Assembly (NCBI RefSeq): GCF_914271545.1
Contig: NZ_CAJZAH010000003.1
Location: 310,001-374,000 of the forward strand
Length of the DNA stretch: 64,000 bases
Direction of reading: 5' to 3'
Source of the DNA: Cupriavidus respiraculi
Lineage (GTDB): Bacteria > Pseudomonadota > Gammaproteobacteria > Burkholderiales > Burkholderiaceae
The notes under the pieces were generated by a model that saw nothing but the letters and a program-made list of their open reading frames with translations, was not told the DNA's origin and did no database searches. Position numbers and translations under genes: made by a program. Positions 1 through 64,000 of the stretch are shown here, one piece after another. Position 1 is the first letter of the stretch. Each line of letters begins with the position of its first letter.

Positions 1-1
1 C

Positions 2-1513
2 GAAGACCGTGGCAACTGCTGTATCGAGACGCATGACGAGCTGTACTACAGCTGGGACGATCTGGATCGCGCCACCGCCAAGATGGCGAACCTGCTGGCC
101 TCGCTGAAGCTGCCCGAGGGCGCGCGCGTGGCGGTCCAGGTCGAGAAGTCGCCCGAGGCGCTGTTCCTCTATTTGGCCACGCTGCGCGCCGGCTACGTCT
201 ACCTGCCGCTGAACACGGCGTACCAGGAAGCCGAGATCGACTACTTCATCGGCAATGCCGAGCCGTCGGTCATCGTGTGCGGCAGCAGGAACGAGCCGTG
301 GGTCGCCAAGGTGGCGGCCCGCCATGGCACCGCCCACGTCTTCACGCTGGACGAGAACCGCACCGGCTCGCTGCTGGAACAGGCCGCGGCGCAGCCCGAT
401 ACCTTCGCCACGGTGCCGCGCAACGACGACGATCTCGCGGCCATCCTGTACACCTCGGGCACCACCGGCCGCAGCAAGGGCGCGATGCTGACGCACCGCA
501 ACCTCGCCTCGAACGCGCTGACACTGCACGAGGCGTGGGGCTGGCGCAGCGACGACGTGCTGCTGCACATGCTGCCGATCTTCCATGTGCACGGCCTGTT
601 CGTGGCCTCCCATGGCGCGCTGCTGGCCGGTGCCAAGATGATCTGGATGCCCAAGCTCGACATGCCGCAGCTGCTGCGCTTCCTGCCGCGCTCCACCGTG
701 ATGATGGGCGTGCCCACCTACTACGTGCGCATGCTGCAGGACCCGCGCTTCTATCACGACACCTGCCGCAACATGCGGCTGTTCGTCTCGGGATCGGCGC
801 CGCTGCTGCTGGAGACGTTCGACGCCTTCCGCGAGCGCAGCGGGCACACCATCCTCGAGCGCTACGGCATGAGCGAGACGGTGATGCTGGTATCGAACCC
901 CTACGACACCTCGCAGGGCGAGCGCATCGGCGGCACGGTAGGCCGCCCGTTGCCGGGCGTGTCGGTGCGCGTGGTCGATGGCGACGGCAAGCCGTGCGCG
1001 CCGGGCGAGATCGGCAATGTCGAGGTCAAGGGGCCCAATGTGTTCAAGGGCTACTGGCGCATGCCGGAGAAGACGAAGGAAGAGTTCACCGCCGACGGCT
1101 GGTTCAAGACGGGCGACGTGGGCCGCTTCGGGGGCGCCATCGTCAGCCAGGCGGGCGAGCGCAAGGTGCCGGACGACTACCTGACCATCGTCGGGCGCAG
1201 CAAGGATCTGATCATCTCGGGCGGCTACAACGTCTACCCGAAGGAGATCGAGAGCTTCATCGATGAGATGCCGGGGGTGGTGGAGAGCGCGGTGATCGGT
1301 GTGCCGCACCCGGATTTCGGCGAGGCCGTGGTCGCCGTGGTGGTGGGCAAGCCCGATGCATCGCTGGATGAAACGGCGCTGATCGGTACGCTCAAGCACC
1401 GCATCGCCAACTTCAAGGTACCCAAGCGCATCCACGTGGTGCCGGAACTGCCGCGCAATGCGATGGGGAAGGTGCAGAAGAACGTGTTGCGCGAGCAGTT
1501 CGCCGCGCTCTGA
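2..1513 (+). CDS. matB: Malonyl-CoA synthetase (MatB-type acyl-CoA ligase), 5' end missing
   Basis: Adenylate-forming ligase that activates malonate with ATP and CoA to malonyl-CoA in the cytoplasm. The reading frame is open from base 2, so the first few tens of codons lie outside the window; the first internal ATG at 83 is not the true start. The phosphate-binding motif YTSGTTGRSKGAMLTH is at about residue 150 of the visible part. It is followed by LPIFHVHGLFVASHGALLAG, a stretch I associate with malonate ligases, then the ERYGMSET adenine-site motif, the GDVG and GRSKDLIISGG hinge motifs, and the C-terminal lysine in NAMGKVQKN. Substrate is inferred from overall resemblance to MatB; another short-chain or dicarboxylic acid is possible. 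A strong hairpin follows the stop. Confidence 0.85.
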   Translation, partial: EDRGNCCIETHDELYYSWDDLDRATAKMANLLASLKLPEGARVAVQVEKSPEALFLYLATLRAGYVYLPLNTAYQEAEIDYFIGNAEPSVIVCGSRNEPWVAKVAARHGTAHVFTLDENRTGSLLEQAAAQPDTFATVPRNDDDLAAILYTSGTTGRSKGAMLTHRNLASNALTLHEAWGWRSDDVLLHMLPIFHVHGLFVASHGALLAGAKMIWMPKLDMPQLLRFLPRSTVMMGVPTYYVRMLQDPRFYHDTCRNMRLFVSGSAPLLLETFDAFRERSGHTILERYGMSETVMLVSNPYDTSQGERIGGTVGRPLPGVSVRVVDGDGKPCAPGEIGNVEVKGPNVFKGYWRMPEKTKEEFTADGWFKTGDVGRFGGAIVSQAGERKVPDDYLTIVGRSKDLIISGGYNVYPKEIESFIDEMPGVVESAVIGVPHPDFGEAVVAVVVGKPDASLDETALIGTLKHRIANFKVPKRIHVVPELPRNAMGKVQKNVLREQFAAL

Positions 1514-1530
1514 ACGACGGGAAACCGTGG

Positions 1531-1556
1531 CGCCCCGGGCCGCGCGGCCCGGGGCG
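1531..1556. terminator. Bidirectional hairpin between convergent genes
   Basis: Perfect 11-bp inverted repeat (CGCCCCGGGCC at 1531-1541, GGCCCGGGGCG at 1546-1556) with a 4-base loop, in the 52-bp gap between the converging matB and SIMPL-domain genes. There is no long T-run, so it may work as a two-way transcription barrier or need Rho. Confidence 0.6.
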
Positions 1557-1565
1557 ATCGCCGTC

Positions 1566-2276
1566 TTACTTGAGCATCTGCACGGAGCCGTTGACCGACA
1601 CGGTGACCTGCGCCTTGCCGCCTTCGATCGGCACCGGTGCGGCCTCTGCCATCATGGCCTTCGCGGCGTACATGCGCGGCTGCGGCGGTACCGCGCCGAC
1701 ACCGCCGACCTGCACGTTGCGGATGGTATAGCTGCCGTAGCCAAACAGCTTGGTGGTGGTCTGCGCCTTGTCGCGGAAGCTGGCCACGGCCTGCTCGGTC
1801 AGCTTGGCCTCGGCGGCCTGGCGGGCCTCGCGCGACAGCGAGAAGCCGATGTTCTGCACCTGCATCTGGTTGGCGAGCTGGCCGGCCAGCTTCGAGACCG
1901 CGGCGAAGTCGCGCGACTCGAGGATGACTTCGGCGCGGCCGCGCCAGGTGCTGATGCGGCCGTTCTTGTCGGTGCTGGGGAAGATCGTGAAGCCGCCGGA
2001 CTCGGCCTGGATGCCGCTGGTGCGCCTGGCCTGCGCGATGACCTGCTGTGCCTTGGTCGACAGCGACGACGAGATGGCGCCGGGTTCGGCCCCTTCCTGC
2101 TCGGCCGCGAGCGTGACACGCACCACGTCGGTCGGCACCTCGGCCATCGCATCCGCGGACAGCGACAGCACACCCGCGGGCGGCTGCCAGCCCTCGTGCA
2201 TCGGGCCGGGGCCTCCCTGGGCCGAGGCGGCCAATGCGGTGGTGCCGAGCAGCGTCGCGGCAAGCAGTTGTTTCAT
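1566..2276 (-). CDS. SIMPL-domain (DUF541) periplasmic protein
   Basis: A 236-residue exported protein of the SIMPL/DUF541 family; members have been linked to oxidative-stress resistance, but the biochemical role is unclear. The ATG at 2276 is chosen because it begins a typical signal peptide (MKQLLAATLLGTTALAASA, cleavage near residue 19-20) and has a GGGAG ribosome site just upstream; the frame also opens 22 codons earlier without a leader. The family pattern is visible in LSLSADAMAEVPTDVVRVTL near the mature N terminus, the central FTIFPSTDKNGRISTWRGR and the C-terminal VTVSVNGSVQ. It stands alone and converges on the malonyl-CoA synthetase gene. Confidence 0.85.
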   Translation of the reverse strand: MKQLLAATLLGTTALAASAQGGPGPMHEGWQPPAGVLSLSADAMAEVPTDVVRVTLAAEQEGAEPGAISSSLSTKAQQVIAQARRTSGIQAESGGFTIFPSTDKNGRISTWRGRAEVILESRDFAAVSKLAGQLANQMQVQNIGFSLSREARQAAEAKLTEQAVASFRDKAQTTTKLFGYGSYTIRNVQVGGVGAVPPQPRMYAAKAMMAEAAPVPIEGGKAQVTVSVNGSVQMLK

Positions 2277-2392
2277 CGAAAATCTCCCGATCAATGTGAT
2301 GGCTGTCAGACGCCTTCGCGCCACGAGGGTTCCATCGTGCACGCGCGGGCTTGTATCGGCATGTTAGCGGTCCGCCGGCGCCGCAGGGCCGC

Positions 2393-3205
2393 TCAGAAGG
2401 ACTGCCAGGCCTTCCACAGCATGTACGCCGCCAGCGAGAACAGCAGCATGGCGAAGACCCGGCGCAACTGGCCCACGTCCATGCCGTGCGCGGTGCGCGC
2501 GCCCAGCGGCGCGGTGAGCACGCTGGCCACGGCGATCACGCCCAGCGCGGGAAGGAAGACATAGCCCAGCGAGAAGGGCGGCAGTCCGCTTTGCTGCAGC
2601 CCGCTCCAGACGTAGCCCACGACGCTCGCGAGCGCGATCGGGAAGCCGAGCGCGGCCGAGGTGGCCACCGCGTTGTGGATGGGCACGTTGCACCATGCCA
2701 TGAACGGCACGGAGATGAAGCCGCCGCCCGCGCCCACGAGGCTGGACAGGAAGCCGATAAACGAGCCCGTGCCGAACATGCCGGCCATGCCGGGCAGCTG
2801 CCGACCGGGCTTCGGCTTCTTGTTGCGCATCATCTGCCAGGCCGAGAAGCCGACGAAGATCGCGAACAGCAGCGACAGCCAGCCCGTCTTGAGCGCCGCG
2901 AACACCGCGCCGCCGCCGATCAGCCCGCCGAGCAGGATCCCGGGTGCCAACGCCAGCACGATGCGCCAGCGCACCGCGCCGCGCTTGTGATGGGCCCGCA
3001 CGGAGGACATCGAGGTGAACAGGATGGTGGCCATCGACGTCGCGATCGCCATATGCACGATGGCGTCATGCGGAAAGTCCATCGCCGTGAACAGCAGCGT
3101 CAGAAAGGGCACCATCAGCATGCCGCCGCCTACGCCTAGCAGGCCGGCGGCAAAGCCCGTGAAGGCGCCCAGAAGAAGCAATGCGGGAATCAGGTAGAGG
3201 CTCAT
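2393..3205 (-). CDS. TauE/SafE (TSUP) family membrane permease
   Basis: A 270-residue integral membrane protein of the TauE/SafE family, whose members export sulfite, sulfoacetate or other organosulfonates; the substrate here is not evident. The two characteristic half-repeats are visible: GLLGVGGGMLMVPF in the first helix pair and SLVGAGGGFISVPF in the second half. About eight hydrophobic segments can be counted. The start at 3205 (MSLYLIPALLLLGAFTG) is chosen because it opens directly into the first helix; upstream sequence in the same frame is basic, low-complexity and runs antisense across the next gene. It lies 50 bp downstream of the EVE-domain gene and could be co-transcribed with it. 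Confidence 0.85.
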   Translation of the reverse strand: MSLYLIPALLLLGAFTGFAAGLLGVGGGMLMVPFLTLLFTAMDFPHDAIVHMAIATSMATILFTSMSSVRAHHKRGAVRWRIVLALAPGILLGGLIGGGAVFAALKTGWLSLLFAIFVGFSAWQMMRNKKPKPGRQLPGMAGMFGTGSFIGFLSSLVGAGGGFISVPFMAWCNVPIHNAVATSAALGFPIALASVVGYVWSGLQQSGLPPFSLGYVFLPALGVIAVASVLTAPLGARTAHGMDVGQLRRVFAMLLFSLAAYMLWKAWQSF

Positions 3206-3255
3206 GCGTTGCGGCTTGCGTGTATCGCGTTGTTGTTGGAATGGGGGCGAGGGCG

Positions 3256-3756
<501 letters not shown>

Positions 3757-3802
3757 GACGCATGGGGAGGAATGCACAAGGCGAACAAACGACGCGGCGA
3801 CA

Positions 3803-3840
3803 AAGAAAAAGGGCGATGGTCGTGAAACCACCGCCCTTTT
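3803..3840 (-). terminator. Rho-independent terminator, minus strand
   Basis: Read on the minus strand, a GGGCGGTGGT / ACCATCGCCC stem (3811-3836, one G-U pair) with a 6-base loop is followed by five Ts, a C and three more Ts. It ends transcripts coming from the zapA side, just before the EVE gene. The plus-strand reading has only four Ts and is weaker. Confidence 0.75.
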
Positions 3841-3985
3841 AGGGGGTCCCCGCCTCGGCCGCTGGATCGGCGTCCTGAACCCAAGTGAGGTTCAGAGTGG
3901 CTGCGGAAGCCGCATTTCGGGTACATCACTCACTCAGGGAGCCCGAAGGCTTTGAGTGGCGCGACGCGCTCGCCCACACGGCATA
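3841..3985 (-). ncRNA. Structured RNA candidate in the zapA-EVE gap, possibly 6S RNA (ssrS)
   Basis: In gamma- and beta-proteobacteria the 6S RNA gene usually lies just downstream of zapA, and this non-coding stretch is downstream of zapA and ends at a strong minus-strand terminator. By eye it folds as four helices around a junction: closing stem 3963-3967 with 3870-3874; hairpin 3931-3958 (CACTCA/TGAGTG capped by a UUCG loop on the RNA strand); hairpin 3902-3914 (TGCGG/CCGCA); and hairpin 3875-3895 (CTGAACC/GGTTCAG). CCCUGAG and GGGUUCAG...AGCGGC recall pieces of known 6S RNAs, but the distance between them is shorter than in the canonical rod. The true ends, and whether 6S extends into the next structured block, are unresolved. 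Confidence 0.45.
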
Positions 3986-4040
3986 ATCCCGCACCATGCT
4001 TTGCATATCGGTTCAAGGAGTAATGATCCTGACGAACCAG

Positions 4041-4165
4041 GCAGGGAAACTGTCAAACGTCTGACGCTCCAGGCATCGCGGATCAGGTCTTTCCGGCCTT
4101 GCCGGATAGGTCCACCACGAGGGATGTCAGACGTTTGCCGTTTCGGTAAGGATGGGATGAAACGG
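4041..4165. repeat. Long-range inverted repeat with two competing pairings
   Basis: CAAACGTCTGAC (4054-4065) and GTCAGACGTTTG (4126-4137) form a perfect 12-bp stem 60 bases apart, extended by GAAAC (4046-4050) with GTTTC (4140-4144). Inside lies CCGGC-CTT-GCCGG. The same GTTTC region (CCGTTTC, 4138-4144) can pair instead with GAAACGG (4159-4165), a perfect 7-bp alternative. No protein-coding ORF of convincing character covers it. It could be part of the 6S RNA gene or a separate small RNA or switch; strand and ends are unknown. Confidence 0.55.
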
Positions 4166-4241
4166 CGGCCGGGCGCGATAACCCGACCTGTCAACTGCTT
4201 ACTTCATGCACCCTGTCAGGGGCGCCGTGCAGTCTGGCTAC

Positions 4242-4270
4242 ACTATACACCGCGAGGCTCGGCCAACCAA
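4242..4270 (-). promoter_or_regulatory. Possible promoter for a minus-strand RNA downstream of zapA
   Basis: On the minus strand TTGGTT is followed after 17 bp by TATAGT (plus-strand 4242-4247), matching sigma-70 boxes 3/6 and 5/6. It lies about 120 bp past the zapA stop and would start a transcript near 4235 that covers the structured blocks and ends at the 3803-3840 terminator. This supports an independent RNA gene, but no transcript data are available. Confidence 0.35.
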
Positions 4271-4335
4271 GCCACCGCGCCGGGCCGTTACATTTTGCAT
4301 ACGGCGGCGGCATGGGCTTCACTTGGGGGCGCGAT

Positions 4336-4360
4336 CCGACATATCAAGACCCGACATATC
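4336..4360. repeat. Tandem direct repeat CCGACATATC x2
   Basis: Two identical decamers at 4336-4345 and 4351-4360, spaced by five bases (15-bp period), just past the zapA stop. The second copy reads on as CCGACATATCGG, nearly palindromic. This looks like a binding site for a protein dimer but could be chance; no regulator is encoded nearby. Confidence 0.45.
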
Positions 4361-4390
4361 GGTCTCGCGCGCCCCGCGCGGACACTGTCT

Positions 4391-4735
4391 TCAGGCCTGC
4401 GACTGCGGGGCGCCGGTGCCCACATGGGCATACTGGCGCAGGGCTTCATCGGCACGGTCGTTGAGTTCGCGAATGCGCGCGCGCACCGCGTCGACGGGAA
4501 TCGCGCCGTCCTCGCGCTGCTTGCGCTTGACCGCCAGCAGCTCGGACGCCAGGCTGATCGCCGCCATCACCGCAACCCGCTCCACGCCCTTGGCGGCGGG
4601 GCCGGACTTGTGGCGGGTCATCTGTTCGTCCACCAGCGCCACCGCCTCCAGCAGCGCGGCTTCGTTCTCGGGCGCGATGGCGAAGCGGTAGGCCTGGCCC
4701 GAGATATTCACTTCGACTTGCTTGGTGTTGCTCAT
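4391..4735 (-). CDS. zapA: Cell division protein ZapA
   Basis: ZapA (114 residues) binds and bundles FtsZ filaments at the division septum in the cytoplasm. The family start is plain: MSNTKQVEVNISGQAYRFAI, followed by an acidic, leucine-rich helical region (EAALLEAVALVDEQM, then RVAVMAAISLASELLAVKRK) that forms the tetrameric coiled coil. Length is typical of the family. Its ATG overlaps the TGA of the upstream ZapB-like gene by four bases (4732-4735), so the two are translationally coupled. The C terminus ends in a short alanine/glutamine-rich tail. Downstream is the RNA-rich gap. Confidence 0.9.
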   Translation of the reverse strand: MSNTKQVEVNISGQAYRFAIAPENEAALLEAVALVDEQMTRHKSGPAAKGVERVAVMAAISLASELLAVKRKQREDGAIPVDAVRARIRELNDRADEALRQYAHVGTGAPQSQA

Positions 4736-5055
4736 GCGTGTTCTCCGGGGGCGCGCTGGTCGCCGTTCGCGCGCTCGGCGGCCTCGCCCTCGCCGAGCAG
4801 GTCCAGCTGACGGGCGTCGCTGGCGGTGGGCAGCTTGTCCAGGATCGACTGGATGCGCAGCTGCGCCTCTTCGATCTTGATATTGAGCAGCTCGCGGTCC
4901 GCGGCCATGGCCTCGCGGTCGCTGCGCAACTGCGCCGCTTCCGCGCGCAGGCGATCGATCTCGTCGCGCAGCCGCTGGTTCTCCGCCGCCAGCGTATCGG
5001 CGTGGTGCAGCACGCGTCCGATCTTGGCGGCGAGTTGTTCGAGTTCGGTCAGCAT
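4732..5055 (-). CDS. ZapB-like coiled-coil protein
   Basis: A 107-residue protein that is almost entirely a predicted coiled coil from residue 1 to about 80 (MLTELEQLAAKIGRVL, then AENQRLRDEIDRLRAEAAQLRS), ending in a short acidic tail. Small coiled-coil proteins of this type precede zapA in many beta- and gamma-proteobacteria and are annotated as ZapB-like. A role with ZapA at the division ring is inferred from the 4-base ATGA overlap, not shown. A sigma-70-like promoter lies about 40 bp upstream. Confidence 0.78.
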   Translation of the reverse strand: MLTELEQLAAKIGRVLHHADTLAAENQRLRDEIDRLRAEAAQLRSDREAMAADRELLNIKIEEAQLRIQSILDKLPTASDARQLDLLGEGEAAERANGDQRAPGEHA

Positions 5056-5092
5056 AGAGCCTGTCGATGTTCAGAAGGTGTCAAGTATCGGG

Positions 5093-5120
5093 ATTCTAGC
5101 CGAAGCGCTGCGATACCCAA
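5093..5120 (-). promoter_or_regulatory. Likely sigma-70 promoter of the zapB-zapA operon
   Basis: Minus strand TTGGGT, 16-bp spacer, TAGAAT (plus-strand 5093-5098 for the -10). Transcription would begin near 5086, giving a leader of about 30 nt before the start at 5055. Confidence 0.5.
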
Positions 5121-5214
5121 GCGGCAAGGGGGGTCTGACAGCCCATTCCCGCCGAAGTTGCATGGCGTGCGCCACGTTGGCGCGTTGTCCCTCCCGATCG
5201 CTGCGCAGTGTCCG

Positions 5215-5243
5215 TTGACGCACGCGGGCAAACTGCCTACACT
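5215..5243 (+). promoter_or_regulatory. Sigma-70 promoter of the cobalamin operon
   Basis: TTGACG (5215-5220), a 17-bp spacer and TACACT (5238-5243) match consensus boxes 5/6 and 4/6 at optimal spacing. The predicted start, near 5250, coincides with the beginning of the riboswitch, which supports both calls. Confidence 0.75.
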
Positions 5244-5249
5244 CGCGCA

Positions 5250-5465
5250 CGTTTCAGGTGCTCGCCCACCCCGCCTGGGGTGAGCAGTTCAACGGGAAAC
5301 AGGGAGCCGGAAACCGCCGCGCGCGCGGGGCCGGGCCAACCTGTGCTGCCCCCGCAACGGTAAGCGATTCGCGACGCAATGCGCGCAAGGCCGCCCACAA
5401 GCCACTGGACCGCACGGTCCGGGAAGGCGGGCGGCTTCGATCGCCAGCCCGGATACCGGCCTGAA
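5250..5465 (+). promoter_or_regulatory. Cobalamin (B12) riboswitch
   Basis: A class of leader RNA that binds adenosylcobalamin or related cobamides and lowers expression of the downstream gene. Conserved elements appear in order: the GGTGCTCGCCC stem start near 5258; GGGAAACAGGGAGCCGG (5294-5310); the GCTGCCCCCGCAACGGTAAG core (5345-5364); GCCACTG (5401-5407); GGGAAGG (5421-5427); and the B12 box AGCCCGGATACCGGCC (5446-5461). It lies between a good promoter and btuB. About 100 nt separate its end from the start codon, leaving room for a translational or terminator expression platform. Confidence 0.93.
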
Positions 5466-5561
5466 CGCGGGCATGCCGCGCCAGCTCACGCTGCCGGCAC
5501 GCTGCATCGCCAGACGGCCCGCGGGGGAACGGGCCAGGCTATCCCATCCGTCTCCTGCATC

Positions 5562-7445
5562 ATGCACTCATCGTCCCTGAGGCACAGCAACCCGGCCATG
5601 CCGGCGCTGCGCCCCATCGCGGCTGCGCTCGCCTGCGCCAGCCTTGTCCTTCCCATGTCCGTGGCGTACGGCCAGTCGACGGCCCCGGCGGCCTCGCTCG
5701 CCCCCGTGGTGGTCAGCGCCAGCCGGACCGAACAGAGCATCACCGAAGCGCTGCCTCATACCACCGTGGTGACGCAGCAGGACATCGTCGATTCGCAGGC
5801 GCCAGACCTGCGTTCGCTGCTGCGCACGCAGGCCGGCGTGGAGTTCGCCGCCAATGGCGGCATGGGCGCCAACACGAGCCTGTTCATGCGCGGCGCCAAC
5901 TCGAACCAGACGCTGATCCTGATCGACGGCGTGCGCATCGCCTCGGCCAGCAGCGGCACCGCGCAGCTGGCCAATATCCTGCCGGACGAGATCGACCGTA
6001 TCGAGGTGGTGCGCGGCAATGTGTCGGCCCTCTACGGCTCCGACGCGATCGGCGGCGTCGTGCAGATCTTCACCAAGAGCGGAGCCGGCAAGCCGCCCGC
6101 GGCCAACGCGCAGATCGAATACGGCAGCGACAATACTCGCCAGGGCACGGTCGGCTATGGCGGCCAGGTGGGCGATACCTCGTTCAACGTGACGGGCTCG
6201 GTGTTCAAGACCGACGGCTTCTCCGCGGTCAACACGCGCCAGCAGCCGCGCGCCAACCCGAACGACAATCCGTACGAGAACAAGAGCGTATCGGGTCAGC
6301 TGAAGCATCGCTTCGCCCCTGGCTGGGATGCCGGCGTTACCGCGTACTACTCGAAGAGCGAGCTGTCCTACGACAGCACCGCCGGCCGGCCGACCGACGA
6401 GTGGTGGATGGACAGCGAGCTCTATACGCTGAGCGCCTTTCTCAATGGCAAGCTGACGGACGACTGGAGCACCCATTTCAAGATCGCCCAGAGCGAGGAC
6501 AGCAGCGAGAACACCCGCAACGGCAACTTCGACAGCCTGTTCAAGACGCGCACGCGCCAGTACACCTGGCAGAACGAATATGCGCTGACCCCGGCGCAAC
6601 AGCTGCTGTTCGGCGCCGAATACGTGCAGCAGGAGTTCGCCTCCAGCAGCTACCAGGCGCCAAACCGCAACGTGGTGTCGGTGTTCGGCGGCTATGACGC
6701 CCGCTTCGGCAAACACCAGCTGCAGCTGAACCTGCGCAACGACCACTACTCGGACTTCGGCGACAAGGGCAGCTATTTCGCCGCCTACGGCTATCACGTG
6801 ACCAGCGCGCTGAAGCTGATCGCCAACGCCAGCAACGCGTTCCGCGCGCCGACCTTCAACGAGCTGTATTTCCCGGGCTATGGGCAGCCGGGGCTGCAGC
6901 CCGAGCGCGCGAAATCGTTCGAGTTCGGCGCGCAGTACGACACCGAGGGCGCGGGCCTGCTGCGCGTGACGGCCTTCCGCACGCGCTACACCAACCTGAT
7001 CAACTCCGTGCAGCAGGCCAGCGGCCTGTACCTGGCGGAGAACGTCGATCGTGCCAAGGTCGAAGGCATCGAGGCGTCGTGGCGCGCCAGGCTGCTCGGT
7101 ACCGACGTGGGCGCCAGCGTGACGTTCCAGAACCCGGTCAACGAGCAGAACGGCTCGCAGCTGGTGCGGCGCGCGCGCCGCCATGCGGCGCTCGATATCG
7201 GCCGCGATATCGGCAGCTTCCGCGTGGGCGGGCAGTGGATCGTTTCCTCCGAGCGCATCGATACCGGCAACCGCACGCTGGGCGGATACGGTATCGTCAA
7301 CCTCAACGCCCGCTACAACATCGACAAGCAATGGTTTATCGCCGCCCGCGTGGAGAACGTGTTCGACAAGGACTACCAGCTCGCCTATCCGTACAACACG
7401 CAGGGGCGCGCCGGCTTCATCACGCTCGGCTGGCGCCAGCGCTAG
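5562..7445 (+). CDS. btuB: TonB-dependent cobalamin receptor BtuB
   Basis: Outer-membrane receptor that takes up vitamin B12 using TonB energy. The protein (627 residues) has a signal peptide ending near AYGQS, then a TonB-box-like stretch (APVVVSASRTEQ), a plug domain (DLRSLLRTQAGVEF, LFMRGANSNQTLILIDGV, IDRIEVVRGNVSALYGSDAIGGV) and a 22-strand barrel ending in the typical aromatic-rich strand FITLGWRQR. The start at 5562 is uncertain: ATG at 5598 (MPALRPIAAAL) would also give a good signal peptide and has a GAGG about 16 bases upstream. Control by the upstream riboswitch, and the B12 transport and assembly genes that follow, fix the substrate as a corrinoid. Confidence 0.92.
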   Translation: MHSSSLRHSNPAMPALRPIAAALACASLVLPMSVAYGQSTAPAASLAPVVVSASRTEQSITEALPHTTVVTQQDIVDSQAPDLRSLLRTQAGVEFAANGGMGANTSLFMRGANSNQTLILIDGVRIASASSGTAQLANILPDEIDRIEVVRGNVSALYGSDAIGGVVQIFTKSGAGKPPAANAQIEYGSDNTRQGTVGYGGQVGDTSFNVTGSVFKTDGFSAVNTRQQPRANPNDNPYENKSVSGQLKHRFAPGWDAGVTAYYSKSELSYDSTAGRPTDEWWMDSELYTLSAFLNGKLTDDWSTHFKIAQSEDSSENTRNGNFDSLFKTRTRQYTWQNEYALTPAQQLLFGAEYVQQEFASSSYQAPNRNVVSVFGGYDARFGKHQLQLNLRNDHYSDFGDKGSYFAAYGYHVTSALKLIANASNAFRAPTFNELYFPGYGQPGLQPERAKSFEFGAQYDTEGAGLLRVTAFRTRYTNLINSVQQASGLYLAENVDRAKVEGIEASWRARLLGTDVGASVTFQNPVNEQNGSQLVRRARRHAALDIGRDIGSFRVGGQWIVSSERIDTGNRTLGGYGIVNLNARYNIDKQWFIAARVENVFDKDYQLAYPYNTQGRAGFITLGWRQR

Positions 7446-7458
7446 GGCGGGTCGCGCG

Positions 7459-8499
7459 ATGACCACCGGCACGATGCATGGGGGCGCGCAGGTGCGGCGT
7501 GCCCTCGCCATCTGGTCGGTGCTCGCCGCCGCCGGCGCCGCGGTGTTCCTGCTGTCGCTGGCGGTGGGCAGCGTGGCGCTGACCTGGCCGCAGCTGTGGC
7601 AGGCGCTCGGCGGCGCGGGGGCCGACAACATCGATACCGCGGCCGCCATCGTGCGCGAGCTGCGCCTGCCCCGGGCCGCGGCGGCATTCGGCTGCGGCGG
7701 CCTGCTGGCGCTCGCCGGCGCGCTGATGCAGGTGCTGCTGCGCAATCCGCTGGCCGAGCCGTATGTGCTGGGCGTGTCGGGCGGGGCGGCCACCGGCGCG
7801 CTGACCGCGATGCTGATGATGTGGCCGCTGTGGACGGTGCAGGCCGGCGCAGCCGGCGGCGCCCTGGCGTCGATGGTGCTGGTCGCCACGCTGGCGCGCC
7901 GTGACCTGTTGCATCCGCAGGTGCAGGGCGGCCATCATGAGGCCGGCTCGCGGCTGCTGCTGACGGGCGTGATCCTGGCCGCGGGCTGGAGCGCAATCAT
8001 TACCCTCATTCTGAGCATCGCCCCCGAAGCGCGGCTGCGCGGCATGCTGTTCTGGCTGACCGGCGACCTCGGCGGCACCGCCAGCTACGTGCCGGCGCTC
8101 GCCACGCTGGCCGTGGTCGTCGCGCTGGTGATGCCGATGGCGCGCGCCCTCAATGTGATGCTGCTCGGCGAGACGGTCGCGCAGTCCCTGGGCGTGCGCG
8201 TGGGCCGCGTGCGGCTGGCCGTCTTCGTGCTCGCGTCGCTCGCCATCGCGGTGGCGATCACCACTGCCGGTTCGGTGGGCTTCGTCGGCCTGGTGGTGCC
8301 GCATCTGGTGCGGCTCGCGTGGGGCAACGATCAGCGCATGCTGCTGCCGGCCTCGGCGCTGCTGGGCGGCACGCTGCTGATGCTGGCCGACCTGATCGCC
8401 CGCACGGTGATCGCGCCCGCGCAGTTGCCGGTCGGTGTCATCACGGCGCTGCTGGGCGTACCGACCTTTCTTTTCCTGCTGTTGCGGAGGCCGCGATGA
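7459..8499 (+). CDS. btuC: BtuC-like ABC transporter permease (FecCD family)
   Basis: Inner-membrane permease (346 residues) of the FecCD/BtuC family, which forms a dimer of about 20 helices that passes B12 or ferric chelates. Family signatures are visible: LRLPRAAAAFGCGGLLALAG, ALMQVLLRNPLAEPYVLGVS, then FWLTGDLGG and the cytoplasmic coupling region around GFVGLVVPHLVRL. The start at 7459 lies 13 bases after btuB; an ATG five codons later is an alternative. The stop overlaps the ATPase start by four bases. Corrinoid as substrate is inferred from the riboswitch and neighbours; siderophore permeases share the fold. Confidence 0.87.
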   Translation: MTTGTMHGGAQVRRALAIWSVLAAAGAAVFLLSLAVGSVALTWPQLWQALGGAGADNIDTAAAIVRELRLPRAAAAFGCGGLLALAGALMQVLLRNPLAEPYVLGVSGGAATGALTAMLMMWPLWTVQAGAAGGALASMVLVATLARRDLLHPQVQGGHHEAGSRLLLTGVILAAGWSAIITLILSIAPEARLRGMLFWLTGDLGGTASYVPALATLAVVVALVMPMARALNVMLLGETVAQSLGVRVGRVRLAVFVLASLAIAVAITTAGSVGFVGLVVPHLVRLAWGNDQRMLLPASALLGGTLLMLADLIARTVIAPAQLPVGVITALLGVPTFLFLLLRRPR

Positions 8500-9332
8500 A
8501 CGCGCCGGCCGACTGGGCGACGCCTGCCGTGTCGTGCCCCGAGCTGTCCCTGCGCGGCCTGCGGCTGCAGGCCGGCGCGCGGCGCCTCGTCGACGGACTG
8601 GACCTGACGATTCGGGCAGGGCAGCTTTGGTGTGTGGTGGGCCCCAATGGCGTCGGCAAGTCGACACTGATGGCCGTCATGGCCGGGCTGCGCGCGCCGG
8701 AAGGCGGCGCCGCACACCTGGACGGCGAGCCACTGGCGCGCCTCGCGCCCGCCGCGCTGGCGCTGCGCCGCGCGTTCTTGCCCCAGGCCGTGCACGACAC
8801 CTTCTCGATGCGGGTGCGCGACGCGGTCGCGGTGGGCCGCCATCCGCACCTGTCGGGCTGGGGCTGGAGCGGCGGCCGCGACGACGCGGTGGTCGCGGCG
8901 GTGACGCGCGAACTCGATCTGGATGCGCTGGCCGAACGCGACGTGCTGAACCTCTCCGGCGGCGAGCGCCAGCGCGTCTCGCTCGCGGCGATGCTGGCGC
9001 AACAGGCGCCGCTGATGCTGCTGGACGAGCCGCTGGCCCACCTGGACCTGCGGCACCAGATCATGGTCCTCGAATCGCTGTCGCGCCTGGCGCGCGCCGG
9101 CCGCCACGCCATCGTGCTGATCCTGCACGACCTGAACCTCGCGCGGCGCTACGCCACCCATGCCTTGCTGATGAGCGAGGACGCCCACTGCCTGCACGGC
9201 CCCGCCGCGCAGGTCCTCACACCGGCGCATTGCTCGCGCGCCCTGCGCACACCCATCGTCAGCGTCAGCGATGGCTTGCATACCGCGCTGGTCGCCAATG
9301 GCCCCACCTCCACGGATATCCCAGATGACTGA
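8496..9332 (+). CDS. btuD: BtuD-like ABC transporter ATPase
   Basis: ATP-binding subunit (278 residues) that energises the BtuC-like permease. Walker A (GPNGVGKST) is at about residues 49-57, the Q-loop lies around AFLPQAVHDTF, the ABC signature is LSGGERQRVSL, Walker B is LMLLDEPLAHLDL and the switch histidine is in LILHDLNLA. All catalytic residues are present. Start and stop overlap the neighbouring genes by a few bases (ATGA with btuC; 8 bases with cobO), indicating coupled translation. The matching binding protein, btuF, is not next in line but ends the opposing operon at 12.5 kb. Confidence 0.88.
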   Translation: MNAPADWATPAVSCPELSLRGLRLQAGARRLVDGLDLTIRAGQLWCVVGPNGVGKSTLMAVMAGLRAPEGGAAHLDGEPLARLAPAALALRRAFLPQAVHDTFSMRVRDAVAVGRHPHLSGWGWSGGRDDAVVAAVTRELDLDALAERDVLNLSGGERQRVSLAAMLAQQAPLMLLDEPLAHLDLRHQIMVLESLSRLARAGRHAIVLILHDLNLARRYATHALLMSEDAHCLHGPAAQVLTPAHCSRALRTPIVSVSDGLHTALVANGPTSTDIPDD

Positions 9333-9960
9333 CCCCGACGGCACCCTCCCTTCCGCAGATTCCGAGCGCGACGCGCGCCACAAGGCGCGCATGGCGCGCA
9401 AGAAGGAAGTGGTGGACGCCAAGATCGCCGCCGCCCAGGACGAGCGCGGCGTGATCGTGATCACCACCGGCAATGGCAAGGGCAAGTCCAGTTCAGGCTT
9501 CGGCATGGTGATACGGGCACTGGGCCACGGCATGCGGGCCGGCGTGGTGCAGTTCATCAAGGGCGCCTTTCCCAGCGGCGAGGAAATGTTCCTGCGCCGC
9601 TTCCCCGAGCAGTGCGCCTTTCACGTGATGGGCGAGGGCTATACGTGGGAAACGCAGGACCGCGCGCGCGACGTGGCCAAGGCCGAGGCCGCATGGGAAG
9701 TCGCGTGCGGGTTGCTGCGCGATCCCGCCGTCGGGCTGGTGCTGCTGGACGAACTGAATATCGCGCTGAAGCTGCACTATCTCGATGTGGACAAGGTCGT
9801 GGCTGACCTGCGCGCGCGCCCGCCGATGCAGCACGTGGTGATCACGGGCCGCGGCGCGCCGCCCGCGCTGATCGAGGCCGCCGACACGGTCACGGAGATG
9901 ACGCCGGTCAAGCATGCCTTCCAGCAGGGCATCAAGGCGCAGCGCGGCGTGGAGATGTAG
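9325..9960 (+). CDS. cobO: Cob(I)yrinic acid a,c-diamide adenosyltransferase
   Basis: CobO/BtuR-type ATP:corrinoid adenosyltransferase (211 residues) adds the 5'-deoxyadenosyl group to reduced corrinoids in the cytoplasm. The P-loop GNGKGKSSSGFG lies near residue 51, preceded by an arginine/lysine-rich N-terminal helix (RHKARMARKKEVV). LVLLDELNIALKLHYLDVD and VITGRGAPPALIEAAD are family signatures. The ATG at 9325 overlaps the ATPase gene by eight bases. Together with the transporter it lets imported corrinoids be adenosylated on entry. Confidence 0.93.
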   Translation: MTDPDGTLPSADSERDARHKARMARKKEVVDAKIAAAQDERGVIVITTGNGKGKSSSGFGMVIRALGHGMRAGVVQFIKGAFPSGEEMFLRRFPEQCAFHVMGEGYTWETQDRARDVAKAEAAWEVACGLLRDPAVGLVLLDELNIALKLHYLDVDKVVADLRARPPMQHVVITGRGAPPALIEAADTVTEMTPVKHAFQQGIKAQRGVEM

Positions 9961-10026
9961 CGAGGCGCACGCACGCCACCGCTACACTGCGCCGTCTTCC
10001 CGCTCCGAATTACAACGCACGCCGCC

Positions 10027-11067
10027 ATGCAACTTCCGCACATCGCTCCCCTCGATCCCGCCCTGCGCCCCGTGCTGCAGGCCGCCATCGACGACAAGAC
10101 CAAGCCGCTCGGCGCGCTCGGCCAGCTCGAAGATCTGGCCCTGCGCGTCGGCATGATCCTCGGTACCGCGCAGCCGCGGCTGGAGCGCCCGGCGCTGATC
10201 GTGTTCGCCGCCGATCATGGCGTGGCCGATGCGGGCGTGAGCGCCTTTCCTGCCGAGGTCACCGCGCAGATGGTGCTGAACTTCCTGGCCGGCGGCGCGG
10301 CGATCAACGTGTTCTCGCGCCAGCACGGGCTCGCGCTGGAAGTGGTCGATGCCGGCGTGCGTACCGCCTTGCCGCCGTCGCCGGGCCTGATCGACTGCCG
10401 GATCGGGCCCGGCACGCGCAACTTCGCCGAGGCGCCCGCCATGACGCCCGAGCAGGCGCGCGCGGCGCTTGTCGCTGGCATGGCGCGGGTGGACTGGCAC
10501 CGCGCGCAGGGCACCAACGTCATCGGCTTCGGCGAGATGGGCATTGCCAATACGTCAGCGGCGGCGTGCCTGGCCAGCCGGCTCGCGGGCATCCCGCTGG
10601 ACCAGTGCATCGGCCGCGGCACCGGCCTGGACGATGCCGGCCTCGAGCGCAAGCACGCCGTGCTCGCACGGGCGATGGCGCGCCATGCCGATGCGACGGC
10701 GCCGCTCGATGCGCTGGCGGCGCTGGGCGGCTTCGAGATCGCGATGATGGCCGGAGCCTTCCTGGCTGCCGCGGCCAGCCGCATGGTGATCCTCGTCGAC
10801 GGCTTTATCGCGTCGGCCGCGCTGCTGGTCGCGCAACGGCTCGATGCGCGCGTGCTCGACTATTGCGTGTTCTCGCATTGCTCGCACGAACACGGCCACC
10901 GGGCCCTGCTGGCGCATTTCGAGGCCCGGCCGCTGCTCGCGCTGGACCTGCGCCTGGGCGAGGGCTCCGGTGCGGCGCTGGCCTATCCGCTGGTGGCCTC
11001 CGCGGCCGCCTTCCTGCGCGAGATGGCCACGTTCAGCAGGGCCGGCGTCAGCACGGCATCGGCATGA
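10027..11067 (+). CDS. cobT: Nicotinate-nucleotide-dimethylbenzimidazole phosphoribosyltransferase
   Basis: CobT (346 residues) makes alpha-ribazole phosphate from 5,6-dimethylbenzimidazole and nicotinate mononucleotide, supplying the lower ligand of cobalamin. Family signatures are KTKPLGALGQLEDLA near the N terminus, FAADHGVADAGVSAFPAEVT, GEMGIANTSAAA, and LRLGEGSGAALA near the C terminus, whose glutamate is the general base. The length is normal. The stop overlaps the cobS start by four bases (ATGA). A 66-bp gap separates it from cobO and I see no separate promoter there. Confidence 0.94.
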   Translation: MQLPHIAPLDPALRPVLQAAIDDKTKPLGALGQLEDLALRVGMILGTAQPRLERPALIVFAADHGVADAGVSAFPAEVTAQMVLNFLAGGAAINVFSRQHGLALEVVDAGVRTALPPSPGLIDCRIGPGTRNFAEAPAMTPEQARAALVAGMARVDWHRAQGTNVIGFGEMGIANTSAAACLASRLAGIPLDQCIGRGTGLDDAGLERKHAVLARAMARHADATAPLDALAALGGFEIAMMAGAFLAAAASRMVILVDGFIASAALLVAQRLDARVLDYCVFSHCSHEHGHRALLAHFEARPLLALDLRLGEGSGAALAYPLVASAAAFLREMATFSRAGVSTASA

Positions 11068-11870
11068 GCGACCACGACCGCGGCATGCGCGAGCGGGGCC
11101 ACCGCGCGTTGGACGAGCTGCGCTATTTCCTGACCGCGGTGGGCTATTTCACCCGCGTGCCGGTCCCGCGCTGGGTCGGCTTCGCGCCGCACTACCTGCA
11201 TGCCGCGGCGCGGTATTTCCCGCTCGTCGGTTTCTTCGTCGGCGCCGCCGCGGCGCTGGTCACGCTTGCCGCGTGGCTGTTCTGGCCGCCGGGTGTGGCC
11301 GTCGCGCTCGGCATGATTGCCACGCTGCTGCTGACCGGTGCCTTCCACGAGGACGGCCTGGCCGACTGCGTCGATGCCTTCGGCGGTGCGTGGCAGCGCG
11401 AGGACGTGCTGCGGATCATGCACGACTCGCGCGTCGGCGCGTTCGGCGCCATCGCGCTGGTGATGGCGCTGCTGCTCAAATGGCAGCTGTTGCTGACGAT
11501 CGCGGGCCGTGGCAGCCTGCGCGAAGTGGTGCTGGTGCTGATCGCCGCCCATGCGGCCAGCCGGGCGATGGCCGTGTCGTATCTGGCGGTGCTCGACTAT
11601 GTGCGCGCCGAAGGCAAGGCCAAGCCGGTGGCGCAGCGCCTGTCCGCGGGCGGCCTCGCGCTGGTGGCGGCCTTCGGGGTGCTGCCGCTGGTGGCGGTGT
11701 CGCCCTGGTTCGCCGTGGCCACCGTGGCCGCGCTTGTCGCGCTGTGGCTCGCGCTGGGGCGCTATTTCGTGCGCCGCATCGGCGGATATACCGGGGACTG
11801 CCTGGGCATGGCGCAGCAACTGGCGGAACTGCTGATCTATCTGGTGGCGGCGGCATGGATGTGGTCCTGA
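11064..11870 (+). CDS. cobS: Adenosylcobinamide-GDP ribazoletransferase CobS
   Basis: Cobalamin-5'-phosphate synthase (268 residues), the membrane enzyme that joins adenosylcobinamide-GDP to alpha-ribazole (phosphate). The metal-binding signature HEDGLADCVDAFGGAW lies near residues 93-108, preceded by RYFPLVGFFVGAAAALV and followed by REDVLRIMHDSRVGAFG. Several hydrophobic helices cover the rest. The N terminus (SDHDRGMRERGHRALDEL) is charged and could begin at an ATG seven codons later. It overlaps cobT by 4 bases and cobC by 16, so the three enzymes of lower-ligand attachment are made together. Confidence 0.93.
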   Translation: MSDHDRGMRERGHRALDELRYFLTAVGYFTRVPVPRWVGFAPHYLHAAARYFPLVGFFVGAAAALVTLAAWLFWPPGVAVALGMIATLLLTGAFHEDGLADCVDAFGGAWQREDVLRIMHDSRVGAFGAIALVMALLLKWQLLLTIAGRGSLREVVLVLIAAHAASRAMAVSYLAVLDYVRAEGKAKPVAQRLSAGGLALVAAFGVLPLVAVSPWFAVATVAALVALWLALGRYFVRRIGGYTGDCLGMAQQLAELLIYLVAAAWMWS

Positions 11871-12460
11871 TCCGCCATGCGCGGCCCGAGGTTGCGGATG
11901 GACTCTGCTATGGCAGGCTGGACGCCCCGCTGGTGCAGCCGGTCTGGCCAGCGCCGGCGCGCATGCTCGCCGCGGCCGGTACGGCCACCCCGGACCGCAT
12001 CGTCGCCAGCACCGCGGCGCGGGCACGCGACACCGCGCGCCTGTTGGCGAACGCGCTGGCCGATGCGCGGGCGGGCACCTCTCGCGTGCCCCCCGTGCAA
12101 ACCGATGCCCGCCTGTGCGAGCTGGACTTCGGCGCGTGGGAAGGGCTCGCCTGGGATGCCGTGCCGCGGGAACAACTGGACGCGTGGGCGGCGGACCTGC
12201 TCGGCGCCCGTCCGCATGGCGGCGAGTCGGCCGCGCAAGGCATGGCCCGCATCGGCGAATGGGCCGATGCGCTGCCGGCCGCGTCGGCGCAATGTCTCTG
12301 GGTGGTCGGGCATGCCGGCCCGATCCGCATGCTGGCCGCGCACTGGCTCGGCATTCCGCTGGCGGTGACCACCGGGTGGCGCCTCGGCTGGGGCGCGACC
12401 TGCGGCTTTCGGCTGGGCGGCCATGCGCCGCAGATGCTGTGGTGGAACCGCGAGGGCTGA
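11855..12460 (+). CDS. cobC: Alpha-ribazole phosphatase / histidine phosphatase family protein
   Basis: A 201-residue histidine-phosphatase-fold protein beginning with the catalytic motif MDVVLIRHARPEV (RHA in place of the usual RHG) and ending with WVVGHAGPIRMLA, which supplies the second catalytic histidine. LCELDFGAWEGLAWD is the family's acidic segment. Position right after cobS suggests the CobC role: removing the 5'-phosphate from alpha-ribazole phosphate or from cobalamin phosphate. The start overlaps the last 16 bases of cobS. It converges on btuF, 35 bp away. The family is broad, so the substrate rests on context. Confidence 0.88.
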   Translation: MDVVLIRHARPEVADGLCYGRLDAPLVQPVWPAPARMLAAAGTATPDRIVASTAARARDTARLLANALADARAGTSRVPPVQTDARLCELDFGAWEGLAWDAVPREQLDAWAADLLGARPHGGESAAQGMARIGEWADALPAASAQCLWVVGHAGPIRMLAAHWLGIPLAVTTGWRLGWGATCGFRLGGHAPQMLWWNREG

Positions 12461-12495
12461 AGCGGCGCCGCTGAGGCGCGGCGCGATCGACCCGC

Positions 12496-13443
12496 TCAGC
12501 GCGCCGGCCGCCTGCCGCGCGCGACTTCCAGGTCCTGGCAGATGCGTTGCGCGCCCAGCACCGCGCGCGGTCCCGCGCGGTTGACCAGATCCCCGTCGAT
12601 GCTGAACAGGTTGCCGCGCGCCACCGCCGTCATCTGCTTCCAGCGCTCCCACATGGCGAAGTCCGGCAGCGGCCGGTCCGAGCGCGTGGCGCCCATGCTG
12701 GGCGTGAGCAGCACCTCGGGATTGCCCGCCACCACCGCCTCCACCGACACCGTCGGCACCAGCAGCGATTCGTTGGAGAACAGATTGCGCCCGCCGCACA
12801 GCGCCAGCATGTCGCTGACCAGATGCTGGCCGTTGAGCGTCATCAGCGGTTGCTGCCATACCTGGTAGAACACCGTCACCGGCGCGCGTCCGGCGTAGCT
12901 GGCCCGCAGCGCGGCCACCTCGCCGCGGAAGGACTGCGCGGCCCTGCGTGCCGGCTCTTCCGTGCCGGTCAGCGTGCCCAGCTTCTCGATGTTTTCGGCG
13001 ATGGCCTCCAGCTTGCGCGGTTCGCTGAGGAACAGCGGCAGGCCCAGCGCGCGCAGCCGGTCGGTCTGCTTCTGCGCGTTGCCGTGGCGCCAGACCACGA
13101 TCAGGTCGGGCTTGAGCGCGGCGATGCGTTCGAGGTCCAGCGCCTTGTTGTCGCCCACGCGCGGAATCTCGCGCGCCGCGGGCGGGTAGTCGCTATAGGC
13201 CACGGTGCCCACGATGCGGTCGCCCGCGCCCGCGGCGTACAGCATCTCGGTGACATGGGGCGCCAGCGACACGATGCGGCGCGCCGGCTGCGGCAGCGTG
13301 ATGGTCTGGCCGGCATCGTCGATCACGGAGACCGCCGCGTGGGCGCCGCCGGATGCGGTGGCGCCGGCAAGGGCGAGGGCGAGGGCTGTCAGCAGGGACT
13401 GGAAGGCGGACGACGGCGTGCGCGCGGTGGGCATCGGGGGCAT
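12496..13443 (-). CDS. btuF: Periplasmic cobalamin-binding protein BtuF-like
   Basis: A 315-residue exported solute-binding protein of the helical-backbone metal receptor class. The signal peptide is alanine-rich (residues about 15-36, cleavage near GGAHAAVS). The mature protein starts with VIDDAGQTITLPQPARRIVSLAPHVTE, a classic BtuF-type opening, and contains LDLERIAALKPDLIVVW, VTVFYQVWQQPLMTLNG and a C-terminal AGPRAVLGAQRICQDL. It probably hands B12 to the BtuCD-like transporter encoded on the other strand. It starts directly after the cobD stop (TGA-ATG), as the last gene of the cobU-cbiB-cobD-btuF operon. Confidence 0.88.
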   Translation of the reverse strand: MPPMPTARTPSSAFQSLLTALALALAGATASGGAHAAVSVIDDAGQTITLPQPARRIVSLAPHVTEMLYAAGAGDRIVGTVAYSDYPPAAREIPRVGDNKALDLERIAALKPDLIVVWRHGNAQKQTDRLRALGLPLFLSEPRKLEAIAENIEKLGTLTGTEEPARRAAQSFRGEVAALRASYAGRAPVTVFYQVWQQPLMTLNGQHLVSDMLALCGGRNLFSNESLLVPTVSVEAVVAGNPEVLLTPSMGATRSDRPLPDFAMWERWKQMTAVARGNLFSIDGDLVNRAGPRAVLGAQRICQDLEVARGRRPAR

Positions 13444-14496
13444 TCAGGAGGGTTGCGAAGGAAGGGAATCGAGGGCGCCGGCCAGCGCGTCGGCGAGGCG
13501 GCGCCAGGCGTCATCGCTGTCGGGCGGCAGGCCAAGACGCAGGCTGGGCACGCCGACCTCGTCCGCCACGGGCGGCGCGTCGAACAGGCGCGTCCATACG
13601 CCGGCGTGCGCCAGCGCCTCGTGCAGCGCCGGCGCCTGCGGGTGCTGCACCCAGGCGAACAAGGGTTGCATGACAGGCGCCAGGCCATGGTCGCGCAGCA
13701 GGGCGCCCAGGCGGGTGCTGCAAGCATGCAAGCGCGCCCTTGTGGCTTGCTGCCAGCCGGTATCGGCCAGCGCGATACGTGCCACCGCGCGGGCCGGGCC
13801 GGACACCGTCCAGTGCCCCAGCCGCTGCGCCAGCTCGCCAAGCAACGGCGGCGCGGCCAGCACGAAGCCGCAGCGCACGCCCGCGAGGCCATAGAACTTG
13901 CCCAGCGAGCGCAGCACCACGAGCCCGTCCAGCATGCTGTGCGCCGCCAGCGACGCGTCCGGCGCGCAGTCGGCGAAGGCTTCGTCGACCAGCAGCGTGC
14001 CGCCGCGCGCGGCTAGCCGGCGATGGCAGTCGAGCAGGGCCGGCGCCGGCAATTCGCGCCCGGTGGGATTGTTGGGGTTGACCACGACCAGATGGTCCAG
14101 ATCGTCGGCCAAGCCGCTCAGCCGCTGCGGCGCGAAGTCGCGTTCGGCCAGCGGCACGACGCAATGGCCGGACGCGGCGAAGGCCGGGGCATATTCGCTG
14201 TATCCGAGCGTGGCGACGCCCACGCGGCCGGGCGCCAGCAGCGCTGGCAGGGTGCGGATCGCGGCCTGCGAGCCGGCCACCGGCAGGGCCCGCGCGGCGC
14301 CGTAGGACAGCGCCGCGATCTCGGCCAGGCCGTCGTCCTCTTCGGGCAGGCGCTGCCATGCCGCCGCGGGCAGCGCGGGCACGGGATAGCCTTCCGGGTT
14401 GATGCCGGTGGACAGGTCCAGCCAGCCCTCGACGGGGCGGCCATACCGGCGTACGGCCGCGAGCAGGTTGCCGCCGTGGCGGATCGGAGCGTTCAT
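13444..14496 (-). CDS. cobD: Threonine-phosphate decarboxylase CobD
   Basis: PLP-dependent class I/II aminotransferase-fold enzyme (350 residues) that decarboxylates L-threonine phosphate to the aminopropanol phosphate linker of cobalamin. The family N terminus HGGNLLAAVRRYG is present, with DLSTGINPEGYP. VVVNPNNPTGRELP forms the substrate pocket, DEAFADCAP holds the PLP aspartate and the Schiff-base lysine is Lys200 in RSLGKFYGLAGVR. In Pseudomonas nomenclature the same enzyme is CobC. It lies between cbiB, whose product consumes the linker, and btuF; the gap to cbiB is 16 bp. Confidence 0.92.
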   Translation of the reverse strand: MNAPIRHGGNLLAAVRRYGRPVEGWLDLSTGINPEGYPVPALPAAAWQRLPEEDDGLAEIAALSYGAARALPVAGSQAAIRTLPALLAPGRVGVATLGYSEYAPAFAASGHCVVPLAERDFAPQRLSGLADDLDHLVVVNPNNPTGRELPAPALLDCHRRLAARGGTLLVDEAFADCAPDASLAAHSMLDGLVVLRSLGKFYGLAGVRCGFVLAAPPLLGELAQRLGHWTVSGPARAVARIALADTGWQQATRARLHACSTRLGALLRDHGLAPVMQPLFAWVQHPQAPALHEALAHAGVWTRLFDAPPVADEVGVPSLRLGLPPDSDDAWRRLADALAGALDSLPSQPS

Positions 14497-14512
14497 CGTG
14501 GAAGCGAGGGAT

Positions 14513-15490
14513 TCAGAGCGGCAGGCGGGCCAGTTGTGCCACCAGGGCGGCCAGCGCGAGCACCGCGAGCCAGAGCCACAGCGTGCGATGCACCAGCCGC
14601 AGGCAAGCGAGGATGTCGGCCGCGCCCGGCGCGCTACCCATGCCCAGCGGCGGCCGGTCTTCCCATTCGCCGTGATAGCGGGCCCGCCCGCCCAGCGCGA
14701 CGCCCACCGCGCCCGCGCCCGCGGCCATCACGGGACCCGCGTTCGGACTGGACCACAGCGGCGCCTGTTCGCGCCAGCAGCGCATGGCCTGCGCGGTGGA
14801 GCCCAGCGCCGCGTAGGACAGCGCGGTCAGCCGGGCAGGGATCACGTTCAGCAGATCGTCCAGGCGCGCCGCCGCCCAGCCGAAATGCAGCAGGCGCGGC
14901 GTGCGGTAGCCCCACATCGCATCGAGCGTATTGGCGAGCCGGTAGGCGACCACCGCGGGCGCGCCCCCGACGGCGAACCAGAACAGCGCGCCGAACACCG
15001 CGTCGTTGCCGTTTTCCAGCGCGGACTCGCAGGCCGCGCGGGCCAGCGCCTGCGCATCGGCGTCCGCGGTGTCGCGCGAGACGATGCGCGCGGTGAGCTC
15101 GCGCGCGCGAGCCAGGTCGCCGCGCATCAGCGCGGCTGCAATCGGTTCGATATGCTGGGTCAGGCTGCGGGCGCCCAGCGCCAGGTACAGCGCCACGGCG
15201 TGAAGCATCCAGGCGAGCGCGGGGTGCACCGTGCCGGCCGCATGCACCAGCCAGGCGGCCAGCGCGGCCGGCGCCAGCACCAGCGCGCTCCAGCCGAGCA
15301 CGCCGGCGGTGCGTTGCAGCGCGACCGGGCGGGCCTGCGCGCGCGGCGCGTTGAGCCGCCGCTCCACGGCCGCGGCGATGCGGCCGAAGCCCACCAGCGG
15401 ATGCCAGCGGCGCGGCTCGCCGAGCCAGCGGTCCAGCAGCACGCCGGCCAGCGCGGCGCTCGCGCAGGCCGTCCACGACAGCGTCATCAT
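14513..15490 (-). CDS. cbiB: Adenosylcobinamide-phosphate synthase CbiB
   Basis: Membrane enzyme (325 residues) that amidates adenosylcobyric acid with aminopropanol (phosphate). Family motifs: LLDRWLGEPRRWHPLVGFG near the N terminus, ALGARSLTQHIEPIAAAL, ELTARIVSRDTADAD, the conserved ESALENGNDAVFGALFWFAVGGAP, and RTPRLLHFGWAAARLDDLLN. The start reads ATG-ATG at 15490/15487 and overlaps the cobU stop by four bases. It acts after CobQ and with CobD in assembling the nucleotide loop. Three to five hydrophobic segments are visible. Confidence 0.92.
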   Translation of the reverse strand: MMTLSWTACASAALAGVLLDRWLGEPRRWHPLVGFGRIAAAVERRLNAPRAQARPVALQRTAGVLGWSALVLAPAALAAWLVHAAGTVHPALAWMLHAVALYLALGARSLTQHIEPIAAALMRGDLARARELTARIVSRDTADADAQALARAACESALENGNDAVFGALFWFAVGGAPAVVAYRLANTLDAMWGYRTPRLLHFGWAAARLDDLLNVIPARLTALSYAALGSTAQAMRCWREQAPLWSSPNAGPVMAAGAGAVGVALGGRARYHGEWEDRPPLGMGSAPGAADILACLRLVHRTLWLWLAVLALAALVAQLARLPL

Positions 15491-16164
15491 GCGAAGTCGG
15501 GGCCCTTGACGGGTACCGGTATGCCCGCGACCAGCAGGCGCACGCAGTCAGCGGCCGCGGCCAGCTTCTGGTTCAGGCGGCCGAGCTCGTCCACGTAGAA
15601 GCGCGTGATATTGCCCATGGGCACCACGCCGAAGCCGATTTCGTTGGACACGAGGATCACATGGCCGGGCACCGTGGGCAGTGCCGTCAGCAACGCGTCG
15701 ATCTCCTCGGTAAAGGCCGGTGGCGGCGTGATCAGGCCGTGTTCCGGATAGTCGCGGCCTTCGGTGAAGATCAGGTTGTTCAGCCACAGCGTGACGCAGT
15801 CCACCAGCACGCAGCCGTTATGGCGGGCGTTGGCATAGATGGCGTCGGCCAGGTGCACGGGCTCCTCCACCAGATGCCATTCGGCGGGGCGGCGCGCGCG
15901 GTGCAGGGCGATGCGCAGCTGCATTTCCTCGTCGGCCTGGTCGGCGTCGTACGCCGTGGCGATATAGGTGACGGGCCCGCCCGTGGCCGCGGCATAGTCG
16001 GTGGCGAGCTGCTCGGCGAAATGGCTCTTGCCGGATCGCGCCCCGCCCAGCACCAGCGTCAGCAGCCGCGCCGGAGCATCCGCGACGGGTTGCGGGGCCG
16101 GCTTGGCTTGCGCGGTCGGCGCGCCGGGCAGGGTGGTATCGGTGTCGGGGGCCGTGGATTCCAT
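15487..16164 (-). CDS. cobU: Adenosylcobinamide kinase / guanylyltransferase
   Basis: CobU/CobP (225 residues) phosphorylates adenosylcobinamide and then transfers GMP to it. The P-loop [15 protein letters not shown] is at about residues 40-54; the guanylylated histidine should be the one in [32 protein letters not shown] and [19 protein letters not shown] are further signatures. The ATG at 16164 is chosen over upstream ATGs in the same frame because of family length; even so about 35 residues ([19 protein letters not shown] and more) precede the usual start as a proline/alanine-rich extension. First gene of its operon, diverging from cobQ with only 68 bp between. Confidence 0.93.
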
Positions 16165-16232
16165 CCGGCTATTGTAGCGGCCGAGCCATATCGCGCCAGC
16201 CTGCATTGCGGGGCGGGTGCGATAATCCCGCG

Positions 16233-17786
<1,554 letters not shown>

Positions 17787-17796
17787 CGCCCGCTGG

Positions 17797-18348
17797 TCAG
17801 GCTCCGGAGCAGCGCGCCGCGAGGGCGGGAACGTCCGGCCATACCACGCGCCGGACGGTGACCACTACGCCGGCGGGCGCGAAGGCGTCGTCGAACGGCG
17901 CCGATTCGATGCCGCCCATGCGGCCGTAGAAAGCGCGTGCCAGGGCGTTGCCCTCCAGCACATAGAGAAACAGCGGTTGTCCCGGCGCGAGGGCTTGGGC
18001 GCGCTGCGCACAATGCGCGAGCAGGCGTTTGCCCAGGCCATGGCCATGAAATGCCGGCAGCACGTGCAGGTTGTCCAGATACACGCCGTGTTCGGGCTCC
18101 GCCAGCGGCATCAGGCAGGCAAATCCGGCCAGTTCGCCGCCGACCAGCGCAAGGGTTGCCTCCAGCGGGCCTTCCGCGCCGCGCATGCGCGCTTCCCATG
18201 TGGCCAGCCGTTCGGCTGCCGCCCCGGCATCCAGGAAAGCGTCGGGCAACTGCCCCCGGTAGCTGGCCCGCCAACTGGCCGCATGCAGACGGGCGATACG
18301 GGCTGCATCCTGCGGGGCGGCGGAGACAAGTTCGACGTTGGGGGCCAT
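17797..18348 (-). CDS. GNAT-family N-acetyltransferase
   Basis: A 183-residue acetyltransferase of the GNAT fold; the substrate is unknown. The acetyl-CoA loop is seen in LHVLPAFHGHGLGKRLLAHC, preceded by the beta-strand YLDNLHVL, and the C-terminal motif B in LEGNALARAFYGRMGG. The N terminus VELVSAAPQDAARIARLHAASWRASYRG is typical of the RimI-like group. The ATG at 18348 gives this compact domain; earlier ATGs in the frame add a basic, unlikely leader. It converges on cobQ with a 10-bp gap and is not obviously part of B12 metabolism. Confidence 0.82.
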   Translation of the reverse strand: MAPNVELVSAAPQDAARIARLHAASWRASYRGQLPDAFLDAGAAAERLATWEARMRGAEGPLEATLALVGGELAGFACLMPLAEPEHGVYLDNLHVLPAFHGHGLGKRLLAHCAQRAQALAPGQPLFLYVLEGNALARAFYGRMGGIESAPFDDAFAPAGVVVTVRRVVWPDVPALAARCSGA

Positions 18349-18527
18349 GCGGGTTGGCAAGGAACGGGGACGCGCCATTGTGCCCGGCATCGCGCGGTGG
18401 CACCAGGGCGGTGCGGCGCCGCGGGACTGACACATCGCTGCTGGTAAACTGCGGGCTTTCCCGCTTATCCGGCGAGGCATCGGGCCAGACGGCGCCGGGG
18501 CCGCGGTTCCTCGCTCGCTCCCCTCAC

Positions 18528-19733
18528 ATGGTCACCGGCCGCCTGCGCCTCGTCCTCGTCAAGCTCCATCTGTATATCGGCCTGTGGTTCGGTGCGCTTT
18601 TCGTGCTGCTTGGACTGACCGGTACGGTCATCGCATGGCGCGAGGAACTGGACGCGGCGTTGAACCCGGCGCTGCTGGTGGCCGAGGCGCCGGTGCCGCT
18701 GCCGGTGTCGCCGGCGCTGGCCAAGGCCGTCACCGACAAGCTGGTGGCCGACCCGCACTACGGCCGCCCCAAGCTGTTGACCCTGCCGCTGGCCGAGCGC
18801 GAAGTCTTCGTCGCCTGGTATCCGCTCAAGGAGCCTGGCGCGCCCGCCGGCCGCTCGCGCCAGGTCATGGTCGACCCCGCTACGCTTGCCATCAAGGGCG
18901 AGCGCGTGTGGGGCGAGCCGGGGCTGTCGCGGCCGCTGCTGATGCCGACCCTCTTCCACCTGCACCACTACCTGCTGGCCGGCGATAGCGGCAAGACGCT
19001 GCTGGGCATCGCCGGCATGCTGCTGCTCGTGACCGTGCTGGCCGGCATCGTGCTGTGGTGGCCCAAGGCGCGCGCCAAGTCGGTGGGCCTGGCGTTTCGC
19101 ATCGGCTTCGGCGGTTCGTGGTCGCGGCTGAACTATTCGGCGCATCGCACGCTGGGGCTGTTCGCCGCGCCCGTGCTCGCCACCATCGCGTTCTCGGGCT
19201 GGTATCTGAATCTGCCGAAATGGGTGACGCCGCTGGTGAGCAGCGTGCTGACGGTGTCGCCACCGGGCAAGCCGCAGTCGGCCCCGCCGCAGCCGGGCGC
19301 GCGCCAGCTCGACGTGGCGCAGGCCATGCGCGCGGCGCAGGCGGCCTATCCCGCCGCGACGGTCAGCCGGGTCAGTTTCCCGCGCAGGGCCGACGACGTG
19401 TTCGAGATACGGCTGCGTCAGCCGGGCGAGGTCAGGCAGGGAAGCGGCGCCACGCGCCTGTGGCTCGATGCCTATACGGGCATGCGGCTTGGCGCCCGCG
19501 ATCCGATGACGGCGCCGGCCGGCGATACGCTGCTGAACTGGCTGTACCCGCTGCACACCGGCGAAGCCTTCGGCCTGCCGGGGCGCGCCTGCATTTCGGT
19601 GTTCGGCGTGGCGCCGCTGCTGTTCGCGGTAACCGGGCTGCTGATCTGGTTCAAGCGCCGCCGCGGCCATCGCCGCCACGTGGAAAAGACGCTGCAGCGA
19701 TCGCTGCGGCGGACGCGGGCGCGCAAGGGCTGA
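18528..19733 (+). CDS. PepSY-domain membrane protein
   Basis: A 401-residue inner-membrane protein of the PepSY-associated TM-helix family (PiuB/FhuF-neighbour type), often iron-regulated and sometimes acting as a ferric-chelate reductase. Four helices are apparent: residues about 12-34 (LYIGLWFGALFVLLGLTGTV), near 170 (LLGIAGMLLLVTVLAGIVLW), near 210 and near 360 (ISVFGVAPLLFAVTGLLIWF). HRTLGLFAAP and the WYLNLPKWV region match the family, and conserved histidines (FHLHHYLL, YSAHRTLG) may bind haem. The C terminus is strongly basic. It is monocistronic; the upstream 180 bp hold a small GCGGG/CCCGC hairpin but no operator I can name. Confidence 0.82.
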   Translation: MVTGRLRLVLVKLHLYIGLWFGALFVLLGLTGTVIAWREELDAALNPALLVAEAPVPLPVSPALAKAVTDKLVADPHYGRPKLLTLPLAEREVFVAWYPLKEPGAPAGRSRQVMVDPATLAIKGERVWGEPGLSRPLLMPTLFHLHHYLLAGDSGKTLLGIAGMLLLVTVLAGIVLWWPKARAKSVGLAFRIGFGGSWSRLNYSAHRTLGLFAAPVLATIAFSGWYLNLPKWVTPLVSSVLTVSPPGKPQSAPPQPGARQLDVAQAMRAAQAAYPAATVSRVSFPRRADDVFEIRLRQPGEVRQGSGATRLWLDAYTGMRLGARDPMTAPAGDTLLNWLYPLHTGEAFGLPGRACISVFGVAPLLFAVTGLLIWFKRRRGHRRHVEKTLQRSLRRTRARKG

Positions 19734-19789
19734 AGCGCGCCCGGTCGTCGGTGCGCCGCGCGGCCGCAGCCGCGCGGGCGCGGTGCGGC

Positions 19790-20728
<939 letters not shown>

Positions 20729-20771
20729 TCAACTGGCGACGCGCGGCCGGAGCCACGTCGTGCGGTAGCGC

Positions 20772-21653
20772 TCAGTTCGGCGTGTAGGCGAGGCGGACGT
20801 AGACCGGCGCATAGGGCTCGGCCTGGGTGATCTCCACCAAGGATTCGCGCGAGAGCTCGAGCATGGCGATGAAGTTGACCACCACGACGGGCACACCCTT
20901 GCCGGAGCGGATGGCGTCCTCGAACAGCTCGGTGAATTCCATGAAGCGCGCGTGCTGCAGGCGGCGCAGGATCTGGCTCATATGCTCGCGCACCGACAGC
21001 TCCTCGCGCGAGATCTTGTGGTGCTGGTTCAGCTTCGCCCGCTTCAGCACGTCGGCCCACGCCGCCTGCAGGTCCACCACTTCCACGTCGGGGAAGCGCT
21101 GCACCAGGCTCTGCTCGATATAGACCTGCGCACGCAGGAAGTCGCGGCCAAGCTGCGGCACCTGCTCGATGCGCTGCGCGGCGAGCTTCATCTGCTCGTA
21201 TTCCAGCAGCCGGCGTACCAGTTCGGCCCGCGGGTCCTCGGCTTCCTCGCCGCTGTCCGCCTTCTTGACCGGCAGCAGCATGCGCGACTTGATCTCGATC
21301 AGCATGGCCGCCATCAGCAGGTACTCGGCGGCCAGTTCGAGATTGGTCTTGCGGATCTCGTCGACGTAGGCCAGGTACTGGCGGGTGACCTGGGCCATCG
21401 GGATGTCCAGGACGTTGAAGTTCTGCTTGCGGATCAGATAGAGCAGCAGGTCCAGCGGCCCCTCGAAGGCTTCGAGAAAGATCTCCAGCGCATCGGGCGG
21501 GATATACAGGTCCTGCGGCAGCTTGAACAGCGGCTCGCCGTACAGGCGCGCGAATGCCATGCCATCGACGATGGCCGGGCTGGCGTCCATGCCGGGGGCC
21601 ACGCTGGGCAGCTCGACCGCCAGCGTGAGCTTTTCCTGCTCGCTCTGATTCAT
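20772..21653 (-). CDS. scpA: Segregation and condensation protein A
   Basis: ScpA (293 residues) is the kleisin subunit of the SMC-ScpAB condensin, which compacts and helps separate chromosomes. The kleisin N-terminal signature is clear: LEIFLEAFEGPLDLLLYLIR, then NVLDIPMAQVTRQYLAYVD and LAAEYLLMAAMLIEIKSRML. An acidic linker (DSGEEAEDP) and the C-terminal winged-helix region (VVVVNFIAMLELSRESLVEI) follow. An N-terminal extension of about 45 residues precedes the usual family start. scpB is not in the window. The DUF3460 gene lies just upstream on the same strand. Confidence 0.92.
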   Translation of the reverse strand: MNQSEQEKLTLAVELPSVAPGMDASPAIVDGMAFARLYGEPLFKLPQDLYIPPDALEIFLEAFEGPLDLLLYLIRKQNFNVLDIPMAQVTRQYLAYVDEIRKTNLELAAEYLLMAAMLIEIKSRMLLPVKKADSGEEAEDPRAELVRRLLEYEQMKLAAQRIEQVPQLGRDFLRAQVYIEQSLVQRFPDVEVVDLQAAWADVLKRAKLNQHHKISREELSVREHMSQILRRLQHARFMEFTELFEDAIRSGKGVPVVVVNFIAMLELSRESLVEITQAEPYAPVYVRLAYTPN

Positions 21654-21704
21654 GCTCGGGTTGCCGGACGGCGTTGTGCCGGGAGGGCTGGCTGCAAGGG
21701 CGCC

Positions 21705-21893
21705 TTAATCCAGCGAGTAGACGTAGGGCTTCTGGGCGACGCGCGAGGCTTCCGCGCGCTGGCGCTCGTCCAGGTCGATCGGGGCCTTGTCCCACAGCAG
21801 GGCACGGCCCTGGCGCTGTTCCGCTTCCAGCGCGGGGCGTTCTTGCTTCAGCGCCTTGAGGAACTGGGTCAGATCGGATTCGTAGGTGGCCAT
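21705..21893 (-). CDS. DUF3460 family small protein
   Basis: A 62-residue soluble protein of unknown function, family DUF3460, which is common in Burkholderiales. The ATG at 21893 begins MATYESDLTQFLKALKQERP and the protein ends DERQRAEASRVAQKPYVYSLD, both matching the family pattern. It is charged, without a signal peptide or membrane helix. Being 51 bp upstream of scpA on the same strand, and small, it could be co-transcribed with scpA, which would tie it loosely to chromosome maintenance; this is inference only. Confidence 0.8.
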   Translation of the reverse strand: MATYESDLTQFLKALKQERPALEAEQRQGRALLWDKAPIDLDERQRAEASRVAQKPYVYSLD

Positions 21894-22048
21894 GGCAACG
21901 GGAACGTTAGTCGGTTGAAAAACTGCCGCGATTCTACCGTATCGGCAGGGGGGTCCGGCGCCCGGGCCGGCTCCTTGCGCCGGCAAAATCGCCTTGCCGG
22001 CCGCAGGCTGTGGTCAAATAGCGACTTTGCTCCATCAGCAACGACCGG

Positions 22049-23902
22049 ATGAGAATCCAATTGGAGACCAAGCGCTCGTCGCGCCAGGGCAGTCCGGTGC
22101 CTGGCGGATCGCCGGGGGCGCCGGCGTGGCAGTTGCCGCGCCTCCATGGCCAGCGCTGGCTGGCCGCCGCGTTGCTGTGGGCGATCCTCGCGCTGTTGCC
22201 GGCCGCGCCCGCGCTGGCCACCTACAAGGTCCGCGTCGAGGCCCCCGAGGCGCTGCAGGACATGCTGGAGACGCATCTGGACATCGCGCGTTTCAGGGAG
22301 CGTGCCGATCTGTCCGACGACCAGTTCAACTTCATGGTGGAAACGGTGGGCGACCAGGTGCGCGCGCTGTCCGCCACCGAAGGCTGGTTCGACCCCCAGA
22401 CCACCGTGCGGGTGGAGGGCGAGGGCGATGGCCGGATCGTGTATGTCAGCGTCGATGCCGGCGCGCGGACCCTGATCCGCAATGTCGACGTCGACGTCAC
22501 CGGTCCCGCCGCCACGCAAGCGCCCGAACAGGTGGCCGCGGTGCGCGAGAACTGGGGGCTGCCGCCCGAGCGCCCCTTTCGCCAGGCCGACTGGGACAAG
22601 GCCAAGGACGACGCGCTGGTGGCGCTGCAGAGCACGTCCTACTACGGCGCGACACTGGCGCGCTCGCAGGCGCGCATCGAGCCCGACGAGCGCGCGGCCG
22701 ACCTGACGGCCCGTTACGCCAGCGGTCCTGCCTACGTGCTCGGTCCGCTGCAGGTGAACGGCACGCGGCGCTATCCCGAGCAGATCATCCGCAACGTCAA
22801 TCCGCTGGCGATCGGCGAGGCCTACCACGTCGAACGGCTGCTGGAGCTTCAGCGCGCGGTCCAGAACCAGCCTTACTTCTCCAATGTGCAGGTCGAGCTG
22901 GGGGAGCCGGTGGCGACGGAGGTGCCCGACACGGTAATCGCGCCGGTCAACGTGCAGGTGCGCGAATATCCCACCCACCGGGTCACGTCGGGCGTGGGGT
23001 ACAGCACGGACACCGGCGCCCAGGTCGAGGGCCGCTATTCCTACCTGAACATGTTCAATCGCGCCTGGGTCTTCGACTCGCAGGCCCGCATCGCGCAAAG
23101 CCGCCAGTATCTGTTCGCCGAACTGGCGATGCCGCCGGACAGCAAGACCTACCGCAACAGCGTCTACACCAGCTACGACCGCACCATCGATATCGAAAGC
23201 ACCGATATCACCAGCTGGCGCGCGGGCCTGAAGCGCTCGCGCTCGCGCGAGAAGTACGACACCACGCTGTCGCTGGACTACTACTACGACCATCTGCAGC
23301 CCTTCGGCGAACCAGAGCAGCTCAGCCGCGCGCTGGTGCCGGCCTATTCCTGGACGCGCCGGGACGTCGACAACCCGGTGTTTCCGCGCCGCGGCAACGT
23401 CATCAACACGCAGCTGGGCGTGGCCATGAAGGGCCTGCTGACCGACCAGACCTTCTTCCGCGCCTATGGCCGGATCCGCCAGTTCATCCCGGTGCGCAAG
23501 CGGGACCTGATCGTTGCCCGCCTGGAACTGGGCGCCGACTTCACCACCGGCAGCGCCGAGAAGATTCCCGCCTCGCTGCGCTTTCGCGCCGGCGGTACCG
23601 ACTCGATCCGGGGCTATGGCTTTCAGTCCATCGGCACGCGCAAGGGTGCGAGCGTCCTCCCCGCCAAGTACCTGGGCACGGCCAGCCTCGAATACCAGTA
23701 CTGGTTCAAGCCCGACTGGGGCGCCGCGGTGTTCTGGGACACCGGCACCGCGACCGACAACCTGGACGGCGTGAAGCTCTATCACGGCGTCGGCGTCGGC
23801 GCGCGCTGGCGCAGTCCGGTCGGTCCGGTCCAGCTCGATGTCGGCTATGGCATCCAGGACCGCAAGATTCGTCCGCATATTTCGCTGGGGGTGGCATTCT
23901 GA
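22049..23902 (+). CDS. tamA: Autotransporter assembly factor TamA (Omp85 family)
   Basis: Outer-membrane Omp85-type protein (617 residues) that works with TamB in outer-membrane protein insertion and/or phospholipid transport to the outer membrane. A signal anchor lies at about residues 36-57 after a long basic N terminus. POTRA-like modules follow up to about residue 310, and then the 16-strand barrel. The loop-6 signature RFRAGGTDSIRGYGFQSIG is near residue 520, and the last strand ends in phenylalanine (ISLGVAF), the usual barrel-sorting residue. tamB begins 67 bp downstream. The 155-bp divergent gap upstream shows no named element. Confidence 0.9.
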   Translation: MRIQLETKRSSRQGSPVPGGSPGAPAWQLPRLHGQRWLAAALLWAILALLPAAPALATYKVRVEAPEALQDMLETHLDIARFRERADLSDDQFNFMVETVGDQVRALSATEGWFDPQTTVRVEGEGDGRIVYVSVDAGARTLIRNVDVDVTGPAATQAPEQVAAVRENWGLPPERPFRQADWDKAKDDALVALQSTSYYGATLARSQARIEPDERAADLTARYASGPAYVLGPLQVNGTRRYPEQIIRNVNPLAIGEAYHVERLLELQRAVQNQPYFSNVQVELGEPVATEVPDTVIAPVNVQVREYPTHRVTSGVGYSTDTGAQVEGRYSYLNMFNRAWVFDSQARIAQSRQYLFAELAMPPDSKTYRNSVYTSYDRTIDIESTDITSWRAGLKRSRSREKYDTTLSLDYYYDHLQPFGEPEQLSRALVPAYSWTRRDVDNPVFPRRGNVINTQLGVAMKGLLTDQTFFRAYGRIRQFIPVRKRDLIVARLELGADFTTGSAEKIPASLRFRAGGTDSIRGYGFQSIGTRKGASVLPAKYLGTASLEYQYWFKPDWGAAVFWDTGTATDNLDGVKLYHGVGVGARWRSPVGPVQLDVGYGIQDRKIRPHISLGVAF

Positions 23903-23969
23903 TGCACGGGACCGCTTCGCCGCCGCGGACGCCGGGATCGCCGCCCCCCATCGCCACGCGCATGCCGTC

Positions 23970-26900
23970 ATGAGCCTGCAGGACATTCCCCCCGTTCCCG
24001 CCCAGGGCAGCGAACCGCCGCCGGAGCGCCGCGCGCGCTGGCCCCGGGTGCTGGCGTGGTTGGTGGGCGCGCTGCTGCTGCTCGTCGTGACGTTGGTGGT
24101 GGTGGTCGTGCTGGCACTGCGCACCGAGACCGGTACGCGCCAGTTGTGGTCCATCGCAACCCGGCTCTCGGCCGGCGCGCTGTCCGGCACCTTCGACGGC
24201 GGCACGGTCGCCAACGGGCTGCGGCTGCGCGATGTGGTCTTCGCGCAGGGCGACATGCGCGTGGCGGTCGACCGCCTCGACGGCAAATGGACGATGGGGC
24301 TGGGCATCGGGGACGGGCCGGCACGGCTGCATGTGGCCTGGCTGCGGCTGGGCAATGTCGACGTCCGCCTGCCGGCATCGGAGCCCCAGCCCGACAAGGC
24401 GCCGGCCACGATGCCCGATTCGCTGCGGCTGCCGCTGGCCATCGACGTGGATTCGCTGACCGTGCAGCGGCTGTCGCTGGTGCAGGGGCCTTCGGTGACC
24501 GCGAGCCCGCTGGTGTTTTCCGACCTTGCCGCCGCGCTGCATTCGGACGGCGAGCGGCATCGCCTGAGCATCGACAATCTGCAGACGCCCTACGGCAAGC
24601 TGCGGGCCAATGCGCAGATCGCCGGGCAGGCGCCGTTTCCGCTGTCGGCCGAGGCCCTGCTGAGCGGCGACTGGCAGGAGCAGTCCTTCACCGTCAATGC
24701 CACCGCGCGTGGCGCGCTGGAAGCCGTGCGCGTCGAAGCGGAAATCAGCGGCGACCCGATGCGCGCGCGCGCCAACGCCGACGTGACACCGTTCGGCCAG
24801 GTGCCCTTCACCCGCCTGCAGGTCCAGGGCGAGCGCATCGATCCGCGCGCCTTCGTGCCCACCGCGCCACAGGCCAGTCTGTCCGTGCAGGCGGACCTGC
24901 GGCCGGTGACGCCCGCCGGCGGTGCGGCGGGCCCGCTCACGGTGGCGGGCGATGTCAGCGTCCGCAACCATGAGGCCGGTCCGCTGGATGCCGAGCGGCT
25001 GCCCGTGGAATCGGTGCGGGCCCATGTGGAACTGAGCGAGGGCGCGCAGTCGGTGCGCGATCTGGTGGTGCAACTGCCCGCGCGGCGCGGCGTCCGGGGC
25101 GATCCGCAGGGCGAGGTCCGTGGCAGCGGCGCGCTGCGCGATGGCCGCGGCGGCTTCGATCTGGACGTGCGCCGGCTGGATCCGCAGGCCATCCATGGCG
25201 CGCTGCGCAGCGTCAAGCTGTCGGGGCCGGTCATCGTGCGGCTGGAGCCCGGCCGGCAGAGCGTGGCGCTGGATGTGGCCGGCGGCGAATGGAAGCTGTT
25301 CGCCGATGCCCGCATCGATCCGGACAACGTGACGCTGGCCGCGCTGCGCGCCAGCGTGGGCCCCGGCACGCTGCACGCCGAAGGCAAGCTCGGGCTCAGG
25401 GAGCAGCAGGCATTCAGCTTCAAGGGCAAGCTGACCAACCTGGACCCGGCGCGGCTGGCCGAGGTGGCCAGGGGCCGGATCAACGCCGACTTCACGGCCT
25501 CGGGCACGCTGGCCGGCGAGCCGCGCGTGGCGGTGGACTTCGGTATCCAGGACAGCGAGTACGCCGGGCTGCCGATGACCGGCGCGGGCAAGGTGCGGCT
25601 GGCCGGCCAGCGGCTGCTGCCGAGCGAGGCGACCGTGTCGATGGCCGGCAACCGCGCCGACGTGCGCGGCAGCTTCGGTGCGCCGGGCGACCGGTTGCGG
25701 CTGGTCGTGGACGCGCCGCAACTGGACCGGCTCAAGTTTGGCGTCGGCGGCATGCTGAGCATCAACGCCGACATCGCCGGCACGCTGCAGCGTCCCCAGG
25801 TGACGGGCGACTACGAGGCCCGCTCGCTGGTGATCGGCCCCCACCGCGTCGCCAGCGCCAGCGGCCGCGCGGAGATGCGCGGCGGCCTGCAGGGACCGCT
25901 GCTGCTGCGCCTGGCGGCGCGCGACTATCGCGGGCCGCTCGCGACGCTGCGCACGCTGGACGTCAGCCTGGACGGCACGCAGGCGGCCCACACCTTCGAT
26001 GTCAAGGGCGTCGGCCAGCTGCGCCAGCGGCCGCTGAACCTGACGCTGGCCGGGCGGGGCGGTTGGGACGGCAGCCGCTGGAGCGGCACCATCGACACGC
26101 TGGAGGAGCGTGGCAACCTGAGCGTGCGGCTGCTGGCGCCGATGCAGCTGTCGGCCAACGCGCAGCGCGTCACGCTGGGCGCGACGCGGCTGATGGTCGA
26201 GCGCGCCACGCTGCGGATCGACAGCCTGGACTGGAATGCCGGGCGCATCCGCACCGCCGGAGCGCTGGACGGGCTGCAAGTCGCCCATGTGCTGGAAATG
26301 GTCCGCACCTTCACCGGGGAGGCACCGCCGGTGCGCTCTGACCTCGTCATCGACGGGCGCTGGGACCTGAATCTCGCCGAGACCGCCGGCGGGTTTGCGG
26401 AACTGCGCCGGCGCAGCGGCGATCTGTCGGTCCAGGCCGGACGCGGCTACACCGCGCTGGGTCTGGGCGAGACCGCGCTGCGCGCGGACGCTGCCGGCGG
26501 GCGGGTCAATCTGCGCGGCGGCGTGGTGTCGACGCGCTTTGGCGCGATATCGGTGGACGCCTTCGCCGGACTGGTGGTCCAGCAGGGCCTGCAGACGGTG
26601 GGCCCCGCTTCGACGCTGGGTGGCAAGGTTTCGCTCGATATTCCGCGCGTCGAAGCGCTGGAAGCGCTGATGGGGCCGCAGTACGGCTTCGACGGCCGGC
26701 TGGCCGCAGCGCTGCAGCTGGCCGGCACGGTCGCCGAGCCGCTGCTGACGGGGTCCATCAATGGCGATGCCCTGTCGGTCACCCTGTACGACCAGGGCAT
26801 ACGCTTGACCGACGGCATCGTGCGCATCGCGCTGGACCGCAACCTGATTCAGCTGCGGCAGGTGGAATTCCGCGGTGGCGACGGCAGGCTGACCGCGACC

Positions 26901-28082
26901 GGCGACATCCGCCTCGGCGGCGGCGATCCGAACCTCAGCGCCACCATCGTCGCCGACAAGCTGCAGCTGTTCGCCAGCCCCGAACGCACGCTGGTGCTGT
27001 CGGGGCAGGCCCGCATCGCCAGCGAGGCGGAGCAACTGGCGATTCGCGGCAAGTTCCGCGTGGACCGCGGGCTGTTCGATCTGCCCCGGGAAAGCGCGCC
27101 GGTGCTGGGCGACGATGTGGTGGTGGTGCGCCGCAGCGACCAGCGCGAGGTCAAGACCGCCGGCTCCGATACCGAGGAGCCGCAGCCGGCCAGCCGCTTC
27201 AGCCCCGTCATCGACGTCACGGTGGACCTGGGCAGCAATTTCCGCTTCAAGGGCGCTGGCGCCGACCTGCGGCTGGCCGGGGAGATCGGCGTCAACAGCG
27301 CGCCGCTCACGCCGATGCGGGCCACCGGCACCGTGCGCGTGGTGGACGGCACCTACGAAGCCTTCGGGCGCAGGCTCACCATCACGCGCGGCATCGTCCA
27401 TTTCAACGGGCCGCTGAACAACCCGAACATCAATATCCGGGCGATGCGGCTGAACCAGGAAGTCGAAGCGGGCGTGGAGGTGACGGGCACCGTGCGGCTG
27501 CCGCGCGTGCGGCTGGTGTCCGAGCCCAACGTGCCGGACGAGGACAAGCTCTCGTGGCTCATGTTCGGCTACGGTGCCGAAGGCTCGGGCATGGGCCAGC
27601 AGGCGCTGAGCGGGTCGGCGCTCGGCGGCGCCGCGCTGGGCATGCTGGGCACGCGCGCCGGCAAGGGCGTGGTGCAGCGTTTCGGCATCGACGAATTCTC
27701 GATCGGCCCCAGCACCGCCGGTCTGAACGAGCAGCAGGTCGTCAGCGTGGGCAAGGCGCTGACCGAGAAGATCTCGGTGGGCTACGAGCAGAGCCTGACC
27801 TCGGCGTCGAACGTGGTCAAGGTGACCTGGGCCTTCTCGCGCCGCTGGTCGCTGCTCGCCAAGGGCGGCTCGATCAACGGCCTGTCGGTATTGTTCAATC
27901 GCCGTTTCGACGACTGGAGCGCGCTGTTCGGCGGCCGCTCCGGGCGTCGCGACGATAACCGGAGCCAGCAGGATGGGCGCACTGACAACCCTACAACGGG
28001 CACTTCATCGGGCAACGCGGCGGGCGATCCCCAGAACGGCACCGTGCCGGCCCCCGGTGCCACCGAGGCCATCCGGCGCTGA
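23970..28082 (+). CDS. tamB: Translocation and assembly module protein TamB (AsmA-like)
   Basis: A 1370-residue inner-membrane-anchored protein that spans the periplasm and partners TamA. After a short cytoplasmic segment, one helix (about residues 31-55, LVGALLLLVVTLVVVVVLAL) leads into a very long beta-rich periplasmic region typical of the bridge-like lipid-transfer proteins. The DUF490 domain at the C terminus shows IRGKFRVDRGLFDLP, GTYEAFGRRLTITRGIVHFNG, and DEDKLSWLMFGYG. The start at 23970 is chosen to keep a normal membrane anchor. After the C-terminal domain there is a polar, Ser/Asn/Gly-rich tail of about 50 residues. It is followed 28 bp later by a BamE-like lipoprotein gene. Confidence 0.92.
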   Translation: MSLQDIPPVPAQGSEPPPERRARWPRVLAWLVGALLLLVVTLVVVVVLALRTETGTRQLWSIATRLSAGALSGTFDGGTVANGLRLRDVVFAQGDMRVAVDRLDGKWTMGLGIGDGPARLHVAWLRLGNVDVRLPASEPQPDKAPATMPDSLRLPLAIDVDSLTVQRLSLVQGPSVTASPLVFSDLAAALHSDGERHRLSIDNLQTPYGKLRANAQIAGQAPFPLSAEALLSGDWQEQSFTVNATARGALEAVRVEAEISGDPMRARANADVTPFGQVPFTRLQVQGERIDPRAFVPTAPQASLSVQADLRPVTPAGGAAGPLTVAGDVSVRNHEAGPLDAERLPVESVRAHVELSEGAQSVRDLVVQLPARRGVRGDPQGEVRGSGALRDGRGGFDLDVRRLDPQAIHGALRSVKLSGPVIVRLEPGRQSVALDVAGGEWKLFADARIDPDNVTLAALRASVGPGTLHAEGKLGLREQQAFSFKGKLTNLDPARLAEVARGRINADFTASGTLAGEPRVAVDFGIQDSEYAGLPMTGAGKVRLAGQRLLPSEATVSMAGNRADVRGSFGAPGDRLRLVVDAPQLDRLKFGVGGMLSINADIAGTLQRPQVTGDYEARSLVIGPHRVASASGRAEMRGGLQGPLLLRLAARDYRGPLATLRTLDVSLDGTQAAHTFDVKGVGQLRQRPLNLTLAGRGGWDGSRWSGTIDTLEERGNLSVRLLAPMQLSANAQRVTLGATRLMVERATLRIDSLDWNAGRIRTAGALDGLQVAHVLEMVRTFTGEAPPVRSDLVIDGRWDLNLAETAGGFAELRRRSGDLSVQAGRGYTALGLGETALRADAAGGRVNLRGGVVSTRFGAISVDAFAGLVVQQGLQTVGPASTLGGKVSLDIPRVEALEALMGPQYGFDGRLAAALQLAGTVAEPLLTGSINGDALSVTLYDQGIRLTDGIVRIALDRNLIQLRQVEFRGGDGRLTATGDIRLGGGDPNLSATIVADKLQLFASPERTLVLSGQARIASEAEQLAIRGKFRVDRGLFDLPRESAPVLGDDVVVVRRSDQREVKTAGSDTEEPQPASRFSPVIDVTVDLGSNFRFKGAGADLRLAGEIGVNSAPLTPMRATGTVRVVDGTYEAFGRRLTITRGIVHFNGPLNNPNINIRAMRLNQEVEAGVEVTGTVRLPRVRLVSEPNVPDEDKLSWLMFGYGAEGSGMGQQALSGSALGGAALGMLGTRAGKGVVQRFGIDEFSIGPSTAGLNEQQVVSVGKALTEKISVGYEQSLTSASNVVKVTWAFSRRWSLLAKGGSINGLSVLFNRRFDDWSALFGGRSGRRDDNRSQQDGRTDNPTTGTSSGNAAGDPQNGTVPAPGATEAIRR

Positions 28083-28110
28083 CGGCGCCACGGCCCGCCG
28101 CCTTGCCGCC

Positions 28111-28659
28111 ATGGGATTGCTATCCACCGTCCTCGCGCTGTTCGGCTGCGACCAGCAGAAGGTCGAACAGACCATGAAGAAAGCCGGCGACACCGCGCGC
28201 GCGGTATGGCAGTCGGTGCAACCCGACAGCATGCTGTTCCAGGGCATCGAGACCGGCGTGTCGACCGAGGAGGACGTGCGCCGCCAGGCCGGCCGGCCGG
28301 AAATCGTCTGGGAAGAGGAGGGCGGCGGCCGCCGCCTGGAGTATCCGCGCGGGCCGGAAGGCGCGACAACGTGGATGGTGACCATTGCCCCCGACGGCAA
28401 GGTGGCCGCCATCGAGCAGGTGCTCACCGCGGCCAACTTCGCCCGCGTGCGCGCCGGCATGAGCCAGGACGATATCCGGCGCCTGCTCGGCAAGCCGACC
28501 AGCATCCAGGCGTTCGCGCTGAAGAAGGAAGAGGTGTGGGGTTACCGCTGGTGGGAAAGCTCGCAGGACAAGGCGTTCTTCAATGTCCATTTCGATGCGG
28601 GCGGACGGGTCACGCATACCTCGCGCAGCGACGACCCGTCGAAGATGCAGGGCGGCTAG
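28111..28659 (+). CDS. BamE-like lipoprotein with two tandem SmpA/OmlA units
   Basis: A 182-residue putative lipoprotein: MGLLSTVLALFGC ends in a lipobox cysteine at residue 13, though the leader lacks the usual N-terminal positive charge, so the real start may be a little upstream. Two BamE-type repeats can be aligned by eye: FQGIETGVSTEEDVRRQAGRP...APDGKVAAIEQVL (about 45-110) and FARVRAGMSQDDIRRLLGKP...DAGGRVTHTSR (about 112-175). BamE itself has a single unit and is part of the BAM complex. The position directly after tamA-tamB suggests a role with the TAM system or in outer-membrane assembly. A strong hairpin follows the stop. Confidence 0.75.
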   Translation: MGLLSTVLALFGCDQQKVEQTMKKAGDTARAVWQSVQPDSMLFQGIETGVSTEEDVRRQAGRPEIVWEEEGGGRRLEYPRGPEGATTWMVTIAPDGKVAAIEQVLTAANFARVRAGMSQDDIRRLLGKPTSIQAFALKKEEVWGYRWWESSQDKAFFNVHFDAGGRVTHTSRSDDPSKMQGG

Positions 28660-28664
28660 CCTCG

Positions 28665-28691
28665 CGCGCCCCGGGGCGGTCCCGGGGCGCG
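28665..28691. terminator. Bidirectional hairpin between convergent operons
   Basis: Perfect 11-bp stem CGCGCCCCGGG / CCCGGGGCGCG with a 5-base loop, in the 39-bp gap between the BamE-like gene and metG. There is no T-run; it probably limits read-through from both sides. Confidence 0.6.
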
Positions 28692-28698
28692 GCCGGCC

Positions 28699-30771
28699 TC
28701 AGCGGATGCGCATGCCGGGCACGGCGCCGGTGTGCGGCTCCAGGATGTACAGGCCCGGCGCGGCCTTCTCGTCCGCGGCGGACGCGGCCAGTACCATCCC
28801 CTCCGACACGCCGAACTTCATCTTGCGCGGCGCGAGGTTGGCCACCACCACGGTCAGCTTGCCGGTGAGCTGCTCGGGCGTATAGGCCGACTGGATGCCG
28901 GAGAACACATTGCGCGTGCGGCCTTCGCCCAGGTCCAGCGTCAGTTGCAGCAGCTTGTTCGAGCCCTCCACCTTGCGGCATTCCACGATCTTTGCCACGC
29001 GCAGGTCGACCTTGGCGAAATCGTCGATGGTGATCGTGTCGGCGATCGGCTCGATGGCGGACTCCGCCGCGCCGCCTTGCGTGGCCGCCGGGGCCGCGGC
29101 CTGCAGGGAATCGCGGTTGGCGGCCAGCAGCGCCTCGATCTGCTTGGCATCGACGCGCGTCATCAGGTGCGAGTACGGGCGGATCGGGCGCGCGGCGCTC
29201 AGTTGCGTATCGATGGCGCGCCAGTCCAGCGGCTCCACGTTCAGGAACGACTCGACGCCGGCGGCCATGTTCGGTACCACCGGCTTCAGATAGACCGTCA
29301 GCAGGCGGAAGGCCTCCAGCGACACCGAGCAGGCGGCGTGCAGCGCGGCGCGCTTGCTCTCGTCCTTGGCCAGTTCCCACGGCTTCTGCGTGTCGACGAA
29401 GGCGTTCACCGCGTCGGTCAGCTCCATCACCTGGCGCAGCGCCTTGCTGTATTCGCGGCCTTCGTACAACTGCGCGATCTGCGGCGCGGCCTGACGCAGC
29501 TGCTCCAGCAGCGGGTGCGCCAGCGCGGCCTCATCGACGACGCCATCGAAGCGCTTGACCAAGAAGCCCGCCGCGCGGCTGGCGATGTTGACGTACTTGC
29601 CGACCAGGTCGCTGTTGACGCGCGAGATGAAGTCATCGAGGTTCAGGTCGAGGTCTTCCATGCTCGCGTTGAGCTTGGCAGCGAAGTAGTAGCGCAGCCA
29701 TTCCGGGTTCATGCCGGTGTCGATATAGCTCTGGGCGGTGATGAAGGTGCCGCGCGACTTGCTCATCTTGGCGCCGTCCACGGTCAGGAAGCCGTGGGCG
29801 AAGACGTTGGTGGGCGTGCGGTAGCCCGAGAAGCGCAGCATGGCCGGCCAGAAGAGCGTGTGGAAGTACAGGATGTCCTTGCCGATGAAGTGGTACTGCT
29901 CGGCGGTCGAATGCGGGCCCACCCAGGCGTCGAAGTCGATGCCCTTGCGCGTGCACAGGTTCTGGAAGCTGGCGTAGTAGCCGATCGGGGCGTCCAGCCA
30001 GACATAGAAGAACTTGCCCGGCGCGCCGGGGATCTCGAAACCGAAATACGGCGCGTCGCGCGAGATATCCCAGTCCGACAGGGTCGACGCTTCGCCGTCG
30101 CCGCCCAGCCACTCCTGCATCTTGTTGGTGGCCTCGGGCTGGGCCAGGTCCGCCACCCACTCGCGCAGGAAGCTCTCGCAGCGCGGATCGGACAGCTTGA
30201 AGAAATAGTGGGTCGACGACTTGCGCACTGGCGCCGCGCCGGACACGACCGAATACGGGTTCTTCAGGTCGGTCGGAGCGTAGGTGGTGCCGCACACCTC
30301 GCACGAATCGCCGTACTGGTCCTTGGCGCCGCACTTGGGACATTCGCCCTTGATGAAGCGGTCCGGGAGGAACATGTTCTTGACCGGATCGTAGAACTGC
30401 TCGACGTCGCGCTCGGCGATCAGGTCCTCGGCCTTCAGCGCGAGGTAGATCTTTTCGCACAGCGCGCGGTTTTCCTCGGCGTCGGTGCTGTAGTAGTTGT
30501 CGAACGACACGAGGAAGCTGTCGAAATCGCGCTTGTGCTCGGCCCACACGCGGTCGATCAGCTGCTTGGGCGTGATGCCTTCCTTCTCCGCGCGCAGCAT
30601 CACCGGCGTGCCATGGGTATCGTCGGCGCCCACGTAGTACACCTCGTTGCCCATCATGCGCTGGAAACGCACCCAGATATCGGTCTGGATGTACTCGACC
30701 AGATGGCCGATATGGATCTGGCCGTTGGCGTAGGGCAGGGCGGATGTGACGAGAATGCGGCGTGCTGTCAT
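28699..30771 (-). CDS. metG: Methionyl-tRNA synthetase
   Basis: Class I synthetase (690 residues) that charges tRNA-Met. The HIGH motif is at residues 20-23 ([10 protein letters not shown]), a four-cysteine zinc site [17 protein letters not shown] lies near residues 147-163, and KMSKS is in [11 protein letters not shown] near residue 335. The C-terminal tRNA-binding domain ([15 protein letters not shown] ... [19 protein letters not shown]) is present, so this is the long, dimerising type. The ATG at 30771 begins [17 protein letters not shown], matching the family; the frame opens 19 codons earlier without support. Confidence 0.97.
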
Positions 30772-30925
30772 GAGGGGAAGCCGGTCGGGAGCGAAGGGGT
30801 TCGGGCGCCGGACACGGATGCCCGACACCGAAAAACCGCCATTTTAACAAGCGACACGCGGAATACGCCTCCGCGGTGCGCGAGGCGCGGCCTGCACGCG
30901 CACAGGAACGCGGCAAACGGCGGGC

Positions 30926-30953
30926 AAAAAAAAGCGCCGGTCAGAGCCGGCGC
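30926..30953 (-). terminator. Rho-independent terminator of the OmpA-family gene
   Basis: On the minus strand, GCGCCGG / CCGGCGC (30934-30940 with 30947-30953, loop of 6) is followed by eight Ts. It lies about 105 bp past the stop of the OmpA-family gene and so ends an unusually long 3' UTR. Confidence 0.85.
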
Positions 30954-30983
30954 AGCTTTCCACAACGGAAAAGGAGGAGAAAT

Positions 30984-31045
30984 CAGGTACCGCCCGGGAG
31001 GTCAGCCACCCATCGCGAGCCAGCAACGGTGGCAAGCGGTACCTG
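30984..31045 (-). ncRNA. Structured 3' UTR element, possible 3'-derived small RNA
   Basis: CAGGTACCGC (30984-30993) and GCGGTACCTG (31036-31045) are a perfect 10-bp inverted repeat enclosing a second 6-bp stem GCCACC / GGTGGC (31005-31010 with 31028-31033). It sits between the OmpA-family stop codon and its terminator, so with the terminator hairpin it would form an RNA of about 120 nt with a U-rich 3' end, the layout of 3' UTR-derived small RNAs. No coding sequence is visible. Function and existence as a separate RNA are inferred. Confidence 0.4.
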
Positions 31046-31059
31046 TTTCTATGACCGGG

Positions 31060-31692
31060 CTACCCCGAAATTGGTTTCAAATAAATTTCGACCCGGCGAT
31101 TTTGCGCGCGTCCGGCCTCGGTGGCGTTGTCCGCGATCGGCTGCGACTGGCCGCGGCCTTCGGCCGTCAGGCGGGATTTTGCGACGCCGTGGTCACCCAG
31201 ATAGGTCGACACGCTCTGGGCGCGGCGCTGGGACAGCTGCATGTTGTAGCTGGGGTTGCCGGTGCTGTCGGTGTGGCCGACGATCGTGGCATTCACGTCC
31301 TGGTGCTGGGTCAGCGTCTGCGAGACCTGGTCCAGCACGGTGCGGAACGAAGGCTTGATGGTGGCGCTGTCGGTATCGAAGGTCACCTGGCTGGGGATGT
31401 TGACCTTCAGCGAGCCGTCCGGCTGCTCGGTGATCTGCGTGCCCGTGCCGGCGGTATCCTTGCTCAGCTTGCCGCGGATGGCGTTCCAGTTGTAGCCGGC
31501 CGCGCCGCCCGCCGCGGCGCCAACCGCCGCGCCGACCAGGGTACCGGTCGTGTTGCCGCCAATGAGATTGCCCAGTCCCGCGCCAACCGCGGCGCCGACG
31601 CCGGTGCCGACCGCGGTCTGGGTTCCCTGTTCGGTGGCGCAGCCCGCTGCGAAGGCTGCCACAATGGCCAGGCTGACAAGCTTGAATTTCAT
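31060..31692 (-). CDS. OmpA-family peptidoglycan-binding lipoprotein
   Basis: A 210-residue outer-membrane lipoprotein. A short signal peptide ends in the lipobox AAGC (Cys near residue 18), followed by glycine-zipper segments (GTGVGAAVGAGLGNLIGG, GTLVGAAVGAAAGGAAG) that probably lie in or against the membrane. Residues about 105-210 form the OmpA C-terminal domain: VTFDTDSATIKPSF, IVGHTDSTGNPSYNMQLSQRRAQSV and ADNATEAGRAQNRRVEIYL, with the aspartate and arginine that bind diaminopimelate. A strong ribosome site (AAGGAG) precedes the ATG at 31692. YiaD/YfiB-type homologues share this layout. It has its own promoter-like sequence and a long structured 3' UTR. Confidence 0.9.
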   Translation of the reverse strand: MKFKLVSLAIVAAFAAGCATEQGTQTAVGTGVGAAVGAGLGNLIGGNTTGTLVGAAVGAAAGGAAGYNWNAIRGKLSKDTAGTGTQITEQPDGSLKVNIPSQVTFDTDSATIKPSFRTVLDQVSQTLTQHQDVNATIVGHTDSTGNPSYNMQLSQRRAQSVSTYLGDHGVAKSRLTAEGRGQSQPIADNATEAGRAQNRRVEIYLKPISG

Positions 31693-32011
31693 GCTTTCTC
31701 CTTTTGACGAATGTTCTTTGCCGGGGCGGCCCTGCGGGCGGAAGCGGCGCCAGCGCCGCAAAACCGCGTGCTTGGCGGTGCCCCGGAAGCAAGGCCTGCC
31801 GCCGTGCGGCGGCTCCCGTTCGAAGGCGACCTACAATATGGACATGCTGCGGCGTGCACAAGCATGATGCTGTGACATTTGTAAGTGTGTGTAATTCCCT
31901 GCTTACCTGAGGGTTATGCGCGGGGATTGGCAATGCGCCCCGACGAGCGCGGCACACTTTGCTACAGTACGCGCCTTCCCCCATATATCAAGTTAAGTAG
32001 CGGAGATCGTC
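31693..32011. other. Divergent intergenic region between the OmpA-family gene and apbC
   Basis: These 319 bp hold no credible gene. They contain the long leader of the OmpA-family gene, a small palindromic stretch GCCGCCGTGCGGCGGC (31798-31813), a promoter-like pair for the minus strand at 31833-31861, and a more AT-rich part (31860-31920). On the apbC side TACAGT (31963-31968) could be a -10 box, but I see no good -35 box. Nothing else stands out. Confidence 0.6.
31833..31861 (-). promoter_or_regulatory. Possible promoter of the OmpA-family gene
   Basis: Minus strand TTGTGC, 17-bp spacer, TATTGT (plus-strand 31833-31838 for the -10). Consensus match is 3/6 and 4/6. It would give a leader of about 130 nt. 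Confidence 0.4.
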
Positions 32012-33100
32012 TTGAGCCTTACCGTTGACCAGGTTACCGAAGCCCTGCGAACCGTGATCGACCCCAACACGGGCCGGGATCTGGTGTCCTCGCGATCCGC
32101 CCGCAATATCCGCGTCGATGGCGGAGACGTCACATTGGACGTCGAGCTGGGCTATCCCGGCAAGAGCCAGCTGGATCCCATCCGCAAGCTGGTGATCGCG
32201 GCCCTTCGCCAGCTCCCGGGCGTCAGCAATGTCAGCGTCGCCGTCACCATGAACATCGTTGCGCATTCGGTGCAGCGTGGCGTGAAACTGCTTCCTGGCG
32301 TCAAGAACGTGATCGCCGTGGCCTCCGGCAAGGGCGGCGTCGGCAAATCGACCACCGCCGTGAACCTCGCCCTGGCCCTCGCCGCGGAAGGCGCACGCGT
32401 GGGCATGCTGGACGCCGATATCTACGGTCCGAGCCTGCCCATGATGCTGGGCATCGATGGCCGCCCGGAATCGGCCGATGGCCAGACCATGGAGCCGCTG
32501 GAAGGGCACGGCCTGCAGGCCAATTCCATCGGTTTCCTGATCGAACAGGACAACCCGATGGTCTGGCGCGGCCCCATGGTCACCTCGGCGCTGGAGCAAC
32601 TGCTGCGCCAGACCAACTGGAAGGATCTGGACTACCTGATCGTCGACATGCCCCCCGGCACCGGCGATATCCAGCTGACCCTGTCGCAGAAGGTGCCGGT
32701 CACCGGGGCCGTGATCGTGACCACGCCGCAGGACATCGCGCTGCTGGATGCGCGCAAGGGCCTGAAGATGTTCGAGAAGGTCGGCATTCCGATCCTCGGC
32801 ATCGTGGAGAACATGGCGGTCTATTGCTGCTCCAACTGCGGCCACGTCGAACATATCTTCGGCGAGGGCGGCGGCGAGCGCATGTGTGCTGAATATGGCG
32901 TGGACCTGCTGGGCAGCCTGCCGCTGACCCGCTCGGTGCGCGAGCAGGCCGATTCCGGCCGACCGACGGTGGTGGCCGAGCCGGATAGCCCGATCTCCGA
33001 GCTGTATCGCGGCATCGCCCGGAAGGTGGCCATCAAGGTCGCCGACAAGGCGCGCGATATGACCAGCAAGTTTCCGAGCATCGTGGTGCAGAACATCTGA
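32012..33100 (+). CDS. apbC: Iron-sulfur cluster carrier protein ApbC (Mrp)
   Basis: Cytoplasmic P-loop ATPase (362 residues) that carries and donates 4Fe-4S clusters. An N-terminal MIP18-like domain (about 1-90; VTEALRTVIDPNTGRDLVSS) precedes the deviant Walker A ASGKGGVGKSTTAVNLALAL (about 105-123), the DADIYGPSLP switch, DYLIVDMPPGTGDIQLTL and the cluster-binding cysteines in VYCCSNCGHVEHIFG near 271-275. The start is TTG: no ATG or GTG is available that keeps the conserved N terminus, and GGAG lies 8 bases upstream. DUF3305 begins 3 bp after its stop, so it appears to lead the operon for the Fe-S-rich formate dehydrogenase accessory proteins. Confidence 0.94.
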   Translation: MSLTVDQVTEALRTVIDPNTGRDLVSSRSARNIRVDGGDVTLDVELGYPGKSQLDPIRKLVIAALRQLPGVSNVSVAVTMNIVAHSVQRGVKLLPGVKNVIAVASGKGGVGKSTTAVNLALALAAEGARVGMLDADIYGPSLPMMLGIDGRPESADGQTMEPLEGHGLQANSIGFLIEQDNPMVWRGPMVTSALEQLLRQTNWKDLDYLIVDMPPGTGDIQLTLSQKVPVTGAVIVTTPQDIALLDARKGLKMFEKVGIPILGIVENMAVYCCSNCGHVEHIFGEGGGERMCAEYGVDLLGSLPLTRSVREQADSGRPTVVAEPDSPISELYRGIARKVAIKVADKARDMTSKFPSIVVQNI

Positions 33101-33103
33101 GCG

Positions 33104-33667
33104 ATGGCACAGCAGCAACCGCGGGGCCAGGATCCCGCAGCATTGTCGACGGCCGGCACCACGCCGGAGCCGGCCGGCCGTCCCTCGGTCACCATGGCCG
33201 TGGTGATGCGCAAGGTCGCGCTGGCCAGCCGCTGGCAGCCCTGGAAGTGGGAGCTGGAGGCCGTGCTGCCCGACCTGGGCCTGTTCGGCACCGTGCCGCA
33301 CTGTCTCCAGGACGATGAGGCCGGCGCGCGCTGGCTCCATCCCGGCTACGAGGTCACGCTGTTCTTCGACCAGGCCGAGGGGTATTACCTGAACCTGTCG
33401 TCCGCCGCGCCCTGCTGGTTCGTGCTGTGGCGCCTGGACGAGGAAAGTCCGGAAGAGGAGCGGCGCCCCCGCCCGATGGAAGTGTCGCTGTCGTACAACG
33501 AGGCGGGCCGCTGGCTCGACGCGGGCGAGACGGTCGAAAACGTGCCGCTTGCGGCCGAGCAGATCGCGTGGCTGCAGGCATATGTGGACCAGCACTACCG
33601 GCCCGAGCCGAAGCAGCGGCGCCGGCCGGAGTCCTTCAAGGCGCCGGGCGAGCGCGCCAAGTATTGA
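33104..33667 (+). CDS. DUF3305 domain protein
   Basis: A 187-residue soluble protein of unknown function (DUF3305), a family found mainly beside formate dehydrogenase genes. After a Gln/Pro-rich N terminus, a conserved core runs VMRKVALASRWQPWKWELEAVLPD through WLHPGYEVTLFFDQAEGYYLNLSSAAPCWFVLWR to VSLSYNEAGRWLDAGETVENVPL and ends with a basic C terminus. There is no signal peptide, membrane helix or metal-binding cysteine cluster. It lies 3 bp after apbC and 1 bp before the DUF3306 gene, so the three are tightly coupled. A role in maturation or delivery of the dehydrogenase is inferred from context only. Confidence 0.85.
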   Translation: MAQQQPRGQDPAALSTAGTTPEPAGRPSVTMAVVMRKVALASRWQPWKWELEAVLPDLGLFGTVPHCLQDDEAGARWLHPGYEVTLFFDQAEGYYLNLSSAAPCWFVLWRLDEESPEEERRPRPMEVSLSYNEAGRWLDAGETVENVPLAAEQIAWLQAYVDQHYRPEPKQRRRPESFKAPGERAKY

Positions 33668-33668
33668 G

Positions 33669-34307
33669 ATGAGCGATTCTTCCTTCCTGTCGCGCTGGTC
33701 GCGCCGCAAGGTCGCGGTGCGCGAGGGCAAGGCGGTGCCGAACGAGCCGCCGGCTCCGGTGGTCGCGACGCCGCCCCCCGCGCCTGTCGGCGAGCCCGCG
33801 CTGGCAGTGGAAGCCGCGCCCGCCGAACCGCTGCCCACGCTGGACGATGCCGCGCTGCTCAAGCCGGGCGACAATATTGCCCGCTTCGTGGCCAGCGGCG
33901 TGGACCAGGCCGTCAAGCGCGCGGCGCTCAAGACGCTGTTCGCCGATCCGCATTTCAACGTGATGGACGGTCTCGATATCTATATCGACGACTACAGCAA
34001 GTCCGAGCCCATCCCGATGGACGTGCTGCGCCGCATGCGTCAGTCCGAGGCGCTCGGCTTGTTCGAGCCCACCGACGAGGAGCGCGAAGCCGCGCGCGCC
34101 GCGCAGGCCGCCCTCGAGTCCGGGCCAGCCGGCAGCGAGATGGCCGCGGCCGAGCCGGCCGCCGAACCGGCCGATGTCGCCGAGCCGCAGGAGACGCCCG
34201 TGGAAGCCGCGCCGCCAGCGCTGGCGGCCAACGAGGCTGGCCCCGCCGCGGCCGGGACCGGCGACGAGTTGTCCGCCCCGCGGCCGGCTGCGGATAAACC
34301 TGCGTAG
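33669..34307 (+). CDS. DUF3306 domain protein
   Basis: A 212-residue protein of unknown function (DUF3306). The family's N-terminal signature is MSDSSFLSRWSRRKVAVREGK. A conserved core at about residues 60-130 includes NIARFVASGVDQAVKRAALKTLFADPHFNVMDGLDIYIDDY and DVLRRMRQSEALGLFE. The rest is a low-complexity Ala/Pro/Glu region that is probably disordered. It pairs with DUF3305 here, as the two families usually do, and both travel with formate dehydrogenase loci. The linker-plus-core architecture suggests an adaptor, but no activity is known. Confidence 0.85.
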   Translation: MSDSSFLSRWSRRKVAVREGKAVPNEPPAPVVATPPPAPVGEPALAVEAAPAEPLPTLDDAALLKPGDNIARFVASGVDQAVKRAALKTLFADPHFNVMDGLDIYIDDYSKSEPIPMDVLRRMRQSEALGLFEPTDEEREAARAAQAALESGPAGSEMAAAEPAAEPADVAEPQETPVEAAPPALAANEAGPAAAGTGDELSAPRPAADKPA

Positions 34308-34410
34308 CAACGGGGCCTTCGCGGCCCTACAATAGCCATCCCCACAAAACCGCCGGACCGCGGACCCGCCCTGAAGAGGCGGGCGGACGAACCGGCAAGC
34401 AGTAGTACCG

Positions 34411-36576
34411 ATGCCAACCCTGATCTGCAATTGCAACGACACGATGCCGCTTGACGGGGCGGCGCTGTCGGGCAAATCCCCCACTGGTTCCTCGACGACC
34501 CAGCCACCGACCAAGGTGCACCGCCTGCTGTGCCGCCGCGAGATCGGCGATTTCACCGCCGCGCTGGATGGCGCGGACGATGTAATCGTGGCCTGCACCC
34601 AGGAACGCCAGCTGTTTACCGAGGTCGCCGCCCAGACCGCCGCGCGCGGCGTGGTCACCGCGCCGGTGCGCTTCGTCAATATCCGGGAAACCGGCGGCTG
34701 GTCGCAAGGCGCGCGGCGCGATCCCAAGACCGCCAACGCCAAGATCGCCGCCTTGCTGGCGGCCGCGGCGCTGCCCGATCCGGAGCCGGTGCCGGTGGTC
34801 GACTACCGCTCGGGCGGCAATGTCCTGGTGCTGGGCCCGGCGGCCCGCGCGCTGCCGTGGGCGGCGAAGCTGGCCGAATCTCCGCTGGAAGTGTCGGTGC
34901 TGCTGACCGACGCCGGCAAGCCGCACTCGGGCGGCGCGGCGCAACCCGCCGAGCGCGCCTATCCGGTCTACAGCGGCCGGCTTGCCGGCCTGAACGGCTG
35001 GCTCGGCGCCTTCGAGGCGTCGTGGGAGACCGGGGCGGGGCGCGGCAATCCGATCGACCTGGACCTGTGCACACGCTGCAATGCCTGCATCGATGCCTGT
35101 CCCGAGGGCGCGATCGACTTCACTTATCAGATCGACCTGTCACGCTGTGATGCGAACCGTGCCTGCGTCAAGGCCTGCGGCGCCGCGGCCGCGATCGATT
35201 TCGACCGCCCGGCCGCCACCGTCACGGAGCGCTTCGACCTGGTCTTCGACCTGAACGACGCGCCCGCCTTTGCCATGCACGCGCCGCCGCAGGGTTACCT
35301 GCATGCGGGCGCCGACGCCGCGCGCCAGCAGGCGCTTGCGCTGACGCTGGTCCAGCTCGTGGGCGAATTCGAGAAGCCGAAATTCTTCCAGTACAAGGAA
35401 TCGATCTGCGCGCACGGCCGCAACCAGACCACCGGCTGCAGCGCCTGCATCGACATTTGCTCCGCCGAGGCCATCCGTTCGGACTGGCGCGACGGCAAGG
35501 GCCGCATCGAGGTCGCGCCGAACCTGTGCATGGGCTGCGGCGCCTGCACGACCGTCTGCCCGACCGGCGCCATCAGCTACGCCTATCCGAAGCCCGACTA
35601 TTTTGGCGAGCGGCTGCGCACGCTGCTCTCGACGTACCGCGCCGCCGGCGGGCGCGACGCCGTGCTGATGCTGCACGGCGAGGAATACGGCAACGCGCCG
35701 ATCCTGGCACTGGGCCGTGCCGCGCGCGCGGGCCAGGCCCAGGGCATTCCGGCCAACGTGATCCCCGTCCCGGTGTTCCATCCGGCCTCCGTCGGCCTGG
35801 AACTGTGGCTGGCCGCGCTGTGCTGGGGCGCGGACCGCGTCGCGGTGATGCTGACCGGCGACGAGGCCCCGCAATATCGCGCCGCGCTGGCCGAGCAGAT
35901 GGCGGTGGGACAAGCCATCCTGGAAGGCCTTGGGTATCGCGGCCAGTTCCTGTCGCTGGTCGAGGCGCCGGACGTCCCCACGCTCGACGTTCAGCTGGCG
36001 GCCCTGCGGCCCAACCGCGCCACCGTCGAGGTGGCGGGCTTCCGCGCCGCGGCGGCCAAGCGCGAAACCCTGGGCTTCGCGGTCGATCATCTGATGCGCC
36101 ACGCCCCCGTGCCGGCCATTAGCGTGCCGCTGCCCGCGGGCGCGCCGCTGGGCGCCGTCGCGGTCGATACGCAGCGCTGCACGCTGTGCATGGCATGCGT
36201 GGGTGCCTGTCCCTCGCAGGCCCTGCGCGACAACGCTGACCGCCCGGTGCTGGCCTTCCTCGAGCGCAATTGCGTGCAATGCGGCCTGTGCGAGAGCACC
36301 TGTCCGGAGGACGCCATCTCGCTGGTGCCCCGGCTGGTCGCCACCGAGGAGGCGCGCCGCGTGGTCACCCTCAACGAGACCAAGCCGTTCCATTGCATTC
36401 GCTGCGCCAAGCCGTTCGGCACCGCCCAGATGGTCAACGCGATGCTGGCCCGGCTGGCGAGCCACCCGGCCTTCGCCGGGGCGGCGGCGGACCGGCTGCG
36501 CATGTGCAGCGATTGCCGGGTCGTCGACATGGTCGAAAAAGACAGCGGCGCCGCCACCGGCGCGACCCTGCAGTAA
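34411..36576 (+). CDS. Polyferredoxin-like 4Fe-4S protein of the formate dehydrogenase locus
   Basis: A 721-residue cytoplasmic protein rich in Fe-S motifs. The N terminus (ICNCNDTMPLD, then DDVIVACTQERQLFTEVAAQ) resembles the start of heterodisulfide-reductase-A-like proteins. Near residue 220-255 lies CTRCNACIDACPEGAIDF plus a second cysteine set; near 340-390 CSACIDICSAEAI and CMGCGACTTVCPTGAI; near 590-640 CTLCMACVGACPSQAL and CVQCGLCESTCPEDAI; and a final CSDC near 702. That allows about five or six clusters. Residues about 400-560 carry no cluster motif and recall MvhD-like domains. It probably shuttles electrons or helps cluster supply; the function is unproven. TorD follows 59 bp later. 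Confidence 0.85.
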   Translation: MPTLICNCNDTMPLDGAALSGKSPTGSSTTQPPTKVHRLLCRREIGDFTAALDGADDVIVACTQERQLFTEVAAQTAARGVVTAPVRFVNIRETGGWSQGARRDPKTANAKIAALLAAAALPDPEPVPVVDYRSGGNVLVLGPAARALPWAAKLAESPLEVSVLLTDAGKPHSGGAAQPAERAYPVYSGRLAGLNGWLGAFEASWETGAGRGNPIDLDLCTRCNACIDACPEGAIDFTYQIDLSRCDANRACVKACGAAAAIDFDRPAATVTERFDLVFDLNDAPAFAMHAPPQGYLHAGADAARQQALALTLVQLVGEFEKPKFFQYKESICAHGRNQTTGCSACIDICSAEAIRSDWRDGKGRIEVAPNLCMGCGACTTVCPTGAISYAYPKPDYFGERLRTLLSTYRAAGGRDAVLMLHGEEYGNAPILALGRAARAGQAQGIPANVIPVPVFHPASVGLELWLAALCWGADRVAVMLTGDEAPQYRAALAEQMAVGQAILEGLGYRGQFLSLVEAPDVPTLDVQLAALRPNRATVEVAGFRAAAAKRETLGFAVDHLMRHAPVPAISVPLPAGAPLGAVAVDTQRCTLCMACVGACPSQALRDNADRPVLAFLERNCVQCGLCESTCPEDAISLVPRLVATEEARRVVTLNETKPFHCIRCAKPFGTAQMVNAMLARLASHPAFAGAAADRLRMCSDCRVVDMVEKDSGAATGATLQ

Positions 36577-36580
36577 GGTA

Positions 36581-36603
36581 CACGGCGCCTTTTGGGCGCC
36601 GTG
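36581..36603 (+). terminator. Hairpin between the polyferredoxin and torD genes
   Basis: CACGGCGCC / GGCGCCGTG (9 bp, 5-base loop) directly after the polyferredoxin stop. It is followed by TCCTGTTT rather than a clean T-run, so it may attenuate transcription or stabilise the upstream mRNA rather than stop it. Confidence 0.5.
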
Positions 36604-36635
36604 TCCTGTTTCCATCAGCACGCAACCATCACGAG

Positions 36636-37268
36636 ATGACCGATTTCCAGCCCATCCAGCTGACCGCCCCCGCGCCGACGGAGCAGGCCGAAGACACCGC
36701 CCGCGCCGATTTATACGGCCTGTTTGCCACGCTGTTCTACCGGGCGCCGGATGCGGCGATGCTGCACCATATCGCTGCGAACCGTGCGGCGGACGAGGAC
36801 GCGGCGACGCCGCTGGGGCATGCCTGGAACGGGCTGTGCGACGCGGCCTCGACCACGAGCGCGGCCGAGGCCGACGACGAATACCAGCGGCTGTTCGTCG
36901 GGGTCGGCAAGCCGGACGTCTTTCTCTATGGCTCGTATTACGTGGCGGGCTTTCTGAACGAGCGGCCGCTGGTGGCGCTGCGCGAGGATCTGGCGCGTTA
37001 CGGGCTGGAGCGCCACGACGATGTCAGCGAGACCGAGGACCATATCGCCACGCTATGCGAGGTGATGCGCTTCCTGGTGGCCGGCGACGATTTGTCGGTG
37101 TCCAACCTGGGCGAGCAGCAGCGTTTTTTTGCCCGTCATGTGCAGCCCTGGGCCGAGACGCTGTGCGACACCATCGCCAATCACCCGCAGGCGCGCTTCT
37201 ATGCGAGCGCGGCGGAATTGCTCAAGGCGTTCGTCGCGGTCGAGGCGGTGGCACTGGAAATGAATTGA
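36636..37268 (+). CDS. TorD/DmsD-family molybdoenzyme chaperone
   Basis: A 210-residue all-helical cytoplasmic chaperone of the TorD family, which binds Tat signal peptides of molybdoenzymes and helps cofactor loading before export. Visible signatures: ARADLYGLFATLFYRAPD near the N terminus, DEYQRLFVGVGKPDVFLYGSYY in the middle and DHIATLCEVMRFLVAGDD (the DH/EPxDH-equivalent hinge). The start at 36636 has GAG upstream (ACGAG). Its client is almost certainly the Tat-dependent formate dehydrogenase encoded just downstream. A 185-bp AT-rich gap separates it from that operon. Confidence 0.88.
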   Translation: MTDFQPIQLTAPAPTEQAEDTARADLYGLFATLFYRAPDAAMLHHIAANRAADEDAATPLGHAWNGLCDAASTTSAAEADDEYQRLFVGVGKPDVFLYGSYYVAGFLNERPLVALREDLARYGLERHDDVSETEDHIATLCEVMRFLVAGDDLSVSNLGEQQRFFARHVQPWAETLCDTIANHPQARFYASAAELLKAFVAVEAVALEMN

Positions 37269-37384
37269 TGCATCGCGGCGAGCGGTTAATCAAAATCGCG
37301 TCGCGCTGTCAAGGATTTGTGCAACGCGGAACGTTGCTCAAAGTAAGGAAAAACCCGTGGTTAGCATGGTCTTTCGTTTCATAT

Positions 37385-37441
37385 CAATCTAGAATACGCA
37401 AAACAATACATAACTAGATTGGTAATCGGTAGGTCATTACC
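37385..37441. promoter_or_regulatory. AT-rich inverted repeats upstream of the formate dehydrogenase operon
   Basis: CAATCTAG (37385-37392) and CTAGATTG (37414-37421) form an 8-bp inverted repeat with a 21-bp spacer, and the adjoining GGTAAT / ATTACC (37421-37426, 37436-37441) forms a second. The 37300-37440 stretch is markedly more AT-rich than its surroundings. This is where an operator and promoter for the operon would be expected; possible -10 boxes (TAGAAT at 37390, CATAAC at 37409) lack a clear -35. The regulator is not encoded in the window. Confidence 0.45.
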
Positions 37442-37453
37442 GAGGAGCCCCAC

Positions 37454-37663
37454 ATGAAAGAGAAACAGCATCGGGTCGCACGTCGTCATTTTCTGGCTGG
37501 CGCAGGCGTTGTTGCCGCCGCCGCCGGCACCGCGGCCCTGACCTCGCGCGTTCCGTCCGCGCCTACACCCGTGGCCTCCCTCCCGGAGGTCGAGCCCAGC
37601 GACAGCAAGGGCTACCGGGTTTCAGAACACATTCGAAAGTACTACCGAACGACGCTGGTGTGA
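37454..37663 (+). CDS. Small Tat-signal protein of the formate dehydrogenase region
   Basis: A 69-residue protein of a family known only from formate dehydrogenase loci (formate dehydrogenase region Tat-target protein). It carries a Tat-like signal: RVARRHFLAGAGVVAAAAGTAAL at residues 7-29, with the twin arginines at about residues 10-11. The mature part is about 35 residues and ends GYRVSEHIRKYYRTTLV, a conserved tyrosine/basic tail. A GAGGAG ribosome site lies 6 bases upstream of the ATG. It is the first gene of the dehydrogenase operon, 60 bp before the alpha subunit. It might occupy the Tat route together with the enzyme or be a small exported subunit; its role is unknown. Confidence 0.88.
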   Translation: MKEKQHRVARRHFLAGAGVVAAAAGTAALTSRVPSAPTPVASLPEVEPSDSKGYRVSEHIRKYYRTTLV

Positions 37664-37723
37664 TCGGCGCCGCGTTGATACGCGGCGTTTTTCCGCTTTC
37701 GTTCGACTCTGAGGTGAGACGAC

Positions 37724-40700
37724 ATGATCTTGACCCGCAAGCGTGCGGCGCAGGCCGGCGCATCCACGCAATCCGCTGACGCGCTGGTTGCCCGGGCACA
37801 TACCGCCGCAACGTCTTCTGCCGGCCGCCTGTCGGCGCGGCTGTCCGCCAGCCTGGCCGGCGCGATGCCGACCATGGACCGCCGCAGCTTCCTGAAGCGC
37901 TCGGGCATTGGCGTGGGCGCCGGCCTGGCGGCATCGCAGCTGAACCTGATCCGCAAGGCCGATGCGGCCGACGGCAAGGCCGCCGGCACCGGCGGCGGCG
38001 ATATCGTGGTGCGCCGCACGGTCTGCGGCCACTGCTCGGTGGGCTGCGCGGTCGATGCCGTGGTGCAGAACGGCGTGTGGGTACGGCAGGAGCCGGTGTT
38101 CGATTCGCCCATCAACATGGGTGCCCACTGCGCCAAGGGCGCGGCGCTGCGCGAGCACGGCCACGGCGAATACCGCCTGAAGTATCCGATGAAGCTGGTC
38201 AACGGCAAGTACCAGCGCATCAGCTGGGACCAGGCGCTCGACGAGATCACGGCGAAGATGAAGACAATCCGCCAGGAGACCGGCCCGGATTCGATGTTCT
38301 TCGTCGGCTCGTCCAAGCACAACAACGAGCAGTCGTATCTGCTGCGCAAGTGGGTGTCGTTCTTCGGCACCAACAATACCGACCACCAGGCGCGTATCTG
38401 CCACTCCACCACCGTGGCGGGCGTGGCGAATACCTGGGGCTACGGCGCGATGACGAACTCGTACAACGATATGCAGAACGCCAAGGCGGCGTTGTATATC
38501 GGTTCGAACGCGGCCGAAGCGCACCCCGTGTCGATGCTGCATCTGCTGCACGCCAAGGAAAACGGCTGCAAAGTGATCGTGGTCGATCCGCGCTACACCC
38601 GCACGGCCGCCAAGGCGGAACAGTACGTACGCATTCGCTCGGGCACCGATATCGCTTTCCTGTTCGGCGTGATGTACCACATCTTCCAGAACGGCTGGGA
38701 AGACAAGAAGTACATCAACGACCGCGTCTATGGCATGGACAAGGTCCGCGAGGAAGTCCTCGCCAAGTGGACCCCGGACAAGGTCGAGGAAGTCTGCGGC
38801 GTGCCCGAGGCGCAGGTGTTCAAGGTCGCCGAGACCATGGCCATGAACCGTCCCAGCACGCTGGTGTGGTGCATGGGCCAGACCCAGCACACGATCGGCA
38901 ATGCCATCGTGCGCGCGTCGTGCCTGGTGCAGCTGGCGCTGGGCAATATCGGCGTGTCCGGTGGCGGCGCGAATATCTTCCGCGGCCACGACAACGTGCA
39001 GGGCGCGACCGACGTCGGCCCGAACCCGGACTCGCTGCCGGGCTACTACGGCCTGGCGACCGGCGCCTGGAAGCACTACGCGGCGGTGTGGGACGTCGAC
39101 TACGAGTGGATCAAGAAGCAGTACGTCTCGCAGGCGATGATGGAGAAGTCCGGTACCACGGTATCGCGCTGGATCGACATCGTCACCGAGAAGAACGAGC
39201 TGATCGACCAGGACAACAACGTGCGCGGCGTGTTCTTCTGGGGCCATGCCCCGAACTCGCAGACGCGCGGCCTGGAAATGAAGAAGGCGCTGGACAAGCT
39301 GGACCTGCTGGTGGTGATCGACCCGTACCCGTCGGCGACCGCGGCCATGGCCAACATGCCGCCGGCCGAGGGCGACAAGGTCAATCCGAACCGCGCGGTC
39401 TACCTGCTGCCGGCCGCGACGCAGTTCGAGACCTCGGGTTCGTGCACCGCGTCCAACCGCTCGCTGCAATGGCGCGAGAAGGTCATCGAGCCGCTGTTCG
39501 AATCGATGCCCGATCACACGATCATGCAGGCCTTCGCCGACAAGCTCGGCTTTGGCAAGGAGCTGTCCAAGCACTACAAGATGATCGAGGTCAAGCGCGC
39601 GGGCCGCACCTGGGCCGAGCCCGAGGTGGAATCGATCCTGCGGGAGATCAACCGCTCGAACTGGACCATCGGCTACACCGGCCAGTCGCCGGAGCGCCTG
39701 AAGGCCCATATGCGCAACATGCATATGTTCGACGTGAAGACGCTGCGCTGCAAAGGCGGCAAGGACGCGGCCACGGGCTATGACATCACGGGCGACTACT
39801 TCGGGCTGCCGTGGCCGTGCTACGGCACGCCGGAACTGAAGCACCCGGGCTCGCCGAACCTGTACGACACCACCCGCCACGTGATGGACGGAGGCGGCAA
39901 CTTCCGCGCGAACTTCGGCGTGGAGCGCGAGGGCGTGTCGCTGCTGGCCGAGGACGGCTCGCATTCCGTGGGCGCCGAGATCACGACCGGCTATCCCGAA
40001 TTCGACCACGTGCTGCTGAAGAAGCTGGGCTGGTGGGACGAACTCACCGACGCCGAGAAGAAGGCCGCGGAAGGCAAGAACTGGAAGACCGACCTGTCCG
40101 GCGGCATCCAGCGCGTCGTCATGAAGAACCATGGCTGCCATCCGTTTGGCAACGCCAAGGCGCGTGCCGTGGTGTGGAACTTCCCCGATGCAATCCCGCA
40201 GCACCGGGAGCCGCTGTACTCGACGCGACCCGACATGGTCGCCAAGTACCCGACCCACGACGACAAGATGGCGTTCTGGCGCCTGCCGACGCTGTACAAG
40301 TCGGTGCAGCAGCGCAACATCGAGAACAAGCTCTATGAGAAATTCCCGATCATCCTGACGTCGGGCCGTCTGGTGGAGTACGAGGGCGGCGGCGAGGAAA
40401 CCCGTTCGAACCCGTGGCTGGCGGAGCTGCAGCAGGAGAACTTCGTCGAGGTGAATCCGCGCGCCGCCGCGGCCCGCGGCATCCGCAACGGCGACTACTG
40501 CTGGGTGTCGACGCCGACCGGTGCGCGCCTGAAGGTGCGCGCCCTGGTGACGGAGCGCGTCGGCGAGGACACGGCATTCATCCCGTTCCACTTCTCCGGC
40601 TGGTGGCAGGGCAAGGACATGAAGGACTACTACCCCGAAGGCGCGATGCCCATCGTGCGGGGCGAGGCGGTCAACACCGCCACAACCTACGGCTATGACT

Positions 40701-40759
40701 CGGTGACCATGATGCAGGAAACCAAGACCACCATTTGCCAGATCGAGCGTTTCGCATAA
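37724..40759 (+). CDS. fdhA: Formate dehydrogenase alpha subunit (molybdopterin, Tat-exported)
   Basis: Catalytic subunit (1011 residues) that oxidises formate to CO2 with a molybdenum or tungsten bis-pterin cofactor. A Tat motif MDRRSFLKRSGIGVG begins near residue 51, after an unusual 50-residue N-terminal stretch; internal ATGs at 37865 and 37874 could shorten this, but GAGGTGAG precedes 37724. The first 4Fe-4S site is CGHCSVGC with a later HCAKGAA. The metal ligand is Cys226 in QARICHSTTVAG, where E. coli FdnG has selenocysteine. The C-terminal pterin domain ends near GWWQGKDMKDYYPEGAMPI. The beta subunit starts 15 bp later. The mature enzyme faces the periplasm. Confidence 0.95.
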   Translation: MILTRKRAAQAGASTQSADALVARAHTAATSSAGRLSARLSASLAGAMPTMDRRSFLKRSGIGVGAGLAASQLNLIRKADAADGKAAGTGGGDIVVRRTVCGHCSVGCAVDAVVQNGVWVRQEPVFDSPINMGAHCAKGAALREHGHGEYRLKYPMKLVNGKYQRISWDQALDEITAKMKTIRQETGPDSMFFVGSSKHNNEQSYLLRKWVSFFGTNNTDHQARICHSTTVAGVANTWGYGAMTNSYNDMQNAKAALYIGSNAAEAHPVSMLHLLHAKENGCKVIVVDPRYTRTAAKAEQYVRIRSGTDIAFLFGVMYHIFQNGWEDKKYINDRVYGMDKVREEVLAKWTPDKVEEVCGVPEAQVFKVAETMAMNRPSTLVWCMGQTQHTIGNAIVRASCLVQLALGNIGVSGGGANIFRGHDNVQGATDVGPNPDSLPGYYGLATGAWKHYAAVWDVDYEWIKKQYVSQAMMEKSGTTVSRWIDIVTEKNELIDQDNNVRGVFFWGHAPNSQTRGLEMKKALDKLDLLVVIDPYPSATAAMANMPPAEGDKVNPNRAVYLLPAATQFETSGSCTASNRSLQWREKVIEPLFESMPDHTIMQAFADKLGFGKELSKHYKMIEVKRAGRTWAEPEVESILREINRSNWTIGYTGQSPERLKAHMRNMHMFDVKTLRCKGGKDAATGYDITGDYFGLPWPCYGTPELKHPGSPNLYDTTRHVMDGGGNFRANFGVEREGVSLLAEDGSHSVGAEITTGYPEFDHVLLKKLGWWDELTDAEKKAAEGKNWKTDLSGGIQRVVMKNHGCHPFGNAKARAVVWNFPDAIPQHREPLYSTRPDMVAKYPTHDDKMAFWRLPTLYKSVQQRNIENKLYEKFPIILTSGRLVEYEGGGEETRSNPWLAELQQENFVEVNPRAAAARGIRNGDYCWVSTPTGARLKVRALVTERVGEDTAFIPFHFSGWWQGKDMKDYYPEGAMPIVRGEAVNTATTYGYDSVTMMQETKTTICQIERFA

Positions 40760-40774
40760 GGGCGGGGAAAGACA

Positions 40775-41437
40775 ATGGCACGCATGAAATTTATCTGTGA
40801 CGCCGAGCGTTGCATCGAATGCAACAGCTGCGTCACCGCTTGCAAGAACGAGCACGAGGTTCCCTGGGGCGTCAACCGCCGCCGCGTGGTCACCGTCAAC
40901 GACGGCGTCCAGGGCGCGGAAAAGTCCATCTCGGTCGCGTGCATGCACTGTTCGGACGCGCCGTGCATGGCGGTCTGCCCGGTGGACTGCTTCTACCGCA
41001 CGGACGACGGCGTGGTGTTGCATGACAAGGACGTCTGCATCGGCTGCGGCTACTGCTCGTACGCCTGCCCGTTCGGCGCGCCGCAGTTCCCGAGCACCGG
41101 AACCTTCGGCGTGCGCGGCAAGATGGACAAATGCACGTTCTGCGCGGGCGGTCCGGAAGCCAACGGCTCCGAGGCCGAGTTCGACAAGTACGGCCGCAAC
41201 CGCCTCGCGGAAGGCAAGCTGCCACTGTGCGCGGAGATGTGCTCGACCAAGGCGCTGCTCGGCGGCGACGGCGATGTGATCGCCGACATCCTGCGCAATC
41301 GTGTGATCAAGCGCGGCACCGGCGGCGACGTGTTCGGCTGGGGCACCGCGTATGGCAAGCCGACCAACGGACAGGGCGCGGCCGTCAGCCCCGCACCGGC
41401 AGGCACCCCCGCGCCGACCGGAGGCCAGCCGTCATGA
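40775..41437 (+). CDS. fdh3B: Formate dehydrogenase beta subunit (four 4Fe-4S ferredoxin type)
   Basis: Electron-transfer subunit (220 residues) of the FDH3 type. Four cysteine groups follow the DMSO-reductase/FdnH pattern: CIECNSCVTACKNEHEVP (about 14-31), CMHCSDAPCMAVCP (near 60), CIGCGYCSYACPFGAPQFP (near 90) and CTFC plus CAEMC (near 120-150). It has no signal peptide, so it should be exported bound to the alpha subunit, and unlike E. coli FdnH it has no C-terminal membrane helix. The C terminus is a Pro/Ala/Gly tail. Its TGA overlaps the ATG of the small lipoprotein gene by four bases. Confidence 0.93.
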   Translation: MARMKFICDAERCIECNSCVTACKNEHEVPWGVNRRRVVTVNDGVQGAEKSISVACMHCSDAPCMAVCPVDCFYRTDDGVVLHDKDVCIGCGYCSYACPFGAPQFPSTGTFGVRGKMDKCTFCAGGPEANGSEAEFDKYGRNRLAEGKLPLCAEMCSTKALLGGDGDVIADILRNRVIKRGTGGDVFGWGTAYGKPTNGQGAAVSPAPAGTPAPTGGQPS

Positions 41438-41667
41438 AAGCCACCGTCCTGATGCTGCTCGCTGGCGGCGCGATGGCGCTCGCCGGCTGTGGAGAAAAGC
41501 CGCAGACCATCAGCGCCTCGCACAAGAAGTCCGATGCGCAGTCGTGGCAGGGCGCGCCCAACGATCCCTATGTGGTGAAGGGGTGGACGGCGGGCGACCA
41601 GACCAGCTGGCACAACCAGATCCGCGAGCGCAACCAGTACCAGAACGAATACAAGCGGATCCAATGA
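41434..41667 (+). CDS. Small lipoprotein embedded in the formate dehydrogenase operon
   Basis: A 77-residue protein with a clear lipoprotein signal: MKATVLMLLAGGAMALAGC, the modified cysteine at residue 19. The mature 59 residues are polar (GEKPQTISASHKKSDAQSW, then GAPNDPYVVKGWTAGDQTSW and a charged IRERNQYQNEYKRIQ end). I do not recognise the family. It overlaps the beta gene by 4 bases (ATGA) and precedes the gamma gene by 70 bp, so it is very likely made with the enzyme. It may be an extra small subunit or tether at the periplasmic membrane face; this is inference. Confidence 0.82.
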   Translation: MKATVLMLLAGGAMALAGCGEKPQTISASHKKSDAQSWQGAPNDPYVVKGWTAGDQTSWHNQIRERNQYQNEYKRIQ

Positions 41668-41737
41668 GGACCTGCCTGGACCCAGTCAGGATCCGTGGCG
41701 CCGGCCCAGCCGGTGTCCGCAGTCCGAAGGAGTGCAC

Positions 41738-42970
41738 ATGATCGCCAAGCTGATTCCGGCGCTGTCGGGCCGCATGGCCGCCGCCGCTTGCGCGCTGGCG
41801 CTGCTCGCGCCGGTGGGCGGCGCGCTGGCGCAATCGGAACCGGCGGCTCAGCCCGCGGTGAAGGAAGCTGCGCAGTCGGCGCCGCCGAAGACGATGCAGC
41901 CGACCGTCGGTTCGACGGCGGACACCAACAACCCGGCGACCCACCCGTCGCAGCCGCTGGCGGGCATCGCCTCGCAGAACATCTTCGACGTGCCGCAGCG
42001 GGATATCGCGGCCGAGGCCCGCGAGCAGCAGTCGCGCACCGTCACGCAGCCCGGCAACAATGCGCCGGTCTGGCGCGAGATCAATTCGGACCAGCGGCAC
42101 TACAGCAGCCTGCCGGACAAGGAAGCGGGCGTGCTGATCCAGCGTACCGGCCAGTCATGGCGCCTGTTCCGCAACGGCGTGATCACGGTGTGGGGTGGCT
42201 GGCTGCTGGTGCTGGTGCCTGCCGCCATCCTGGCGTTCTTCGTCTGGAAGGGCACCATCCCGCTGAAGTCGCCGCGCACCGGCCGCATGATCGAGCGCTT
42301 CACGCCGCTGGAGCGCATCGTCCACTGGACCATGGCGATCGCCTTCGTCGTGCTGGCGGTCTCGGGCATCGTGATGCTGTTCGGCAAGCATTTCCTGTTG
42401 CCGCTGATGGGGCACACGCTGTTCGGCTGGCTGACCTACCTCCTGAAGAACGTCCATAACCTGGTGGGGCCGGTCTTCACGCTGTCGCTGATCGTCGGCT
42501 TCGTCATCTTCGTGCGCGACAACCTGCCAAGCCGCGACGACGTGCGCTGGGTGACCAGCCTGGGCGGCATCGTGTCGGGCAAGCATGTGCCGAGCGGGCG
42601 CTTCAACGCCGGCGAGAAGGCATGGTTCTGGGGCGGCCTGTTCCTGCTGGGACTCATCGTGTCGGCCTCCGGCTGGGTGCTGGACATGATCGTGCCGGGC
42701 ATGGACTACTACCGTTCCACGATGCAGATCGCCAACGTGATCCACGGCATCGCCGCGATCGTGATGATGGCGATCTCCTTCGGCCATATCTACATGGGTA
42801 CGGTCGGCATGGAAGGCGCCTATCGCGCGATGCGCGACGGCTACGTGGACGAGGCCTGGGCCAAGGAGCACCACGAGTTGTGGTACGACGATATCAAGGC
42901 CGGCAAGATTCCGGCGCAGCGCACCGTTCCCCGCGACGGCACGGCGTCGGCGCGCACGACCGAGGCATGA
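41738..42970 (+). CDS. Formate dehydrogenase gamma subunit (cytochrome b556 type)
   Basis: Membrane anchor (410 residues) that passes electrons from formate oxidation to quinone through two b haems. A signal peptide (residues about 1-33, ending GGALAQS) precedes a periplasmic Pro/Ala-rich region to about residue 140, then a helix (GGWLLVLVPAAILAFFVWKG) and the four-helix haem bundle: PLERIVHWTMAIAFVVLAVSG, VHNLVGPVFTLSLIVGFVIF, WFWGGLFLLGLIVSASGWVL and IHGIAAIVMMAISFGHIYMG. The listed start is ATG at 41738, five bases after GGAG; a GTG two codons earlier is the frame's first start. The C terminus (EAWAKEHHELWYDD) is typical of the family. A UUCG terminator follows. Confidence 0.92.
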   Translation: MIAKLIPALSGRMAAAACALALLAPVGGALAQSEPAAQPAVKEAAQSAPPKTMQPTVGSTADTNNPATHPSQPLAGIASQNIFDVPQRDIAAEAREQQSRTVTQPGNNAPVWREINSDQRHYSSLPDKEAGVLIQRTGQSWRLFRNGVITVWGGWLLVLVPAAILAFFVWKGTIPLKSPRTGRMIERFTPLERIVHWTMAIAFVVLAVSGIVMLFGKHFLLPLMGHTLFGWLTYLLKNVHNLVGPVFTLSLIVGFVIFVRDNLPSRDDVRWVTSLGGIVSGKHVPSGRFNAGEKAWFWGGLFLLGLIVSASGWVLDMIVPGMDYYRSTMQIANVIHGIAAIVMMAISFGHIYMGTVGMEGAYRAMRDGYVDEAWAKEHHELWYDDIKAGKIPAQRTVPRDGTASARTTEA

Positions 42971-42993
42971 GCATCCCCGCGCCCTGAGCCAAG

Positions 42994-43013
42994 AGGGGCG
43001 CTTCGGCGCCCCT
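42994..43013 (+). terminator. UUCG-capped hairpin after the formate dehydrogenase gamma gene
   Basis: AGGGGCGC-TTCG-GCGCCCCT, a perfect 8-bp stem with a UUCG tetraloop, 23 bp past the gamma stop. It is followed by TCGTTCG rather than a solid T-run. It probably ends or attenuates the operon before the small periplasmic protein gene. Confidence 0.6.
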
Positions 43014-43051
43014 TCGTTCGCGGGCGCAACGACAATAACAAGGACCCTGAG

Positions 43052-43414
43052 ATGATCCGCACCCTCCTTACCGTCGCTCTGTCGCTCGGCAGCGCTGCCG
43101 CGCTGGCCAAGCTGCCCCCGCCCACCGAGGCCCAGCAGCTCAAGGCGGAGCAGGCCAAGGCCAAGACCGCCTGGTCGGACAAGGTCGCCGCCTACCAGCT
43201 GTGCCGCGCCCAGGAACGTGCCGCGGCACGCTATCTTGGCGGCATGAAGTCCAAGGGCAAGGACGTGCCGGCTCCGGTGCCGACCGCGCCGTGCGCGGAC
43301 CCGGGCCCGTTCGACGCACCGGCAGTGGCCGACGCGGCCAAGACCGCCGGCGGCCCCCTGACCGCCCCCGTCGGCGCGCCTTCCACCCAGAAGAGTTCGG
43401 CCGCGGCGCGCTGA
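43052..43414 (+). CDS. Small periplasmic protein of unknown function
   Basis: A 120-residue exported protein; I do not recognise the family. A signal peptide (MIRTLLTVALSLGSAAALAK) is followed by a charged, helical segment (PPPTEAQQLKAEQAKAKTAWSD to about residue 55) with one cysteine in YQLCRAQERAAARYL. A second cysteine follows in APCADPGPF, and the C-terminal third is a Pro/Ala/Gly tail. The two cysteines could form a disulfide in the periplasm. It lies between the dehydrogenase operon and sodC, 81 bp after the gamma stop, and may be expressed from read-through. Confidence 0.75.
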   Translation: MIRTLLTVALSLGSAAALAKLPPPTEAQQLKAEQAKAKTAWSDKVAAYQLCRAQERAAARYLGGMKSKGKDVPAPVPTAPCADPGPFDAPAVADAAKTAGGPLTAPVGAPSTQKSSAAAR

Positions 43415-43469
43415 GCGGGTGGATGGGCGGTACAATCCCCGCGGACAACACCGCGAGAGGAGGTTCTGC

Positions 43470-43991
43470 ATGAAACGCGTACTTTTCGGTCTGGCAATCG
43501 TGGGCACCCTGGCTGGCTGCTCGCACATGGGCATGGGCGGCGGTGAATCGGCGTCGGCCAAGCTGGCACCCAAGAGCGGCTCGGCCACGCAAGGCACGGT
43601 GACGTTCACCCAGCATGGCGACCATGTCATGGTGAAGGCCGAGGTGACAGGCCTCTCGCCCAACAGCGAGCATGGCTTCCACGTGCACGAGAAGGGCGAC
43701 TGCTCGGCACCGGACGCGATGAGCGCAGGCGGCCACTTCAATCCCGGCGGCAAGCCGCACGGCTCCAGTTCCGCTCCCGAACACCACGCCGGCGACATGC
43801 CGAACCTGAAGGCCGACGCCAACGGGCGGGCCCAAGCCACGTTCCACCTGACCGGCGTCACGGTGGCACCCGGACCGAACAGCGTCGTGGGCCGCGCCGC
43901 GGTGGTCCACAAGGACCCCGACGACTACAAGACCCAGCCCACCGGCAACTCCGGCGGCCGCATCGCCTGCGGCGTCATCGCCAAGTCCTGA
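43470..43991 (+). CDS. sodC: Cu,Zn superoxide dismutase (lipoprotein)
   Basis: Periplasmic Cu,Zn superoxide dismutase (173 residues) that removes superoxide. The N-terminal signal ends in a lipobox (GTLAGC, Cys16-17 region), so the enzyme is probably lipid-anchored. Metal ligands are seen in HGFHVHEKGDC (two copper histidines and a disulfide cysteine), GGHFNPGGKPHG and HHAGDMPNL (zinc site), VVHKDPDDY (copper histidine) and the second disulfide cysteine in GGRIACGVI. GAGAGGAGG is an excellent ribosome site. It sits between the formate dehydrogenase genes and fdhD. Confidence 0.94.
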   Translation: MKRVLFGLAIVGTLAGCSHMGMGGGESASAKLAPKSGSATQGTVTFTQHGDHVMVKAEVTGLSPNSEHGFHVHEKGDCSAPDAMSAGGHFNPGGKPHGSSSAPEHHAGDMPNLKADANGRAQATFHLTGVTVAPGPNSVVGRAAVVHKDPDDYKTQPTGNSGGRIACGVIAKS

Positions 43992-44055
43992 CGGGCATCG
44001 GACCGGCTCGCCGCCGGTCCCTCCCTTTCCGGGCGAAGTCCTTTTCCACTTTCCC

Positions 44056-44886
44056 ATGCCTCTGCGTCCCGAACTCACCCAAGCCGCCGTTCCGCTGATC
44101 GAAGAGGTCGAAGTGGTCGACGAGCAGGGTCGCGTGCGCTCGGCATGGCTGCCCGGCGAGCGCCCGCTGACGGTCTACCTGGACAAGCGCGAACTGGTCA
44201 CGCTGATGACGCTGGGCGGCGCGCCCGAGGCCCTGGTGCTGGGCTATCTGCGCAACCAGCGGCTGGTCGAATCGATCGAGGACATCGCCGCGATCCAGGT
44301 CGATTGGGAAACGGAATCGGCCGCGGTCACCACGCGCGGCGGCGTGGACCGCATCGAGGAGCGCACCTCGCGCAAGGTCGTCACCACCGGCTGCGGGCAG
44401 GGCACCGTGTTCGGCTCGCTGCTCGACGAGGTGGACAGCATCCGCCTGCCGGACGACGCGATGCTGGACCAGGACACGCTGTACAGCATCGTCGATACCA
44501 TCCGGCTCCAGCAGTCGGTCTACAAGCAGGCCGGCTCCGTCCACGGCTGCGCGCTGTTCCAGGGACGCGAGCTGCTGATGTTCGTCGAGGATGTCGGCCG
44601 CCACAACGCGGTGGACGCCATCGCGGGGCGCATGTGGCTCGAGGGCATGGGCGGCGGCGACAAGATTTTCTACACGACCGGCCGTCTGACCTCGGAGATG
44701 GTCATCAAGGGCGCGCAGATGGGCATCCCATTCCTGCTCTCGCGCTCTGGCGTGACGCAGATGGGCTACGAGATGGCCCGGCGCGTGAACCTGACGCTGT
44801 TTGCCCGCTGCACCGGCAAGCACTTCCTGCTCTATACCGGCCGCCAGCGCTTCCGCCACAACCAGGCGCAGGCCGCGGTGGCCTGA
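44056..44886 (+). CDS. fdhD: Formate dehydrogenase accessory sulfurtransferase FdhD
   Basis: FdhD (276 residues) passes sulfur from a cysteine desulfurase to the molybdenum cofactor of formate dehydrogenases, a step needed for activity. Family features: LTVYLDKRELVTLMTLGGAPEAL, the conserved loop TRGGVDRIEE...VTTGCGQGTVFG holding Cys113, HGCALFQGRELLMFVEDVGRHNAVDAIAGRM and SRSGVTQMGYEMARRVNLTL. In E. coli the loop carries a CxxC pair; here the position after Cys113 reads GQG, leaving one cysteine. The gene lies 64 bp after sodC and ends the formate dehydrogenase block. Confidence 0.93.
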   Translation: MPLRPELTQAAVPLIEEVEVVDEQGRVRSAWLPGERPLTVYLDKRELVTLMTLGGAPEALVLGYLRNQRLVESIEDIAAIQVDWETESAAVTTRGGVDRIEERTSRKVVTTGCGQGTVFGSLLDEVDSIRLPDDAMLDQDTLYSIVDTIRLQQSVYKQAGSVHGCALFQGRELLMFVEDVGRHNAVDAIAGRMWLEGMGGGDKIFYTTGRLTSEMVIKGAQMGIPFLLSRSGVTQMGYEMARRVNLTLFARCTGKHFLLYTGRQRFRHNQAQAAVA

Positions 44887-45021
44887 GCGATCGTCCCGGG
44901 CCGGGGCCTTCCGGAGCGGGCAGATATTGGTTGTACAATGCGGCCCATTGCGCGCCAGCCGTTCCGGCCCGTCCTGTCGTTCCCTGCGCCGCGCGCCCCT
45001 CATCCGTTCACCCGACACCTT

Positions 45022-45588
45022 ATGAGCATCAAGTCCGACAAGTGGATCCGCCGCATGGCGGAGCAGCATGGCATGATCGAGCCGTTCGAGCCGGGCCAGG
45101 TCCGTGAACAGGACGGGCGCAAGATCGTGTCCTACGGCACGTCGAGCTACGGCTACGATATCCGCTGCGCAGACGAGTTCAAGATCTTCACCAATATCAA
45201 CAGCACCATTGTCGACCCCAAGAACTTCGACGAAAAATCGTTTGTCGACTTCAAGGGCGACGTCTGCATCATCCCGCCGAACTCCTTCGCGCTGGCCCGC
45301 ACCATGGAGTACTTCCGCATCCCGCGCAGCGTGCTGACCATCTGCCTGGGCAAGAGCACGTATGCGCGTTGCGGCATCATCGTCAACGTGACGCCCTTCG
45401 AGCCGGAGTGGGAGGGCTACGTGACGCTGGAGTTCTCGAACACCACGCCGCTGCCGGCCAAGATCTACGCGGGCGAAGGCTGCGCGCAGGTGCTGTTCTT
45501 CGAAAGCGACGAGGTCTGCGAGACGTCGTACCGCGACCGCGGCGGCAAGTACCAGGGCCAGCATGGTGTCACGCTGCCGAAAACCTGA
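45022..45588 (+). CDS. dcd: dCTP deaminase
   Basis: Trimeric enzyme (188 residues) that converts dCTP to dUTP, feeding thymidylate synthesis. Signature segments: [66 protein letters not shown] (with the catalytic glutamate and the RCG loop) and [19 protein letters not shown]. The start at 45022 gives the standard N terminus; the frame opens 28 codons earlier with no family match. TACAAT at 44934-44939 could be its -10 box. Two hairpins follow the stop, before the decarboxylase. Confidence 0.95.
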
Positions 45589-45652
45589 GTGCAATACAAT
45601 GCCGGCGAAGGCGTGGACGCCTTGCCGCGCGCGGCCAGCGAGCCGCTCTGAT

Positions 45653-45735
45653 GCCCGGACCATCCGATGTCCGGGCCCCCTGAAGTTGGAGCCACATGCC
45701 TCGCGGCGAGCTAGCCGCCGCGGGCCATGTGGCTC
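45653..45735 (+). promoter_or_regulatory. Two consecutive hairpins between dcd and the decarboxylase gene
   Basis: First, GCCCGGAC (45653-45660) with GTCCGGGC (45669-45676). Second, GAGCCACATG (45689-45698) with CATGTGGCTC (45726-45735), extended inward by GCGGC...GCCGC pairing around an AGCTA loop and followed by AAGTCCTTTT. The second looks like a terminator for dcd or an attenuator for the decarboxylase, whose start codon is 30 bases further on. No leader peptide of note is visible. Confidence 0.55.
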
Positions 45736-45765
45736 AAGTCCTTTTATGTCGATCAAGGATGCCCG

Positions 45766-48027
45766 ATGAAATTCCGCTTCCCCGTCATCATCATCGATGA
45801 AGACTTCCGCTCCGAGAACATCTCCGGCTCGGGCATCCGCGCGCTGGCGCAGGCCATCGAGGCCGAGGGCATGGAGGTGATGGGCCTGACCAGCTATGGC
45901 GACCTGACCTCGTTCGCCCAGCAGTCGAGCCGCGCCTCCAGCTTTATCGTGTCCATCGACGACGACGAGTTCGCCAGCGGTGCCGACGAGCCGGAGGCCG
46001 CCGCCATCGAGAAGCTGCGCGCCTTCGTGGTGGAAGTGCGCCGCCGCAACAGCGACCTGCCGATCTTCCTGTACGGCGAGACCCGTACCTCGCGCCATAT
46101 CCCCAACGATATCCTGCGCGAACTGCACGGCTTCATCCATATGTTCGAGGACACGCCGGAGTTCGTGGCCCGCCATATCATCCGCGAGGCCAAGGTCTAC
46201 CTGGACTCGCTGGCGCCCCCGTTCTTCAAGGCGCTGATCGACTATGCGCAGGACAGTTCGTACTCGTGGCACTGCCCCGGCCATTCCGGCGGCGTCGCCT
46301 TCCTGAAGAGCCCGGTGGGCCAGGTCTTCCACCAATTCTTCGGCGAGAACATGCTGCGCGCCGACGTCTGCAACGCCGTGGACGAGCTGGGCCAGCTGCT
46401 GGACCACACGGGGCCGGTGGCCGCGTCCGAGCGCAATGCCGCGCGCATCTTCAACTCGGACCACATGTACTTCGTCACCAACGGCACGTCGACATCGAAC
46501 AAGATGGTCTGGCACGCCAACGTGGCGCCGGGCGACATCGTGGTGGTGGACCGCAATTGCCACAAGTCCATCCTGCACGCGATCATGATGACCGGGGCCA
46601 TTCCGGTGTTCCTGATGCCCACGCGGAACCACTACGGCATCATCGGCCCGATTCCGAAGAGCGAGTTCGATCCGGAGACCATCCGCCGCAAGATCGCCGC
46701 GCATCCGTTCGCCAGCCAGGCCAAGAACCAGAAGCCGCGCATCCTGACCATCACGCAGGGTACCTACGACGGCGTGCTGTACAACGCCGAGCAGATCAAG
46801 GAGATGCTGGCGTCCGAGATCGACACGCTGCACTTCGACGAAGCGTGGCTGCCGCACGCGGCCTTCCACGACTTCTATCGCAACATGCACGCGATCGGCC
46901 GCGGCCGCCCGCGCAGCAAGGACGCGCTGGTGTTCGCCACCCAGTCCACCCACAAGCTGCTCGCGGGCCTGTCGCAGGCGTCGCAAATCCTGGTGCAGGA
47001 CTCCGAGACGCGCAAGCTGGACCGCTACCGCTTCAACGAGGCCTACCTGATGCATACCTCGACCAGCCCGCAGTACTCCATCATCGCCTCGTGCGACGTT
47101 GCCGCGGCCATGATGGAAGCGCCCGGCGGGACCGCGCTGGTGGAAGAAAGCATCCAGGAGGCGATGGACTTCCGCCGCGCGATGCGCAAGGTCGAGGGCG
47201 ACTACGATGCCGGCAACAACGGCGACTGGTGGTTCAAGGTGTGGGGCCCGGACGCGCTGATCGAGGATGGCATCGGCGACCGCGAGGAATGGATCCTCGA
47301 GGCCAATGACCGCTGGCACGGCTTCGGCGACCTGGCGGACGGCTTCAACCTGCTCGACCCTATCAAGGCCACCATCATCACCCCGGGGCTGGACGTGGAC
47401 GGGGAGTTCAGCGAGCGCGGCATTCCGGCCGCCATCGTGACCAAGTACCTGGCCGAGCACGGCATCATCATCGAGAAGACCGGGCTGTACTCGTTCTTCA
47501 TCATGTTCACCATCGGCATTACCAAGGGCCGCTGGAATTCGCTGGTGACCGAGTTGCAGCAGTTCAAGGACGACTACGACCAGAACCAGCCGCTGTGGCG
47601 CGTGCTGCCGGAGTTCGTCGGCCGCTTCCCGCAGTACGAGCGGCTCGGCCTGCGCGACCTGTGCGACGCGATCCACAGCGTCTACAAGGCCAACGACGTG
47701 GCGCGGGTGACCACCGAGATGTACCTGTCGGACATGGAGCCGGCCATGAAGCCGTCCGACGCGTGGGCGATGATGGCCCACCGCGAGATCGAGCGCGTGC
47801 CCGTGGACGAACTGGAGGGCCGCGTCACCGCTATCCTGCTGACGCCGTATCCGCCGGGCATCCCGCTGCTGATCCCGGGCGAGCGCTTCAACCGGACCAT
47901 CGTCCAGTATCTGAAGTTCGCACGCGAGTTCAACGAGCTGTTCCCCGGCTTCGAGACGGACATCCATGGGCTCGTGGCCGAGGAGGTGGACGGCAAGCGG
48001 GTGTATTTCGTCGACTGCGTGAAGTAA
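45766..48027 (+). CDS. Arginine/lysine/ornithine decarboxylase (fold I, wing-domain type)
   Basis: PLP-dependent decarboxylase (753 residues) of the group that includes E. coli AdiA, CadA/LdcC and SpeC/SpeF. The N-terminal receiver-like wing domain runs to about residue 150 (FPVIIIDEDFRSENISGSG). The catalytic core includes SWHCPGHSGGVAF, HMYFVTNGTSTSNKMVWHA, DEAWLPHAAFHDFY and the PLP lysine Lys397 in ATQSTHKLLAGLSQAS. The C-terminal domain has YPPGIPLLIPGERF. The length is closest to biodegradative arginine decarboxylase, but I cannot tell arginine from lysine or ornithine. AAGGA precedes the ATG. The products would be polyamines and CO2. A strong terminator follows. Confidence 0.9.
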   Translation: MKFRFPVIIIDEDFRSENISGSGIRALAQAIEAEGMEVMGLTSYGDLTSFAQQSSRASSFIVSIDDDEFASGADEPEAAAIEKLRAFVVEVRRRNSDLPIFLYGETRTSRHIPNDILRELHGFIHMFEDTPEFVARHIIREAKVYLDSLAPPFFKALIDYAQDSSYSWHCPGHSGGVAFLKSPVGQVFHQFFGENMLRADVCNAVDELGQLLDHTGPVAASERNAARIFNSDHMYFVTNGTSTSNKMVWHANVAPGDIVVVDRNCHKSILHAIMMTGAIPVFLMPTRNHYGIIGPIPKSEFDPETIRRKIAAHPFASQAKNQKPRILTITQGTYDGVLYNAEQIKEMLASEIDTLHFDEAWLPHAAFHDFYRNMHAIGRGRPRSKDALVFATQSTHKLLAGLSQASQILVQDSETRKLDRYRFNEAYLMHTSTSPQYSIIASCDVAAAMMEAPGGTALVEESIQEAMDFRRAMRKVEGDYDAGNNGDWWFKVWGPDALIEDGIGDREEWILEANDRWHGFGDLADGFNLLDPIKATIITPGLDVDGEFSERGIPAAIVTKYLAEHGIIIEKTGLYSFFIMFTIGITKGRWNSLVTELQQFKDDYDQNQPLWRVLPEFVGRFPQYERLGLRDLCDAIHSVYKANDVARVTTEMYLSDMEPAMKPSDAWAMMAHREIERVPVDELEGRVTAILLTPYPPGIPLLIPGERFNRTIVQYLKFAREFNELFPGFETDIHGLVAEEVDGKRVYFVDCVK

Positions 48028-48065
48028 CGGCCGGGCGCGAGCCATCGTCCCGCAGCCAGCCAACG

Positions 48066-48102
48066 AAAAACGCGGACACCGTTGCGGTGTCCGCGTTTTT
48101 TT
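48066..48102 (+). terminator. Rho-independent terminator of the decarboxylase gene
   Basis: Perfect 10-bp stem CGCGGACACC / GGTGTCCGCG with a 5-base loop, preceded by five As and followed by seven Ts. It can also act on the minus strand (five Ts), so it separates the decarboxylase from the convergent Rpn gene. Confidence 0.93.
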
Positions 48103-48121
48103 GGTCCCACGCTGGCAAGGA

Positions 48122-49090
48122 CTAAGGGCGGAAGATTTCCTTGAGGGAGTCGGCTGCCAGGAAGCGTTCGAACCAGACATCGATCTGCTGTGCAGATGCG
48201 GTGTCGATACGCAGCTGGATCTCCGGCGGCAGCCGGCCGAAGCGCATCCCTAGCACGGAGCATAGCGCTTGCGCCCGGCCTTCCCGGACACCGCGTTCAA
48301 AACCCTGTTCCAAACCTTTGCGCATGCCACGGTCTTCATGCTCGTGGGCCCATTGCTCAAAACGCTGACCAATCGACATTTTCAAGCTCCCCAGATCGTT
48401 GGCTTCGGTTAGCGGCAGAGTGCGTCCGATCTGTTGGGAGATTACCCCACGGATCCACAATGCAAAAGTCCTGCTCAGTTCGGAATCGCTGCCGATCCAC
48501 TGGTGCAGTTGGTCAACCAGTTGTATCACGGCATCCTGGGTGTTGACGTGTCCTAGGCGCATCATGCAGGCGGCCAGGTTCTTCATCGGCGCCAGTTCCG
48601 CGTCGGTGTAGCGATTTTCCTCGATCACCAGATGGGCGAGCCGGGGCTGGTACTTCATGACGAGGCCCGGCACGGGCACGATCATGTCGGCGATATCGGT
48701 GGCCGCCGTCCATGTTGCCTCGCCGTTGTAGAGAACGATCGGCAGCACCGGCGGAAGCTTCCGCCCGGCCGGCACGTTCGATTCCCTGATGAGGCTCTGA
48801 TACAGCAGGCCAACGTAGGTCATCATTCGTACGGCCATGTACGGATCGACGGTGCTCTGAAACTCGATCAGCAGATACAGATACATCCAGTCGCCGTTGG
48901 CCCTGACGCGCCACACCACGTCGCTTGCCCGCTGGCGCAGGTCGTCGGTGACATAGCTGCCAGGCACCCTCTCCAGCGTCGAATAGTCGAGGCTTTCGAG
49001 CCAAGGGTCGGGAACGAAGCCCAGCACCAGATCGCGGACCGGTTCAGCGTGGGAGAACAGGAGCTTGTAGCAGGCATCGTCTTTTGACAT
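48122..49090 (-). CDS. Rpn-family recombination-promoting nuclease / putative transposase
   Basis: A 322-residue protein of the Rpn (transposase_31, PD-(D/E)XK) family; E. coli RpnA is a DNA endonuclease that raises RecA-independent recombination, and Rpn-type proteins are also linked to phage defence. The N terminus DDACYKLLFSHAEPVRDLVLGF is the family hallmark. SDVVWRV and LYLLIEFQSTVDPYMAVRMMTY hold the D...ExQ nuclease residues. The C-terminal part includes a charged repeat-like helix (GMRKGLEQGFERGVREGRAQAL). The ATG at 49090 matches the usual start. Its composition is visibly less GC-biased than its neighbours and it is flanked by terminators, consistent with acquisition. Confidence 0.88.
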   Translation of the reverse strand: MSKDDACYKLLFSHAEPVRDLVLGFVPDPWLESLDYSTLERVPGSYVTDDLRQRASDVVWRVRANGDWMYLYLLIEFQSTVDPYMAVRMMTYVGLLYQSLIRESNVPAGRKLPPVLPIVLYNGEATWTAATDIADMIVPVPGLVMKYQPRLAHLVIEENRYTDAELAPMKNLAACMMRLGHVNTQDAVIQLVDQLHQWIGSDSELSRTFALWIRGVISQQIGRTLPLTEANDLGSLKMSIGQRFEQWAHEHEDRGMRKGLEQGFERGVREGRAQALCSVLGMRFGRLPPEIQLRIDTASAQQIDVWFERFLAADSLKEIFRP

Positions 49091-49218
49091 GGGCGCCGTC
49101 GGAGAAGTCGGCGACCAACCGCCGATGGCGCAACCATGCCGCGAGGGGACGCTGCGGGCTTCCGCCAAGGTGACGTGCCTATCGCATTCCGCCGGGAAGG
49201 CGAGGAGAACGGCGGCGG

Positions 49219-49254
49219 AAAAAAAAGCCGGAACCCGCATCCGCGGATCCCGGC
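49219..49254 (-). terminator. Terminator of the TRAP transporter operon, minus strand
   Basis: On the minus strand GCCGG ... CCGGC (49250-49254 with 49227-49231), with an inner ATCC/GGAT palindrome, is followed by eight Ts. It lies about 40 bp past the DctM-type stop and would shield the Rpn gene from read-through. Confidence 0.75.
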
Positions 49255-49291
49255 CTCCTTCAGCCCTCGCTGAGGGCGGGCTGCATGCCGC

Positions 49292-50986
49292 CTACTTCTT
49301 CTGGAACTCGAACTGCGGCGCGGCCGGCTCCGATTCCGCCGGCGCCGCCGGCAATTCGAGCTGTCCGCCACCGGCGGGCGGTGCCGCGGGCGCCGCGGGG
49401 GCCGCGGGCGTCGTGGTGCCGAAGTCGACGTTCAGGTCCCGCGTGATGCTCCTGTCCTGTGGCTTCTGCGTGCCAATATTGACCAACCCCGGGAAGATGA
49501 TGATCAGTGCGACCATGATCAGCTGAATCACCACGAACGGCACCGCGCCCCAGTAGATATCCGAGGTCTTCACCGCCCGCGGCGCGACCGAGCGCAGATA
49601 GAACAGCGAGAAGCCGAACGGCGGGTGCATGAACGAGGTCTGCATGTTGACCGCCAGCAGCACGCCGAACCAGATCAGGTCGATGCCCAGTTTGTCCGCC
49701 ACCGGGCCGACGAGCGGCACCAGGATAAAGGCGAGCTCGAAGAAGTCCAGGAAGAACGCCAGCAGGAAGAACAGCACGTTGACCGCGATCAGGAAGCCGG
49801 TCTGGCCGCCGGGCAGGGCGGTCAGCAGATGCTCCACCCACAGGTGCCCGTCCACGCCGTAGAACGTCAGCGAGAACACGCGGGCGCCGATCAGGATGAA
49901 GATCACGAAGGCGGACAGCTTCAGCGTCGATTCCATCGCCTGCTGCGTCAGGCCGAAGGTGAGGCGGCGCTTCATCATCGCCAGGATCACGGCGCCGAGC
50001 GCCCCCATGCCGCCACCTTCCGTGGGAGTCGCCACGCCGATGAAGATCGTCCCCAGCACGAGGAAGATCAGCGCCAGCGGCGGGATCAGCACGAAGGTCA
50101 CCTTCTCCGCCATGGCCGACAGCATCTTGAGCTTGAGCGCCTTGTTGACGACCGCGACGACGAAGGCGAAGGAGATGGCCGCGCCGACCGAGATGACCAG
50201 CCGCTCGTCCAGCGGGGCCTCCGGCTTGTACGTCAGATCCACCGCCACGCCCACGGCCACGGCCAGCGCGGTCAGGACCAGCACCGACATCGCGCCGCTC
50301 TTGCCGCTGGGCTCGCGAAATACGCGGGCCTCCAGCGGCAGCGCGGGCGCCGCGGCGGGCTTGATGATCGTCACCAGCATCACGTAGGCCATGTACAAGC
50401 CGGTCAGGACCAGGCCCGGCACGAAAGCGCCCTTGTACATGTCGCCCACCGAGCGTCCCAGCTGGTCGGCCAGCACGATCAGCACCAGCGACGGCGGAAT
50501 GATCTGCGCCAGCGTACCCGATGCCGCGATCACGCCCGACGCCAGCCGCTTGTCGTAGTTGTACTTGAGCATCAGCGGCAGCGAGATCAGGCCCATCGAG
50601 ATCACCGAGGCCGCCACCACGCCGGTGGTCGCCGCCAGCAGCGCGCCCACGAAGATCACCGCATAGGCCAGGCCACCGCGAATGGGACCGAACAGCTGGC
50701 CGATCGTATCGAGCAGGTCCTCCGCCATGCCCGATCTCTCCAGCACCAGGCCCATGAAGGTGAAGAACGGAATCGCCAGCAGCGTGTCGTTCTCGATGAT
50801 GCCGAACACCCGGCTCGGCAGCGCCTGCAGCAAGGTGGGCGGCAGCATGCCCAGTTCGATGCCCACGAAGGCGAACAGCAAACCGTTGGCGGCCAGGGCG
50901 AAGGCGATCGGAAAGCCGGACAGCAGGAATACCACCAGCGAGGCGAACATGATCGGCGCCATGTTCGCGATCAGGAATTGCGTCAT
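49292..50986 (-). CDS. TRAP transporter large permease (DctM type)
   Basis: Integral membrane subunit (564 residues) of a sodium-driven TRAP transporter for an organic acid; the substrate is unknown. Family motifs include FLLSGFPIAFALAANGLLFAF, NDTLLAIPFFTFMGLVLERSG, GALLAATTGVVAASVISMG, GTLAQIIPPSLVLIVLADQLG and PTEGGGMGALGAVILAMMKRR. About 12 helices are visible. Two oddities: a hydrophobic insertion around residues 220-290, and a C-terminal extension of about 60 residues rich in Pro, Ala and Glu that is absent from standard DctM. It starts 12 bp after the small permease gene. No DctP binding protein is in the window. Confidence 0.9.
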   Translation of the reverse strand: MTQFLIANMAPIMFASLVVFLLSGFPIAFALAANGLLFAFVGIELGMLPPTLLQALPSRVFGIIENDTLLAIPFFTFMGLVLERSGMAEDLLDTIGQLFGPIRGGLAYAVIFVGALLAATTGVVAASVISMGLISLPLMLKYNYDKRLASGVIAASGTLAQIIPPSLVLIVLADQLGRSVGDMYKGAFVPGLVLTGLYMAYVMLVTIIKPAAAPALPLEARVFREPSGKSGAMSVLVLTALAVAVGVAVDLTYKPEAPLDERLVISVGAAISFAFVVAVVNKALKLKMLSAMAEKVTFVLIPPLALIFLVLGTIFIGVATPTEGGGMGALGAVILAMMKRRLTFGLTQQAMESTLKLSAFVIFILIGARVFSLTFYGVDGHLWVEHLLTALPGGQTGFLIAVNVLFFLLAFFLDFFELAFILVPLVGPVADKLGIDLIWFGVLLAVNMQTSFMHPPFGFSLFYLRSVAPRAVKTSDIYWGAVPFVVIQLIMVALIIIFPGLVNIGTQKPQDRSITRDLNVDFGTTTPAAPAAPAAPPAGGGQLELPAAPAESEPAAPQFEFQKK

Positions 50987-50998
50987 CGTGCGCCCCTG

Positions 50999-51598
50999 TT
51001 ATGGTTTCGGCGTCGGATCGATGCGATTGGCTTCGGCAATCGCGGCGATCTCTTCGGCGGGGTTCGACGCGTGCTTGCGGAATGCCGTGAACGGCAGCAG
51101 GCCCTTCAGGTACGCGAAGCGCTTGATCAGCTCGGAAACGCCCTGCAGGATCAGCAGGAAAAAGCCGGCGACGATCAGGAATTTGGCGGGCCAGCGGATC
51201 AGGCCGCCGGCATTGCCGGACATTTCATGGCCGACGTAGGACAGCCAGAAATAGGGCCAGGACAGCCACAGGATCACGGCGCAGATGGGCAGCATGAACA
51301 GCAGGATGCCGAAGATGTCGATCCACACCTGGGTGCGCTCGGAGAACCGCCCGGCGATCACGTCGATGCGGACGTGTTCGTCCTTGCGCAATGTGTACGG
51401 GGCGCCGAGCAGGAAGACGCCGGCGAACATGTACCACTGGAGTTCGAGCCAGGCGTTTGAGCTGATGCTGAAGGTGTAGCGGATGATGGCGTTGCCCGCG
51501 CAGACCAGTACGGCCAGCAGGATCAGCCATTTCGCCCACCTCCCGACGAAATCGTTCACGGCGTCGATAAGCCGTGAAAACCTCATGAGGAGAGACAT
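50999..51598 (-). CDS. TRAP transporter small permease (DctQ type)
   Basis: A 199-residue membrane protein with four helices, the small permease partner of DctM. Signature segments are KWLILLAVLVCAGNAIIRYTF (helix 1), AWLELQWYMFAGVFLLGAPYTLRKDEHVRIDVI (the conserved WqxelxxyLf...H(I/V)RiD pattern) and two further helices near residues 85-110 and 140-165. The C terminus is cytoplasmic and charged. It leads a two-gene operon with the large permease. The 176-bp gap upstream, before argH, shows no clear promoter or operator. Confidence 0.9.
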   Translation of the reverse strand: MSLLMRFSRLIDAVNDFVGRWAKWLILLAVLVCAGNAIIRYTFSISSNAWLELQWYMFAGVFLLGAPYTLRKDEHVRIDVIAGRFSERTQVWIDIFGILLFMLPICAVILWLSWPYFWLSYVGHEMSGNAGGLIRWPAKFLIVAGFFLLILQGVSELIKRFAYLKGLLPFTAFRKHASNPAEEIAAIAEANRIDPTPKP

Positions 51599-51774
51599 GT
51601 GATCGTCCTAGATTGGGAAGACAGAGGTGGCGCGACAGTTTACGGCCTTACAGCCGAGGCATCGCTAGGGTGAATCCCCAATCCGTCACATTTTTCCCAA
51701 TCCTGGCGCCCCGTTGCGGGACGCCGTTCCGCCCAGGCACCAGGCCGGGGCAGAACGACAGCGAACGTGCGAAC

Positions 51775-53190
51775 TCAGCCGTTGAGCGCCTGTCGCGCGG
51801 CCGCGATGGCGGCACGGACCTGATCCGGCGCGGTGCCGCCGATGTGGTTGCGCGCGGCCACTGAGCCTTCCAGCGTCAGCACGGCGTGGACGTCGTCCGC
51901 GATCAGGGCGGCCTTGTCGCCCAGGCCGGTCGCCTGGCGCAGTTCTTCCACGCTCAGGTCGGCCAGGTCGCAGCGGCGGTCGTCGCAGGCGCGCACGGCA
52001 TGGGCGACGGCCTCGTGCGCGTCGCGGAAGGGCAGGCCCTTCTTGACCAGGTAGTCGGCCAGGTCGGTGGCCGTGGCGTAGCCTTGCAGCGCCGCGGCGC
52101 GCATGGCTTCGGGCTTGACCGAGATGCCGTGCACCATGTCGGCGAAGATGCGCAGCGTGTCCGCGACGGTGTCGACCGTATCGAACAGCGGCTCCTTGTC
52201 TTCCTGGTTGTCCTTGTTGTACGCGAGCGGCTGCCCTTTCATCAGGGTCAGCAGGCCGATCAGGTGGCCATTGACGCGGCCCGTCTTGCCCCGCGCGAGT
52301 TCGGGCACGTCCGGGTTCTTCTTCTGCGGCATGATCGAGCTGCCGGTGCAGAAGCGGTCGGCAATGTCGATAAAGCCCACGCGCGGGCTCATCCAGATCA
52401 CCAGTTCCTCGGAGAAGCGCGAGACGTGGGTCATGACGAGCGCGGCGGCCGCGCAGAACTCGATGGCGAAGTCGCGATCGGACACGGCGTCCAGCGAATT
52501 GCGGCACACGCCATCGAAGCCCAGGTCGCGCGCCACCGATTCGCGGTCGATCGGATAGCTGGTGCCGGCCAGCGCGGCGGCGCCCAGCGGCAGGCGGTTG
52601 ACGCGCTTGCGGGCATCTGCCATGCGCTCCGCGTCGCGCGTGAACATTTCCACATAGGCGAGCAGGTGGTGGCCGAAGGTGACCGGCTGGGCCACCTGCA
52701 GGTGCGTGAAGCCGGGCAGGATGGTGTCCGCGTTCTTCTCCGCCAGATCCAGCAGCGCTCCGCGCAGGGCGCCGAGCAGGCCGATGATCGCGTCGATTTC
52801 GCTGCGCAGCCACAGGCGAATGTCGGTGGCGACCTGGTCGTTGCGCGAGCGGCCCGTGTGCAGCCGCTTGCCGGCATCGCCCACCAGCGCCGTGAGCCGC
52901 GCCTCGATATTGAGGTGGACGTCTTCCAGATCCAGCTTCCATTCGAAGGCACCGCTTTCGATCTCGCCGCGGATCTGGGTCATGCCGCGTTCGATCTCGG
53001 CGCGGTCGGCTTCGGCGATGATGCCCTGGCGCGCCAGCATGGCGGCGTGGGCCAGCGAACCCTGGATGTCGAACAGCGCCAGCCGCTTGTCGAAGAACAC
53101 CGAGGCGGTGTAGCGCTTGACCAGGTCGGACATCGGTTCGGAGAAGCGGGCGGACCAGGCTTCGCCTTTCTTGGCAAGTTGGGAGGTCAT
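51775..53190 (-). CDS. argH: Argininosuccinate lyase
   Basis: ArgH (471 residues) cleaves argininosuccinate to arginine and fumarate, the last step of arginine synthesis; it is a homotetramer of the fumarase/aspartase superfamily. Signatures are [60 protein letters not shown] and the catalytic loop [23 protein letters not shown] near residue 285. The length and ends are normal. It lies 154 bp downstream of ppc on the same strand, with a hairpin and a TATAAT box between. Confidence 0.96.
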
Positions 53191-53284
53191 GGTGTTCGGG
53201 GTGTGCGGTTGAACGCCACGCCGGCGCGCATGGGCGGTCCGGCGGCGGGAATGACGAAAATCGCCGAAACGGCGGAAAGCCGGG

Positions 53285-53290
53285 ATTATA
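53285..53290 (-). promoter_or_regulatory. Possible -10 box of argH
   Basis: A perfect TATAAT on the minus strand, about 95 bp before the argH start and immediately downstream of the ppc hairpin. No matching -35 box is visible at normal spacing, because that position is inside the hairpin. Confidence 0.35.
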
Positions 53291-53293
53291 TCG

Positions 53294-53324
53294 CCCAGGC
53301 ACCGGCCCCACGCCGGTGCCTGGG
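53294..53324 (-). terminator. Long hairpin after ppc
   Basis: Perfect 13-bp stem CCCAGGCACCGGC / GCCGGTGCCTGGG with a 5-base loop, 20 bp past the ppc stop. It lacks a T-run, so it is probably a Rho-assisted stop or mRNA 3'-end stabiliser. Confidence 0.6.
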
Positions 53325-53344
53325 TGGCGATCGCCGCGCGGGCG

Positions 53345-56300
53345 TCAGCCGGTGTTGCGCAGGCCGGCCGCGATGCCGTTGATGGTCAGGTGAATCCCGC
53401 GTCGCACCCGGATGTCGTCGTCGTCCCGGCCCGAGCGGTAGCGCTTGAGCAGTTCCACCTGCAGGTGGTTCAGCGGATCCAGATACGCGAAGCGGTTCTT
53501 GATCGAGCGGGCCAGCAGTGGATTGTCGGCGAGCCGCTCGTGCTTGCCCGTCACCAGCGCCAGCATCTCGCAGCTCAGGTGCCATTCGGCGCTGATGCGC
53601 GCGAATACCGTCTTGCGCAGCGCCTTGTCCTCGCACAGCTGTGCGTAGCGCGAGGCCACCGCCAGATCGGTCTTGGCCAGCACCATGTCCATATTGGACA
53701 GCAGCGTGGAAAAGAACGGCCAGGTCTTGACCATGCGGCGCAGCGTGGCCACCACCGCCTTGCGCGCCTTGTCGTCGGCCGCCTGGTCCAGCAGCGCCTG
53801 CACCGCGCTGCCGAAGCCGTACCAGCCCGGCAGCAGCAGCCGGCACTGGCCCCAGGAAAAGCCCCAGGGAATCGCGCGCAGGTCCTCGATGCGGCGGTTC
53901 TTCTTGTCCATCAGCTTGCGCGAGGCGGGGCGCGAGCCGAGGTTCAGGTCGGCAATCTCGGTGATCGGCGTCGTCGCGAAGAAGTAGTCCTTGAAGCCCG
54001 GGGTCTCGTAGACGAGGTCGCGGTAAGCGTGGAACGCGTGGTCCGACAGGCGCTGCATCACGTCTTCGAACGAGGCGAGGTCCTTGGGCGCGTTCTGCGT
54101 CGGCAGCAGCGAGGCCTCCAGCGTGGCGGCGATCGCGGTCTCCAGGTTGCGCCGGCCGATCTCCGGGTTGGCGAACTTGCTGTTGATGATCTCGCCCTGC
54201 TCGGTCAGCCGGATCTGGCCGTTGACCGTGCCCGGAGGCTGCGACAGGATGGCCTGATAGGTGGGGCCGCCACCGCGTCCGACCGTGCCGCCGCGGCCAT
54301 GGAAGAGCCGCAGCTTGATCCTGCGTTCCTCGAACAGCTGCACCAGCGCCAGTTCGGCCTTGTACAGCTCCCAGTTCGACGTGAGGAAGCCACCGTCCTT
54401 GTTCGAGTCGGAATAGCCGAGCATCACTTCCTGCTCGTCGCCCTGGTGCGCCAGCATCGCGTCGAACCCGGGCAGCTCGAGCAGGGCCTGCATGATGCCC
54501 GGGGCGTTGCGCAGATCCTCGATGGTCTCGAACAGCGGAATGACCATCAGCTCCATGCGTGCGGGGTCGCGCTTGCTGCCCAGCGCGCCGCGCAGCATGC
54601 CGGTTTCCTTCTGCAGCAGCATCACCTCGACCAGGTCGGACAACGTCTCGGTATGGGAGATGATGTAATTGCGCGCCACTCGGGCGCCATAGCGCTGGCG
54701 CAGCTCGCGCGCCATCGCCAGCACCGCCAGTTCGCCGCGTGTCTGTTCCGAATACTCGTGCCAGGGCAGCGTCAGCAGCCTGGGCTGGCGCAGTTCGGCA
54801 AGCAGCAGTTCGAGCTTGCGGTCTTCGGGCAGCGCGGCATAGTCGCTCTCCACGCCCGCGGCCGCGAACAGTTCCGCGATCACGGCTTCGTGCACGTCCG
54901 AGACCTGGCGCATGTCGATGGAGGCCAGGTGGAAGCCGAAGATGCCGATCGCCCGCTGCAGCGCATCGATGCGCGAGCGCGCCAGCGCGCCGCCGTGGTG
55001 CGCGCGCAGCGAGTCGATCACGATCTGCACGTCGGCGGCCAGCGCTTCGGCATTGGCGTAGGGCTGGGCCTCGGCCACGGCATGGCGCCGCGCCGCGTGC
55101 CCGGTCAGGCGTTCGCTGGTGGCGGCGAGCCGCGCGTAGATGCCGATCAGCGCGCGCCGGTAGGGCTCGTCCGCGCGGTGGTCCGAGTGGTCCGGCGAGG
55201 CGTCGGCCAGCGCCAGCAGTTCGGCGCTCGCATCCACCATCAGCGTCGACATCGACAGTTCGGCGCCCAGCGCATGCAGTTCGTCCAGGTACCACTCCAG
55301 GATCAGCCGCGATTGCTCGCATGCGGCGTGTTCCAGCGTCTGCGCGGTGACGTTGGGATTGCCGTCGCGATCGCCGCCGATCCACGAGCCCATCTGGAAG
55401 AAGGGCGGCAGCGGCGCCGGCACGTCGCGGTTGCGGCGGCCCGCGGGAAACACCGTGGCGATGTCCTCCTCCAGCTCGCTCATCAGTTGCGGAATGCCGC
55501 GCAGGAAGGTGGTCCGGTAGTAGGACAGGGCATTCTCGATCTCGTCGACCACCATCAGCCGCGTGTTGCGCAGCATGCGGGTCTGCCACAGCGTCGTGAC
55601 CTTGGCGCGCAGCTGCGCGGTGTTGTGGTCGCGTTCGCGCGCGGTCATCGGCAGATCGCGCTCGGCCAGCAGCCGGGCGATTTCGCGCTGGGCATCGAGA
55701 ATGCTCTTGCGCTGGACCTCGGTCGGGTGCGCCGTCAGCACCGGCACGATCAGCGCCTCGTCGAAGAACTTGCGCAGCGTCTTGCCGGTGACGCCCGCGG
55801 CGTCGATCGCGCGCAGCGCATGCATCATGCTGCCGGGCTGCGGCGGCGAGCCGGCCAGCGCATGCACCCGGCGGCGGCGGTTGTGGTGCTGGTCCTCGGC
55901 GATGTTCGCCAGATGCGAGAAGTAGCTGAAGGCGCGCACCACCGAGTTGGTCTGGTCGCGCGACAGGCGCTTGAGCAGGCGGTCCAGTTCGGCCGCGGCG
56001 GCGCGGTCGTCCTCGCGGCGGAAGCGCACGGCGGTCTGACGGATCGTCTCGACCAGGTCGAAGGCCGCCTCGCCTTCCTGTTCCCGCAGCACGTCGCCAA
56101 GCAGGCGGCCAAGGAAGCGGATGTCGTCGCGCAGCGGCAGGTCCTTGTCGGCGGCGCGACGCGCCGGGGCGGCCGCGCCCGCATCGGGCACCGACTCCAG
56201 ATGCACGAGCGCGCGGCGGGGGGCGGCGGCCGGCTCGGCGGAGACGGATTTTGCTGCCCTGCGGCGAGGCGCCGGAGGGGCATCGGGCGCGGCCGGGGCC

Positions 56301-56386
56301 GACGGTTCGTGTGGCGTGGTGGGCCTCTGCTGGGCCGGGGCGGATGCGTTCCGTCGTCCCGAAGGGCGCGCGGCGGGCTGGGTCAT
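53345..56386 (-). CDS. ppc: Phosphoenolpyruvate carboxylase
   Basis: PPC (1013 residues) carboxylates phosphoenolpyruvate to oxaloacetate, refilling the TCA cycle. The conserved body begins near residue 85 ([20 protein letters not shown]). The catalytic histidine lies in [13 protein letters not shown] (about 213-225), [15 protein letters not shown] follows, and the glycine-rich loop [14 protein letters not shown] is near 695. It ends [14 protein letters not shown] as expected. Before the body is an extension of about 84 residues rich in Ala, Pro and Arg, longer than usual. The start at 56386 is supported by GAGGAGA 8 bases upstream. hemC diverges 88 bp away. Confidence 0.95.
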
Positions 56387-56474
56387 GCCATCTCCTCTGT
56401 GTCTCGTCCAGTCTGTTGTTGTGCGGCGCCGGCGGCGGCAAGAAGCGCTGGAGGTGCGTGCTAACATTCGCGGA

Positions 56475-57473
56475 ATGCAAGATTCCGCTATCCAGACTTC
56501 CCCGCAGACGGCCGGCGCGCCGCGCAAGCTCGTCATCGCGTCGCGCGAGAGCCGCCTCGCCCTTTGGCAGGCGGAGCACGTGCGTGCTGCGTTGCAACAG
56601 TACTATCCCGCGTGCGATGTGTCCATTCTTGGCATGACCACGCGCGGCGACCAGATTCTCGATCGTACGCTGTCGAAGGTCGGAGGCAAGGGCCTGTTCG
56701 TCAAGGAACTGGAGATCGCCATGGCCGAGGGCCGCGCCGATCTCGCCGTGCACTCGCTCAAGGACGTGCCGATGGAGCTGCCGGAAGGCTTCGTGCTGAC
56801 CGCGGTCATGGAGCGCGAGGATCCGCGCGATGCGCTGGTGTCGAACGCCTTCGCGTCGTTGGCCGACATGCCGGCCGGCACCGTGGTCGGGACCTCCAGC
56901 CTGCGCCGCGAGGCGGCCCTGCGCACGCGTTATCCCCACCTGGTGATCCGGCCCCTGCGCGGCAATCTCGATACGCGGCTGGCCAAGCTGGACCGCGGCG
57001 AGTACGGCGCCATCATTCTCGCGGCCGCCGGCCTCAAGCGCCTTGGCCTGGGCGCGCGCATCCGCGCGGTGATCGAGCCCGACGCATCGCTTCCGGCTGC
57101 GGGGCAGGGCGCCCTGGGCATCGAGATCCGCTCCGGCCGCCCTGAGCTCGCCGGCTGGCTCGCCCCCCTGAATCACGCCCCCACGGCGCTGGCCGTGCGC
57201 GCCGAGCGCGCGGTGTCCCGCGCGCTCGGCGGCTCGTGCCAGGTGCCACTCGCCGCGCACGCTCGTTGGGAAGGCGATCGCCTCGCGCTCGAATCGTTCG
57301 TCGCCATGCCCGATGGCAGCCGCGCGCTGCACGCACGCGCCGACGCTGCCGTCGCCGACGGCGAGGCGGCCGAGCGGTTGGGCAGCGAAGTGGCCCGCGA
57401 CCTGGTGGCGCAAGGCGCCAGCGCGATCCTGTCATCGCTGTCCGGCGATACGTCCCCGCAAGCTCCTGCCTGA
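56475..57473 (+). CDS. hemC: Porphobilinogen deaminase
   Basis: HemC (332 residues) joins four porphobilinogens into hydroxymethylbilane in haem and cobalamin synthesis. Signatures: [72 protein letters not shown] and the dipyrromethane-binding Cys255 in [14 protein letters not shown]. The start at 56475 has only a weak upstream CGGA; a TAACAT box ends 7 bases before it, so the mRNA leader may be extremely short. hemD-hemX starts 9 bp after the stop. Confidence 0.96.
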
Positions 57474-57482
57474 GGCCAGCCC

Positions 57483-59738
57483 ATGCCCCGCCCGACCGTC
57501 GTTGTGACACGACCCGCCGGGCAGTCCCGGCAACTGACCGAGGCGCTGCTGGCCGCCGGCGTGGACGTGCTGAGCTTCCCGTTGCTGACCATCGGCCCCG
57601 CGGCTGACGAAGGCCCGCTGCGCGAGGCGCTCGCGCGCCTCGACGATTTCGCGCTGGCCGTGTTCGTCAGCCCCAATGCCATTGCCTATGCGCTCGATGC
57701 GCTGGCCCAGGTGCAGGGCGTGGCGGTCGCGGCATGGCCGGCCGGCGTGCCGGTCGCCGTGGTCGGGCCCGCGAGCGTCGCGGCACTGGCCGAACGCGGC
57801 ATCGCGGCGCCCGGCCATCGGGTCATCGCCCCTGCGGGGGCCTCCATCGAGATGTCCCAGGATGCCGAGGTCGATACCGCTGCCCAGCCGCACGCCGGCG
57901 ATCCCGAAGGCAATGGCGCTGGCTCGCGCTTCGATTCCGAAGCCCTGTGGGCGCAGCTCGAGCCCGCCACGCTGGCCGGGCGCCGCGTGCTCATCGTGCG
58001 CGGCAACGGCGGACGGGACTGGCTGGCCGACCAGTTGCGCGCGGCGGGCGCCGAGGTGCACGCGGTCGAAGCGTATCGACGCAGCATGCCGATCCCCGGC
58101 GCCATGCAATGGCATGCGGTGCGCGAAAGCCTGAAGCCCGAAGCCGCGCCGCATGCGTGGCTGCTGACCAGTTCCGAAGCGGTGCGCAATCTCGACACGC
58201 TGGCGCGCGAGCACCTCGAAGAGGGCGAGTTCGCCCGGCTGCGCGAGGCGCCGTGCATCGCGCCCCATGCCCGCATCGCGGAGCAGGCCGCCGCGCTGGG
58301 CTTCGGCCGCGTGGTTCGCGCCGCGCCGGGCGACGACGGATTGCTCGCCGCCTGCCTGCAGTGGGCCGCGCCGCATATCGCGCCGCCCGAGCAGTTCGCC
58401 GTGAAGGCGCCCGCGATGCCCGATGCCGCGGTCGACGGGGAAGGCAGTCCGGCGACCGGCGCGGTAGTCGCCGCCCCGGCCATCGCCGCGACCGCCGTGC
58501 AGGTGCAACCGCAACCGCAACCGCGCCCGGGGAATGCCGCGCCCGCCACGATGCCGCCCCCGCACGCCGAACCGCCGGCCGCAGCCGCCACGGCCGCGGC
58601 CCCATCGCCCACCCCGTCAACGAAGGTCGATCGCGTGACGCAAGACAACACTACCTCCACCTCCGCGCCCTCGCCGGGCGCCACGCCGCCCCCCATTCCG
58701 CCGTCCGGCCCGGCCACTGCGCGCGCGGCCGGGGCTGGCCGCTTTCCGTGGGGCTGGCTGGTGCTGGCCGTGATGCTGGTCGCGCTTGCCGGTGCCTTCT
58801 GGTGGCTGCAGCAGCGTGTGGACCGGCTGACGGACGAACTGGCCCGCCGCCAGCAGACCAACGACGCCCTCGTGCAGGAAACGCGCGTGCTGTCGCGGCA
58901 GGCCCAGGAACTGGTCAAGGAAATGCAGGCCAAGGTGGGCGGACTCGAAGCGCAGGTGGGCGAGGCGCGCGACAAGCAGGCCGCGCTGGAGCAGGTCTAT
59001 CACGACCTGATGCGCAACCGCGATGATTGGGAAGTTGCCGAGATCCAGCAGCTGCTGACCAATGCCGGCCAGCAGCTGCAGCTCACCGGCAACGTGCAGG
59101 TCGCCCTGTCGGCCCTGCAAAGCGCCGACATGCGGCTGGCCCGTTCGGACAAGCCGCAGTACAACCTGCTGCGCCGGGCCATTGCACGCGATATTGCCCG
59201 CATGAAGGCGGTGCCCGATACCGACCTGACCGGCGCCGCCATCAAGCTGGACGAGGCCATCAACCAGGTCGACCTGCTGCCGCTGCTCTCCAGCGAACGG
59301 ATGCTCGAGCGCAGCGAGGCCGCCGCACGCACGCCGGCCAGCGCACCAGCCGCCGCGGACGCCGGCAATCCGGTCAGCCGCTGGTTCGCGGGCCTGTGGG
59401 AAACGGTGCGCGACGAATTCATGCAGGTAATCCGGGTGCGTCGCGTCGACGACTCGGAGGCGCTGCTGCTCAGCGGCGACCAGGGCTGGTTCCTGCGCGA
59501 GAACGTCAAGCTGCGCCTGCTTAACGCGCGCCTCGCACTGCTGTCGCGCAACGAACCGGTGTTCCGCAACGACCTGGCCGCGGCGCAGGCCATGATCTCG
59601 CGCTATTTCGATACCAAGTCGCGCCGTGTGCAGGGCGTGCAGACGCTGCTCAAGCAGGCCCAGGCCGGCGCCGTCACGGTGCAGCTGCCGACCATGGCGG
59701 AAAGCCTCGGTGCGCTCCATGCGCTCAAGAAGGAGTAG
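57483..59738 (+). CDS. hemDX: Fused uroporphyrinogen-III synthase HemD / membrane protein HemX
   Basis: A 751-residue fusion. Residues 1 to about 300 are HemD, which cyclises hydroxymethylbilane to uroporphyrinogen III (VVVTRPAGQSRQLTEALLAAG, FVSPNAIAYALDAL, RVLIVRGNGGRDWLADQLRA, WLLTSSEAVRNLD). Residues about 300-425 are a Pro/Ala/Gln linker. From about 424 comes HemX: one helix (GWLVLAVMLVALAGAFWWLQQ), a coiled coil (VDRLTDELARRQQTNDALVQE) and a periplasmic helical domain to the end. HemX function is unclear. An internal GTG at 58635 (residue 385) with GAAGG 8 bases upstream could let HemX be made alone. hemY follows 3 bp later. Confidence 0.93.
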   Translation: MPRPTVVVTRPAGQSRQLTEALLAAGVDVLSFPLLTIGPAADEGPLREALARLDDFALAVFVSPNAIAYALDALAQVQGVAVAAWPAGVPVAVVGPASVAALAERGIAAPGHRVIAPAGASIEMSQDAEVDTAAQPHAGDPEGNGAGSRFDSEALWAQLEPATLAGRRVLIVRGNGGRDWLADQLRAAGAEVHAVEAYRRSMPIPGAMQWHAVRESLKPEAAPHAWLLTSSEAVRNLDTLAREHLEEGEFARLREAPCIAPHARIAEQAAALGFGRVVRAAPGDDGLLAACLQWAAPHIAPPEQFAVKAPAMPDAAVDGEGSPATGAVVAAPAIAATAVQVQPQPQPRPGNAAPATMPPPHAEPPAAAATAAAPSPTPSTKVDRVTQDNTTSTSAPSPGATPPPIPPSGPATARAAGAGRFPWGWLVLAVMLVALAGAFWWLQQRVDRLTDELARRQQTNDALVQETRVLSRQAQELVKEMQAKVGGLEAQVGEARDKQAALEQVYHDLMRNRDDWEVAEIQQLLTNAGQQLQLTGNVQVALSALQSADMRLARSDKPQYNLLRRAIARDIARMKAVPDTDLTGAAIKLDEAINQVDLLPLLSSERMLERSEAAARTPASAPAAADAGNPVSRWFAGLWETVRDEFMQVIRVRRVDDSEALLLSGDQGWFLRENVKLRLLNARLALLSRNEPVFRNDLAAAQAMISRYFDTKSRRVQGVQTLLKQAQAGAVTVQLPTMAESLGALHALKKE

Positions 59739-59741
59739 CGC

Positions 59742-60932
59742 ATGCGGCTTCTGTTCTGGGTAGCGGTTCTGTTCGGAGGCGCCGTCGGTCTGGCGCTGTT
59801 CACCCAATTCAACCAGAGCAATCTGGTGCTGTTCTATCCGCCGTATCGGATCGAACTGTCGCTGAATCTGGCGCTTGCGCTGTTGCTGCTGGTGTTCTTC
59901 GTGCTGTGGACCATCCTGTCCACGGTCCGCCATCTGTCCGAGATGCCGCGGCGCGCCGCCGCCTATCGCGAGCGCAACCGCATGCTGAAGGCGCAGTCGT
60001 CGCTGCGCGAGTCGATCGAGAACCTGTTCGCCGGCCGCTTCGCCCGCGCGGAGCGCACCGCGCGCGAAGCCCAGGTATGGCCGGAACAGGCGCAGACCGC
60101 CGCGCTAATCGGTGCCATGGCCGCCCACCGCATGCAGGAGAGCGAACGGCGCGACGCCTGGCTTGGCCAGGTCACCGCGCCCGAACGCGAGCAGGCCCGG
60201 CTCGTGTCGCTGGCCGAAATGCTGGCCGACAACCGCGACGCCGAGGGCGCGCTGGAGACCATCGCGCAATTGCAGGCGCAGGGCGGCCGGCAGATCCAGG
60301 TGCAGCGCATTGCGCTGCGGGCGCACCAGCACCTGAAGAACTGGTCCGAAGTGCTGCGCCTTGCACGCTCGCTCGAAAAGCGCAACGCGCTGCATCCGGT
60401 GCTGGCACTGCGGCTCAAGCAGATGGCCTGCGAGGCGCTGCTCGACGAGCGCCGCCACGACGCGCAGGCGCTGAACGAGTTCTGGCGCTCGCTCTCGGCC
60501 GAGGAGCGGCACGCGGCCCGCATCGCCGAGCCCGCGGCACGGTATTTCTCGGCGCTGGGCCGCCAGCAGGAGGCCCGCCGGATCGTCGAGGAGGCGCTCA
60601 GGGTCAACTGGGACAGTCGTCTGGTACTGCGCTACGCGGATTGCGCGGAGGCCGGCAAGGCCCTGCCGCTGATCCAGCAGGCCGAGAAATGGCTGGTCCA
60701 GCATCCTGCGGACGCGGACCTGTACTACACGCTCGGCGTGCTTTGCCTGCGCCAGCAGCTGTGGGGCAAGGCGCAGTCATGCTTCGAGCGCGCGCTGAAC
60801 TACGCCGATCCCGAGGAGCAGCGCCGCTTGCGGGTGCGCACCCATCTGGCGCTCGCGCGGCTGTTCGAGGAGACCGAGCGGCCGGACGAGGCGCAGCGGC
60901 ACTACCGGGAAAGCGCGTTGCTGGCGTCCTGA
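59742..60932 (+). CDS. hemY: HemY, haem-biosynthesis-associated TPR membrane protein
   Basis: A 396-residue inner-membrane protein of the proteobacterial HemY family, always near hemCDX and thought to help haem synthesis as a scaffold; it is unrelated to the Bacillus HemY oxidase. Two N-terminal helices (LLFWVAVLFGGAVGLALF and LALALLLLVFFVLWTILSTV) precede a long TPR-like helical domain. Signatures are QSNLVLFYPPYRIELSLNLAL, FAGRFARAERTAREAQ and, near the C terminus, DADLYYTLGVLCLRQQLWGKAQSCFERAL. It starts 3 bp after hemD-hemX. A convergent photolyase gene ends 39 bp away. Confidence 0.93.
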   Translation: MRLLFWVAVLFGGAVGLALFTQFNQSNLVLFYPPYRIELSLNLALALLLLVFFVLWTILSTVRHLSEMPRRAAAYRERNRMLKAQSSLRESIENLFAGRFARAERTAREAQVWPEQAQTAALIGAMAAHRMQESERRDAWLGQVTAPEREQARLVSLAEMLADNRDAEGALETIAQLQAQGGRQIQVQRIALRAHQHLKNWSEVLRLARSLEKRNALHPVLALRLKQMACEALLDERRHDAQALNEFWRSLSAEERHAARIAEPAARYFSALGRQQEARRIVEEALRVNWDSRLVLRYADCAEAGKALPLIQQAEKWLVQHPADADLYYTLGVLCLRQQLWGKAQSCFERALNYADPEEQRRLRVRTHLALARLFEETERPDEAQRHYRESALLAS

Positions 60933-60971
60933 TCCCGTGGATGGCGGCGGCGCGCGCCTGGGCGTTTGCGC

Positions 60972-62531
60972 TCAACCCTGCGCGTCTTCTGCCACCGCAG
61001 CCAGGTCGCGTCCCTTCGCCTCCTTCACCACCGCGTACCGCGCCAGCGTCTGCTGCCTCGCCACGTCATGCTGCACGATGGGCCGCGGGTAGTCCTGGCC
61101 TAGCCGGACGCCAGCCGCGCTCAGCACGTCCTCCCGCGCCGTCCACGGCGCGTGCAAATACCTGTCGGGGAGGGCGCCCAGCTGCGGCAGATACCGCCGG
61201 ATGAATCGTCCGTCCGGATCGAACTTCTGCGATTGCGTCACCGGATTGAAGATGCGGAAGTAGGGCTGCGCGTCGCAGCCGCTCGATGCCGCCCACTGCC
61301 ACCCGCCGTTGTTCGCCGCGAGGTCGTAGTCGTTGAGCCGATCGGCGAAATACTGCTCGCCGCGGCGCCAGTCGATGCCCAGGTCCTTGCTGAGGAAACT
61401 GGCTGTCACCATGCGCAGCCGGTTGTGCATATAGCCGGTCTGGTTCAGTTGCAGCATGGCGGCGTCCACCAGCGGATAGCCGGTGCGACCCTCGCACCAG
61501 GCGCGGAAATAGTCCTCGGCGACTTCGCCCTGTTCCCAGCGGATGGCGTCATACGCGGGATGGAAGGACTTCCCAGCCGCCACGCGCGGGTGGTGGTGCA
61601 GCACCATGAAGTAGAAGTCCCGCCAGATCAGTTCCGACAGCCACGTCGCCGCGCCGCTGGCGGCGGCCCCGCCGTACAGCACGGCCGTATGCGCGGCGCG
61701 GGCGAGCGTGCGGATCGAGATGGTGCCAAAGCGCAGATGCACCGACAGATAGCTCGGCCCGCGCAGCGCGGGAAAGTCGCGCCGGCGCTGGTAGTCCTCG
61801 ATGCGGGTGAGGAAATCGTCGAACAGCTCGTGCGCGCCCTCGCTGCCGATGGGGATGGCCAGTTCCGGCAGGTTGGTGGGCGCGAAGCCCAGGGTCTCCA
61901 GGGCGGGCATGCCGCGGTCCAGGGCCGGGGGCGGCGCGGCGAGCGCCGGCAGATAGGGCGCGACCGGATAAGGCCGCAGGTCGAACGGGCGGACTTCGCG
62001 CAGCCAGGCGTTCTTGTAGGGGGTGAAGACTGCGAACGGCTTGCCCTGGCCATTGAGGATCTCGTCCCGCTCGAAGACGACCTGGTCCTTGAAGGTGAAC
62101 AGCAGGCGAGCCTCGCTGGCCAGCGCATCGCGGACTTCGGCGTCGCGCGCGACGGCGGCCGGCTCGTAGTCGTGGTTGGCGAAGACGGCCTGCACGTCCA
62201 GGTCCCGGGCCAACGCGGGCACGGCGCGGCTGGCGCTGTCGTGCAACACGATGAGGCCACCGCCGGAGGCGCGCAGGGCAGCCTCCAGGGGTGCGAGCGA
62301 ACGCAGGATGAACTCGACGCGGCGATCCTGTTGCAGGCCCCGTTCCAGCAAGGGGTCGAGAATGTCCCGGTCGAAGACGAACGCGCACCAGACCTGCCGG
62401 CTGTGCTTGAGGGCATAATGCAGCGCCGCATGGTCGTCGATCCGCAGGTCTCGGCGGAACCAGACGAGTGCGCGCTCGAAGCGGCGATCGATCTGGTAGG
62501 GGCGGCGTCCGGAATCGGAAAGCGGGGGCAA
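60972..62531 (-). CDS. phrB: Deoxyribodipyrimidine photolyase (class I, cryptochrome/photolyase family)
   Basis: FAD enzyme (519 residues) that uses blue light to split cyclobutane pyrimidine dimers. The N-terminal antenna domain opens ALVWFRRDLRIDDHAALHYAL. The FAD domain shows LSELIWRDFYFMVLHHHP, GRTGYPLVDAAMLQLNQTGYMHNRLRM, FLSKDLGIDWRRGEQYFAD and NDYDLAANNGGWQWAASSGCD, including the tryptophans of the electron-transfer chain. The start is TTG at 62531: no ATG or GTG lies between it and the conserved domain, and GAG lies about 8 bases upstream. Two codons of slack are possible. It diverges from the rsuA-type gene. Confidence 0.93.
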   Translation of the reverse strand: MPPLSDSGRRPYQIDRRFERALVWFRRDLRIDDHAALHYALKHSRQVWCAFVFDRDILDPLLERGLQQDRRVEFILRSLAPLEAALRASGGGLIVLHDSASRAVPALARDLDVQAVFANHDYEPAAVARDAEVRDALASEARLLFTFKDQVVFERDEILNGQGKPFAVFTPYKNAWLREVRPFDLRPYPVAPYLPALAAPPPALDRGMPALETLGFAPTNLPELAIPIGSEGAHELFDDFLTRIEDYQRRRDFPALRGPSYLSVHLRFGTISIRTLARAAHTAVLYGGAAASGAATWLSELIWRDFYFMVLHHHPRVAAGKSFHPAYDAIRWEQGEVAEDYFRAWCEGRTGYPLVDAAMLQLNQTGYMHNRLRMVTASFLSKDLGIDWRRGEQYFADRLNDYDLAANNGGWQWAASSGCDAQPYFRIFNPVTQSQKFDPDGRFIRRYLPQLGALPDRYLHAPWTAREDVLSAAGVRLGQDYPRPIVQHDVARQQTLARYAVVKEAKGRDLAAVAEDAQG

Positions 62532-62660
62532 GGCGTTTCTCGTGGATATTGCGGCGTTGAAGGCCGGATTGACGTGGGCGCTACCCTAACATAGCGACAT
62601 CGCCGCCTGCCCGGCCGCGATGGCGCCCTTACCATCAACTTCCGACGTACCAGCCACACC

Positions 62661-63368
62661 ATGACTCTCGATCGCATTCTCCAATCCCAGGGCTTCGGCA
62701 CGCGCCGCTATTGCGGGGACCTCGTGGCGGCCGGCATGGTGGAAGTCAACGGCGAGGTGTGCGATGACCCTTCGGCCCAGTTCGAGGTGGAGGGCCTGCA
62801 AATCGCCATCGACGGCGAGCCGTGGACGTGCCACGCCAAGGCGTACGTGATGCTGCACAAGCCCGCCGGCTACGAATGCTCGCAGCGGCCCATCCACCAT
62901 CCGAGCGTCTATACGCTGCTGCCGGACCCGTTGCGCCTGCGCGGGGTGCAGGCGGTCGGACGGCTGGACCAGGACACCACCGGCCTGCTGCTGCTGTCCG
63001 ACGACGGCCAGTTCATCCACGCGCAGACCTCGCCCAAGCGCAAGATCCCCAAGATCTACGAAGTCACCACGGCCGAGCCGGTCACCGAGGCCCAGGTCCA
63101 GGCGCTGCGCAGCGGCGTGCAGCTGGACGACGAGCCGGCGCCACTGGCCGCGCTGGCCTGCGAGGCGACCGGCGAGCGTTCCCTGCGGCTGACCCTGTCC
63201 GAGGGTAAATACCATCAGGTCAAGCGCATGGTGGTCGCCGCCGGCAACCACGTGGTCGCCCTGCACCGCAGCCGCATCGGGGCACTGCCGCTGGATCCCG
63301 CGCTGGAGCCGGGCGAATGGCGCTGGCTGACGCCGGAAGACCTGGCCGCGCTGACCCGCAAGGAATAG
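62661..63368 (+). CDS. rsuA: RsuA-family 16S rRNA pseudouridine synthase
   Basis: A 235-residue enzyme that makes pseudouridine in small-subunit rRNA (U516 in E. coli). An S4-like RNA-binding domain is at the N terminus (LDRILQSQGFGTRRYCGDLVAAGMVEVNG). The catalytic aspartate is Asp103 in AVGRLDQDTTGLLLLSDDG, followed by KRKIPKIYEVTT and LTLSEGKYHQVKRMVVAAGNHVVALHRSRIG. RluE/RluF-type enzymes are related, but the order and spacing fit RsuA best. It is preceded by a 129-bp gap shared with the divergent photolyase gene and followed by a GC-rich hairpin at about 63383-63397. Confidence 0.92.
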   Translation: MTLDRILQSQGFGTRRYCGDLVAAGMVEVNGEVCDDPSAQFEVEGLQIAIDGEPWTCHAKAYVMLHKPAGYECSQRPIHHPSVYTLLPDPLRLRGVQAVGRLDQDTTGLLLLSDDGQFIHAQTSPKRKIPKIYEVTTAEPVTEAQVQALRSGVQLDDEPAPLAALACEATGERSLRLTLSEGKYHQVKRMVVAAGNHVVALHRSRIGALPLDPALEPGEWRWLTPEDLAALTRKE

Positions 63369-63460
63369 GCGCGGGTCCCGGGGGCGGTCGCCGCCCGGCG
63401 CGGAGCGCGATGGTGCACCGCGGCGACGGCGGAATCTTTTCCGGAATCTTGGCCATGATT

Positions 63461-63469
63461 TGATAAAAT
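63461..63469 (+). promoter_or_regulatory. Extended -10 promoter element of the YqgE-type gene
   Basis: TGATAAAAT matches the extended -10 pattern (TG, one base, then TAAAAT, 5/6 to consensus). No good -35 is seen. The predicted start point is about one base before the ATG at 63477, so the mRNA could be leaderless. Confidence 0.45.
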
Positions 63470-63476
63470 GCAGCCC

Positions 63477-64000
63477 ATGGCGAAGCCCGAAGCCCTCATC
63501 AATCTGACGAATCAGTTCCTGATCGCCATGCCAGGCATGGCAGATCCGACGTTTACGGGCGCAGTCGTCTATATCTGCGAACACAACGAGCGCGGCGCGC
63601 TGGGCCTGGTGATCAACCGGCCCATCGATATCGACATGGCCACGCTGTTCGACAAGATCGACCTCAAGCTGGAAATCCAGCCGGTGGCCCAGCAGCCGGT
63701 CTACTTCGGCGGCCCGGTGCAGACCGAGCGGGGCTTCGTGCTGCACGACCCGGTGGGCATCTACGTGTCGTCGCTGACCGTGCCCGGCGGGCTGGAAATG
63801 ACCACCTCCAAGGACGTCCTCGAAGCCGTCGCCAATGGCAGCGGTCCTCACCGCTTCCTGCTGACGCTCGGCTACGCCGGCTGGGGCGCCGGACAGCTGG
63901 AGGAAGAACTGAGCCGCAATGGCTGGCTGACCGTCCAGGCCGACCCCGAGATCATCTTCAGCGTCCCTCCCGAGGAACGCTTCGCCTCCGCCGTTCGCCT
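63477..64000 (+). CDS. YqgE/AlgH family protein, 3' end outside the window
   Basis: The first 174 codons of a YqgE/AlgH (DUF179) gene; the function of this family is not established (AlgH was first linked to alginate control in Pseudomonas). The conserved start LTNQFLIAMPGMADPTFTGAVVYICEHNERGALGLVINRP is all present, followed by VYFGGPVQTERGFVLHD and LGYAGWGAGQLEEELSRNGWL. It runs off the window in frame with no stop. The ATG at 63477 is used; an ATG three codons earlier (63468) overlaps the -10 box. In many proteobacteria the next gene is the Holliday-junction resolvase-like yqgF (ruvX). Confidence 0.92.
   Translation, partial: MAKPEALINLTNQFLIAMPGMADPTFTGAVVYICEHNERGALGLVINRPIDIDMATLFDKIDLKLEIQPVAQQPVYFGGPVQTERGFVLHDPVGIYVSSLTVPGGLEMTTSKDVLEAVANGSGPHRFLLTLGYAGWGAGQLEEELSRNGWLTVQADPEIIFSVPPEERFASAVR

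Follow-up and report, generated by a model that had tools for sequence, protein, structure and literature searches.

The window, a 64,000-nucleotide stretch of Cupriavidus respiraculi DNA, contains a complete FDH3 formate dehydrogenase kit inserted around sodC within the housekeeping string apbC-sodC-dcd. This recurring kit comprises nine genes in two units. Unit 1 encodes a quartet of DUF3305, DUF3306, a polyferredoxin and a TorD-type chaperone, and unit 2 encodes a Tat mini-protein, the alpha and beta subunits, a lipoprotein and the gamma subunit. Kit content and gene order were repeated within the window's order, in other orders of its class and, beyond that class, elsewhere in the phylum, a recurrence far above chance. 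The initial annotation had placed 13 genes here on a single strand, and all 13 were found where it put them (Table 1). The explanation we favour, and consider probable, is that the quartet is a trans-acting cytoplasmic maturation set in the place of FdhE, and that the enzyme has a Tat-exported small partner.

Table 1. Genes of the FDH3 locus, with positions in the window.
Gene or product	Position	Strand	Evidence
apbC, Fe-S carrier	32012-33100	+	NF008669, 439.7 bits
DUF3305 protein, 187 aa	33104-33667	+	PF11749, 175 bits (Pfam cut-off 25)
DUF3306 protein, 212 aa	33669-34307	+	PF11748, 117.4 bits (Pfam cut-off 25)
Polyferredoxin	34411-36576	+	Profile vs PDB, structure model, motif scan
torD-like, TorD/DmsD-type chaperone	36636-37268	+	PF02613, 103.4 bits
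Tat mini-protein, 69 aa	37454-37663	+	TIGR02811 formate_TAT, 59.6 bits (cut-off 48.45)
FDH3 alpha	37724-40759	+	Homologue of PDB 9VAP chain A
FDH3 beta	40775-41437	+	NF038355 FDH3_beta, 337 bits (cut-off 240)
Lipoprotein, 77 aa	41434-41667	+	Unnamed family; lipobox
FDH gamma, cytochrome b	41732-42970	+	TIGR01583, PF01292
Small periplasmic protein	43052-43414	+	Locus recurrence counts
sodC, Cu/Zn superoxide dismutase	43470-43991	+	PF00080
fdhD, FDH sulfur-transfer protein	44056-44886	+	PF02634

Judged by its sequence, the unit 2 product is an FDH3-type formate dehydrogenase. Beta scored above the NF038355 cut-off, and alpha, homologous to 9VAP chain A (1284 bits over 51-1009), has its own Tat signal and a Cys in the active-site motif. 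Alpha was Cys-type in 140 of the 146 ORFs scanned, the other six being without the searched motif. Beta matched 9VAP chain B at 318 bits and has 18 Cys and no transmembrane-like segment. Hydropathy indicated an extra N-terminal region and a transmembrane-like segment in gamma, which in the PDB matched only E. coli FdnI (1KQF). No match to any 9VAP chain was found for gamma, the mini-protein, the lipoprotein or DUF3305. Unit 2 would yield a membrane-bound, Tat-exported, Cys-type Mo/W formate dehydrogenase, with electrons predicted to pass from formate through the beta Fe-S clusters and the gamma hemes to quinone.

The Tat mini-protein, encoded directly upstream of alpha, belongs to a named but uncharacterised NCBI family and has an RR signal and a conserved C-terminal motif, the latter found in most of 136 matches. 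Its probable role is that of a small subunit or a membrane anchor, attached to alpha-beta via this C-terminus. The lipoprotein has a lipobox and the tail GD...W...I..R...QNEY.R, and a family search at E<=0.001 found no family for it. It was present in all five loci of the window's order, with four weak matches among the other 35 phylum loci. The lipoprotein is thus mainly betaproteobacterial (loci were labelled beta for the window's order, gamma for the rest of its class and alpha for other classes, from kinship and locus plan).

The grouping of apbC and sodC with the formate dehydrogenase genes, as first proposed, did not hold. FDH-less relatives (L215, L217-L219) retain apbC-sodC-dcd, with sodC between apbC and dcd, so both were classed as flanking housekeeping genes and rejected as kit members. 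Each of the 10 genomes searched within the order, with or without FDH genes, had a single apbC copy at E<=1e-40, and among 28 whole order clusters apbC was present in two and sodC in four. In this lineage apbC is not a kit member. The small periplasmic protein (22/28 order loci, 6/40 phylum loci) is optional and mainly found in the window's order, and fdhD (20/28 and 17/40) is a functional partner often near the cluster; among the 80 named loci, which are the best 80 of 582 and over-represent the window's order, they were present in 74 and 72, respectively.

According to profile comparison with the PDB and its structure model (pLDDT 88.0), the polyferredoxin is an HdrA-derived protein with a HycF-like C-terminus. 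Residues 1-408 of the model aligned as HdrA-like (VIA-align), the profile placed stretches on 8rvu_a in the PDB (i-E 7.8e-8 and 1.4e-12), and both the HdrA N-terminal domain and the C-terminal ferredoxin domain were recognised. Residues 577-709 resemble, in structure, a HycF-like ferredoxin plus CxxC/CxxC. We rejected HycF identity because the likeness of this region is structural only and the score against NF009053 (HycF, formate hydrogenlyase subunit 6) was 66.6 bits, below the cut-off of 204. The middle of the protein (about 410-570) appears weakly FlpD/MvhD-like, but membership was rejected as PF02662 gave 12.6 bits (E 0.14; cut-off 22.3); across 26 polyferredoxins this family reached E<=0.1 in three (best E 0.0044). 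The three ferredoxin stretches contain 7, 8 and 8 Cys, from which as many as six [4Fe-4S] clusters would be predicted.

At the place of the HdrA flavin motif, an exact GxGxxG was absent from all 26 aligned polyferredoxins, and the FAD region is shortened, with 183 residues aligned across a 446-residue span. With the FAD motif and a full FAD domain apparently missing, the protein was termed HdrA-derived and not HdrA proper. It is probably flavin-less, but this loss is not certain because 4/26 polyferredoxins keep GxGxxA at that place. Here a single protein, encoded next to an exported enzyme, combines HdrA-like and HycF-like parts, which sets it apart from HdrA and HycF themselves.

DUF3305 and DUF3306, termed putative membrane proteins by Bay et al. 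2015 (PMC4464133), were by contrast without transmembrane-like segments in our hydropathy analysis. The AF2 model of DUF3305 was confident (pLDDT 90.6) and no match to it was found in the PDB. A single base separates the DUF3305 stop from the ATG of DUF3306. TorD proper was rejected for the chaperone, which scored 51 bits against PRK04976 (cut-off 132) and passed the wider PF02613 (103.4 bits); its sequence places it as a TorD/DmsD-type chaperone. A literature search turned up no study that tested DUF3305, DUF3306 or the polyferredoxin biochemically or genetically.

Of 299 Pseudomonadota genomes, a species-level draw in which counts ignore kinship, 54 had DUF3305 and 54 had FDH3 beta, and the two sets were identical. 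DUF3305 is not as common without FDH3 as with it, so the test by which the initial annotation could have been refuted did not refute it. Among 160 genomes of the window's order, DUF3305 was present in 31/31 FDH3 genomes and in one further draft genome, whose contig ends at that spot. The phylum loci encoded the TorD-type protein in 40/40 cases, DUF3306 in 39/40 and the polyferredoxin in 38/40, and the last was present in 28/28 whole order clusters; the HMMs behind this gene table were built from order loci, so the order counts lean that way. The exceptions were L190, without DUF3306 and polyferredoxin, L193, with no polyferredoxin within the stretch examined, and L244, a second enzyme copy where no mini-protein was seen. 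These results support DUF3305, DUF3306, the polyferredoxin, the TorD-type protein and the Tat mini-protein as dedicated FDH3 partners. On this point the initial annotation is supported, but the lipoprotein as a general part is not.

It is very improbable that the helper genes are conserved passengers, inherited with the FDH3 operon and dispensable for the enzyme. The two units are separated, inverted or relocated in some loci and yet both are kept, and DUF3305 was present in 15 of the 16 genomes where it does not adjoin the enzyme in the sequence stretch examined. Both observations argue against passengers, as do the identical genome sets and, for the mini-protein position only, the growth defect of Shewanella SO4508 and SO4512 deletions (PMC3623810). 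Consistent with passengers, S. oneidensis FdhAB is described, in the portion of the report available, as active and 'expressed in a dimeric architecture' (PMC13397495); should its host have had no quartet, alpha-beta activity does not depend on these four proteins. The available portion of a C. necator H16 study also gives no significant fitness effect for any fdw, fdh or fdo knockout, fdoHI not being quantified (PMC11540253).

At two loci (L209 and L245), a single unit 1 quartet was found with two enzyme units. This argues against the unlikely alternative that the polyferredoxin and DUF3305/DUF3306 form a working electron branch, not a maturation device, that accepts electrons from gamma's cytoplasmic face or supplies them and couples formate oxidation to a cytoplasmic acceptor, as methanogen HdrA modules do beside formate dehydrogenase. 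Such a branch would fit the near-constant presence of the polyferredoxin, and HdrA- and HycF-like modules are found in FDH-containing complexes (titles of 7bkb-7bke and 7z0t). It sits poorly with the TorD-type chaperone in the same unit and with the missing exact GxGxxG, even if four proteins keep GxGxxA, and it leaves the frequent absence of FdhE unexplained.

E. coli-type FDH-N and FDH-O share with this system a Tat-exported alpha, an Fe-S beta, a cytochrome b gamma and FdhD, and have a dedicated maturation factor. FdhE was mostly absent from FDH3 genomes, a count that ignores kinship, and the two occurred together in G353 and G379. The FdhE-associated FDH-N/FDH-O (TIGR01553, PF04216) is mostly an in-frame TGA (Sec) enzyme, whereas FDH3 alpha is Cys-type. 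FdnG was found in 42/45 FdhE genomes versus 1/37 FDH3 genomes, the test covering 37 of the 54 FDH3 genomes and all 45 FdhE genomes. The respiratory formate dehydrogenases of our sample split into two kits that differ in their finishing machinery. In S. oneidensis MR-1, fdnG and fdhE are listed beside the second FDH cluster (PMC2535785); such coexistence of FdhE and FDH3 counts against a quartet in the place of FdhE. Because one quartet can serve two enzymes and FdhE is usually absent, maturation, as first proposed, is the best reading for the cytoplasmic genes.

A more specialised function, in which the quartet sets the choice of W versus Mo or protects the cofactor from oxygen at insertion, is improbable. 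It would suit the prevalence of Cys-type alphas and the one solved close relative (9VAP, S. oneidensis FdhAB), described in the accessible text as a tungsten, oxygen-tolerant, CO2-reducing FDH for electrodes (PMC13397495). Against it, of the genes tested in a study of M. extorquens, moeA1, mobB and fdhD were found necessary for W incorporation into another FDH, and DUF3305, polyferredoxin and TorD are absent from the part of that study available (PMC13197769).

In the maturation model that we favour, the quartet would act in trans, filling the role of FdhE in FDH-N/FDH-O enzymes. The TorD-type protein would hold alpha and FdhD would sulfurate the cofactor. The polyferredoxin and DUF3305/DUF3306 would finish or check the redox centres of folded alpha-beta before Tat export, and the Tat mini-protein would accompany the enzyme copies. 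We observed the presence, order and co-occurrence of the genes, the domain architecture and the shared quartet; from these we infer all of the biochemistry and which proteins bind one another. A bolder version, which is possible but on balance doubtful, has the probably flavin-less HdrA and HycF-like chimera dock on folded cytoplasmic alpha-beta and drive electrons through the pair ahead of export; DUF3305, which may have a new fold, and DUF3306 would assist the docking. A Tat substrate would thereby be quality-checked electrically or activated by reduction. Redox-based proofreading of this kind is not known to us from any Tat system.

The association of DUF3305 and DUF3306 with chaperone-fdh operons is already known. 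For TorD/DmsD-fdhGHI operons, Bay et al. 2015 listed DUF3305, DUF3306, 'fdh tat' and a 4Fe-4S protein alongside the chaperone and fdh genes, with the DUF pair in 60% of dmsD-fdhGHI operons (PMC4464133); in our 299 genomes, by contrast, the DUF3305/FDH3-beta pairing was complete. With this association in print, the Tat protein equal to TIGR02811 and two Shewanella genes at its position already deleted (PMC3623810), the initial claim of an undescribed system cannot be upheld in full. Our analysis adds the HdrA-derived polyferredoxin with its HycF-like end, the DUF3305 model without a PDB match, the scarcity of FdhE in FDH3 genomes and of FdnG in those tested, and the quartet shared by two enzyme units. 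If FDH3 enzymes depend on the quartet where others use FdhE, leaving it out of an expression system may yield enzyme that is poorly loaded; the genes listed for the locus would then name what to add. The two DUF families and the HdrA-derived protein thereby gain a concrete, testable job, and the HdrA-derived helper offers a testable idea of how finishing before export could proceed.

Gene calling and Pfam and NCBIfam searches of the window recovered the 13 genes named in the initial annotation at their positions, all on one strand. The beta subunit scored above the cut-off of the curated FDH3_beta model, the mini-protein above that of TIGR02811, and DUF3305 and DUF3306 both above their Pfam cut-offs. 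At E<=0.001 neither the lipoprotein nor the small periplasmic protein matched a Pfam family, and the lipoprotein had no NCBIfam match either. Among the best 80 of 582 named loci, the FDH3 beta closest to that of the window came from Cupriavidus cauae (98% identity, residues 1-200), in keeping with a Cupriavidus-like genome.

DUF3305 had been proposed to be dedicated to the exported FDH3-type enzyme, and we compared its occurrence with and without FDH3 genes. Among 299 Pseudomonadota genomes, DUF3305 and FDH3 beta over cut-off were each found in 54, and the two sets were identical (Fisher p about 8e-61, kinship ignored); no genome had DUF3305 without FDH3 beta. None of 14 control genomes carried DUF3305 or FDH3 beta over cut-off. 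The 160 genomes of the order sample contained DUF3305 in 32, DUF3306 in 31 and FDH3 beta over cut-off in 31. The only DUF3305 genome here without FDH3 beta was G153, whose contig stops after DUF3306 and a gamma-like ORF. In the broken assembly G125, which lacked DUF3306 and a full mini-protein match, DUF3305 matched only in part, interrupted by one stop, at a contig edge, and the alpha gene begins a different contig. Of the best 80 of the 582 named loci, in 56 the sequence upstream of beta exceeds 9 kb, and 16 of these had no DUF3305 in that stretch. For 15 of the 16 it was found elsewhere in the genome, once as a partial match at a contig edge and once split in two, and the remaining locus begins inside DUF3306, close to the contig start.

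All 28 whole-cluster loci of the order sample carried DUF3305, DUF3306, polyferredoxin, torD, mini-protein, alpha, beta, lipoprotein and gamma, as counted with models built from those loci themselves. Across 40 stretches of the phylum sample we found DUF3305 in 40, torD in 40, DUF3306 in 39, polyferredoxin in 38 and mini-protein in 37. Two of the three stretches lacking a mini-protein match (L188 and L190, both f86 loci) encode a divergent RR protein ending in an aromatic tail directly upstream of alpha. The lipoprotein was found in 9 of 40 (five from the window's order, four weak matches in others), the small periplasmic protein in 6 and fdhD in 17. L190 also lacked DUF3306 and polyferredoxin in the stretch examined, and in a further f86 FDH3 locus (L195) the alpha match is split in two. 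Five polyferredoxins (L067, L077, L078, L083, L084) are shorter, at 548-579 aa; they lack the first ferredoxin stretch, and roughly the first 90 residues are either absent or cannot be aligned, while the later ferredoxins and CxxC pair remain.

The two units are separable. Relative to beta, DUF3305 has the opposite orientation in L145, L152, L161 and L164 and a downstream position in L102, L117 and L146. In other classes (L178-L205, n=28) the polyferredoxin and DUF3305 are on opposite strands in 25 stretches and on the same strand in one; in two the polyferredoxin was not found. A single quartet precedes two mini-A-B-C units in L209 and L245, and L243 is a solitary mini-A-B-C unit, separated by about 410 kb from its genome's DUF3305 gene. 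Thus, the quartet can serve the enzyme in trans and the mini-protein goes with the enzyme copies, the exception being the second enzyme copy L244, where no mini-protein was seen. The kinase and regulator pair found in two loci (table) may be a dedicated switch responding to formate or redox state; a similar-sized gap between torD and mini-protein occurs in further named loci.

Coordinates of features in individual loci
Locus	Coordinates	Feature
L113	2875-6383	Cache-HAMP sensor histidine kinase and sigma54-type response regulator (Pfam), between torD and mini-protein
L076	10701-14203	As in L113
L246	9766-10423	Second FDH3 locus of G126, apparently broken; stop within beta, weak alpha match

The initial annotation had counted apbC and sodC with the cluster; they proved to be neighbours instead. 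In FDH-less relatives from the same genus (L215) and the family (L217-L219), the gene order runs apbC, sodC, dcd, and ompA flanks apbC on the other side, as does metG where the stretch extends that far. In L222, L223 and L224 apbC still adjoins dcd; in L220, another FDH-less relative, no dcd or sodC match was found near apbC within the 4 kb examined. Judging from these relatives, the likeliest entry point of the window's FDH block is between apbC and sodC. Only 2 of the 28 whole clusters of the order sample contain apbC and 4 contain sodC, and each of 10 order genomes searched has one apbC copy. The window's fdhD lies between sodC and dcd. Nine f93 genomes searched (those of L178-L181, L183, L198, L201, L204, L205) have two or three apbC copies each, one inside the stretch around the FDH3 cluster and in several adjoining the polyferredoxin; these genomes may have a dedicated ApbC paralogue.

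FdhE was present in 45 of the 299 genomes, only two of which (G353, G379) also had FDH3 (8.1 expected, p 0.010). FdnG-type alpha was found in 42 of the 45 FdhE genomes versus 1 of 37 FDH3 genomes tested, and neither FdhE nor FdnG-type alpha was found in the window's genome. The split is not absolute, because a passage of PMC2535785 lists fdnG and fdhE of Shewanella oneidensis MR-1 alongside its other FDH cluster.

The enzyme belongs to an established FDH type, and its gene neighbourhood is already published: in PMC4464133, chaperone and fdh genes appear together with the DUF pair, an fdh tat protein and a 4Fe-4S protein. According to passages of the papers cited here, in-frame deletions of SO4508, SO4509, SO4512 and SO4513 moderately lowered growth rate, with no further drop when all four were deleted, and SO4508 and SO4512 are described as accessory proteins of formate dehydrogenase and as putative Tat substrates (PMC3623810). 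By gene position, these two are probably the mini-proteins, and SO4504, SO4505 and SO4506 probably DUF3305, DUF3306 and polyferredoxin. SO4504, SO4505, SO4506 and SO4509 decrease together in a regulator mutant (PMC2535785), fdh-1 (SO4508-4511) and fdh-2 (SO4512-4515) respond oppositely to EtrA loss (PMC3078092), and fdhX, fdhT, fdhA and fdhB go up in co-culture (PMC4462164). FdhX-2 is assigned to the periplasm and SO_4504 to the cytoplasm (PMC4837345), and 9VAP, the structure of S. oneidensis FdhAB, is described as that of an oxygen-tolerant tungsten enzyme (PMC13397495). In C. necator, knocking out fdw, fdh or fdo did not significantly affect fitness, and the soluble enzyme dominates on formate (PMC11540253); PMC13197769 deals with a different FDH. 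In the literature searched, mainly open-access papers, neither DUF3305 nor DUF3306 nor the polyferredoxin turned up as the subject of a functional study.

Our best reading is that the quartet would act in trans as a cytoplasmic finishing set in place of FdhE, with the mini-protein as a small Tat-exported partner accompanying the enzyme. Because HdrA- and HycF-like modules, by PDB entry titles, form part of complexes containing formate dehydrogenases, the polyferredoxin might by analogy pass electrons to or from the folded alpha-beta before export, a guess we consider rather unlikely. What is new here is the complete DUF3305-FDH3 pairing in the sample, the HdrA origin of the polyferredoxin, the FdhE complement and the shared quartet.
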